A DNA stretch of 34,237 bases from Ignisphaera sp. (lineage in GTDB: Archaea > Thermoproteota > Thermoprotei_A > Sulfolobales > Ignisphaeraceae), in assembly GCA_020833345.1 (NCBI GenBank), contig JAJHQM010000009.1:1-34237 (forward strand). The letters are read 5' to 3'. Both the position numbers and the translations under genes were made by a program. Below, one piece after another: positions 1-34,237 of this stretch (positions are counted from its first letter, which is position 1; every line of letters begins with the position of its first letter). Under the pieces are notes generated by a model, which saw only the letters and a list, made by a program, of their open reading frames with translations, did no database searches and was not told where the DNA came from.

Positions 1-411
1 AGCTGGGTGTCCAAAAAGATGCACAGCTACTATAGCCTTGACATTCCCCTCTTCAACTCTCTTAAGAACCTCTTCAACACTCACATTAAAACTCCTATAA
101 TCAACATCTACAAATACAGGTCGAGCCCCAATTAACATAGCGCTAGTAGCAGAGGCAATGAATGTGTAATCTGGGACCAGCACCTTATCTCCAGTTCCTA
201 CACCTAGTGCCTTAAGGGCGAGCGCCAAGGCCACTGTCCCATTACTTACAGTAGCAGCATAGTCCACGCCAATGTACTTTGCAAACTCCTCTTCGAAAGC
301 TTCAACAACGGGTCCGTGAGCAAGCCACCCAGATTTTAGAACTTCAACTACAGCTTCAATGTCTTCGGAATCTATAACTGGTTCAAATAGCTTAACTCTA
401 TGGTTTTTCAT
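1..411 (-). CDS. DegT/DnrJ/EryC1/StrS family PLP aminotransferase (partial, N-terminal part)
   Basis: The gene runs off the left edge of the window, so only the first 137 codons are present. The translation begins MKNHRVKLFEPVIDSEDIEA and continues with GWLAHGPVVEAFEEEFAKY, an N-terminus typical of DegT/DnrJ/EryC1/StrS sugar aminotransferases. The segment VSNGTVALALALKALGVGTG followed by VLVPDYTFIASATSAM is the usual cofactor-binding entry of this fold. The PLP lysine lies beyond the edge and cannot be checked. Family members transaminate keto-sugars on nucleotide carriers, for surface polysaccharide or glycoprotein sugars; the exact substrate is not visible. The ATG start lies 16 bases after the stop of the peptidase gene on the same strand, so co-transcription is likely. 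No good Shine-Dalgarno precedes it. Confidence 0.9.
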   Translation of the reverse strand, partial: MKNHRVKLFEPVIDSEDIEAVVEVLKSGWLAHGPVVEAFEEEFAKYIGVDYAATVSNGTVALALALKALGVGTGDKVLVPDYTFIASATSAMLIGARPVFVDVDYRSFNVSVEEVLKRVEEGNVKAIVAVHLFGHPA

Positions 412-427
412 AGAGGAGGTTCACACT

Positions 428-1555
428 CTATAAATACAAGATTCTAGGAGATGTAGTTAAGAGTTTACTAGAGTTCTCAGTAATATGGATGTCTTCCTCA
501 ATTCTAATACCATACTTACTGAAAATGTACACCCCAGGCTCTACAGTAATGACATCGCCTGAAAGCAGCACATCTTTAGAGCTTGACGATATTCGAGGCG
601 GCTCATGGACATCTATGCCTATACCATGTCCAAGACCATGAATAAAGTAAACATCCAAACATCTTTTTCTCAACTTCTCCCTGGCCACATCATTTAAAGC
701 CTTAGTTGCAAGACCAGGCTTTGCAATATTAATTACATGATCTATAACCTCACTTATGTGCAAGGCATGTTCTTCAGCATTTGCATATTCATTGCATACT
801 CTCTTTGGAATTATCATCCTGGTTACATCTGATACGTAGCCCTGAACTCTAACACCAAAATCAATTAGTATAGGCTCGCAACCATTAAATGTAGTATTTT
901 GTACAGTGTGATGAGGCTTTGCACTATTCTTTCCTATAGCAATTATAGGGCTGAAGGCCACACCTTCAGCTCCTAAAGCCATAGCCATATCTACTAACTT
1001 ACCGCTCAAAACCTTTTCACTTATACCGGGGCTTACAAATGTTAGCGATTCAGCAATAGCTTTTTCAGCAACTTCAATAGCCTTCTTAATTAGCTCTAAC
1101 TCAGTTTCTATCTTACGTCTTCGAAGCACTTCAATAACGGGCTTTACGTTACTACATAACCTCTGCTTGCATAGCGATGCAGTATCGGTAGCAAACGCTT
1201 TTGCATTACTAATAGCTTTTCTCACTTCTTTTCTCATATCATTAAGTGATAACACCTTAACACCTTCTGGCAACGCTAAGGCGTGTGAGAATACGGGTAC
1301 AAAACTAATTGACTGAGCACTACCATACAGCTCTTTCACTCTCTGATAATCCAGAAGAGAAACATAAGCTGTTACAGCTAAGCTTTTCACATCAATTAAT
1401 ACACTAAGTATTGAAACCTCCTCTGGTGGCGGATTGTAAAGCTCTGAAAAGAGATAGGATAGAGTTTTTATGTCTTTCAGCAAAACTATGTCAACATCAA
1501 AAAGCCTCTTAATTTCATTTACAATTCTTTTTATTTTTAATTCTACTAAAAGCAT
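428..1555 (-). CDS. M24 family metallopeptidase, Xaa-Pro dipeptidase/aminopeptidase type
   Basis: This is a 375-residue protein with a divergent N-terminal domain (about residues 1-140) and a C-terminal pita-bread peptidase domain. The five metal ligands expected in M24 enzymes are visible: Asp in LIDFGVRVQGYVSD, the second Asp in SDVTRM, His in FIHGLGHGIGIDVHEPP, Glu in ITVEPGVYI and Glu in GIRIEEDI. These enzymes remove N-terminal residues next to proline, using two divalent metals in the cytoplasm, and serve peptide turnover. The length fits the PepQ/PepP-like archaeal family (about 350-375 residues). The start is ATG with no clear ribosome binding site, and a TATA-like stretch lies upstream in 1600-1640. 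It probably forms an operon with the aminotransferase that follows. Which of prolidase or aminopeptidase P is the true activity cannot be decided here. Confidence 0.92.
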   Translation of the reverse strand: MLLVELKIKRIVNEIKRLFDVDIVLLKDIKTLSYLFSELYNPPPEEVSILSVLIDVKSLAVTAYVSLLDYQRVKELYGSAQSISFVPVFSHALALPEGVKVLSLNDMRKEVRKAISNAKAFATDTASLCKQRLCSNVKPVIEVLRRRKIETELELIKKAIEVAEKAIAESLTFVSPGISEKVLSGKLVDMAMALGAEGVAFSPIIAIGKNSAKPHHTVQNTTFNGCEPILIDFGVRVQGYVSDVTRMIIPKRVCNEYANAEEHALHISEVIDHVINIAKPGLATKALNDVAREKLRKRCLDVYFIHGLGHGIGIDVHEPPRISSSSKDVLLSGDVITVEPGVYIFSKYGIRIEEDIHITENSSKLLTTSPRILYL

Positions 1556-1699
1556 TAAGACCCCAACTCATGCACAAAGCTTTGAGAACGAAGTCAAAAA
1601 AGTTTATTTGAACTTTTCTAACAAATACTCTTAGGGAAAGCACTGCAGTTTCGATGACTTCAGTAACGTACAATTAGAAGAAGTGTTGAGGAGGTAGCA

Positions 1700-1918
1700 A
1701 TGTACCAGCTAAGGCGATATGTTAACACATGCCTGAAATGCGGAGCACCATTGGTATTAACAATAGAAACAAATAAGTACAAGAGTCGCGAGGTTGTAAT
1801 GACATACGCGTATCTATGTCCTGTTTGTAGAAGCAAAAACATAGTTGAGCAGGTAGCAGTAAAAGCTGATGGAGACAAAATACTCATAACAAAGCTTAAA
1901 AGCCATGGGAAGTCTTAA
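1700..1918 (+). CDS. Small zinc ribbon protein of unknown function
   Basis: A 72-residue protein with two CxxC knuckles, CLKCGAP near residue 11 and CPVCRS near residue 40, spaced as in a zinc ribbon. The rest is short beta-rich sequence with a lysine-rich end. A strong Shine-Dalgarno (GGAGGT, about six bases before the ATG) supports both the reading frame and the start. It is followed after about 60 bases by a membrane protein gene on the same strand. Zinc ribbons of this size in archaea often bind nucleic acid or act as small subunits of larger machines, but nothing here identifies the partner. An antisense ORF over the same stretch lacks any family signal and was discarded. Confidence 0.8.
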   Translation: MYQLRRYVNTCLKCGAPLVLTIETNKYKSREVVMTYAYLCPVCRSKNIVEQVAVKADGDKILITKLKSHGKS

Positions 1919-1977
1919 ACCAAAATTCTTTTTAAACCAAAATAACTTATTCATAGTTCAAAATATAGGTGTGTTAA

Positions 1978-2682
1978 ATGGCTTTAACAAGAAGTACGCT
2001 GTACATGTTGCTGTCAACAATAGCATTTATATTAGTGTTTTCAGCAATTTCAACATATGTGCCTCCCGGATCATCATGGTTTTGGCTGATAAGCATACTT
2101 TACATATTAATATTCATGACTTTCGCTACAATTATTCCAAGACTAACAACAAAGAGAAAAGCCATGGAAATCAAGGGCAGTGTAGTAGCAAAGGCATCTT
2201 CAGAAGAAATTTTGAATTTGATGTCTAGGGACATGGAATTAGGAAAAGAGTTGAGCCGGCAGTCAATGTTCATGATTTTAATGCTTATAGTACCTCTATT
2301 AATGTGGTTTATTTTTGCTGGCATGATTCAGTCGTATTTACTTCAACCTTTTATGACCAATAGTGAACATTATATGAGGTTTCTAGGTTATGTCATCTTT
2401 TATTCACTGCTCATAGGGATAATCAGAGGCGTGACATACCTCACAACGCCAAAGAAATTAATAATGCTTGTGAACAGCTATGAGATTAGAAGCGATGGAA
2501 TTAAGGCAGGAAATCTAGTCATAAAGTTTCCTATTGATGAAAGGAGGTATTCCGTTGAAATCAACGCTCATAGAGGATTCTTTGAAATATATGATAAAAC
2601 AACTCGTTATGCATACCGATTCTATATTTCAGATGTGGATAAGGTAAGAATAGCTCTAGGAAAATATGGAAAGATTAGGTGA
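1978..2682 (+). CDS. Archaeal integral membrane protein of unknown function (possibly DUF2208)
   Basis: A 234-residue protein with about four predicted membrane segments: roughly residues 8-28, 33-55, 97-120 and 136-157. A charged cytoplasmic stretch (TTKRKAMEIKGS...) lies between the second and third segment. The C-terminal 75 residues are soluble and beta-rich. The layout of two hairpins plus a soluble tail resembles archaeal membrane proteins of the DUF2208 type, but I assign that only tentatively. The ATG start follows an AT-rich leader without a convincing ribosome binding site. Its stop codon overlaps the GTG start of the next small membrane gene (GTGA), so the two are probably translated together. 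No function can be stated. Confidence 0.75.
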   Translation: MALTRSTLYMLLSTIAFILVFSAISTYVPPGSSWFWLISILYILIFMTFATIIPRLTTKRKAMEIKGSVVAKASSEEILNLMSRDMELGKELSRQSMFMILMLIVPLLMWFIFAGMIQSYLLQPFMTNSEHYMRFLGYVIFYSLLIGIIRGVTYLTTPKKLIMLVNSYEIRSDGIKAGNLVIKFPIDERRYSVEINAHRGFFEIYDKTTRYAYRFYISDVDKVRIALGKYGKIR

Positions 2683-2897
2683 AAGCAATTCCGCTTCCTT
2701 CCTCTGAGTACTGGCAAGCAAGAAATGCTTCAGCAATTCAAAATTTAAACATACTCAACACCCTCTTTCAAAGTGCACAACCCTATGCACATATTCTCGC
2801 CATTGTGGGGATAGTGATCATTGTCGTAGCTATTGCACTTAAGCTTCTGCAGATAAGTAGAGGAGTGCGCCTTAAAGAAGCTATAGCGGATTTATAG
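2679..2897 (+). CDS. Small single-pass membrane protein, unknown
   Basis: A 72-residue ORF starting with GTG that overlaps the stop of the preceding membrane gene by four bases (GTGA), the usual sign of translational coupling. It has one strong hydrophobic helix, about residues 37-60 (ILAIVGIVIIVVAIALKLL), followed by a basic turn, so the C-terminus is probably cytoplasmic. It could be a small accessory subunit of the upstream membrane protein. Its last 17 bases overlap the 3' end of the convergent THUMP gene. No family recognised; the coupling and the clean membrane helix are the only evidence that it is real. Confidence 0.55.
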   Translation: MKAIPLPSSEYWQARNASAIQNLNILNTLFQSAQPYAHILAIVGIVIIVVAIALKLLQISRGVRLKEAIADL

Positions 2898-3432
2898 GCT
2901 CTCCAATTCTAATATTCTTGAAAACTACAGCTTTTGCAACACTAATTGCTGTTACAATATTCCACCTCCTAACACTTACAGTCCTTATGTACACAACCCA
3001 TTCAGGATTGTCTAAATTAACTTTTCTATTTATTTTCTCAGCTATAACCTTTATAGCATCTATTGAGTGCATTTTTACAAGCCTACCCCTTTCATCAACC
3101 ATGAACACCTTTCCATGCAACGTGATTCTGTAGGTAGCGTGTTCAGGAATCCTGGAAAGGGCATATTGCTGTGCTTTTTCTGTAACCCTGTCTATTAGGG
3201 GCTCAACAACAGTGTCGACAGGTATAACTCTATGCAAGGGGGTGTCCTTACCATAAATACACTTCTTCATCTCAAACCAGAATTTGTAGGGATCAGGTAC
3301 ACTAAGTAGTACTATTGATGGTCTAACTCTGACTATAACATATGAAGTTCCAACACAGCTATTTATTTGAGAAAAAGCCCAATCGAGATTTTCCTTTGAA
3401 GGCTCTAAGGTTATTATAACATTAAAACTCAT
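2881..3432 (-). CDS. THUMP domain protein, Tan1-like (probable tRNA acetylation/modification factor)
   Basis: A 183-residue protein. The N-terminal 70 residues form a small alpha/beta region; the C-terminal part (about residues 75-183) reads as a THUMP domain. This includes the typical late strand VNLDNPEWVVYI and the closing GEPINPL-like segment. THUMP domains bind the tRNA acceptor region. Stand-alone THUMP proteins related to yeast Tan1 assist N4-acetylation of cytidine in tRNA, and archaeal members are usually short like this one. No catalytic domain is attached, so the protein would act as a binding partner. The gene begins one base after the stop of the tandem Sm-like gene on the same strand, so the two form a tight operon. 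The Tan1 assignment is from fold pattern and length, not from an alignment. Confidence 0.75.
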   Translation of the reverse strand: MSFNVIITLEPSKENLDWAFSQINSCVGTSYVIVRVRPSIVLLSVPDPYKFWFEMKKCIYGKDTPLHRVIPVDTVVEPLIDRVTEKAQQYALSRIPEHATYRITLHGKVFMVDERGRLVKMHSIDAIKVIAEKINRKVNLDNPEWVVYIRTVSVRRWNIVTAISVAKAVVFKNIRIGEPINPL

Positions 3433-3433
3433 A

Positions 3434-3856
3434 TCACAACCTCTTCAAAATCTTTATGTACACAACTCCGCTTCGCGGAATTACATAGGCTCTATTTTGA
3501 TGCAGTATAGCAATTTCATTTCTAAGTGCTTTTACAAGCCTTCCACTTATATTATTATTATTGATGAGCTTTACCTCTATGTCTGAACCTATGAATTCTT
3601 CATCAAGAACAAAATCTTTTTCACAACACTCTCCATATCCATGTACATCGCTTTGCCCTGTAACCATGTATACTATTGATGATCGCGGAATTATTATAGC
3701 TGTGTTCTCAACAAGCATTCCTATTTCATAGTTAGAAACTTCATCAACAAGCCCCATGTGTTTGTTTCCATCAATTGTATAAACCTCTATGCTTCTACCT
3801 ACAAACCTCTCATCAATAATGAAATTACCTCTCCTCTTAAACTGATGATATGACAC
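3434..3856 (-). CDS. Protein with two tandem Sm/Hfq-like repeats
   Basis: A 140-residue protein made of an internal duplication. Residues 12-64 and 82-136 align without gaps over 53 positions with 22 identities, both ending IPRS..VY. Each copy has the beta-strand pattern of an Sm/Hfq barrel, for example IEVYTIDGNKHMGLVDEV, in which a D/N-G turn and a conserved glycine recall Sm motif 1. The fold assignment is my inference; the duplication is directly visible. A linker of about 17 residues contains a CC pair. The GTG start has no better alternative. A palindromic TATA-like box at 3891-3900 lies about 35-45 bases upstream. The next gene, one base away, encodes a THUMP protein, which favours an RNA-related role. 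Confidence 0.8.
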   Translation of the reverse strand: MSYHQFKRRGNFIIDERFVGRSIEVYTIDGNKHMGLVDEVSNYEIGMLVENTAIIIPRSSIVYMVTGQSDVHGYGECCEKDFVLDEEFIGSDIEVKLINNNNISGRLVKALRNEIAILHQNRAYVIPRSGVVYIKILKRL

Positions 3857-3890
3857 TATATGTGCACCAGGAGTTTAGATGCTGTATTGT

Positions 3891-3900
3891 ATTTATAAAT
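3891..3900 (-). promoter_or_regulatory. TATA-like promoter of the Sm-like/THUMP operon
   Basis: ATTTATAAAT, centred about 40 bases before the GTG start of the minus-strand operon. An archaeal TATA box normally sits about 25 bases before the transcription start, which would leave a short leader of roughly 10-15 bases. Confidence 0.45.
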
Positions 3901-3941
3901 ATAAACTATCTTATACCGCATTCTCTATTGTACAGCAGTAA

Positions 3942-3950
3942 GCTTTATAA
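3942..3950 (+). promoter_or_regulatory. TATA-like promoter of cysS
   Basis: GCTTTATAA lies about 45 bases before the GTG start of cysS. Transcription would begin near 3970-3975, leaving a short leader that contains GGTGA at 3978-3982 as a ribosome binding site. Confidence 0.45.
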
Positions 3951-3991
3951 GCTCATAGGGCACTAAATGCCTTTTATGGTGAAAAACCTTT

Positions 3992-5428
3992 GTGTCATTA
4001 GATATTCACATCTACAACACCTTAACTAGGTCTATGGAACCTTTTCAGCCACTAAACCCGCTGATTGTAAAAGCGTACTTCTGCGGTCCAACAGTCTATG
4101 ACCATACACATTTAGGGCATGTGAGAGCCTACCTATCATTTGATTACATAAAGCGATACCTTAAGCTTAGAGGATATACTGTGTACCACGTACAGAACAT
4201 TACAGATATAGATGATAAGATAATCAAGAGGGCCAGCGAGGAGGGAATATCGTGGAATGAGGTAGCTAATAGATACACTAAGGAATACTTAGAGGTGCTT
4301 CAAAAACTTGGTGTAGTTGTTGATGTCCATCCACGCGTCACAGAGCACATCAAGGAAATCATAGAGTTTATAGAAAAGCTTATTGAAAAAGGTCATGCTT
4401 ATGTAGCTCCTAGTGGCTCTGTGTATTTCGATGTCTCAACAGTTTTAGACTACGGCAAGTTGTCAAAAAGGAGTAAAAGTGAGGAGTGGCGTCAGGAAGA
4501 GGAGTACTTAGCTGAAAAGAGAAATCCGTATGACTTTGCCCTTTGGAAAGCAGCAAAGCCTGGTGAGCCTTGGTGGGACTCTCCCTGGGGTCGTGGAAGA
4601 CCAGGGTGGCATACAGAATGTGCTGTCATGAGCAGCAGATACCTGGGTGCGCAATTTGATATCCATGGAGGAGGGCAGGATTTGATATTTCCTCATCATG
4701 AAAATGAAATTGCAATGGCAGAGGCAGCCTATGGTGTAAAGCCTTGGGTAAAGTACTGGATACACATGGGGTACCTAACAGTTAGAGGAGAGAAGATGAG
4801 TAAGAGCTTAGGCAATGTAATTACAGCCAAGGATGCTCTAAGCAAGTGGGGTGCGGAAGTGCTCCGCCTCTGGGTCTTTTCAGCTCACTACAGAAAGCAG
4901 TTAGAGTTTGAAGAGAATGTAATGGAGGGCTTTAGGGCACTGTATCAGAGATTGGTAACAGCCGTAGAGGTATTGAAGAAGGTTATTAAGAGTTCCACTA
5001 TAGCTCACCACCTACCAGACAAAGATATCGTTATGCTGTCTAAGTTAGAGGAGTATGAAATAGCATTTCATAAAGCTATGTCGGACGACTTCAACACTCC
5101 TAAAGCACTAGAAGCTATAAATGGAGTTGTATCGCTGGTATTTAAGGAAATTGAAAGCAGAGAGAGGCTGGAGCACGCGCTCAGGGCATATACAATACTT
5201 TCAAATTTTAATGCTGTTCTAGGTGTTTTAGATAAGCAATTGAAGGATAGGGTAGAGGTCGATTTAGATGTCATTGAAAAACTTGTTGATCTAATAATTA
5301 AAGTGCGGGCAGAGCTTAGAAAAAGGAAAGATTATGAGCTAAGCGACAGAATACGTCAAGAGCTCTTATCTCTAGGCATAAAGGTGTTTGATTATAAAGA
5401 CGGAAGTAAGTGGGTATGGGAAAGATGA
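3992..5428 (+). CDS. cysS: Cysteinyl-tRNA synthetase
   Basis: A 478-residue class I synthetase that charges tRNA-Cys with cysteine. The N-terminal catalytic domain shows YFCGPTVYDHTHLGH, where the Cys is a zinc ligand and HLGH is the HIGH motif. The segment WHTECAVMSSRYLGAQFDIH gives the second zinc Cys. The stretch DLIFPHHENEIAMAEA carries the remaining zinc ligands, and GEKMSKSLGN is the KMSKS loop. The C-terminal helical part is the DALR/anticodon-binding region. Length is normal for the family. The start is GTG, preceded by GGTGA about nine bases upstream; nearby ATG and GTG codons are out of frame. The next gene begins inside its stop codon (ATGA). All catalytic motifs are intact, so this is a functional enzyme. 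Confidence 0.98.
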   Translation: MSLDIHIYNTLTRSMEPFQPLNPLIVKAYFCGPTVYDHTHLGHVRAYLSFDYIKRYLKLRGYTVYHVQNITDIDDKIIKRASEEGISWNEVANRYTKEYLEVLQKLGVVVDVHPRVTEHIKEIIEFIEKLIEKGHAYVAPSGSVYFDVSTVLDYGKLSKRSKSEEWRQEEEYLAEKRNPYDFALWKAAKPGEPWWDSPWGRGRPGWHTECAVMSSRYLGAQFDIHGGGQDLIFPHHENEIAMAEAAYGVKPWVKYWIHMGYLTVRGEKMSKSLGNVITAKDALSKWGAEVLRLWVFSAHYRKQLEFEENVMEGFRALYQRLVTAVEVLKKVIKSSTIAHHLPDKDIVMLSKLEEYEIAFHKAMSDDFNTPKALEAINGVVSLVFKEIESRERLEHALRAYTILSNFNAVLGVLDKQLKDRVEVDLDVIEKLVDLIIKVRAELRKRKDYELSDRIRQELLSLGIKVFDYKDGSKWVWER

Positions 5429-5733
5429 TGTGTGTGTTAGTATCTGAAAAAATTTCTGAGGACAATATTAGTGATTTGTTGGAGCGAGTCGTGTTTGAGG
5501 TTAGGAAAAACCGTGAGAAGAGCTTTGTATTGATAATTATAGCTTCAAGTATTAAGAATGCATTTAGATATAGAGATGCTTTTACAAAATATGTGGATGT
5601 GGGAGTCAGGCTCTACATTGGTAGTAGCATTCAAGAGGTATCTGAAGTTCTGAAGAACTGTAGACAGCTATTTTGTTCCACAAAAGATTATGGTTTAAAA
5701 GGTTTAGATGTAGGTAAAGCCTTTTGCATATAA
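5425..5733 (+). CDS. Small alpha/beta protein of unknown function, coupled to cysS
   Basis: The chosen start is the ATG at 5425, which overlaps the cysS stop as ATGA, giving a 102-residue protein. Earlier in-frame starts (GTG 5410, ATG 5416) lie inside cysS and are less likely. The sequence alternates strands and helices: MMCVLVSEKISED, then SFVLIIIASSIKNAFRYRD, then GVRLYIGSSIQEVSEVLKNC, and ends GKAFCI. This looks like a small three-layer alpha/beta domain with several cysteines but no CxxC pair. No family recognised. Translational coupling to cysS hints at a role tied to cysteine or tRNA, but that is only context. Confidence 0.7.
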   Translation: MMCVLVSEKISEDNISDLLERVVFEVRKNREKSFVLIIIASSIKNAFRYRDAFTKYVDVGVRLYIGSSIQEVSEVLKNCRQLFCSTKDYGLKGLDVGKAFCI

Positions 5734-5760
5734 TTACTTCTAAAGTGGTGCTTAGATAAT

Positions 5761-5824
5761 TTGCAGGGTCCCCGTCGCTCCACCCAACATCACTTATCAG
5801 AGGAGCTCCTAAGGTCATCCCCAC
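5761..5824 (-). ncRNA. Candidate box C/D guide RNA (incomplete match)
   Basis: On the minus strand: GGGATGA (C-like, 5821-5815), a 14-base spacer, CTGA (D', 5800-5797), spacer TAA, GTGATGT (C', 5793-5787), then a 20-base stretch before CTGC (D-like, 5766-5763). The D' box, three-base spacer and C' box closely match those of the well-formed guide RNA at 6885-6935. The plus-strand sequence AACATCACTTATCAGA here reads AACATCACTTTTCAGA there. The block 5761-5820 holds 34 G+C in 60 bases, clearly above its AT-rich surroundings, as expected of structured RNA in a thermophile. Against it, the D box is imperfect and the second spacer is long. Confidence 0.4.
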
Positions 5825-5844
5825 TTAAGTACAGAGATATAAAA

Positions 5845-6135
5845 ATGATATTAAGCTTATATGCAAAAAACTGTGAGCTTTGTGGTGAAAAGCCTTCTAA
5901 ATTTGTATGCTTCGTATGTGGTAGATATGTATGTGAAAAGCATTATAATGAAAGACTTGAAAGATGTCTTGCATGTGCAGAAACACAGTGCGATATATGT
6001 AGAACTGCACTAGCGACCTCAAGATGTATTGAGTGTAATAGAAAAATATGTCATGGCTGTGCAATAGAATTAGATGAAGTGCGTAGAATTTGCTATAGCT
6101 GCTTTATCAAATATGGTATTAGCGTGCTCAGATGA
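5845..6135 (+). CDS. Double B-box-like zinc finger protein
   Basis: A 96-residue protein almost wholly made of two zinc-binding modules of about 40 residues. Module 1 reads CELCGEKPSKFVCFVCGRYV followed by CEKHY and CLAC. Module 2 reads CDICR, then CIECNRKICHGC, then CYSC. The spacing (CxxC, CxxC, Cxx[HC], CxxC) resembles B-box/LIM-like cross-brace fingers, which usually mediate protein or nucleic acid contacts. The ATG at 5845 is preferred over the TTG at 5761. The extra 28 residues look non-conserved, and that stretch is GC-rich and overlaps a candidate guide RNA on the other strand. It follows cysS and the small unknown gene on the same strand. The partner is unknown. Confidence 0.8.
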   Translation: MILSLYAKNCELCGEKPSKFVCFVCGRYVCEKHYNERLERCLACAETQCDICRTALATSRCIECNRKICHGCAIELDEVRRICYSCFIKYGISVLR

Positions 6136-6194
6136 TTTATCTCCTAAAGCCCACCCTTGTTTACCTCATGGTGGTTTATAGTCTTGCTAAGGGG

Positions 6195-6220
6195 TCTTTT
6201 TCATCTATCTTTTTGTTATT
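6195..6220 (+). terminator. T-rich likely terminator of the cysS operon
   Basis: Three runs of T (TCTTTTTC, TCTTTTTG, TTATT) lie about 60-85 bases after the zinc finger gene stop. Archaeal transcription ends on such T tracts, often without a hairpin, and none is seen here. Confidence 0.35.
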
Positions 6221-6350
6221 AGTTAGCTACTAGAGTTGTTAGGAAAGTGTGAAACCTTGTTTTGCGTTTTAAGACCTGCAACATCATGTAGGTTAATAAA
6301 CCTCTTTCAAAGCATTATGACAGTGGTTTTAGTGTTTATGGTGAAACATA

Positions 6351-6866
6351 TTGAATATGACTAGGGTGTTGGAATACATTACAACACTTGAGAAGGTGTA
6401 TGAAGCTATGCTAAGGAAAGCCGTAAGTAGCAAGGAAAACAAAAAGTATTTGCAAGTACTTTCAGAGCTAACATCCTTTGCTGTCTCCATTAAAAACTTC
6501 TTGAATAAGGTAGTAGCATTAGACAGTGTATTCAGAGAGCTAAAGGTGGGTCGGGTCTGTTACAAATGGTTTTACGCTGAGGACAGGTCTCGCATCGTGT
6601 TGGCTAGGCTAAATCCATATGTGAGTATTTTTTATGACGGCTTTGAACTAGGTGTAGCTCATTTAAAAAATCACTATATCGCAGTTAATGATAAGTCGGT
6701 AAAGCTGAAGATAAATAATTTTGTAGATGAAATACCCTTAAGCAATGTGGTTGATATTGTGGCGAAAAGGTCTTTAATAATGAAAGCACTAAGCATAGCC
6801 TCTAACACTCTATTAAAGTATGCTGACGAATTTTCTGCGTGTGTAAAGCAGGCTCATAAAGGTTGA
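6351..6866 (+). CDS. Unknown protein, helical N-terminus plus beta-rich core
   Basis: A 171-residue protein. The first 60 residues are amphipathic helix (MNMTRVLEYITTLEKVYEAM and onward). A beta-rich middle follows (CYKWFYAEDRSRIVLARL, IFYDGFELGVAHLKNH), then a final helix (about 135-165) with one Cys. No motif of a known enzyme is present. The TTG at 6351 lies six bases after GGTGA and is preferred; the ATG two codons later is possible. A gene-poor stretch with a TTAATAAAC element precedes it and probably holds its promoter. The gene stands alone, with a minus-strand guide RNA about 20 bases downstream. Function unknown. Confidence 0.75.
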   Translation: MNMTRVLEYITTLEKVYEAMLRKAVSSKENKKYLQVLSELTSFAVSIKNFLNKVVALDSVFRELKVGRVCYKWFYAEDRSRIVLARLNPYVSIFYDGFELGVAHLKNHYIAVNDKSVKLKINNFVDEIPLSNVVDIVAKRSLIMKALSIASNTLLKYADEFSACVKQAHKG

Positions 6867-6882
6867 GAAACTCTAAGGTGAT

Positions 6883-6937
6883 GTTCAGACGGGGATTCTA
6901 ACATCACTTTTCAGATGAGGCATAGGCGTCATCATGC
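6883..6937 (-). ncRNA. Box C/D 2'-O-methylation guide RNA
   Basis: On the minus strand all four boxes are present in the canonical order. C is ATGATGA (6935-6929). A 14-base guide CGCCTATGCCTCAT follows, then D' CTGA (6914-6911). The spacer is AAA, then C' GTGATGT (6907-6901). A 12-base guide TAGAATCCCCGT leads to D CTGA (6888-6885). A 12-14 base guide length and a 3-base D'-C' spacer are the standard archaeal arrangement that assembles with L7Ae, Nop5 and fibrillarin. By the N+5 rule each guide would direct methylation of the target base paired to its fifth position before D or D', a G in both cases. The targets are not identified. Transcript ends are estimates. Confidence 0.85.
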
Positions 6938-7115
6938 ATAGTGTAATGCTTTTTAAACTAGTAAAGAAGAACTACAATGCATTAAAAAATGTTGTTGAAA
7001 GTAATCAGCGAATAGCGTATTTTAAGACAATATCACACTGGGTGTCGTGTGTATAGTTCATGAGCTTTCTTAACATAAAGAGTGCATAGGAAAAAATAAG
7101 TTGTTTAATGCGTAT

Positions 7116-7772
7116 TTAAGGTAATGTTAGAACATATATTACCTTATTTGGTATGCTGCTTGCATCAATATTTAATTGATTTGTTTCTACTTTTCTATAC
7201 TCCCAATCATCAGGTTTTAATGAGAGAAAATCTTCTACTGGTCTTAGGGGAAGGTTAAGACCTTTTACCCAGTAATGCATTGGTATCACAGTTTTTGGCT
7301 TTAAAACTTCTATTACGCTCCATGCTGATCTGTGGTCAATGGTATAGGTCCCGCCAACAGGTATCATTAATATGTCTATACTTCCAAAGTTCTTGCTATA
7401 CTTTTCATTTAGTTCATGTCCTAAATCTCCTAGGTGTACAAATGCAATATTATCAACCACTATTTTGTAAAGTGATGTCCTACCTCTTCTTCTACCCCTT
7501 TCCCTATCGTGATACGCTTCAACACCTTTTATGTGGATATCATCCAAGGTCTTTTCTCCTATAAACATTGAAAGGATTTGAGCATTAGGCTTAGCAACAA
7601 TAGCATAGGCATTGTGATCGAAATGCTCATGCGTTATTAAAACAATATCAGCTTGAACTCGTGGTGGTTTTAAACCTATGCTAAAGCCATCGTGAGGGTC
7701 AATAACTATGACAGTACCTTTTGAAGTTACAACTTCAAAACATGCATGTCCATGCCACCTGATTAACACCAT
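7116..7772 (-). CDS. Metal-dependent hydrolase, metallo-beta-lactamase fold (UPF0173/UlaG-like)
   Basis: A 218-residue single-domain protein. It starts MVLIRWHGHACFEV, typical of the UPF0173/UlaG branch, and carries THEHFDHNAY (HxHxDH motif I). Further metal ligands appear in HLGDLGHEL, IDHRSAW and IPMHYW near the C-terminus. Family members are di-metal hydrolases; the relatives include ascorbate-6-phosphate lactonase, but the archaeal substrate is unknown. Length and all metal motifs are normal, so it should be active. The ATG start is the first codon of the conserved block. It is monocistronic, divergent from the UPF0147 gene; the 144-base gap holds AT-rich TATA-like sequence on both strands (7796-7816). 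Confidence 0.9.
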   Translation of the reverse strand: MVLIRWHGHACFEVVTSKGTVIVIDPHDGFSIGLKPPRVQADIVLITHEHFDHNAYAIVAKPNAQILSMFIGEKTLDDIHIKGVEAYHDRERGRRRGRTSLYKIVVDNIAFVHLGDLGHELNEKYSKNFGSIDILMIPVGGTYTIDHRSAWSVIEVLKPKTVIPMHYWVKGLNLPLRPVEDFLSLKPDDWEYRKVETNQLNIDASSIPNKVIYVLTLP

Positions 7773-7916
7773 GACTTGCCCGCCTCTTGCACTATAATTA
7801 TTATAATATTTTATAAACCTGTATGAATATGTATATTGAGTCTTTAAGGTAAGATGCTAACAATAGTCAAACCTATAAACTCGCAAACAAAAGCAAAGAA
7901 CTTAGAGGTGTGAGTT

Positions 7917-8249
7917 ATGGTTGCTGAGAGTGGTAGTCAAAGAGAGGCTGGCTCTAACATTCAGAAGAGATTTGATTCGCGATTGGCTCAATACGATAAT
8001 GAAGCAAAGATAAGACAGGCTTTAATGATCCTAAATAGGGTAATGAATGACCCATCAATTCCTAGGAATATTAGAAGAGCTGCTATGTTTGCAATACGAG
8101 CACTAAATGAGAGAAACCTTACGCCAGGTGTACGTGCAGCTAATGCTGTTGGAGTGCTAGATGAGGTAAGTCAAGATCCTAATATGCCTCTTCACGCTAG
8201 AACTCTCCTCTGGCAAGCAATATCTATTTTGGAAACAGTCAAGGATTAG
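7917..8249 (+). CDS. UPF0147 family protein
   Basis: A 110-residue protein that matches the archaeal UPF0147 family: an all-helical block of about 90 residues containing [20 protein letters not shown] and [20 protein letters not shown], with paired D-P-x-[IM]-P turns. The N-terminal 25 residues (rich in S, Q, E, R) are probably disordered. The ATG is preceded by GAGGTG about eight bases upstream, a strong ribosome binding site. The gene precedes the FAU-1 gene by about 20 bases, so they likely share a transcript. The biochemical role of UPF0147 is unknown; context with an RNA-binding protein is only suggestive. Confidence 0.93.
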
Positions 8250-8270
8250 CTACTTAGAGAGGTTTATGTG

Positions 8271-9725
8271 ATGTATTGCTATAGAGTTAGAGGTCCTTAT
8301 GCTACTGCATTAGCAAAAATAATACTTGATGCAGGATTTGATCTTGTTGACGTCTCTAGGAGCATCGCTGAGAGACTCAGAATAGAGGAAAAAGCTATTG
8401 CCATACCTCATGCAACTATTAAGGAAAGTGACGAAGATCCAAGTACATTAATAGTGATAGGGCATAGTGATGCTGTTAAAGCCTTGCTTGATGAGATAAC
8501 TTCAAGAATACCGTTTATAGTCACAGTCTATGAGGAGCTAGGACCCTACACTACTATAGCTGTTAGGGTAATGGGATACGATAGGCTAGGCAGATGCATA
8601 GGTAAAATTGGTGAAGATAGGGAGGTAGTAATACAGGACATCAAAGAGTGCGTTGAAGGAGCTATTGTGATAACACACATAGTCAAGCCCAGCCAGCGGC
8701 TTGGCAATGGTAAAGCCATAACCTTGCCTGGCATAGCTGTGCTCAAGGATACCCTAGTACTGCTAGACGATAAAGAGGGTAAAGTGTTCTTTAGTGAGCA
8801 TATACGGGATTATGAGAGAAAATCCCTATTAAGCTCGCTAGCAAGTCAGGCGGTAAGGCAAGGATTTAGTATAAGGTGGAGAAGTTCTGCTAAGTCAGCT
8901 CCGTTAGAGGTTATTGCTAAAGATCTCGAGGCAGCGATGGAAGAGTTAAGGAAACTGAGGAGTATGAGCGTAATAGAGCCTCGCATAATAAGTTTTGGTG
9001 AGACTATAGCCTTTATAACACTATCACGAGCCTCAAAAGAATATCTAGATATTGTAAGAAATACTGTTGTACCAACATCGCCCTATCACCATGTTTTCAG
9101 AACATGTAGAAAACACCTTGATGTGTGTGTTGAGCTCCTTGATCACATAGCATCAAAAACCTCTAGAGATTTACTTGAAAAGGAAATCAAAGAATTTGTA
9201 GTACGTAGCATTGTTGGTAAAGAAGTTATATTAAGGCATGAAATTCCAGGTAGGGGATACAGCGAAATAGGTCCTCTAACAATTTTAAAAGTCCTTGAAA
9301 CCGAGTTTGGATTAGCATTAGTGGGTAAGAGAATTATACAGAGAGACGGTATTTACAATGGGCTTGGTGTAGAGAAGAAGGCTGGTGATATAGCCCTCAC
9401 ACTAATACCTATAGATGAGTGGTTCATTGTTCACGCATACTTTGATAGAAATGGTTTAGAGAAGGGAATGTATATAAATATAAATACTCCTCCAGAGATA
9501 TGCCCAGCTAGCACCTTCATAAAATATTTGGACTTATTTGTTGATGTAGCTATAGTTAAAAACAATGTTAGAATTGTAGATTTAGAGCAGCTGGAAGAGG
9601 CTAGGAGGAAGGGATTAATAGGCGAGGACCTCGTCTATATTGCTGAGGAAACTATAAGAAAGGTTTTAACAATTATTGAGGTTATTCAGAAGATTCTAAA
9701 GGAATCTCAGTTTTTGGAGCAGTAG
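8271..9725 (+). CDS. fau-1: FAU-1 family RNA-binding protein / probable RNase E/G-like ribonuclease
   Basis: A protein of about 484 residues. The N-terminal two thirds is related to the S1-like/RNase E/G core of archaeal FAU-1. The C-terminus is a DUF402 domain, recognisable as YININTPPEI, then LDLFVDVAIV, then IVDLEQLEEARRKGLIGEDL. FAU-1 homologues bind AU-rich RNA and have been linked to 5S rRNA maturation; that is family knowledge, not seen here. The ATG at 8271 is preferred because GAGAGGT lies seven bases before it; an in-frame GTG sits one codon earlier. Its last 44 bases overlap antisense with the 3' end of the AbrB-PhoU gene, so the two transcripts could pair. Confidence 0.88.
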   Translation: MYCYRVRGPYATALAKIILDAGFDLVDVSRSIAERLRIEEKAIAIPHATIKESDEDPSTLIVIGHSDAVKALLDEITSRIPFIVTVYEELGPYTTIAVRVMGYDRLGRCIGKIGEDREVVIQDIKECVEGAIVITHIVKPSQRLGNGKAITLPGIAVLKDTLVLLDDKEGKVFFSEHIRDYERKSLLSSLASQAVRQGFSIRWRSSAKSAPLEVIAKDLEAAMEELRKLRSMSVIEPRIISFGETIAFITLSRASKEYLDIVRNTVVPTSPYHHVFRTCRKHLDVCVELLDHIASKTSRDLLEKEIKEFVVRSIVGKEVILRHEIPGRGYSEIGPLTILKVLETEFGLALVGKRIIQRDGIYNGLGVEKKAGDIALTLIPIDEWFIVHAYFDRNGLEKGMYININTPPEICPASTFIKYLDLFVDVAIVKNNVRIVDLEQLEEARRKGLIGEDLVYIAEETIRKVLTIIEVIQKILKESQFLEQ

Positions 9726-10704
9726 TCTCAAGTTTTCCAACAGACAGTAAGGCTCTGTTCGTGGCAACTTCAGCTATTTCAGCAGCTTCATAAATAGCTA
9801 CAATAGCTTCGTGAGCTATTGCTAAAACTCCCGGTATATCAAGACACGGTGAAACACTACTTAATACCTCTTTTGCTAGCTCTTCTCTGCTTATGAGAGT
9901 TTTCATAGTTAATGTCAGGTTCTGATTCATCAAGGAGTTTATAGCTTTTGATACATATGATGAGACTTTTGAAAACATGTCTTTAAATATAGTTTTACAT
10001 TTTTCACTAGTGTGGAATGTGTCAAAGCCTATTTTCAGTAGAGTTGTTGAGGCTCTATCTAACGTATCACCTATGTGTTCAAGACTTTTTATGACAATAG
10101 AGTTGTCAATTGCCTGCGAGGGGTCTCTAAAAGCTGTTCTCTTTATAGTTCTCATGCCTAAGAAATGTAACCTATCTAAATCATCATCAAGCTTAAGCAC
10201 TTCTTCAAGTTTCTTTCTATCACCCGTAATAAAGTAATCTATTATCATGTCAAACATCATTGAAAGTGTAGCTCTCATAGCATTGATTACTTCATTTAGA
10301 TCCGTATTAAATTCATCTACAGAGATTTTGACTTTAAATGCAGGTCCCTCCATACCTATAGCTCCTGGAAGTCTTGTAGCAATTTTTTGAAAAGCTGTTC
10401 TAGCAGCATCCTTTCCTTCATCAATTGTTATGGTATCGAAACCCTCAATGTAACTTGCTATCATTAGTCTTGAGAGTACTTCTACATCTTCATGCTTTAT
10501 CTTTATCATTTGAGTTATTTTTGGATGGACTGTTGATAAAGGTTTTACAAGAAGATACCCTGGACCCAGTGACACTTCAACACTTGAACCTACGCCTACC
10601 CCTATTATTGGTAACCACTCTTTTGGTATTGTAACACCTATACTTCTTTCACCAATCCTAATTACCTTCCTTACACTTGTGAAAACAGCTTTCATCAGTG
10701 ACAC
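9682..10704 (-). CDS. PhoU-family regulator with N-terminal AbrB-like DNA-binding domain
   Basis: A 340-residue fusion. Residues about 8-55 form an AbrB/SpoVT swapped-hairpin domain (VIRIGERSIGVTIPKEWLPI, then SVEVSLGPGYLLVKPL). The remainder (about 80-330) is two PhoU-like three-helix bundles, with EHIGDTLDRA in the first and a mirrored helix pair in the second. This architecture is common in archaea and is thought to regulate phosphate or metal uptake genes. The GTG start sits six bases after AGGT; an ATG three codons later is the alternative. A TATA-like TATATAGTAT at 10742-10751 lies about 40 bases upstream. No phosphate transporter is nearby, so the target is unknown. Confidence 0.9.
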   Translation of the reverse strand: MSLMKAVFTSVRKVIRIGERSIGVTIPKEWLPIIGVGVGSSVEVSLGPGYLLVKPLSTVHPKITQMIKIKHEDVEVLSRLMIASYIEGFDTITIDEGKDAARTAFQKIATRLPGAIGMEGPAFKVKISVDEFNTDLNEVINAMRATLSMMFDMIIDYFITGDRKKLEEVLKLDDDLDRLHFLGMRTIKRTAFRDPSQAIDNSIVIKSLEHIGDTLDRASTTLLKIGFDTFHTSEKCKTIFKDMFSKVSSYVSKAINSLMNQNLTLTMKTLISREELAKEVLSSVSPCLDIPGVLAIAHEAIVAIYEAAEIAEVATNRALLSVGKLETTAPKTEIPLESSE

Positions 10705-10741
10705 ACTCTTACCTTTGAGTATAACACATTCGTACCTCGCA

Positions 10742-10751
10742 TACTATATAT
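10742..10751 (-). promoter_or_regulatory. TATA-like promoter of the AbrB-PhoU gene
   Basis: TATATAGTAT on the minus strand, about 40 bases before the GTG start. The expected transcription start lies near 10720. The plus-strand apgM promoter probably lies in the same gap, with ACTATAAAC near 10817-10825. Confidence 0.4.
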
Positions 10752-10880
10752 CAATCTAGCTTAAAATTCTTTTATACTGTATATAACAGTTATGCTCTTT
10801 GATTCTCAAGAGCAAGACTATAAACCAATGATAAAACTTATCTGCCTAATCTTTAAGGAACCTTTTTCGGTGATACGACT

Positions 10881-12161
10881 TTGAAAGTAATACTGCTTGT
10901 TTTAGATGGTGTAGCCGATAGCTTGAAACGCAGACCCACATCTCTTGAGATAGCAAGAACTCCAGGTTTAGATAAACTAGCTCAAGAAGCTGTTGGAGGC
11001 TGCTTTTATCCAATAGATAGTGAAACAGCTCCGGAAAGCGATGCAGCTGTTTTTTCAATTCTTGGTTATGATCCGAAAAGCATTAATGTTGGTAGAGGGC
11101 TTTTAGAAGCTCTTGGCATAGGTGTAGACATTAGAGAGAGTTTTGAAGTTGCGTTTAGAGCTAACTTTGCTACAATTGATTACAAAAGTAAGAAAATTGT
11201 TGATAGGAGAGTTGGCAGAAGTCTTTCATCTAATGAGGCTAAAGAGCTTGCGAAAAGCTTAGATGGTATGAAGCTACACCGCTATGGCGGTTATGTAAGA
11301 GTTTTTGCAAGCATAGGTCATCGAGCTGTTGTAATTATTGGTAGCATTGAAAAAAGACTCTCAGCTAATGTTTCAAATACAGATCCTGCTTATGGGCGCG
11401 TGGGTAGGGTATCCATAGCTTTAAATAAGTTTGAGCCTTACATAGCTAATTGCATTCCCTTAGATGATACAGAGGAGGCTAGAGTAACATGCGAACTTGT
11501 TAACGAATTCACAGAGAAGGCTATTGAGGTTCTCGAAAACCATACAGTGAACATTATTAGAGCTCAGAAAGGTCTTCCAAAGGCTAACGCAGTTCTTCTC
11601 AGAGATGCAGAAGATAGGTATCCAAACATTAAGTCCGTCTCTCAACTATATGGCTTACAATTTGGTATTGTTGCTGAAATGCCTGTGGAAAAGGGTATTG
11701 GCAAGCTACTAGGCATGAAGGTAGCCGAAGTACTTCCTCCAACAGGTGATACAAAAAAAGATTTGCAAGAGAGGCTAAAGGCAACACTTGAGCTCTTAAA
11801 GACTGTAGACGTTGTGTATGTTCATTTAAAGGGTCCTGATGAACCCGGTCACGATGGAGATAAAATTAGAAAGGTTAAATCTATAGAGGACATAGATGAG
11901 CTCTATGTACAACCATTACTTAATGCTGTGGATCTCAGTAATATAGCTATCATTGTTACAGCAGACCACGCCACTCCTCCAGAATTTAAAGCACATACAA
12001 GTGACCCGGTACCAGTGATAATCTCCTATAAAGGTCTTGAAAAATTTGATGGGTTTGCAAGGTTTACAGAAGCAGAGTGTTGCAGCAAGGGCTCTCTGGC
12101 AATACTCCCACACGGCCATACAATGCTCAAGAAGGTTTTTATGCTATTAAAGTTACTCTAG
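10881..12161 (+). CDS. apgM: 2,3-bisphosphoglycerate-independent phosphoglycerate mutase, archaeal type
   Basis: A 426-residue enzyme that interconverts 3- and 2-phosphoglycerate in glycolysis and gluconeogenesis. It belongs to the alkaline phosphatase superfamily. Metal-site segments are visible: VLDGVAD at the start, ETAPESDAAVFSILGYDP with the nucleophilic Ser region, NTDPAYGRVGR, GPDEPGHDGD, TADHATPPEFKAHTSDPVP and the late LPHGHT. Length is right for archaeal ApgM (about 400-430). The start is TTG, seven bases after GGTGA (10869-10873), and the conserved KVILLVLDG block begins at once, so no other start fits. A box C/D RNA begins 8 bases after its stop, followed by a sugar kinase gene, so a shared transcript of central carbon genes is plausible. 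Confidence 0.96.
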   Translation: MKVILLVLDGVADSLKRRPTSLEIARTPGLDKLAQEAVGGCFYPIDSETAPESDAAVFSILGYDPKSINVGRGLLEALGIGVDIRESFEVAFRANFATIDYKSKKIVDRRVGRSLSSNEAKELAKSLDGMKLHRYGGYVRVFASIGHRAVVIIGSIEKRLSANVSNTDPAYGRVGRVSIALNKFEPYIANCIPLDDTEEARVTCELVNEFTEKAIEVLENHTVNIIRAQKGLPKANAVLLRDAEDRYPNIKSVSQLYGLQFGIVAEMPVEKGIGKLLGMKVAEVLPPTGDTKKDLQERLKATLELLKTVDVVYVHLKGPDEPGHDGDKIRKVKSIEDIDELYVQPLLNAVDLSNIAIIVTADHATPPEFKAHTSDPVPVIISYKGLEKFDGFARFTEAECCSKGSLAILPHGHTMLKKVFMLLKLL

Positions 12162-12165
12162 CTTT

Positions 12166-12222
12166 TTAGTGATGTATGCACCTCCTAACTGATATGATGA
12201 TGTACGGTAAGAGTTCTGACAT
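12166..12222 (+). ncRNA. Box C/D 2'-O-methylation guide RNA in the apgM-kinase gap
   Basis: On the plus strand: C GTGATGT (12169-12175), guide ATGCACCTCCTAA (13 bases), D' CTGA (12189-12192), spacer TATG, C' ATGATGT (12197-12203), guide ACGGTAAGAGTT (12 bases), D CTGA (12216-12219). Both D boxes are exact, both C boxes differ from RTGATGA by one base, and all spacings are the archaeal standard. The C box starts 8 bases after the apgM stop and the D box ends 18 bases before the kinase start, so it may be processed from a transcript of those genes. The N+5 rule predicts a C (D guide) and a G (D' guide) as methylation sites; targets not identified. Confidence 0.82.
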
Positions 12223-12237
12223 GCATGGTGCGGTAGT

Positions 12238-13242
12238 GTGAAGGAGTACTACATTGGTATAGATATAGGTGGTACTTGGATTAGAATAGCTGTTGCCTCT
12301 AAAGATGGTGTAATAATTGATAGAGTTGCTATGAGAACTCCCAGAGAAGGAGACAGGTATACAATAGCGAATCTGATTACAGAGACTATAAGAGCCTCCT
12401 TCAGTAAGTATCTAGAGTACGTAAAGGCGATAGGTATTGGAACGGCAGGCCCCATGGATTTAGCCACAGGTGTTGTAATAAACGCTCCAAATATACCTAT
12501 ACATTCATTTGAAGCTGCTAGACCTATTCAAGATACTCTTAAAAAGCCTGTGATAATGGCTAATGACTGTGTGGCAGCAGTATGGGGTGAGAAGCTATTT
12601 GGATTAGGAAGAGGATATGAGAATATTGTGTATATAACCATTAGTACAGGTATTGGAGGAGGGATGATAGTTAATGATCTTTTGTTATTGGGCAAGATGG
12701 GAAACGCTCATGAGATAGGTCATATGGTTATAGATATTAAAGGCAAGATGAAATGTGGTTGTGGTGGATATGGACATTGGGAAGCTTATGCTGGTGGTGC
12801 TAACATTCCCAAGTTTGCATCCCTACTATTAGAAGAGTGGGCTCTTAGTAGCGAGGAGAAGGAGTCGCATGTCTATAGAGTGCATAAGGAGGGTTTGCTA
12901 ACTTCTGAGCTTTTATACACAGCAGCTAAAAGTGGAGATAAGCTAGCGCTTAAGATAATTAATGAGATTAACAGGTACAATGTGGCTGGCTTTGAAAATG
13001 TAATAAATCTTTATGACCCAGAAATAATTACAGTAGGCGGTTCAGTAGCACTGCAAAACAAAGAGCTTGTAATTGATAAGATTAGGGAGGGTCTCAAAAA
13101 GTCTTCAGGTGTTGTCACACCTGTACCCAGACTAGAGCCTACGCCTTTTGAAAGGGATGCAGTTCTTATGGGAGCAATAGCTTTGGCAGCAAAACCGCCG
13201 CAAAACCTTATAAAAGCATTAAAGTATCTTCAAATACCATAG
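12238..13242 (+). CDS. ROK family sugar kinase, probable ATP-dependent glucokinase/hexokinase
   Basis: A 334-residue ROK protein. The phosphate-binding loop DIGGTWIRIA opens the protein. The sugar-binding segment IGTAGPMDLATGVVINAPNI and the catalytic Asp region IMANDCVAAVWGE follow. The second ATP segment is ITISTGIGGGMI. The zinc module of ROK kinases is intact as GHMVID followed by CGCGGYGHWE. No DNA-binding domain is attached, so it is an enzyme and not a repressor. Archaeal relatives phosphorylate glucose and other hexoses with ATP. The start is GTG with GGTG seven bases upstream. It follows apgM and the guide RNA on the same strand, consistent with a glycolytic role. Exact sugar specificity cannot be read. 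Confidence 0.93.
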   Translation: MKEYYIGIDIGGTWIRIAVASKDGVIIDRVAMRTPREGDRYTIANLITETIRASFSKYLEYVKAIGIGTAGPMDLATGVVINAPNIPIHSFEAARPIQDTLKKPVIMANDCVAAVWGEKLFGLGRGYENIVYITISTGIGGGMIVNDLLLLGKMGNAHEIGHMVIDIKGKMKCGCGGYGHWEAYAGGANIPKFASLLLEEWALSSEEKESHVYRVHKEGLLTSELLYTAAKSGDKLALKIINEINRYNVAGFENVINLYDPEIITVGGSVALQNKELVIDKIREGLKKSSGVVTPVPRLEPTPFERDAVLMGAIALAAKPPQNLIKALKYLQIP

Positions 13243-13313
13243 CTTCAAATAGTTAATTAATTATTATAGTAATTTATGTTAATGTAACTTCTCGTAGTGA
13301 GGATATAAGCATA

Positions 13314-14036
13314 TTATAAAGAGCTCCAAATAACTTTACTTACGTCTTCAGAATTCTCAATACTATTAATAATCATCGATATAACACTCCATGTTTCCAA
13401 GGGAGCGGGGTAAAGGGATATCTTACTATTGAAGAGCTTTAGAGTACTTTCTTCAAAATCTCCATGTTGAAATCCTCCTACAGCAATACACACAACTTCA
13501 TTCCTCATCATTTTTCCCGCAATGAGCTTGCCAAAGTCCTTGGGTTTTAAAAGCGATCCTTTTTCATGCATTAGAATAGCTACTGTACAGTCTATCTTCT
13601 CCAAAAGGTGTTTCAAAGACAGGTTTTCTATCCATAGTAATGGTTTTGGAGAATTTGGAGGAGTGGAACCTAATAACAAGAGCTGTTCCATAAGACCAAC
13701 AAATCTATTGTAATTTCTTGGGATTTTAGTCTTGGGATTCACAAAAATTACTTTATCCCCAATAGTGTGTATGTATAATCTTAGTAGACCAGCAATATTC
13801 AGAAGGCTAGATAATGATAGCAACATTGCTATGTGAACAATGTCAGGCCTTCCCCGCTTAAACCATTTATCTAATCTTCTCATAGCTTTATAGTGAATTG
13901 AAATGTCTAAAAGAATTTCATTGGGTTTCTTCTTTTTCCGCATGGCATCAGCGATTATGCAAGGCTCTTTTTCGATTTCCCTAGGTACAAGTTCTAATCC
14001 AGCTTCAGCTATTATTAAATGCAATGGTGATGTCAA
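13314..14036 (-). CDS. nep1: Nep1/Emg1 rRNA pseudouridine N1-methyltransferase (SPOUT)
   Basis: A 240-residue SPOUT methyltransferase. Near the start, LHLIIAEAGLELVPREI is typical of Nep1. The block KKKPNEILLDISIHYKAMRR, then RGRPDIVHIAMLLSLSS and IPRNYNRFVGLMEQLLL are strong family hallmarks. The C-terminal SAM-binding knot reads VCIAVGGFQHGDFEES. Nep1 methylates a pseudouridine in helix 35 of 16S rRNA and assists small subunit assembly. The start appears to be TTG at 14036, since the conserved block begins four codons later and no ATG or GTG is available in frame. It is followed convergently by the kinase gene after about 70 bases of AT-rich sequence. Confidence 0.95.
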   Translation of the reverse strand: MTSPLHLIIAEAGLELVPREIEKEPCIIADAMRKKKKPNEILLDISIHYKAMRRLDKWFKRGRPDIVHIAMLLSLSSLLNIAGLLRLYIHTIGDKVIFVNPKTKIPRNYNRFVGLMEQLLLLGSTPPNSPKPLLWIENLSLKHLLEKIDCTVAILMHEKGSLLKPKDFGKLIAGKMMRNEVVCIAVGGFQHGDFEESTLKLFNSKISLYPAPLETWSVISMIINSIENSEDVSKVIWSSL

Positions 14037-14204
14037 GTCTCTTCACAGGAAGTTGTGTGTTTATCTATGAAAGAACCTTACGTAGATTAAAACTATTATT
14101 AGGCATGGTCTTAAATGCAGTAAAAGTACTTGTTCTTACGATTTTCTGTGTCAGGGTTTGCTATAGAATGGAGCATGTTAAGTTACATTAATAAACCTAG
14201 GGAA

Positions 14205-14717
14205 TTACAATACCTCTAGTTCAAGGACTCTTTTCGCCTTCTCAATGACAGTATACACCAATTTAATTACTGTTCTTAGCTCTTCATCACTAAGCTGAAG
14301 ATTTGAAGCCTCAATTTTGCTAGCAGGAATATATAGCCAGGTTTTAGTAGTGTATGGAATACCATATTGTGACCTTGCTGATACATAGCCGTACATTATC
14401 CAGCCATTGCTGCATCTAATTCTCAAATTGAATAAGGATTCCAAGACATCACTAGTAGAGTGGCCAAGCTTTTGGATTGCGTCAAGATTTGCTGTGATTT
14501 CCATAATAACTTCACCAATGAGTTCAGCAAGTTCTTGCGGCATGTTTTCTGAGGGTAGAGCAATAAGGTGAATTGTTATGAGTGGGTATTGCAGTGGGTT
14601 GTAGTCTGTGTATATTGCTATACCATCACAGTTTTTTTCTAAGCACTCTAAGCAAGCCTTAACAATGGTGTCATTTGCGATGTTGCATATTTGAACTCTT
14701 TCCTTTTGCTTAGCCAT
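14205..14717 (-). CDS. Unknown archaeal protein, alpha/beta fold
   Basis: A 170-residue protein starting MAKQKERVQICNIANDTIVK. The ATG at 14717 is chosen because a strong GGAGGT lies six bases upstream; the longer ORF reaching 14759 would run through this ribosome binding site. The sequence shows helices and strands in turn, with VKACLECLEKNCDGIAIYTD (four cysteines in the first 50 residues), then an LITIHLIALPSENMPQ strand-turn. Two long helices follow, ending KRVLELEVL. The first CxxC and a further Cys could bind a metal. No family recognised. It lies upstream of nep1 on the same strand but with 168 bases between, so separate promoters are likely. Confidence 0.75.
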   Translation of the reverse strand: MAKQKERVQICNIANDTIVKACLECLEKNCDGIAIYTDYNPLQYPLITIHLIALPSENMPQELAELIGEVIMEITANLDAIQKLGHSTSDVLESLFNLRIRCSNGWIMYGYVSARSQYGIPYTTKTWLYIPASKIEASNLQLSDEELRTVIKLVYTVIEKAKRVLELEVL

Positions 14718-14869
14718 AGCATTACCTCCCCGTCCACAACACAAGTATAGTACTAGCATATAATTGTTTTAAATCTTTTAGTTCAGTACACTCTTTAAAC
14801 TTAGAAATCCGATTGCAAAGTTTGCTTTAAATATCCCCTTAAATCAACTCGCTTTTTCAGGCTCTGAAA

Positions 14870-15931
14870 ATGCCCACATGCAATAGAAGTGGCATTGTTG
14901 GTTGGGGTGTTTACATACCTAAGTATAGGTTGAGAGCTGATGATATAATTGACATGTGGGGACTTGATTATGACTCTGCTACAAGTATTTGGATTGAGGA
15001 AAAAGCCGTTGGTAACGTCGATGAGGATGCTGTGACTATTGGGTACCAAGCCTCTGTGTATGCCTTAATGCGGGCTGGCATACCCCCATCAAAAATTGAC
15101 GCTGTTTACTTTGGTACAGAGAGTAAGCCTTATGCTGTAAAACCTAGCGCTACCATAGTTGCTGACGCATTAGGAATAAAGCCAAAGAAAACAGCTGCGG
15201 ATTTAGAGTTTGCATGCAAGGCTGGAACTGAGGCAATTAGGCTAGGGATTACCCATGTAGAGAGCCAGCTTGCAAGCTACATCTTAGCAATAGGTGCTGA
15301 TACAGCTCAGGGCAGCCCAGGCGACGCCTTAGACCTTACTGTAAGTAGTGGTGGTGCAGCATATGTAATAGGAAGTAAAAGTGAGGCAGTAGCATATTTC
15401 GAAGGCTTTGCATCATATGTTACAGATACGCCAGATTTTTGGCGTAGAGACGGAGTACCATATCCCATGCATGGAGAGGGGTTCACAGCTGAGCCAGCAT
15501 ATTTTCACCACATTGTATCAGCAGCAAAGTTGCTAATGGAGGAGCTAAGTCTTAAACCATCAGATTTTGACTATGCAGTGTTTCACCAACCTAATGGCAG
15601 GTTTCCGCTAAAGGTAGCTTTAATGCTGGGAATACCTAAGGAAAAAGTGTTGCCAGGTATTGTAGCACCGTATATAGGTAACACGTATAACGGTGCAATG
15701 CTAATAGGATTGGCAAAGATACTAGAAAATGCTAAGCCAGGAGTTAGAATACTAGCAGTATCCTATGGTAGTGGAGCAGGAAGTGATGCTTTTAGCATAG
15801 TTGTTACAGATAAAATACTTGATGTGGTGAATAAAGCCCCTCCAGTAGAATACATGTTGAAGAGAAGGGCATTCATTAACTATGGAGAGTACATGAAAAT
15901 GAGAAATATATTAAAGAGGTATAGGCTTTAG
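14870..15931 (+). CDS. Hydroxymethylglutaryl-CoA synthase (archaeal mevalonate pathway)
   Basis: A 353-residue thiolase-fold enzyme that condenses acetyl-CoA and acetoacetyl-CoA to HMG-CoA, the entry to archaeal membrane lipids. The start reads [15 protein letters not shown]. The catalytic residues are in place: Glu in [14 protein letters not shown], Cys in [11 protein letters not shown] and His in [10 protein letters not shown]. The C-terminal [15 protein letters not shown] and [14 protein letters not shown] close the fold. Length is standard for archaeal HMGS. The ATG start has a TATA-like CTTTAAATA about 45 bases upstream. Unlike many archaea, no thiolase or DUF35 gene follows directly; both neighbours downstream are on the other strand. 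Confidence 0.96.
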
Positions 15932-16086
15932 TCACAGCTGTAATTTTCTAAACATATGTTTAATTTTTTAGCTAACGAACATAAATTCTCAACTCCAATA
16001 AGGGCTTTAGAGCCTCTTTCAGATCTCAAAATAGCTACTCTTCCAATTATCTTTATAGATGCTTTTTCACAACTACCAGAAGGCAT
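15928..16086 (-). CDS. Possible small protein in the gap after HMG-CoA synthase
   Basis: A 52-residue reading frame reads [20 protein letters not shown], then [20 protein letters not shown] and a Cys-containing end. The pattern of strand then helix and its lack of low-complexity sequence make it look protein-like. An in-frame stop lies just before the ATG, so it cannot be extended. It ends a few bases into the HMG-CoA synthase stop region and lies 76 bases after the 16163-16603 gene on the same strand, so it could share that transcript. No family recognised and no ribosome binding site stands out. It may be chance. Confidence 0.35.
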
Positions 16087-16162
16087 TCTTTTTCATAACA
16101 GAAACTTAACATAAATTCACTTAAAATTTGTTTTGGCAAAGGCCAGGGGATTACGATAAGTG

Positions 16163-16603
16163 TCATTCTTCTTCAAATAATTCCTCCTGCTCTTCTTCAG
16201 CAACACTAAAGCTCCTGAATTGTTTCATTGCCTCACCAAGAGGTAAACCCGCTTTCCTTAGCTTAGCAGCTAAGTTGCCCCACCTCTCTCTGAACTTTGA
16301 TGGTACTAATGGTCTAACTCTCTTAGTGGTTTTTCTTGGTATGTAGTCTTGCTCCATGCCGGGTAGCGCTAAGGCCCCGTCAGGAAGCTCTATCAACTCA
16401 TCTCTTTCTATTAATCTTATCAGCACCTTTCTTAATCTATCTTCACCGGCAATACCTGCAAAGAGTTCTCTAAGCTCTTTCCACATCATAGGTCTACCAT
16501 TACTCTTTATAATCTCTTTGATAAGGCTCTCTAACTCCTCCTCCGTAGGCGCTTTGAATACTTCTAAATCCACATCTTCATAAAGCTTTTTAATACGCAT
16601 CAT
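16163..16603 (-). CDS. Unknown protein with winged-helix-like region and acidic tail
   Basis: A 146-residue protein. Residues about 20-80 (EEELESLIKEIIKSNGRPMM, then LRKVLIRLIERDELIELPDG) read as a small winged helix: three helices followed by a beta wing. Then comes a basic linker (IPRKTTKRVRPLVPSKFRER) and a helix, and the last 15 residues are nearly all Glu. The start is ATG (two in a row); CATs at 16601-16603 and 16598-16600 fit. The basic middle and acidic tail suggest a nucleic-acid or ribosome-associated role. No named family recognised. Confidence 0.75.
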   Translation of the reverse strand: MMRIKKLYEDVDLEVFKAPTEEELESLIKEIIKSNGRPMMWKELRELFAGIAGEDRLRKVLIRLIERDELIELPDGALALPGMEQDYIPRKTTKRVRPLVPSKFRERWGNLAAKLRKAGLPLGEAMKQFRSFSVAEEEQEELFEEE

Positions 16604-16745
16604 AGTATCTCACCTTATATTTTTTCTTACCTCAATGTAATGAAAGAGCTTAAAAGTTTATAAGCTTTTCTGTGATGAACTCCGTAAAGCCTTCTTGCTT
16701 TTAATAGTGAATGCCTGCATAAAAACTAATTAGGGGCTTTAAGCA

Positions 16746-17036
16746 ATGAACAAGGTCAAATTAGTAATATTGAGTTCAACACCTGAAGACCTCTGGAGAT
16801 GTAGTAAGGTAGCTAATAAGGTTAAGAAAATTGTTTCAAAGTATGTTAATGTTGAAATACTACTATCACAGTCAGCGCCACCCGGTATTGCAATTAATGG
16901 AGAAGAAATAGTTGTGTGTAATCAAGATGATGCAGTAGACGATTTACTCATGAAGATAGCTCTAATGAGTAATAATGAGAAAAAACTTGATGGCATTACA
17001 GCTGCTGCTGGTACGCTAGAGTCATACAGTGATTGA
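16746..17036 (+). CDS. Thioredoxin-fold-like small protein without a CxxC
   Basis: A 96-residue protein reading KVKLVILSSTPEDLWRCSKV, then a helix, then VNVEILLSQSAPPGIAINGE and a last helix. Strand-helix-strand followed by a Pro turn and an ING(E/K) hairpin is the layout of the Thioredoxin_3-like group, where the CxxC would sit after the first strand. Here only one Cys (in WRCSK) is present, so no redox pair can form. The ATG start follows AGGGGC about 7-10 bases upstream. The C-terminal 20 residues look disordered. It stands alone before the regulator gene. Fold assignment is by pattern only; function unknown. Confidence 0.65.
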   Translation: MNKVKLVILSSTPEDLWRCSKVANKVKKIVSKYVNVEILLSQSAPPGIAINGEEIVVCNQDDAVDDLLMKIALMSNNEKKLDGITAAAGTLESYSD

Positions 17037-17162
17037 ATATCTGCACGACTATGTCATGGAGTCGCCATGTTTACTATACTGTTATAAGCATTTTTACATT
17101 GCCGTTGTTCTTCAGTAATGTTAAAATTAAGTTCTATAGCTTATATTCCTGCTTTAACTGAA

Positions 17163-17172
17163 GTGATATAAA
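17163..17172 (+). promoter_or_regulatory. TATA-like promoter of the PRTase-regulator operon
   Basis: AGTGATATAAAG-like sequence lies about 25 bases before the ATG at 17192. This spacing would make the messenger leaderless or nearly so, as is common in archaea. Confidence 0.45.
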
Positions 17173-17191
17173 GACACTAAAAGGGATTTTT

Positions 17192-17911
17192 ATGAGTATG
17201 GACGAGAGGGAGCTTGTAGTTGAAACACTTCTTAGCTTAAAGAGTTTTTTCAAGTTTAAGGAACTTGAGGAAATTTTGGGCATAACTGTTCCAACTCTTT
17301 GGAGATATATTCATGGCGATATAAAACCATCTGTAGATAGGGCTAGGCAAATACTTTCAAAACTTTTAGACCAAGAAGTAGTGGGTAGGCTTAGGGAGAA
17401 GCTGATAAAATCTGATGACGAGGGAATTGTTAGAACTTACAACATTGTTTACAATACCAATCTTCTCAATTATACATCTATAGAGGCGTTCTTGTGGGCA
17501 CAAAACATGGGGTTTAGTACTGTAGCAACAGTAGAAGTTGACGGAATACCGCTGGCAACTTTAATTGCGAAGCGACTTAAAGCAAAACTTATTGTAATTA
17601 AGAAGAGGAAGGAGGTAGGTTATACGAGATTTATTGAAGTAAGCTACATTACGCAGGCACCGCCAGAAGTTATAACCTTGTATCTACCTGAAGGAGCTAT
17701 AGAGTACGGAGAAAAAGTCCTGGTTGTAGATGATCTTGTGAGAAGTGGAAGAACTAGTGCAGCAGTTTTTGAAGTGATTAAGAAAGCCGGTGGCAGACCT
17801 GCAGGGTTCTACGCCCTTATAGCCATAGGTGATAGCTGGAAACCTATAATAGAAAAGTATGTTGGTAGCAACTATAGGGTACTATTTCAAGTAGCTGAAA
17901 AGAAGTCATAG
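17192..17911 (+). CDS. GfcR-like transcription regulator: HTH plus phosphoribosyltransferase domain
   Basis: A 239-residue fusion. Residues about 10-65 carry a helix-turn-helix (FKELEEILGITVPTLWRYIH). The rest is a type I phosphoribosyltransferase domain whose PRPP loop is VLVVDDLVRSGRTSAA, with both acidic residues and the SGRT turn intact. Archaeal proteins of this plan (GfcR, formerly annotated as PurR-like or orotate PRTase-like) regulate sugar catabolic genes and are thought to sense phosphorylated metabolites. PRPP binding here is inferred from the motif. The ATG start fits a leaderless promoter. It heads a cluster with a phosphoesterase-like gene (13 bases on) and a radical SAM gene, so its target may be its own operon. 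Confidence 0.88.
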   Translation: MSMDERELVVETLLSLKSFFKFKELEEILGITVPTLWRYIHGDIKPSVDRARQILSKLLDQEVVGRLREKLIKSDDEGIVRTYNIVYNTNLLNYTSIEAFLWAQNMGFSTVATVEVDGIPLATLIAKRLKAKLIVIKKRKEVGYTRFIEVSYITQAPPEVITLYLPEGAIEYGEKVLVVDDLVRSGRTSAAVFEVIKKAGGRPAGFYALIAIGDSWKPIIEKYVGSNYRVLFQVAEKKS

Positions 17912-17924
17912 CCAATGAAGTACT

Positions 17925-18521
17925 ATGATTTTAAAAATTTTGGTATTATGTCATACAGAAGGTCAAAGATGTAATAGTACTGTCACTAGGATTGTAGGGA
18001 AGGAGTTTTTTGATGCAATACTACTATGTGGAGTTAGTGATTACCGAAAAGTTTTAGATTTAGATAGGAGAGTCTTTGGCATTCCATTATTGGAAGACGA
18101 CATCTACATCATAAGGATTTTAAAGGAGAAGGGCAGCTACATTGCAGGTACATGGCATCAGATTGAAAGGAGTCTCTGCGTAGGGGGCATAGACTCTAGA
18201 AACCCCTTTCAAAATGCTGAAAGGTTAAAGCATCAAAAGCCTTCTGAATGCAAATATGCAATAATACTGTCAAGTTACATGCCAAAACACTCGATGTGTT
18301 CAAAGGTAAGGCTTCTGAACAAAGAAGTGAGCATAGGGTTTGCACCATTATCAACATTAGCAAGCGAATTCCAAAGGGTGTTAATAATTTCCTGCACTAG
18401 CAATATAGAGAAAGAGGTGTGCATGGAGAGCTTCAACAAAAATACTCTCTTAATAGCGACTAAAAGATCCGTAATTCAAGTTACTGTGAATATGAGTACT
18501 TTAGAAGTTGAAGTAGTATAG
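17925..18521 (+). CDS. Metallophosphoesterase-fold protein that has apparently lost its metal ligands
   Basis: A 198-residue protein. The layout follows small archaeal calcineurin-like phosphoesterases (COG2129-like), most clearly in LCVGGIDSRNPFQNAERL. Each metal motif position is replaced. The opening DxH appears as LVLCHTEG. The GD motif appears as LLCGVSDY. The GN motif appears as FGIPLLEDD. The SH motif appears as ILSSYMPKHS. The GHxH motif appears as LIISCTSNIE. The protein also has many Cys residues (11). A metal-dependent phosphodiesterase activity is therefore unlikely; it may bind a nucleotide or a protein. The alignment is by eye. The gene starts with ATG 13 bases after the regulator and ends 7 bases before the radical SAM gene. 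Confidence 0.7.
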   Translation: MILKILVLCHTEGQRCNSTVTRIVGKEFFDAILLCGVSDYRKVLDLDRRVFGIPLLEDDIYIIRILKEKGSYIAGTWHQIERSLCVGGIDSRNPFQNAERLKHQKPSECKYAIILSSYMPKHSMCSKVRLLNKEVSIGFAPLSTLASEFQRVLIISCTSNIEKEVCMESFNKNTLLIATKRSVIQVTVNMSTLEVEVV

Positions 18522-18528
18522 GTATTGA

Positions 18529-20091
18529 GTGAGTAGAATGGAAGAGTTTGTAGCTCTTAAGCGAAGAAAAGAGAATTTCACAATTGAAAAGAGGGGAAGG
18601 CCTTCAGACATCAAAGTAGGAATATTCATGCCCATGCCTTATAATGCAGCACTATCTTCACTCTTCTTTCAAATGGCTTATACATACATAAACTCGCTAG
18701 AGGGGGTTATAGCATACAGGTACGTGTTTAATCTTGAAGAGAAAAGAGTTGAGGCATTAGATGAGAAACTTAGTCCTAGAAAGCTTGACTTACTGCTAAT
18801 TTCACTTCCATTTGAACTTGACTACGTCACAACTACGTACACTCTTCTTCACCTTAACTTACTAAAACGTGTTAAAAGTAGTGAAAAACCAATTGTAGTG
18901 GCAGGGGGAATAGCACCCACAGCAAATCCCCTACCTCTTTCTGATATCGTAGATGCTGTTGTTATAGGTGAAGCTGAAGAAGTGCTTGAAAACCTGGTCT
19001 ATAGAGCAGGAGAACCTAGTGCCATTAAGGCAGTTAGTGAGCTCTCCTGTGTCTTAACGTCGTCATTTAATGAAGTTAAGAGGAAGTGCTTTGTTGAAAA
19101 CCTCAACAAGGCTCCTCATCCTATACACCAGTTCTATTCACATGAAGAAGAGCCTGTTTATGGATATGGTATAAGGGTTGAGGTGTCTAGAGGGTGTCCG
19201 TATCTATGTGCATTTTGTATGGAGTCTCACGTTATGTACCCATTTAGGTATAGAGATGTTACAGTACTTAAGGAGATTATTGAGAAGGGCGTAGAGTTTC
19301 TCAAGGTACGTAGGGCAGTTCTATACTCTTTGTCTCTTTTTAGCGTGCCAAGCATGGATAAGCTTCTAAACAAGCTTTTGGAGCAGGGGGTAGAGGCATC
19401 AGTACCATCAATAAGGGTAGAACATGCTACAAGAGAAAGACTTGAGCTGATAAAAGCCCTGGGGCAAAGGACATTAACAATAGCACCTGAAACACTTTTA
19501 CAAGCCCATAGCTGTAAGATAGGCAAATGCTATATGGTAGACAGCTTGCTAGAAAGCTTAAGCTATGCTTACAAAATAGGCTTTAACCATGTAAAGCTGT
19601 ACCTCATTACAGGATTCCCAGGAGTATCGGTAGAGGAAGAGCTAAAGCACTTTGAGAATTTTATCTCAAGCCTGAAAAGCATTAGGAGAAGAGATTTTGT
19701 AGAGATTACATTAAACCCATTAATACCTAAACCCTGGACACCTTACCAATTCCTACCACCCATGTCGGTACTCAAAAACAGGCATACGCTAGAACAGTAC
19801 AAGAGAATTGCTAAAGGGGGTAATGTAAAGCTCATTACATTGGATGTCGAATGGGCCTTTGCTCAAGCCGTTATTGCGCTTGGAGATAAAAGTGTCTCAA
19901 AACTGATTATTGAATGGGCTCTCAATGGCATAGGATTAAAGGGTTTTAAAAAAGCTCTTCAGCTAGCTAGTAATGAGGTTAAAAACTATGTTAAAAATGG
20001 ATGGAGGGATCCTCCCTGGTATAGGTGTGTAGACCTAGGAATTCCAAAACTTTACTTAGACTTAAGAGCACGATACCTAAGTGCTTTGTAA
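18529..20091 (+). CDS. Radical SAM protein with N-terminal B12-binding-like domain (COG1032 type)
   Basis: A 520-residue protein. Residues about 30-190 look like a Rossmann B12-binding-type domain (KVGIFMPMPYNAALSSLFFQ, then IVVAGGIAPTANPLPLSDIV), which occurs in many COG1032 enzymes. The radical SAM core (about 215-440) carries the cluster motif SRGCPYLCAFCMES (CxxxCxxC) and a VKLYLITGFPG strand. A 4Fe-4S cluster and SAM are expected. The C-terminal helical region holds further aromatic residues. The substrate is unknown. The GTG start at 18529 is 7 bases after the previous stop; an ATG three codons later is the alternative. It overlaps the 3' end of the convergent MDR-like gene by 15 bases. 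Confidence 0.88.
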   Translation: MSRMEEFVALKRRKENFTIEKRGRPSDIKVGIFMPMPYNAALSSLFFQMAYTYINSLEGVIAYRYVFNLEEKRVEALDEKLSPRKLDLLLISLPFELDYVTTTYTLLHLNLLKRVKSSEKPIVVAGGIAPTANPLPLSDIVDAVVIGEAEEVLENLVYRAGEPSAIKAVSELSCVLTSSFNEVKRKCFVENLNKAPHPIHQFYSHEEEPVYGYGIRVEVSRGCPYLCAFCMESHVMYPFRYRDVTVLKEIIEKGVEFLKVRRAVLYSLSLFSVPSMDKLLNKLLEQGVEASVPSIRVEHATRERLELIKALGQRTLTIAPETLLQAHSCKIGKCYMVDSLLESLSYAYKIGFNHVKLYLITGFPGVSVEEELKHFENFISSLKSIRRRDFVEITLNPLIPKPWTPYQFLPPMSVLKNRHTLEQYKRIAKGGNVKLITLDVEWAFAQAVIALGDKSVSKLIIEWALNGIGLKGFKKALQLASNEVKNYVKNGWRDPPWYRCVDLGIPKLYLDLRARYLSAL

Positions 20092-20970
20092 GTCCACGAA
20101 GGCTGGAAACACAGGTTTTGATACAAAGTCTTGAGGCTTCAGCACTGGGATTCGTGACATGATTACGTCCCTAAATTTTGTGTAAACTGCTTCTCCTGAG
20201 GACATGTCACCAAATTGCATGAGCTTTATCATCACATTTCCCATGCCTATATCTGATAACCTTACTAAGCTTCTTAACGCTGGGTGAACAATTACTGTGG
20301 CATTGTCTTTTGCAAGCCTAAGTACCATGGATATTACCAGAGGGTTGCAAGAAGCAATTACAATTACATTAAATAGCTGGTCTCCTTCATAAATGGAGAT
20401 ATGCTCTCCCTTGATTACATCAGGCCATAGAGTGTGTTTAGGAACTGTGAACACTCTACATGAGTATTGCTGTGCTGCATAAGCAAATGGTATTATTGAA
20501 AGGTCTTTCCCTACAATTAAAACATTTGCACCTTTAACAACTTCAAGTAGCTCCCTGTTGATAGATAAGCATGCCACGGCCAAGGCCTCTAAATAGTTGT
20601 ATTCTCTAGCATTGAATGTAACAGCATTATTAACGTGAGTTGATAGAATTGATTGGGCACCCCCACCTGTTAATGTAAATGCTATAACTCTATCACCTTC
20701 TCTAAATTCACTAGCACCTACACCTACGCCAATAACCTTGCCAATAGCTATTGTACCTAGTGGATGGGGAGAATCTCTAGCCACAAGTAAGCACTTTGTA
20801 TAAGCTTCATCAGCTACTGACATATAGGCATAACTCACTTGAATAGCTACCTCTCCTAGTCTAACTATGAAGCTCTTGAATTCCTGAAGTAATGGTGTGC
20901 TACAGAAATTAACAACTATTCTGTAGTACAAGGGTTCTGAACCTAAGCTAAGACCTCTCTCACATAGCAT
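20077..20970 (-). CDS. Divergent MDR (medium-chain dehydrogenase)-like protein, probably not a normal dehydrogenase
   Basis: A 297-residue protein. The GroES-like part includes HPLGTIAIGKVIGVGVGASE followed by FREGDRVIAF, which resembles the zinc-ADH core. The nucleotide domain reads GANVLIVGKDLSIIPFAYAA and then a VFTVP strand. In this part the usual GxGxxG dinucleotide loop is replaced by GKDLS, and no standard Cys-His-Glu catalytic zinc set is apparent. It is shorter than typical MDR enzymes (about 340). The ATG start has GAGAGGTGA some 13 bases upstream. It diverges from the aminotransferase gene. It is probably a binding protein or an altered enzyme; substrate unknown. Confidence 0.65.
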   Translation of the reverse strand: MLCERGLSLGSEPLYYRIVVNFCSTPLLQEFKSFIVRLGEVAIQVSYAYMSVADEAYTKCLLVARDSPHPLGTIAIGKVIGVGVGASEFREGDRVIAFTLTGGGAQSILSTHVNNAVTFNAREYNYLEALAVACLSINRELLEVVKGANVLIVGKDLSIIPFAYAAQQYSCRVFTVPKHTLWPDVIKGEHISIYEGDQLFNVIVIASCNPLVISMVLRLAKDNATVIVHPALRSLVRLSDIGMGNVMIKLMQFGDMSSGEAVYTKFRDVIMSRIPVLKPQDFVSKPVFPAFVDLQST

Positions 20971-21126
20971 AAAAGCTTATATTTCACCTCTCGTTACTCT
21001 TCACACCCCTGGTGGCAACTCTTTGGCAAGATAATTAGAAGTATTAGCAGGTTTTATTCAAAGGAAATCGAAGCGATTTCAGTAATAGCATCAAATTCTC
21101 TTGAAATTCCTGAAGCTAGTGCTGAT

Positions 21127-22257
21127 GTGATAAACTTTGCCAGCGGTCTTCCAGATCCGAGAGCAATACCTGTTAGCGATTTAAGGGAAATTTTGATTGA
21201 AGTTATTGAGGAGTATGGCTACAAAGCACTGCAGTATGCCCCCACTAGAGGGTTGCCAGAGTTCATTAAGGTTCTCACACGTTTTGTACACAAGACGAGA
21301 GGGTTGAAGGCTTTACCAGAGGACATTCTCATAACTACTGGCTCCCAGCAAGCATTAGAACTTATTACAAGGCTATTTGTGAACCCAGGGGAAATTGTAA
21401 TAGTTGAAGAACCTTCATACATACTAGCACTTAACGTCTTCAAGCTTAGAAATGCTAACATAATTGGCATTGCTATAGATGAAAACGGGCTTAGAGTTGA
21501 CATACTTGAGGATACCCTGAAGAAGCTTCGTAGAGAAGGGAAGAGGGTAAAGCTCATCTATACCATGCCCTTGCACCAAAATCCGTCGGGTATTTCAATG
21601 TCTCTTGACAGAAGGAGGTACTTATTAGAGCTTGCCGAAGAACACGACTTTTTAATAATTGAAGACGATGCTTACGCTTTACTGGGCTTTGATGACTTAT
21701 TAACTCCGGCGCTTGCTTCAGAAGATAGGTTTGGCAGGGTTCTTTATTTATCTACCTTAAGCAAGACTTTGGCACCAGGCCTTAGGGTAGGCTATCTAAT
21801 AGCTCACGAGGATGTTATAATGAAACTTGCAGCGATTAAACAGGCATGCGATTTGGGGACCTCTACCTTAAGTCAAGCAATTGGGGCTAAGGCTATTGAG
21901 AAAAGCGTAATTGATAAAAATGTTGAGCGCATAAAAAGGCTTTACAAAATTAAGATGGATCTCATGATTGAAGCCATAGATGAATTCTTTCCTAAACATA
22001 TATGGAGAAGTAGCCCTGGTGGGGGGTTCTATGTGTGGGTAAAGCTCAATAGGGATATAGACACTGAAGAGGTTCTAAAGTTAAGCAGCAAATGTGGTGT
22101 GCTGTTTACACCAGGAAAGAGGTTTTGTGTAAATCAAGACCTTTGTAGAGACGCCATGAGGCTTAGCTTTTCAAATCCCTCAGAGGATAGTATAAAAATT
22201 GGCATTCAAATACTCGGGGACATACTACACAGTAACGTGAAAACGCCATGCTACTAA
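21127..22257 (+). CDS. PLP-dependent aminotransferase, LysN/ARO8-like class I family
   Basis: The listed GTG start gives 376 residues with all class I motifs: FASGLPDPRAIP, ITTGSQQALELITRL, MPLHQNPSGISMS, the Asp of IIEDDAYALLG, STLSKTLAPGLRVGYL with the PLP Lys, and late GGGFYVWVKL with the Arg of MRLSFSNPS. It transfers amino groups between amino acids and 2-oxo acids; LysN-like enzymes act in lysine or aromatic amino acid metabolism. The reading frame stays open upstream to 20968 and reads LFGKIIRSISRFYSKEIEAI, which fits the conserved N-terminal helix of this family. Yet no ATG, GTG or TTG lies in that frame before 21127. See the finding on this start. Confidence 0.85.
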   Translation: MINFASGLPDPRAIPVSDLREILIEVIEEYGYKALQYAPTRGLPEFIKVLTRFVHKTRGLKALPEDILITTGSQQALELITRLFVNPGEIVIVEEPSYILALNVFKLRNANIIGIAIDENGLRVDILEDTLKKLRREGKRVKLIYTMPLHQNPSGISMSLDRRRYLLELAEEHDFLIIEDDAYALLGFDDLLTPALASEDRFGRVLYLSTLSKTLAPGLRVGYLIAHEDVIMKLAAIKQACDLGTSTLSQAIGAKAIEKSVIDKNVERIKRLYKIKMDLMIEAIDEFFPKHIWRSSPGGGFYVWVKLNRDIDTEEVLKLSSKCGVLFTPGKRFCVNQDLCRDAMRLSFSNPSEDSIKIGIQILGDILHSNVKTPCY

Positions 22258-22601
22258 GTAGTGGAAAACTTGTTAAAAATCCTCAGCTGGTGATGAAATA
22301 CCTAGAGGAGCTAAAGAAAAGGGGCATAGAAATAGCAACTGTTATACCAGGTCGTGAAGAGCTAGAGATAGTTGAGAAGGCTGTAAAAGAGAAAATGAAT
22401 ATGCTAAGAGTAGTAGAAGAACTAATTAGGCACTTTAAGAGCAAAATAGATGCTCAACTAGCAAAAATCACAGTAAAGGAAGTACTCAGAGAGGAAGTAG
22501 ACGAAGATACAGCGTCATATTTAATAGCGAAGGAGCTAGCAGCATGGGTTTTAGAAATAGCAGAAACTTTAAACATTATCAAGATAAGCAGATTTCTCTA
22601 A
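22248..22601 (+). CDS. Small all-helical protein, unknown
   Basis: A 117-residue protein, overlapping the aminotransferase 3' end by 10 bases with an ATG start, so translationally coupled. It is helical throughout with two runs of heptad-like pattern (about residues 10-60 and 70-115: MKYLEELKKRGIEIATVIPG, then VEKAVKEKMNMLRVVEELIR, then AWVLEIAETLNI). No catalytic or metal motif and no membrane helix. It could be a helical-bundle partner of the aminotransferase. No family recognised. Confidence 0.75.
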   Translation: MLLSSGKLVKNPQLVMKYLEELKKRGIEIATVIPGREELEIVEKAVKEKMNMLRVVEELIRHFKSKIDAQLAKITVKEVLREEVDEDTASYLIAKELAAWVLEIAETLNIIKISRFL

Positions 22602-22659
22602 AACTTTCTCAGTTTCGACTAATAAACAATGTTAAACATGTCCTCATAATGTTTTATAA

Positions 22660-23418
22660 TTATCTCTTCTCAAGTCTTTTAAATATCGATTTTTCATGTA
22701 GTTCTAAAGCTAAAATCATGAACACTAGAGCAAATAAGACTGTAAATATTAAGCTAAGGTAAGGTGGTAAGAAGCTACTGCCGAGGTATTGCATTCTTAC
22801 AAAGTCTGCTGGGTATGTTATTGGCGATAGCAATGCTATTGGTAAAATCCATGAGGGCAATTGAGTTATTGGTACTAGGATTCCGCTGACAAACATTAGT
22901 GGCAATTTTACTAAACTTGATAATAGAACAACATCTGCTGGGGTGTCGGTGGGGATAGCTGAAAACATTACTCCTAGCGATGAGAGACCTACAGCTGTGA
23001 ATGTAATTGCAACTATGGTTAGGAATGGATTTGCAGGAGTAATATTTAGAATTGCACCTAGGGCTATTATAGGCGTTACGAATACCATTCCAAATATAGT
23101 TGAAGCCAAGACATCTCCAACAAGCACCCATCTAACTGTAACAGGCCTAGATAAAAGCATCTCAAGAGTCCTCTGCCGAGTTTCCCATGGAGCTATAATT
23201 GGAGTTACAGATGAAGCCGTAAAGAGTAGTGTTAGAGTTATCAAAGATGCCAAACCCTCCTTTAACTCCAACCCCTTGCCAGCATAAAATGCCATCCACA
23301 GAAAGATGGGGAAAATAATTCCTGTGACAACTATTGGACCCTTTGCGTAGTAGAGCTTAATATCTTTCCAGCATATAGCCCATACAGCCTTAAACATATG
23401 TACATACTCGTCCTTCAC
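22660..23418 (-). CDS. ABC-2 type transporter permease
   Basis: A 252-residue membrane protein with six hydrophobic segments: about residues 28-45, 58-76, 102-124, 130-155, 164-187 and 222-243. The first cytoplasmic stretch (FKAVWAICWKDIKLYYAKGP) leads into VVTGIIFPIFLWMAFYAG. This pattern, with WETRQRTLEMLLSRPVT between helices 2 and 3, is that of ABC-2 permeases, which export drugs, lipids or polysaccharides together with a separate ATPase. The ATPase gene precedes it by three bases, and a PadR-type regulator precedes that. The substrate is not visible. Confidence 0.92.
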   Translation of the reverse strand: MKDEYVHMFKAVWAICWKDIKLYYAKGPIVVTGIIFPIFLWMAFYAGKGLELKEGLASLITLTLLFTASSVTPIIAPWETRQRTLEMLLSRPVTVRWVLVGDVLASTIFGMVFVTPIIALGAILNITPANPFLTIVAITFTAVGLSSLGVMFSAIPTDTPADVVLLSSLVKLPLMFVSGILVPITQLPSWILPIALLSPITYPADFVRMQYLGSSFLPPYLSLIFTVLFALVFMILALELHEKSIFKRLEKR

Positions 23419-23421
23419 GAG

Positions 23422-24342
23422 CTACACCTCTCCTGTTGCTAATCTCACAAAAACTTCTTCAAATGAAGGCGGGGATACCTTGATGTCTAGTATATCAAGT
23501 CCATTTTTCTTAGCATATTCAATGATCTTAACTACCACTTCTGCAGGTCTAGAGCAAATAACTAGAAGCTTAGAGGACTGCACTTTGTATTCGTAAGGCT
23601 TTATAAAATCTAGTTTACAGTTTTCTAAAGGTTTATTGAACATTATGGTGACGTAAGTATAGGCTCCAGCTTTTATCTTAAGCTCACTAGGAGCTCCTTC
23701 AGCTACAATACGCCCATTCCTAATAATTGCTACTCTATCACAAAGTTCTCCCGCTTCTTCAATGTTGTGGGTTGTTAAAAACACGGTAATCCCCTCATTC
23801 TTCATCTCAAGGATTAATTCGCGAATCTTTCTCGCACTTAGGACATCAAGTCCGCTTGTAGGTTCATCTAAGAAAAGAACTTTTGGATTACCAATTAGCG
23901 CCATGGCGATTAATAGCTTCTGCCTCTGCCCCTTAGAGAGGTTCTTAGCTTTTCTATCTTTCATGTTGTATAGGTCTAAAAGCTTAAGTAAATTGGATGC
24001 TCTTTCCCTTATCTCATAGTTTGGGATACCGTAGAGACGTCCTACAAGTATGAGGTTATCCCAAGCTGAGAGGTCTGGATAAGGATTAGCCTCCTCTGGT
24101 ACAACGCCAATCAGTTTTTTAACTTTGATAGGCTCCTTCACAACGTCATGTCCCATAATAATTGCGTAACCTCTATCAGGCTTCAGAAGTCCTGTTAGCA
24201 TGCGAATTGTTGTAGTTTTTCCAGCACCATTAGGGCCCAGAAGACCGTATATCTCTCCTTTCCTTACTCTAAGGCTAACACCATTTACAGCTTTAACATT
24301 TTCAAAACTTTTATGAAGATCAAAAGCCTCAATAGCGTACAT
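23422..24342 (-). CDS. ABC transporter ATP-binding protein (export type)
   Basis: A 306-residue ATPase with every motif present: Walker A GLLGPNGAGKTTTIRML, Q-loop VVPEEANPYPD (with Glu in the usual Gln place), signature NLSKGQRQKLLIAM, Walker B VLFLDEPTSGLD and switch His in TTHNIEEAGE. The C-terminal 80 residues form the extension typical of CcmA/DrrA-like exporter ATPases. It pairs with the ABC-2 permease three bases downstream. Its ATG shares bases with the stop of the PadR gene (TGATG), so the three genes are one coupled operon. Confidence 0.95.
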   Translation of the reverse strand: MYAIEAFDLHKSFENVKAVNGVSLRVRKGEIYGLLGPNGAGKTTTIRMLTGLLKPDRGYAIIMGHDVVKEPIKVKKLIGVVPEEANPYPDLSAWDNLILVGRLYGIPNYEIRERASNLLKLLDLYNMKDRKAKNLSKGQRQKLLIAMALIGNPKVLFLDEPTSGLDVLSARKIRELILEMKNEGITVFLTTHNIEEAGELCDRVAIIRNGRIVAEGAPSELKIKAGAYTYVTIMFNKPLENCKLDFIKPYEYKVQSSKLLVICSRPAEVVVKIIEYAKKNGLDILDIKVSPPSFEEVFVRLATGEV

Positions 24343-24740
24343 CAGCTACCTGCCTTTTTCTCATTTTCAGCTAGGATTAAGTCAATTATCTTCTTAGTGT
24401 CTCTAAGTGCTTCTACTACAGCTTCTAAATACTCTATACCTTCATCCGTAATCATGTATACCCTCCTAGCAGGCCCACTCTCCTCTGTTTCCCACTTTGA
24501 TGTTACAAATCCTAAGTACTCCAGTCTCCTTAGCAGTACATAAACTATAGATTTAGGTACTTCAATACCAAACTTCTCCTTTAATAATCTGTGTACTTCA
24601 GCACCATGCATAGCCTTCTTTCTTATAAGACTTAATATGGCTAAGCTCAAGAGCCCTCTAATTGGAACTCCATGAGATGGACATGGAGGTCCATGTGGGC
24701 ATACATGCCCATCCATATGAGGCGAGTCTGTTCTACACAT
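24342..24740 (-). CDS. PadR family transcriptional regulator with Cys/His-rich N-terminus
   Basis: About 132 residues. The winged helix (about residues 30-105: LLSLAILSLIRKKAMHGAEV, then SIVYVLLRRLEYLGFVTSKW, then PARRVYMITDEGIEYLEAV) is a PadR-family core with its dimerisation helix at the end. The first 30 residues are unusual: they contain Cys, His and Pro in the pattern C-H-H-C-H-C-H, which could bind a metal or haem. The ATG at 24740 is preferred because GGTGA lies five bases upstream (24750-24746); the GTG at 24749 is part of that site. The downstream exporter genes overlap or abut it, so it most likely controls the exporter and itself. Confidence 0.9.
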   Translation of the reverse strand: MCRTDSPHMDGHVCPHGPPCPSHGVPIRGLLSLAILSLIRKKAMHGAEVHRLLKEKFGIEVPKSIVYVLLRRLEYLGFVTSKWETEESGPARRVYMITDEGIEYLEAVVEALRDTKKIIDLILAENEKKAGS

Positions 24741-24749
24741 GTTATTCAC

Positions 24750-24770
24750 CTAGGTAACTTATATACCTAG
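24750..24770 (-). promoter_or_regulatory. Palindromic operator in front of the PadR-exporter operon
   Basis: CTAGGTA (24750-24756) and TACCTAG (24764-24770) are perfect inverted arms of 7 bases with a 7-base AT spacer, placed between a TATA-like region (24757-24779) and the PadR start. The lower arm touches the GGTGA ribosome binding site. PadR dimers bind such palindromes to repress their own operon. A further half-site TAGGTA occurs at 24805-24810. Confidence 0.6.
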
Positions 24771-25291
24771 ATATACAAGTTAATAAGCTTAACTGTGTAT
24801 AACATAGGTAGATGTGAAGCCCCATACTTAAAAAGCTAAGTAGAGAAGTAGAGATTGGACCTATGAATCAGTACTTCTACATCATTTCATGGAAATAATG
24901 GATGCAAACTCCCGTCAATCAATGTCTGCAGAACTTCATAGCAATAAATTTTCTACCAATGAAAGTTTCATAATCATTACTGCTAGTAGAGATTCGCTTA
25001 AAAGGAAAATACGCTCTATGTTAACAATCTAGACTCTTTACTTTTAAATACTGTGTAAAATTCTTATACTACCTACATAACTTATTTAGGTCTTTGTATG
25101 TTATGTAAAATATGGTAGTAGAGTCCCTCTCGGCTTTCTATTGTATTAAGAAGGCATGCTACAAAAGACACTACATATTACTATCTCTAAGGAATGGTAT
25201 GACCCGGAGGCTAAAGGAAGAGGTTAAGCTAATTGTTTATTGTGATGGGTTGGAGGAGATTGTTGAGCAACTTAAATTAGTTGATAATCAT
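24771..25291. other. Stretch of about 520 bases without a supported gene
   Basis: The left end holds promoter-like AT-rich sequence of the PadR operon. An open frame from 25112 runs antisense through the tRNA gene and its last third is translated tRNA, so it is not a gene. I see no other coding signal, no tRNA and no box C/D pattern here. The middle (24820-25020) is of ordinary composition and may be a remnant. Confidence 0.5.
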
Positions 25292-25379
25292 TGGTGCGGG
25301 GGGTGGGATTTGAACCCACGCAGGCCTACGCCATCGGGGCCTAAGCCCGACCCCTTTGACCTAGCTCGGGCACCCCCGC
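25292..25379 (-). tRNA. tRNA-Leu (anticodon UAG), CCA encoded
   Basis: The minus strand folds as a type II tRNA. The acceptor is GCGGGGG with CCCCCGC. The D-arm stem is CCC/GGG. The anticodon stem is TCGGG/CCCGA around the loop CTTAGGC, so the anticodon is TAG and the codon CUA. A long variable arm follows (TGGCGTAGGCCTGC). The T-arm is GTGGG-TTCAAAT-CCCAC. The discriminator A is followed by a genomic CCA. There is no intron. A TATA-like CTATATAC on the minus strand near 25398-25405 lies about 20-25 bases upstream. Confidence 0.97.
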
Positions 25380-25444
25380 ACTCAGGATCTTATTTTGTAT
25401 ATAGCTATAGTTAAAGGTTTATAATTTTATCGTGCTTTGCTTTG

Positions 25445-25756
25445 TTAAAGTAATTGGAACTCTATTACATAGAGGTGGGGGTCTGAGGAGATTACTTTGT
25501 TACCATATATTTTGGCAAGATTTCTAACTAGGTCTTCTCTTGAGTTAAATCCATCTGTTTTTATCTCGTCTTCTGTAAGTTCACTAAGCCTCTTTTTGCT
25601 TACTTTCTTTATTTTTGCTCTTCCTATTCTTACATGGCCTACGTAAACCTCTACAATATCGTTTTCTTTTAGGTTTGTTGCAAGTCTTATTGTTGTAGTT
25701 TTTTCTCCAGCTAGTATTTTTCCAGCGTAATCAAGTTTAAACACGAGTTTTTTCAT
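25445..25756 (-). CDS. ASCH domain protein (PUA-like RNA-binding fold)
   Basis: A 103-residue single ASCH domain. It starts with a strand (MKKLVFKLDYAGKILAGEKT) and shows the family hallmark GEKTTTIRL, then DIVEVYVGHVRIGRAKIKKV and a final VIEFQLL strand. ASCH domains are related to PUA and are thought to bind RNA; some are RNA hydrolases or nucleotide amidohydrolases. The basic and Thr/Arg residues of the pocket are present. The gene starts 20 bases inside the 3' end of the HTH regulator, so it is translated from the same transcript. The function in this organism is unknown. Confidence 0.88.
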   Translation of the reverse strand: MKKLVFKLDYAGKILAGEKTTTIRLATNLKENDIVEVYVGHVRIGRAKIKKVSKKRLSELTEDEIKTDGFNSREDLVRNLAKIYGNKVISSDPHLYVIEFQLL

Positions 25757-26399
25757 TTTGAGGCAGGCCCTGAAGATACTCGCCTTCTTCTCTACTTACT
25801 TCTTCAGGTATTCTTATTATTAAGTAGCCCTCTTTTATAACTTTCACTATATCCCTTTTAACAATTTCTTCAACTATTTCTCTAAATCCGCTTAAGGGCT
25901 CTTCAGATCTCAACTTTATATCGAGTTTTCTTGCCAGGTTCTTTACAGCTGCTAGGCATTTGTCCTTTGTTATGCATATGTCGCACTTGCACAGCTTTCC
26001 TTTAACAAAGGCAAAGCCTATAGACTCATCCGCAAACCCTCCCTTATCTGGGTGTATGATGAGCTTTATATAGCCTTTCTCATCCACTTCAACATCGTAT
26101 ACTAGAAATAGGCGTGCGCCAACATAAAACCTTCCATTGTAATAAGTAATAATGCCGTTTTTTCTGAGGGCATTTAAGTGTCTATATATAGCGGTTCTGG
26201 AGATTCCAAGAGCAGAAGCAACTTCATTAGCTGTTGTAGCACCATGGGCCAATAGCGAAACAATTGTACACCTAAGTTCATTTTTCATACAACTCTCAAA
26301 AACTTTACAATTCACCAACCTCACTAAATCTATTTCAGGATAGCTCACAGGCACCTTAAGAGACTTTATCCTAGCTACAGGATCTTGAAGAGCATGCAC
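25737..26399 (-). CDS. ArsR-like HTH regulator with a Cys cluster
   Basis: A 220-residue protein. An N-terminal winged helix (about residues 40-95: LRCTIVSLLAHGATTANEVA, then SALGISRTAIYRHLNALRKN) resembles ArsR-type regulators. The middle is beta-rich. A four-Cys cluster KLCKCDICITKDKC (about 130-145) could hold a metal or Fe-S cluster, and a C-terminal helix pair follows (GFREIVEEIVKRDIVKVIKE). The GTG start sits seven bases after AAGGTG. The ASCH gene starts inside its 3' end, so the two proteins are made together. A metal- or redox-sensing role is plausible but not shown. Confidence 0.8.
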   Translation of the reverse strand: MHALQDPVARIKSLKVPVSYPEIDLVRLVNCKVFESCMKNELRCTIVSLLAHGATTANEVASALGISRTAIYRHLNALRKNGIITYYNGRFYVGARLFLVYDVEVDEKGYIKLIIHPDKGGFADESIGFAFVKGKLCKCDICITKDKCLAAVKNLARKLDIKLRSEEPLSGFREIVEEIVKRDIVKVIKEGYLIIRIPEEVSREEGEYLQGLPQNEKTRV

Positions 26400-26474
26400 A
26401 GCAGTGCACCTTAGAACTCTCCTACAACAAGAAAAAGCTTGTAGCCTTATCCTAAAAAACTTTACATGAGAATT

Positions 26475-27221
26475 CTACAGTAAAAGCCCAGCATCTTTTA
26501 AAATCTTAGAGAAATTACTCCAAATAGCTATCCTGACATCATGTTCGCTCAACCCCTTAGTACTCGCTATGAAACTTACAAGCTCCGGTAAGAGAGAGGG
26601 CTTCAGAGTTACTCCCCTATATCTGTAAGGGCCATCGGATTCTGTTACAAGTCTTTCAATAGGCACCACCTTAATAACTTCGGCATGCTTCTTTTGAAAC
26701 TTTGCAGCTACATTTATTCCAATGTAGAAACCCTCATCAATAACCTCTTTAATTAAATCTAGGGGGCCTGTATACCAGTGAAATATAACCACCCTGACAC
26801 TGCTTTTCTTAAGAACTTCCAGAGCATCTCGCCATGCATCAGGTGCGTGCAGGCTTATTCCAAGTTTATAGGTTTCAGCAAGCTCTATAAACTCCTTGAA
26901 CACCCTCAGCTGAAACTCAAAAGTCTCTGGAACAAATCTCTTATCAAGACCTACCTCACCTAAAAACCTTACAGGATTCTTATTAATTAAATCAATTAAG
27001 GGGTCTATCTTTACCTCACCCTTAATAGTCCATGGGTGTACGCCAATAGCAGGAATAACCTTCTCGCACTTTCTAGCTATTTCAACTGTCTTAAAGCTAC
27101 TCAAAATATCATCCGATACAGCTAGCATTACGTAATCGTCTTTACATAGGCTCTCCAGCTCAATATCATCAAATTCGTATAGATGGATATGGGAATCAAC
27201 AAGTGGGGGAATGCTCGTCAT
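26475..27221 (-). CDS. TatD family metal-dependent hydrolase/DNase
   Basis: A 248-residue amidohydrolase-fold protein with the TatD motifs in order: VDSHIHLYEF, IGVHPW, FLGEVGLDKR, SLHAPDAW, VIFHWYTG and TESDGPYRYRG. All metal ligands are in place. Family members are 3'-5' DNases or phosphatase-like hydrolases acting in repair or RNA/DNA turnover. The ATG overlaps the stop of the radical SAM gene as ATGA, so it is translationally coupled to it. Length is normal for archaeal TatD-like enzymes. Confidence 0.93.
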   Translation of the reverse strand: MTSIPPLVDSHIHLYEFDDIELESLCKDDYVMLAVSDDILSSFKTVEIARKCEKVIPAIGVHPWTIKGEVKIDPLIDLINKNPVRFLGEVGLDKRFVPETFEFQLRVFKEFIELAETYKLGISLHAPDAWRDALEVLKKSSVRVVIFHWYTGPLDLIKEVIDEGFYIGINVAAKFQKKHAEVIKVVPIERLVTESDGPYRYRGVTLKPSLLPELVSFIASTKGLSEHDVRIAIWSNFSKILKDAGLLL

Positions 27222-28357
27222 TGCTGCTGGGCCTCTCTTAAAACAAACTCCCTTACCTTATCTTGCTTAATGTGCACAAATTCTGTGAATGCGTCCAAAG
27301 GAACATAAACAAATCTCTCAAGTTTATATGTGGGATGCACATTACCAGCTATATTCACTTTGTAACTACAGTAAGGGCATCGCATATCTTCCGTAAGGTT
27401 CACTTCAAGTATATCAAATCCCAGTCTTCTTATTAAAATCCTGCCACAATTAGGGCAATAAGTGCTCTCCAGCCTATGCCCAGGCACATTTCCTAAGTAA
27501 ACATACTTCAACCCCTCTTCCATAGCAACCCTAGCGTGCTTCTCAAGTACAGCTACAGGTGTAGAGGGGAGGTCTAGCAGCTTATAGTCTGGGTGAAACC
27601 TTAAGAAGTGTACAGGGGTTTCAGGCCCCAGGTTCTCCACAATCCACTTAGCCATTTTCCTAGCTCTTTCAACATCATCACCATATTTCGGTACAACGAG
27701 ATCTGTAACCTCAACGAATACACCCTTTTTCTTCAGCTCCACCATAGCATGAAATACAGGCTCTACATCTGGAACCAAGCTAAACTTCCTAGCAAACTCC
27801 CTATCCCCATTACCCTTTAAATCAACTGTAGCAGCATCCATAAACTTTGCTGTGAGATCTATAGCTTCGTCAGTCATGTAGCCATTAGTAACCATGGTGT
27901 TGAACAGCCCGTGCTTCTTCGCCAGTACACCTACATCATAAGCGTATTCTAAGAATACAACAGGTTCATTATAGGTATAGGTAATTCCTTGAGCTCCATA
28001 AGCTACAGCAAGTTTGACTGCGAGTTCTGGCGAAAGCCTCCACCCAGCCACAACCCTTCTCTGGCTAATATCCCAATTCTGACAAAAGACGCAACCCCAA
28101 CTGCAGCCAGTTGTTGACATGGAGAAGACCATAGAGCCTGGGTTAAAGTGATATAGAGGCTTCTTCTCAATAGGGTCAATGGCAACAGCTATAGCCAACC
28201 CATGTGAAACTAGGTAAAGCTTGCCATCAAAATTCCACCTAATGCCGCAGAAGCCATACTGATTATCAAGAAGCTTGCATTTCCTGGGGCACGCTATGCA
28301 CTCAACAAGCTTTCTATCTCTATCAATTACTCTGTAGAGAACTGCCTCCTTAGGCAT
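27218..28357 (-). CDS. amrS: AmrS-like radical SAM enzyme (AmmeMemoRadiSam type) with zinc ribbon tail
   Basis: A 379-residue protein. It opens with a Cys-rich segment (CIACPRKCKLLDNQYGFCGI). The radical SAM cluster is TTGCSWGCVFCQNWDISQR (CxxxCxxC). The core contains GITYTYNEPVVFLEYAYD and ATVDLKGNGDREFARKF, characteristic of the AmrS branch of COG1180. The end is a zinc ribbon with YCPNCGR and CPYCSY. Such enzymes carry a 4Fe-4S cluster and cleave SAM. In other genomes they sit with Memo and AMMECR1 partners; neither is seen here. The downstream TatD gene is coupled to it by ATGA. The ATG start follows a 377-base gap with no gene. Confidence 0.93.
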   Translation of the reverse strand: MPKEAVLYRVIDRDRKLVECIACPRKCKLLDNQYGFCGIRWNFDGKLYLVSHGLAIAVAIDPIEKKPLYHFNPGSMVFSMSTTGCSWGCVFCQNWDISQRRVVAGWRLSPELAVKLAVAYGAQGITYTYNEPVVFLEYAYDVGVLAKKHGLFNTMVTNGYMTDEAIDLTAKFMDAATVDLKGNGDREFARKFSLVPDVEPVFHAMVELKKKGVFVEVTDLVVPKYGDDVERARKMAKWIVENLGPETPVHFLRFHPDYKLLDLPSTPVAVLEKHARVAMEEGLKYVYLGNVPGHRLESTYCPNCGRILIRRLGFDILEVNLTEDMRCPYCSYKVNIAGNVHPTYKLERFVYVPLDAFTEFVHIKQDKVREFVLREAQQQ

Positions 28358-28542
28358 AGCTTATAACCTTCAGTATATAGCTTTCTGTAAGAAAGATTAA
28401 ATATCCTCAACACAGCAGTTACTTCAAGTTAACTTGTACATGTATAAATTTGAGTTTAAAGGCTGTTTCCATTAGTTTAAAGGCAATTTAGGATTGATTA
28501 AGTTTTTGAGGTTATGAGAAACATGCAAACTTTGCAAGGCTT

Positions 28543-28653
28543 ATGCACTCCCATAGTGACTCCGAGTTTGAGGACTGCTTTAGGAAGGGCGGTGAGAAGG
28601 CTTGGGCAACTGTTAAACCTGAGGGTGGACTTGAAAACCTTGAATCACTCTAA
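28543..28653 (+). pseudogene. Possible gene remnant (36 codons) in the 28358-28734 gap
   Basis: Within the only other long gap (28358-28734), this frame reads MHSHSDSEFEDCFRKGGEKA, then WATVKPEGGLENLESL. It is richer in GC than its surroundings and has a protein-like composition (Gly-Lys-Glu turn, one Trp). The frame is open a further 15 codons upstream (YEKHANFARL) but has no longer start. I cannot name a family. It may be a decayed or very short gene, or chance. The rest of the gap is AT-rich and holds no other clear signal. Confidence 0.25.
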
Positions 28654-28734
28654 GATGCTCTCAGATAAATGGCCTTATAAGATGTTTTAAAATATTGGTG
28701 ATGCAGGCTAAAAATGAGCATTATGAGGATTATA

Positions 28735-29874
28735 TTAGAATGCACACCTTATAATGTCTTTTACGATCTCTTCTGTTACTGGGAATGGGGTATTTGCATG
28801 TAGATAGCTTAACCTCTTCAAAACATACTCAATAATTGTATTTAAGTCTTGCTCTGTGAAGTTATAATCTCCAAGCTTTTCGGCAAACCCTACATCGTTT
28901 TGAAATTTCTCTACAACTTTTTGTGCTTTTTCTGCATCTTCAGTTACGGGCTTTATTGAGGGGTCGAGGAGCTTTAGTATTAATGCAGAGTCCTCAGGCA
29001 CGGCTTTATGAATATAGTAAGCTGCCCGTGGACCAAGTAATGCAAGGCCGCAGCCGTGTGCTAACTTTGGTTGTAATCCGCTAAGTACATGCTCTATTGC
29101 GTGTATTATGTGTGTTGACCCTGAGTCTATGGATATGCCGGCAAGCATTGAGGCGTAGAGAAGTTTTTCTCTCAGCTCTAAGCTCTTTAGATTGTTTACC
29201 AATTTTGGTAAGTACTCAGTTATTAAGAGTGTAGCTTCTCTAGCCATTGATATGCTAAACAGTGTTCTCACATTTGATGTTGCAGACTCGTAGGAGTGGT
29301 AGAATGCGTCTAGGGATGTATAAATTGTTTGCTTCTTATCAAGTGTGAGGGTGTATCTTGGGTCATCTATTGAGACTTCTGGATACTTTATACTAAGGCC
29401 ATGTTTCTCCCTTTCTTCATCTAAGGTGATAACAGCATATCTGTCGACTTCTGTGCCAGTACCGTGAGTTAAATTTATAGCTAGCAATGGTAAGCTTCTC
29501 TTAGGTTCTCGGCCTCTTACATAATCTTTAGCAGTACCGCCACTTACAGCAATTACACATGCAACCTTAGCGGCATCTATCACACTACCTCCACCAATGG
29601 CTATAACAGCGTCTGCTCCTTCTTCCCATATTGCCTTTGCTAGTGCTTCTGCTTGACTAGCCCAGGGATTCGGTGAGATGTTGTCGTGTATAGTGTAACT
29701 TACTCCAAGCTCTTTCAAAACCTTTTCAACATCGTTAAGAGCTCCAGAAAGACGAGCTGATGTTTTTCCTGTTGCTATGGTAACTTGCTTAATCCCGCCA
29801 AGGAATTCCCTCGCTTTTTCTAATGCATTAATACCAAAGTACAGTACTGTTTGTGCATATCTTAACGTGAACAT
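28735..29874 (-). CDS. Iron-containing alcohol dehydrogenase family protein
   Basis: A 379-residue group III dehydrogenase. The N-terminal Rossmann-like part has the nucleotide loop GADAVIAIGGGSVIDAAKVA. The iron ligands are the Asp and His in SLDAFYHSYES, the His in HIIHAIEHVLSG and the His in AHGCGLALLG. These enzymes interconvert alcohols and aldehydes or ketones with NAD(P)H. The length is standard and no motif is missing. The ATG start has AAGGAC a few bases upstream. It is followed on the same strand by nothing close, and lies after the acetyltransferase with a 77-base gap. Substrate cannot be stated. Confidence 0.92.
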   Translation of the reverse strand: MFTLRYAQTVLYFGINALEKAREFLGGIKQVTIATGKTSARLSGALNDVEKVLKELGVSYTIHDNISPNPWASQAEALAKAIWEEGADAVIAIGGGSVIDAAKVACVIAVSGGTAKDYVRGREPKRSLPLLAINLTHGTGTEVDRYAVITLDEEREKHGLSIKYPEVSIDDPRYTLTLDKKQTIYTSLDAFYHSYESATSNVRTLFSISMAREATLLITEYLPKLVNNLKSLELREKLLYASMLAGISIDSGSTHIIHAIEHVLSGLQPKLAHGCGLALLGPRAAYYIHKAVPEDSALILKLLDPSIKPVTEDAEKAQKVVEKFQNDVGFAEKLGDYNFTEQDLNTIIEYVLKRLSYLHANTPFPVTEEIVKDIIRCAF

Positions 29875-29951
29875 ATGTCCTTTACCAGTAAGTAATAGAA
29901 TGATTTAAAGCATTATTTAAGCTTTTTACCCACTCATTGTGTTATAATGAT

Positions 29952-30401
29952 TTAGCAAGTAGACTTAATCATCAGGTATCCGTCTTCACCATCTAGGTAG
30001 TAGCTTTTCAACCTAGAAACAATTTTATAGCCAAGTGATTCGTATAGCTTTATTGCAGACTCATTGCTTACTCTAACCTCGAGCCTAAAGTTACAGACAT
30101 TAAAGGATACGCGCATAGCACTTTCAAGAACCTCCATTAGCTTTCTCCCAATTCCTCTCCTTCTATACTCCTCACCAACACAAATAGAGATAATGTGACC
30201 AAAGCCGTCTGCTCTAACCATGCCTGAAGCATATCCGACAATTTTCTTCTCTCCAGTATTTTCAGCTATGAAAAAGAGTTCTGGGTAGAGATGGTAAAGC
30301 ATTAAAAGTACTGCTTCGGGATAGGGATCCTTAAAGCACTTCTTCTCCAGCTCATAAACATTCTTAAGATCTTCCTTTATAGCTCTCCTAATAACTATCA
30401 C
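29952..30401 (-). CDS. GNAT N-terminal acetyltransferase, RimI/Ard1-like
   Basis: A 149-residue GNAT protein. It starts IVIRRAIKEDLKNVYELEKK, typical of RimI/Ard1 enzymes. The acetyl-CoA loop is EEYRRRGIGRKLM (Q/RxxGxG). The late strand and helix (LEVRVSNESAIKLYESLGY) are also typical. In crenarchaea the Ard1-like enzyme acetylates protein N-termini, and a relative acetylates ribosomal protein S18-like ends. The GTG start has GGTG about eight bases upstream and lies three bases after the stop of the protease gene, so they share a transcript. Exact target proteins unknown. Confidence 0.92.
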   Translation of the reverse strand: MIVIRRAIKEDLKNVYELEKKCFKDPYPEAVLLMLYHLYPELFFIAENTGEKKIVGYASGMVRADGFGHIISICVGEEYRRRGIGRKLMEVLESAMRVSFNVCNFRLEVRVSNESAIKLYESLGYKIVSRLKSYYLDGEDGYLMIKSTC

Positions 30402-30404
30402 TCT

Positions 30405-31619
30405 TTAAACACCTAAGAAGAGGTATGTTGAAATAGCAATTGCTATGATAAGTATAGCAACATTCACTTTATCCAAAACCTTCGCCTCTATAACCTTACC
30501 TATAAAGCGCTTTCCTATAGCTAAGGAACTGAGAAACACTGCCCCATCTGTTATGTACAGAGGTATTGCATTAAATACAAAAAGGCTGAAATTCACAGCA
30601 AATATAAATGTTAGGTATTGCATGAGCTCCCATACAATAGAACCACCATAAGGCTTTCCATTCTGTAACACAATAGTAGTGTCTCGCATTTCCACACCCA
30701 GGCAGGGTCTTGCTAAACCATATTTAATGCTGTAAGCATCTAAAACAACATTTTTATCAAAACATACACCACCCCTGCATACTGTTAATATTAGTACATC
30801 TCCCAACTTACTTTTATTCAGTATTACAGCAATATCATTAACCCCTTGTATTATAGTGCCATTTACTGCATATATCACATCACCACCATATAGTCCCGCT
30901 TTTGCAGCAGGACATGGTGCAACACTACAAATACTGCAATCAACCCTTACAACCTCAACTGCTGTAGAAAGAGCAAATCCCGAAGAAAGAATAAATAAGA
31001 TTAGTAGCCAGGCAGCAAGTGCTGTAAGAGCATTGGCAAAGGGACCTGCAGCAGCTATTGAAGCCCTGGATACTGAGGAAGCATTTTTAAAGGAGTTGTC
31101 ATCTAGCTCTACAAATGCTAGTGGAATTAGAAATATGCATCCCGCACCCCAATTCCTAATACCCACACCTTCACGTAGCGCTATTACAGCATGTGCAAAT
31201 TCGTGAACTGCTGCTCCAATTGCTATAGATGTTATCAGGTACTTAACTACTGATACTACTGTGAACAGTAGAGGAATGGGAACAGCTATGGGTTGCGGCG
31301 GTGAACTGCTCATTCCCGCTGAGAATGCTATAAAGCCTTTAATCATGTTAAAGAGACTTGGTATAAAAAAGGCGTAGAAAAAGGCCATGCCTAAAAGCGT
31401 TGCAGCTATACATGAAAACCTAATAATCTCACGAAGCTTTGATTCTTCACTTTGCCTAACCTTAACCTCCTTTCCGATGTACAGCAGGAACCCTCCAATA
31501 ACAAATCTAATTTTTACAAAGCCAATTTTAAAATCCCTATTTTTGAGAATTACTGAGAGGAAGGCGAAGAAAGAAGTCCAAAGGATAATTGCATATAGTA
31601 GTACAATTGTTTGTTGCAC
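30405..31619 (-). CDS. Site-2 protease (M50 family) with PDZ domain, membrane-embedded
   Basis: About 404 residues with six or so membrane segments. The zinc site is AAVHEFAHAVIA (HExxH) in the third segment, and the other ligand motif is PLYITDGAVF near the C-terminus. Between them lies a PDZ-like domain, recognised by AAKAGLYGGDVIYAVNGTII followed by VNDIAVILNKSKLGDVLILT. M50 proteases cut within membranes to release regulators or clear signal peptides. I choose the GTG at 31619, because GAGGTG lies ten bases upstream; the TTG at 31637 would be inside or next to that site. It overlaps no gene; the divergent nucleotidyltransferase begins about 100 bases away. Confidence 0.9.
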   Translation of the reverse strand: MQQTIVLLYAIILWTSFFAFLSVILKNRDFKIGFVKIRFVIGGFLLYIGKEVKVRQSEESKLREIIRFSCIAATLLGMAFFYAFFIPSLFNMIKGFIAFSAGMSSSPPQPIAVPIPLLFTVVSVVKYLITSIAIGAAVHEFAHAVIALREGVGIRNWGAGCIFLIPLAFVELDDNSFKNASSVSRASIAAAGPFANALTALAAWLLILFILSSGFALSTAVEVVRVDCSICSVAPCPAAKAGLYGGDVIYAVNGTIIQGVNDIAVILNKSKLGDVLILTVCRGGVCFDKNVVLDAYSIKYGLARPCLGVEMRDTTIVLQNGKPYGGSIVWELMQYLTFIFAVNFSLFVFNAIPLYITDGAVFLSSLAIGKRFIGKVIEAKVLDKVNVAILIIAIAISTYLFLGV

Positions 31620-31716
31620 TTTAGTTATGCACCTCAATAATCACATGAGTTTTCAAAGTTTGCACTATCTTAAGCATATTTTAAGCTTTAGTTTCACAGC
31701 TTTACACGAGGACAAT

Positions 31717-32436
31717 ATGATGGTTTTTGAGGGTTACGCGAAATATGTTGTTTATGATGAGAAGAGGTGGGATTTGCTAAGGCGTAAAAGAGAGCTAGCT
31801 TTAAAGCTAATGCACGTCTTGGAGCGTTGTAGCATTGTTAGTACAGTTGTTCATGGGAGCGTGGCTAGGGGGGATGTTGAGGAAGATAGTGATGTTGATG
31901 TGTCCTTGCTAAAGCCGTACTCACCAGGACTTCTCATGCTTTGCTTAGAAAGAGGTGGTTATAATGTGTATAGCAGGAAGATTGTTATGCCAACTCCTGT
32001 GCACACACCTAAGCTTTATATCTACCTGGATCCAAGTGAAGAGCTCGTGGTATCCAACCCTCTTGCTGAGCTAAGTCCAGTAGAAGTGGAGTTTTACAAG
32101 TTTAGTGGCATGCTTGAGCTCAGGGAGCTAGCTAAGAACTTAAGGGTTCCTGGAGTAAACAAAGAGCTTATGCTAATAGAGCCTACAGACTATGGTCACA
32201 CAGAAATGCCTGTACTCGGTAATGAGGATTACGTGGCTAAGAGGCTAGGGATATCTCTTGCCACTGTAAAGGATAGGGTAGAGGCATTGTCTAGAAGAGC
32301 TAGGGAAGGGCATACGGGGCTCTTCATAGAGGAAGAGGTGCCCGTAGGTATGGATGTAGAAGAATTCATAAAAAAGTTGTGCAGGGAGAATAAGGTGTTT
32401 AGAGAGAGGGTGCAGAGACATGGGCTCTGCATATAG
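31717..32436 (+). CDS. Pol-beta superfamily nucleotidyltransferase with HTH-like C-terminus
   Basis: A 239-residue protein. The nucleotidyltransferase motif is VVHGSVARGDVEEDSDVDV (GS...DxD), with the fingers intact. The C-terminal segment YVAKRLGISLATVKDRVEAL looks like a helix-turn-helix. This architecture matches an archaeal predicted nucleotidyltransferase (COG2413-like), whose reaction is not established. The ATG at 31717 is the first of two; the longer open frame reaching to 31387 runs antisense through the protease gene and is not real. Its last 17 bases overlap the start of the radical SAM gene, so the pair is co-translated. Confidence 0.85.
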   Translation: MMVFEGYAKYVVYDEKRWDLLRRKRELALKLMHVLERCSIVSTVVHGSVARGDVEEDSDVDVSLLKPYSPGLLMLCLERGGYNVYSRKIVMPTPVHTPKLYIYLDPSEELVVSNPLAELSPVEVEFYKFSGMLELRELAKNLRVPGVNKELMLIEPTDYGHTEMPVLGNEDYVAKRLGISLATVKDRVEALSRRAREGHTGLFIEEEVPVGMDVEEFIKKLCRENKVFRERVQRHGLCI

Positions 32437-33328
32437 CGTCATAGGAAATGATGTTATTGGATACTGGTATGGAGAATTAGCAAAGGGTTGTAGACTCTGC
32501 ATGAGGGGGGCAAAGGTAGTAATATTCATTACAGGAATCTGTGGTTTAGATTGTTACTACTGTCCAATAAGTAGGGAAAGGAGGTTTATTGGTGCACTCT
32601 ATGCTGATGAGGAGCAGGTTGCAAGACTTAGAGAAATACTTGATGAAGTGATTCTCGCAAGGGCTGAAGGGGCCTCGATAACAGGAGGAGAACCCTTTCA
32701 GAGATATGACTTAACTGTAAAGGTGATAAAGCTTTTGAAAGAAGCTTTTGGCTCTTCGTTTCATATACACCTCTATACAGCCGGCCTTGGAGCCTCGAGA
32801 GAGGCTGTAAGGTATTTGGCTGAAGTTGGATTAGATGAAATAAGGTTTCACATTGTTAACGACACGCTTTGGAAACTAGTTGAATTTAGCGCTAGGGAAA
32901 CGCCAATGAATGTAGGTATAGAGGTTCCAGCAATACCGGGAGAGGAAGAGAGGTTATGGAGCATTATCACCAAGGCCAGTGAAGTGGGTGTGAAGTTTGT
33001 TAACATAAATGAGCTTGAAGTAAGTGAGACCAATGTGAGGAACATTCTATTCAGAGGGTTTAAAATTAATGAAAGTGGCAAGGCTGTAATTGGAAGTGCT
33101 GAAGTTGCGAAGAGGGTTATACAGAAAGCAGTGGAGAGCGGGCTACAAGTGCCTGTGCACTTCTGTCCTGTTTTTTATAAGGATTTTGTGCAACAGCGTG
33201 TAAGAATGATCAGAAAGGCTAGGACTTGCGCTGGCGAAGGGGATAGGGTTACAGAAGAAGGATACTTGATTAGTGATGGCGTAGAGATTGAGCCAAGGCT
33301 TGAAGTATGTGCACCACTAGTTAAGTAG
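32420..33328 (+). CDS. Radical SAM protein related to pyruvate formate-lyase activating enzyme (COG2108-like)
   Basis: A 302-residue protein. A Cys-rich start (KGCRLCMRGAKVVIF) leads into the radical SAM cluster GICGLDCYYCPISRERR (CxxxCxxC). The SAM-binding GGEP region is ASITGGEPFQRYDLT. A second set of Cys near the end (HFCPVFYKDFVQQR, then KARTCAGEGDR) may hold an auxiliary cluster. The family is conserved in archaea without a known reaction. It starts with ATG 17 bases before the end of the nucleotidyltransferase gene, so the two are coupled, suggesting one pathway. Its last 8 bases overlap the convergent sugar nucleotidyltransferase gene. Confidence 0.88.
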   Translation: MGSAYSVIGNDVIGYWYGELAKGCRLCMRGAKVVIFITGICGLDCYYCPISRERRFIGALYADEEQVARLREILDEVILARAEGASITGGEPFQRYDLTVKVIKLLKEAFGSSFHIHLYTAGLGASREAVRYLAEVGLDEIRFHIVNDTLWKLVEFSARETPMNVGIEVPAIPGEEERLWSIITKASEVGVKFVNINELEVSETNVRNILFRGFKINESGKAVIGSAEVAKRVIQKAVESGLQVPVHFCPVFYKDFVQQRVRMIRKARTCAGEGDRVTEEGYLISDGVEIEPRLEVCAPLVK

Positions 33329-34082
33329 AGTCGCATAGGAAATGCTTAATTTTCTCATAATCAATTTTAACATATCTTTCAAGACTACCAACATCATACC
33401 ACAAATCCTTATGAATAAAGGCTTTCACTTTAAGCCCTTTTCTAATCATCCAGGGGATTAAGTCACCCATAATATCAAAAGCGCTTCCTAAAGAGCTTTC
33501 AACATTCTTCAACACTGAGGCTTCTAGCGTTAAGACACCTATTGTAACGTATAGGTTTAGCCAAGGCTTTTCAGTAAGCTCAACAACATTCCCTAGGCTA
33601 TCAATGTGAGCCACGCCAACAGGCACCTTATACTTATCAGATACAACAAGTGTTGCATCAGCACCTTCAGCCCTATGGAACTCTATGAGAGCACTAACAT
33701 CTACAGGAGCCAGGATATCGCCATACCATATGATGGCAGTGTCTTCGGGTATCACGTTGGTTTTATAAGCTTTTAGAAGAGCTCCTCCAGTCCCCCTATA
33801 CACTTCGTCATCAATACTGTACTTTATGGATACGCCGTGTCGCGAGCCATCACCAAAATAGTTCCTAATTTGCTTCCACCTGTACCCCACAAGTAGGACA
33901 TAGTTTGTTATGCCAAACCTCTTAAGCCAGCAAATAATGTGTTCAAGAATAGGCTTCTCCTCAACTCCAACAGGGATCATAGGCTTTGGGACAATGTCTG
34001 TGTAAGGTTTAAACCTTGTTCCCTCGCCACCTGCAAGAAGTATAGCATTAACTTTATTTAAAGAGGTGTGGCATAAGGACAC
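33321..34082 (-). CDS. Sugar-1-phosphate nucleotidyltransferase (NDP-sugar pyrophosphorylase)
   Basis: About 253 residues of a single catalytic domain. The NTP loop is VNAILLAGGEGTRFKPYTD with the catalytic PKPMIPVG. The sugar-phosphate region has GTGGALLKAY and YGDILAPVDV, and a late LTEKP and WYDVGSLERYVKI are typical. It makes an NDP-sugar from sugar-1-phosphate and NTP (NDP-glucose, mannose or similar); the sugar is not decided. No left-handed beta-helix follows, so it is the short form. I prefer GTG at 34082, about ten bases after AGAGG; the TTG at 34091 is the alternative. It could supply nucleotide sugars for glycan synthesis, as could the DegT aminotransferase at the other end of the window. 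Confidence 0.9.
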   Translation of the reverse strand: MSLCHTSLNKVNAILLAGGEGTRFKPYTDIVPKPMIPVGVEEKPILEHIICWLKRFGITNYVLLVGYRWKQIRNYFGDGSRHGVSIKYSIDDEVYRGTGGALLKAYKTNVIPEDTAIIWYGDILAPVDVSALIEFHRAEGADATLVVSDKYKVPVGVAHIDSLGNVVELTEKPWLNLYVTIGVLTLEASVLKNVESSLGSAFDIMGDLIPWMIRKGLKVKAFIHKDLWYDVGSLERYVKIDYEKIKHFLCDST

Positions 34083-34237
34083 GAATCTCAAGCCTCTAAT
34101 TATTCAAGGTAATATAATAGCATTATGGCTGTATATAAATCTATTCTGAATCCTTTTACTAAGGCTTTTTCATAGTAATGCTATGACACTAAAAGCATAT
34201 AATGTTAGCGCATTTTGTAATTGCTGTACATGGTGTA

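Follow-up and report, generated by a model that had tools for sequence, protein, structure and literature searches.

Organisation of the locus

The stretch of DNA that was analysed here, hereafter the window (34,237 nucleotides), corresponds to contig C35 in an Ignisphaera genome of 1.3 Mb. On its reverse strand it carries a gene for a protein of two similar halves, whose stop codon is separated by one base from the co-directional ORF downstream (Table 1). The internal duplication of the 140-residue protein is real, because the self-match lies above all of the shuffled sequences and because the family profiles of the two repeats align with each other. At an offset of 70, residues 12-64 match residues 82-134 without gaps at 22 of 53 positions, and the BLOSUM62 score between the halves was 112, whereas 20,000 shuffles averaged 24.3 and never exceeded 55 (z = 18). 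The alignment of the repeat profiles covered 54 of 55 columns with an hhalign probability of 99.1. A previous sequence-only reading had reported the same gapless identities and the shared ending IPRS..VY, both of which hold in the window protein, but it had extended the second copy to residue 136 instead of 134.

Table 1. Features of the two-gene locus (window coordinates).
Feature	Position	Strand	Description	Basis
Putative promoter of the two-gene unit	3890..3905	-	TATA-box-like TTTATATTTATAAATA, ~41 nt upstream of the GTG of the tandem gene	by eye
Tandem Hfq-like gene	3434..3856	-	140 aa, GTG start	ORF, family, AlphaFold2 model (two predicted Sm folds)
Repeat 1, predicted Hfq-type Sm domain	3656..3820	-	residues 13-67; basic rim-like R17/R21, acidic D38-E39, R58 aligned with Lys56 of Hfq	repeat alignment, MJ1435 profile match
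Sm2 motif, repeat 1	3674..3688	-	PRSSI in the window	repeat alignment
Linker	3611..3655	-	residues 68-82	family alignments
Repeat 2, predicted Hfq-type Sm domain	3446..3610	-	residues 83-137; E87 and K109 charge-swapped relative to repeat 1; IPR/PK replaces YKHAI	repeat alignment, MJ1435 profile match
Sm2 motif, repeat 2	3464..3478	-	PRSGV in the window; PKSSI in most relatives	
Downstream co-directional gene, ferredoxin-like + THUMP (Tan1-like)	2881..3432	-	183 aa	weak Pfam match, AlphaFold2, Foldseek

Two conserved residue pairs lie in the linker (region 3620-3643 of the window, reverse strand). Of these, His72-Gly73 is invariant across the Ignisphaeraceae and the Zestosphaera group, while the His is absent in a fourth family of the same order. 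A Cys-Cys pair (residues 78-79) is common to the Ignisphaeraceae and two members of that fourth family. As judged from these residues, a metal or redox site is possible. Elsewhere in the window, positions 5761-6135 on the forward strand encode a protein of 124 aa that is rich in cysteine, has two stretches with a weak resemblance to a B-box and is conserved in the Ignisphaeraceae in the same gene order.

Distribution of the family and coexistence with SmAPs

A search with the single sequence found the tandem protein in 24 of 60 relatives. Of 197 genomes sampled from the order, 50 contained it in a profile search, and these belonged to the Ignisphaeraceae (f1, the family of the window), the Zestosphaera group (f2) and, in a few cases, the fourth family (f4). 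The profile search also placed it in 17 of the 18 Ignisphaeraceae genomes, including 10 out of 10 complete ones. Moreover, a degenerate DNA pattern consisting of two motifs at a fixed spacing matched 34 loci in the GTDB genomes, every one of them crenarchaeal; the relatives obtained in this way included Ignisphaera, Zestosphaera tikiterensis and Desulfurococcales/Sulfolobales MAGs. In a sample of 300 genomes from the phylum, the profile had just weak, single-domain matches outside the order, and a tblastn search of phages and plasmids yielded no credible relative of the tandem protein. The tandem protein is a conserved chromosomal family, present in about 50 sampled genomes from three families of one crenarchaeal order.

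The archaeal Sm proteins SmAP1/2/3 (PF01423) share the Sm fold and occur in the same genomes as the tandem protein, those of hyperthermophilic archaea. LSM matches (PF01423) were found in 59 of the 60 relatives, usually two or three per genome, and the genome of the window has its LSM genes on contigs C17, C26 and C92. The tandem protein supplements the SmAP set of these genomes and does not replace it. A TIGR02383 search of the genomes of the relatives found no second convincing Hfq.

Several single-domain Hfq-like ORFs were also observed. One of 68 aa (L132, G439:C47, 514-720, reverse strand) follows a 1078-aa primase-polymerase-like protein at a distance of a few genes, in a region that is probably an integrated plasmid or virus, and it parallels the Hfq-like genes on Thermococcus plasmids. 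Others of about 70 aa with an RYW(V/I)KL...YINK signature (L058/L133 in G412 and L127, 1643-1861, reverse strand, in G049) adjoin mobile-element-like or CopG-like genes.

Predicted fold and relationship to Hfq

Hfq is a ring-forming RNA-handling protein that is otherwise known mainly from bacteria. The strand pattern of the protein had previously been read as one Sm barrel per half, and the AlphaFold2 model that was built with 31 family sequences (pLDDT 88.4, pTM 0.82) bears this out, as it predicts a short helix followed by five strands, twice; more exactly, the barrels are best described as Hfq-type. In the model, the beta3-beta4 turn (L4) is short in both halves (strands 44-49/52-57 and 114-119/122-127). 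The best single-domain fold match in Foldseek was the M. jannaschii Hfq (rmsd 0.9 A over 48 residues, probability 1.00), with the bacterial Hfqs next. When the family profile was compared with the PDB sequences, it matched the Hfq of M. jannaschii (MJ1435, 1e-6) and that of S. aureus (1.3e-3), and its match list contained no archaeal SmAP. Each repeat profile alone also had the MJ1435 Hfq as its top match, with E = 1.9e-8 for repeat 1 and E = 7.3e-6 for repeat 2. The lone window protein matched nothing meaningful among the PDB sequences, its best hit being Kelch-like with E = 0.27.

Four relatives passed the cut-off of the Hfq model PF17209 (L131 with 38.2 bits and 1.1e-9, L089, L068 and L078), and the window protein scored below the cut-offs of both PF17209 and TIGR02383. 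The latter model matched 29 of 31 members at E values up to 0.1, all below its cut-off, which was reached neither by any tabulated member nor in any of the genomes that were searched. According to a published comparison, Hfq is marked by a [Y/F]KHAI Sm2 motif and a short loop, whereas in the SmAPs Sm2 reads RGXX and the L4 loop is long (PMC4500138). Of 35 members, 24 have a His-bearing FRHA, FRHS or FKHA-like motif in their first repeat. An FRHAI/FKHAI-like form occurs in the other families as well as in one Ignisphaeraceae member (L018 of genome G012), while in the window protein and most Ignisphaeraceae it is replaced by a PRSSI-like sequence with loss of the diagnostic His; the His57 of Hfq is missing from both halves of the window protein. 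No RG was found at Sm2 in the repeat alignments of the family. Because MJ1435 is the top match for each repeat, four relatives exceed the Pfam cut-off and the FRHAI-like motif occurs in the family, the domains are best assigned to the Hfq type and not to the archaeal SmAP type.

MJ1435 (2qtx, 4x9c, 4x9d) is the nearest solved relative of both repeats in sequence and fold. It shares V..YEI with the tandem family, and most relatives also have its F(K/R)HAI ending in their first repeat. However, it is a single domain that forms a hexamer of identical chains, whereas the window family has two diverged repeats per chain and its hosts are Crenarchaea that also hold LSM proteins. Bacterial Hfq (PF17209, TIGR02383) has the same Sm1/Sm2 layout, the same short beta3-beta4 turn and a K/R at Lys56; compared with it, the tandem protein is a fused duplicate whose member in the window has lost His57 and falls under the cut-offs.

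These comparisons also bear on two other origins of the barrels. A duplicated and diverged archaeal SmAP/LSm of the heptamer type could explain why the LSM Pfam model was weakly matched by 5 of 31 members (best 0.0098) and why EDC3 and LSm6 chains weakly match repeat 2. Membership in SmAP/LSm was rejected since the Hfq models are stronger, for both halves by orders of magnitude. The RGXX motif and the long L4 loop, hallmarks of the separate, heptamer-forming SmAP subfamily (PMC4500138), are missing and LSM genes are already present in the genome, which makes this origin most improbable. It is also very unlikely that the protein is a RimP-C-like or RNase P p29-like factor of translation or ribosome assembly with just the small barrel in common. 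The weak matches to the RimP C-terminal SH3 and p29 models, which would fit such a factor, are far below the cut-offs and weaker than those to Hfq family-wide, and RNase P p29 appears in the PDB list at E = 2.5, after Hfq and LSm.

A single duplication and the divergence of the halves

In a tree of 70 repeats, 35 of 35 first repeats grouped together, as did 35 of 35 second repeats, with a local support of 0.82. Since the two repeats segregate as separate clades, one ancient duplication explains all members. The mean identity was 30% between the halves of one protein, compared to 45% within the first repeats and 45% within the second ones. Position 17 is R or K in all of the first repeats and its equivalent, position 87, is D or E in 33 of 35; position 39 is E or D in 33 of 35 and its equivalent, position 109, is K in 33 of 35, while D38 is invariant in repeat 1 only. 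The position of Hfq Lys56 is basic in all 70 repeats, with R58 in repeat 1 and K/R128 in repeat 2 (35/35 each).

A basic patch on the rim of the E. coli Hfq ring has been described (PMC5379935), and according to our own mapping by numbering, R17 would correspond to its Arg16. Based on this correspondence and on the opposite charge at position 87, repeat 1 seems to have kept a rim-like basic patch, whereas repeat 2 seems to have reversed the charge of the patch. Such a divergence in charge is the pattern that would be expected if the barrels alternate in a ring and have different roles towards RNA. This is consistent with the asymmetric RNA sites that had been proposed from the sequence in so far as the halves differ in a fixed, family-wide manner.

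Ring or fixed pair of barrels

The arrangement of the two barrels in the chain was compared with solved structures. The whole-chain Foldseek matches were tandem Tudor proteins and the 2x4j structure, with TM values of 0.26-0.34 and rmsd above 10 A, and no solved two-barrel template superposed well on the whole chain; kinship with the tandem Tudors, whose TM is below 0.3, was dismissed on the basis of these values. The 2x4j structure, ORF137 of the Pyrobaculum spherical virus (PSV), belongs to a crenarchaeal virus protein that aligned over both barrels and looks like a two-barrel relative, but its domain arrangement fails to superpose (rmsd 12.8 A), its identity is 14% and it is viral, not chromosomal. 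A variant Hfq-like protein of this virus was mentioned previously (PMC3543421). In the same work, zinc-finger/Hfq-like proteins were described from Thermococcus and Methanocaldococcus plasmids (PMC3543421); they share the archaeal Hfq-like domain with the tandem family but have one such domain, are plasmid-borne and lie beside replication genes. Additionally, residues 19-132 of the window protein aligned with positions 38-159 of NCBIfam NF010691 (PRK14091.1, RNA chaperone Hfq, 176 positions), across both repeats, at a score of 18.2 bits against a cut-off of 270. Judged from this alignment, NF010691 seems to be a two-domain Hfq model. In view of this model and of 2x4j, the earlier statement that no system of this kind had been described was too strong.

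The main rival to a ring is that the two Sm barrels are held as a fixed pair without ring closure and act as a monomeric or dimeric adaptor for RNA or protein, perhaps in the manner of tandem Tudor proteins or of PSV ORF137. The whole-chain matches to tandem Tudors, 2x4j and PSV/PSV2 proteins agree with it, as does the pTM of the lone chain, which indicates that AlphaFold2 preferred an intramolecular packing. We consider it unlikely, however, because the whole-chain superpositions are poor, the nearest relatives of each half in sequence and fold are ring-forming Hfqs and the complementary charges of the repeats suit alternation. Ring formation, which we infer from the Hfq homology and this charge pattern, is thus the preferred reading.

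In this reading, one ancestral Hfq gene was duplicated and fused before the divergence of the three carrier families. Each chain is predicted to fold as two Hfq-type Sm barrels, and three chains would most likely close into a pseudo-hexameric ring with the repeats alternating as R1-R2-R1-R2-R1-R2. Single-stranded RNA would be bound by this ring at its proximal pore, the site of the basic residue that is kept in all 70 repeats, and the ring would offer two chemically distinct classes of sites, as repeat 1 has the basic rim and, in most lineages, the U-pocket His, both of which repeat 2 has lost. It would probably act as an RNA chaperone or adaptor alongside the SmAP rings of the cell. From the Hfq homology and the charge pattern, we regard a trimeric pseudo-hexameric Hfq ring with two site classes and a role as RNA chaperone or adaptor as the probable explanation.

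The THUMP partner and other neighbours

The downstream gene had been taken for a THUMP protein one base away. The gap was confirmed, and the fold as well as a weak Pfam match support the identity. Pfam THUMP was matched weakly in 10 of 11 members of the partner family (183-185 aa), with a best value of 0.0011. The AlphaFold2 model (pLDDT 90, pTM 0.87) matched PH1313 (1vbk), ThiI 2c5s, CDAT8 3g8q, Trm11 and Trm14 in Foldseek. The partner combines an N-terminal ferredoxin-like domain with a THUMP domain and has no catalytic domain, which is the Tan1/THUMPD1-like layout, a class that is also marked by partnership with the NAT10/Kre33 acetyltransferase; the Tan1 homolog of M. thermautotrophicus has the same ferredoxin-like and THUMP layout, and THUMP domains capture the CCA end of tRNA (PMC9957541).

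The tandem and THUMP genes abut in 16 of 17 Ignisphaeraceae, being a few bases apart or overlapping. The exception is G012, a separate genus of the family in which the tandem protein has retained FKHAI; here the two genes lie on opposite strands with about 4.2 kb between them. In four genomes of the Zestosphaera group (G018, G028, G038 and G056), the two genes lie on different contigs, and no THUMP homolog was detected in the tandem-carrying f4 genomes G030 and G040. The THUMP gene itself is found across most of the order, and the majority of the genomes that have it lack the tandem protein. A universal THUMP operon was dismissed on these grounds, and the linkage, which is weaker than the sequence-only reading had it, is lineage-specific: the two genes adjoin only in the Ignisphaeraceae. 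In G044 (C1:831761-832268), the THUMP homolog is split into two neighbouring partial ORFs, which may reflect a frameshift or sequencing error.

The upstream co-directional gene in the Zestosphaera group varies by clade and encodes a CCA-adding enzyme, a TtuA-type LIM protein, a radical-SAM protein or an ABC permease (the last identified by eye only); a general functional neighbour in this group was dismissed for this reason. In L066, L074 and L083 (and L024 and L025), the order is a LigT/2'-5' RNA ligase-like gene, the CCA-adding enzyme and the tandem Hfq. The CCA-adding enzyme is a suggestive neighbour by analogy, since E. coli Hfq binds tRNA and stimulates this enzyme (PMC2175515). In one clade (L064, L067, L069, L073, L081, L084 and L090), a TtuA-type LIM-ribbon protein of 255-275 aa lies upstream of the tandem Hfq. 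No other TtuA domain and no recognisable PP-loop ATPase domain was matched in it, and it is possibly a degenerate tRNA thiolase paralogue.

In the Ignisphaeraceae, the tandem protein would be made from a two-gene unit with the Tan1-like THUMP protein, and because of this shared unit, tRNA would be one likely class of ligand. Moreover, Sso-SmAPs were found to co-purify with tRNA (PMC4500138). This tRNA link is plausible, but there is an almost even prospect that the THUMP gene is a mere hitch-hiker of synteny and the tandem Hfq a general RNA chaperone with no special role towards tRNA, a view that concerns the tRNA link alone and is compatible with the ring. The THUMP protein is widespread without the tandem gene and unlinked or undetected in the other carrier families as described above, the other clades have different neighbours, and the genes flanking the pair in the Ignisphaeraceae are also syntenic. 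On the other hand, the pair stays within a few bases or overlaps in nearly all Ignisphaeraceae, whereas its upstream flank changes, and two of the other neighbours, the CCA-adding enzyme and the degenerate TtuA, are likewise tRNA-related. A more far-reaching version of the ring model, in which a hyperthermophilic crenarchaeal lineage operates SmAP heptamers in parallel with an (R1R2)3 Hfq ring of obligate alternation and two classes of RNA site, and the ring serves in the Ignisphaeraceae as a dedicated tRNA platform with a co-translated THUMP adaptor, is speculative and somewhat unlikely as a whole.

Significance

Archaeal Hfq and THUMP proteins are known parts. A tandem, double or fused Hfq was not found described in the open-access literature, a scope that makes this weak evidence. 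The new elements are that Crenarchaea have a conserved double Hfq on the chromosome, that it coexists with SmAPs and that its two halves have diverged in a fixed manner. A survey of archaeal Lsm proteins from 2023 placed Hfq in bacteria and one archaeon, M. jannaschii (PMC10221803); in contrast, the chromosomal Hfq-type family presented here comes from Crenarchaea, where it is fixed in two families or more and exists alongside SmAPs. As its halves have diverged in a fixed way, the probable ring would carry two kinds of RNA site. The passage from a homomeric to a heteromeric ring is the step that was taken by the eukaryotic Sm/Lsm rings. A diverged single-chain double Hfq would be a natural experiment in the same passage from a homomeric RNA ring to a heteromeric one, and it would allow the RNA sites of each half-ring to be mutated separately.
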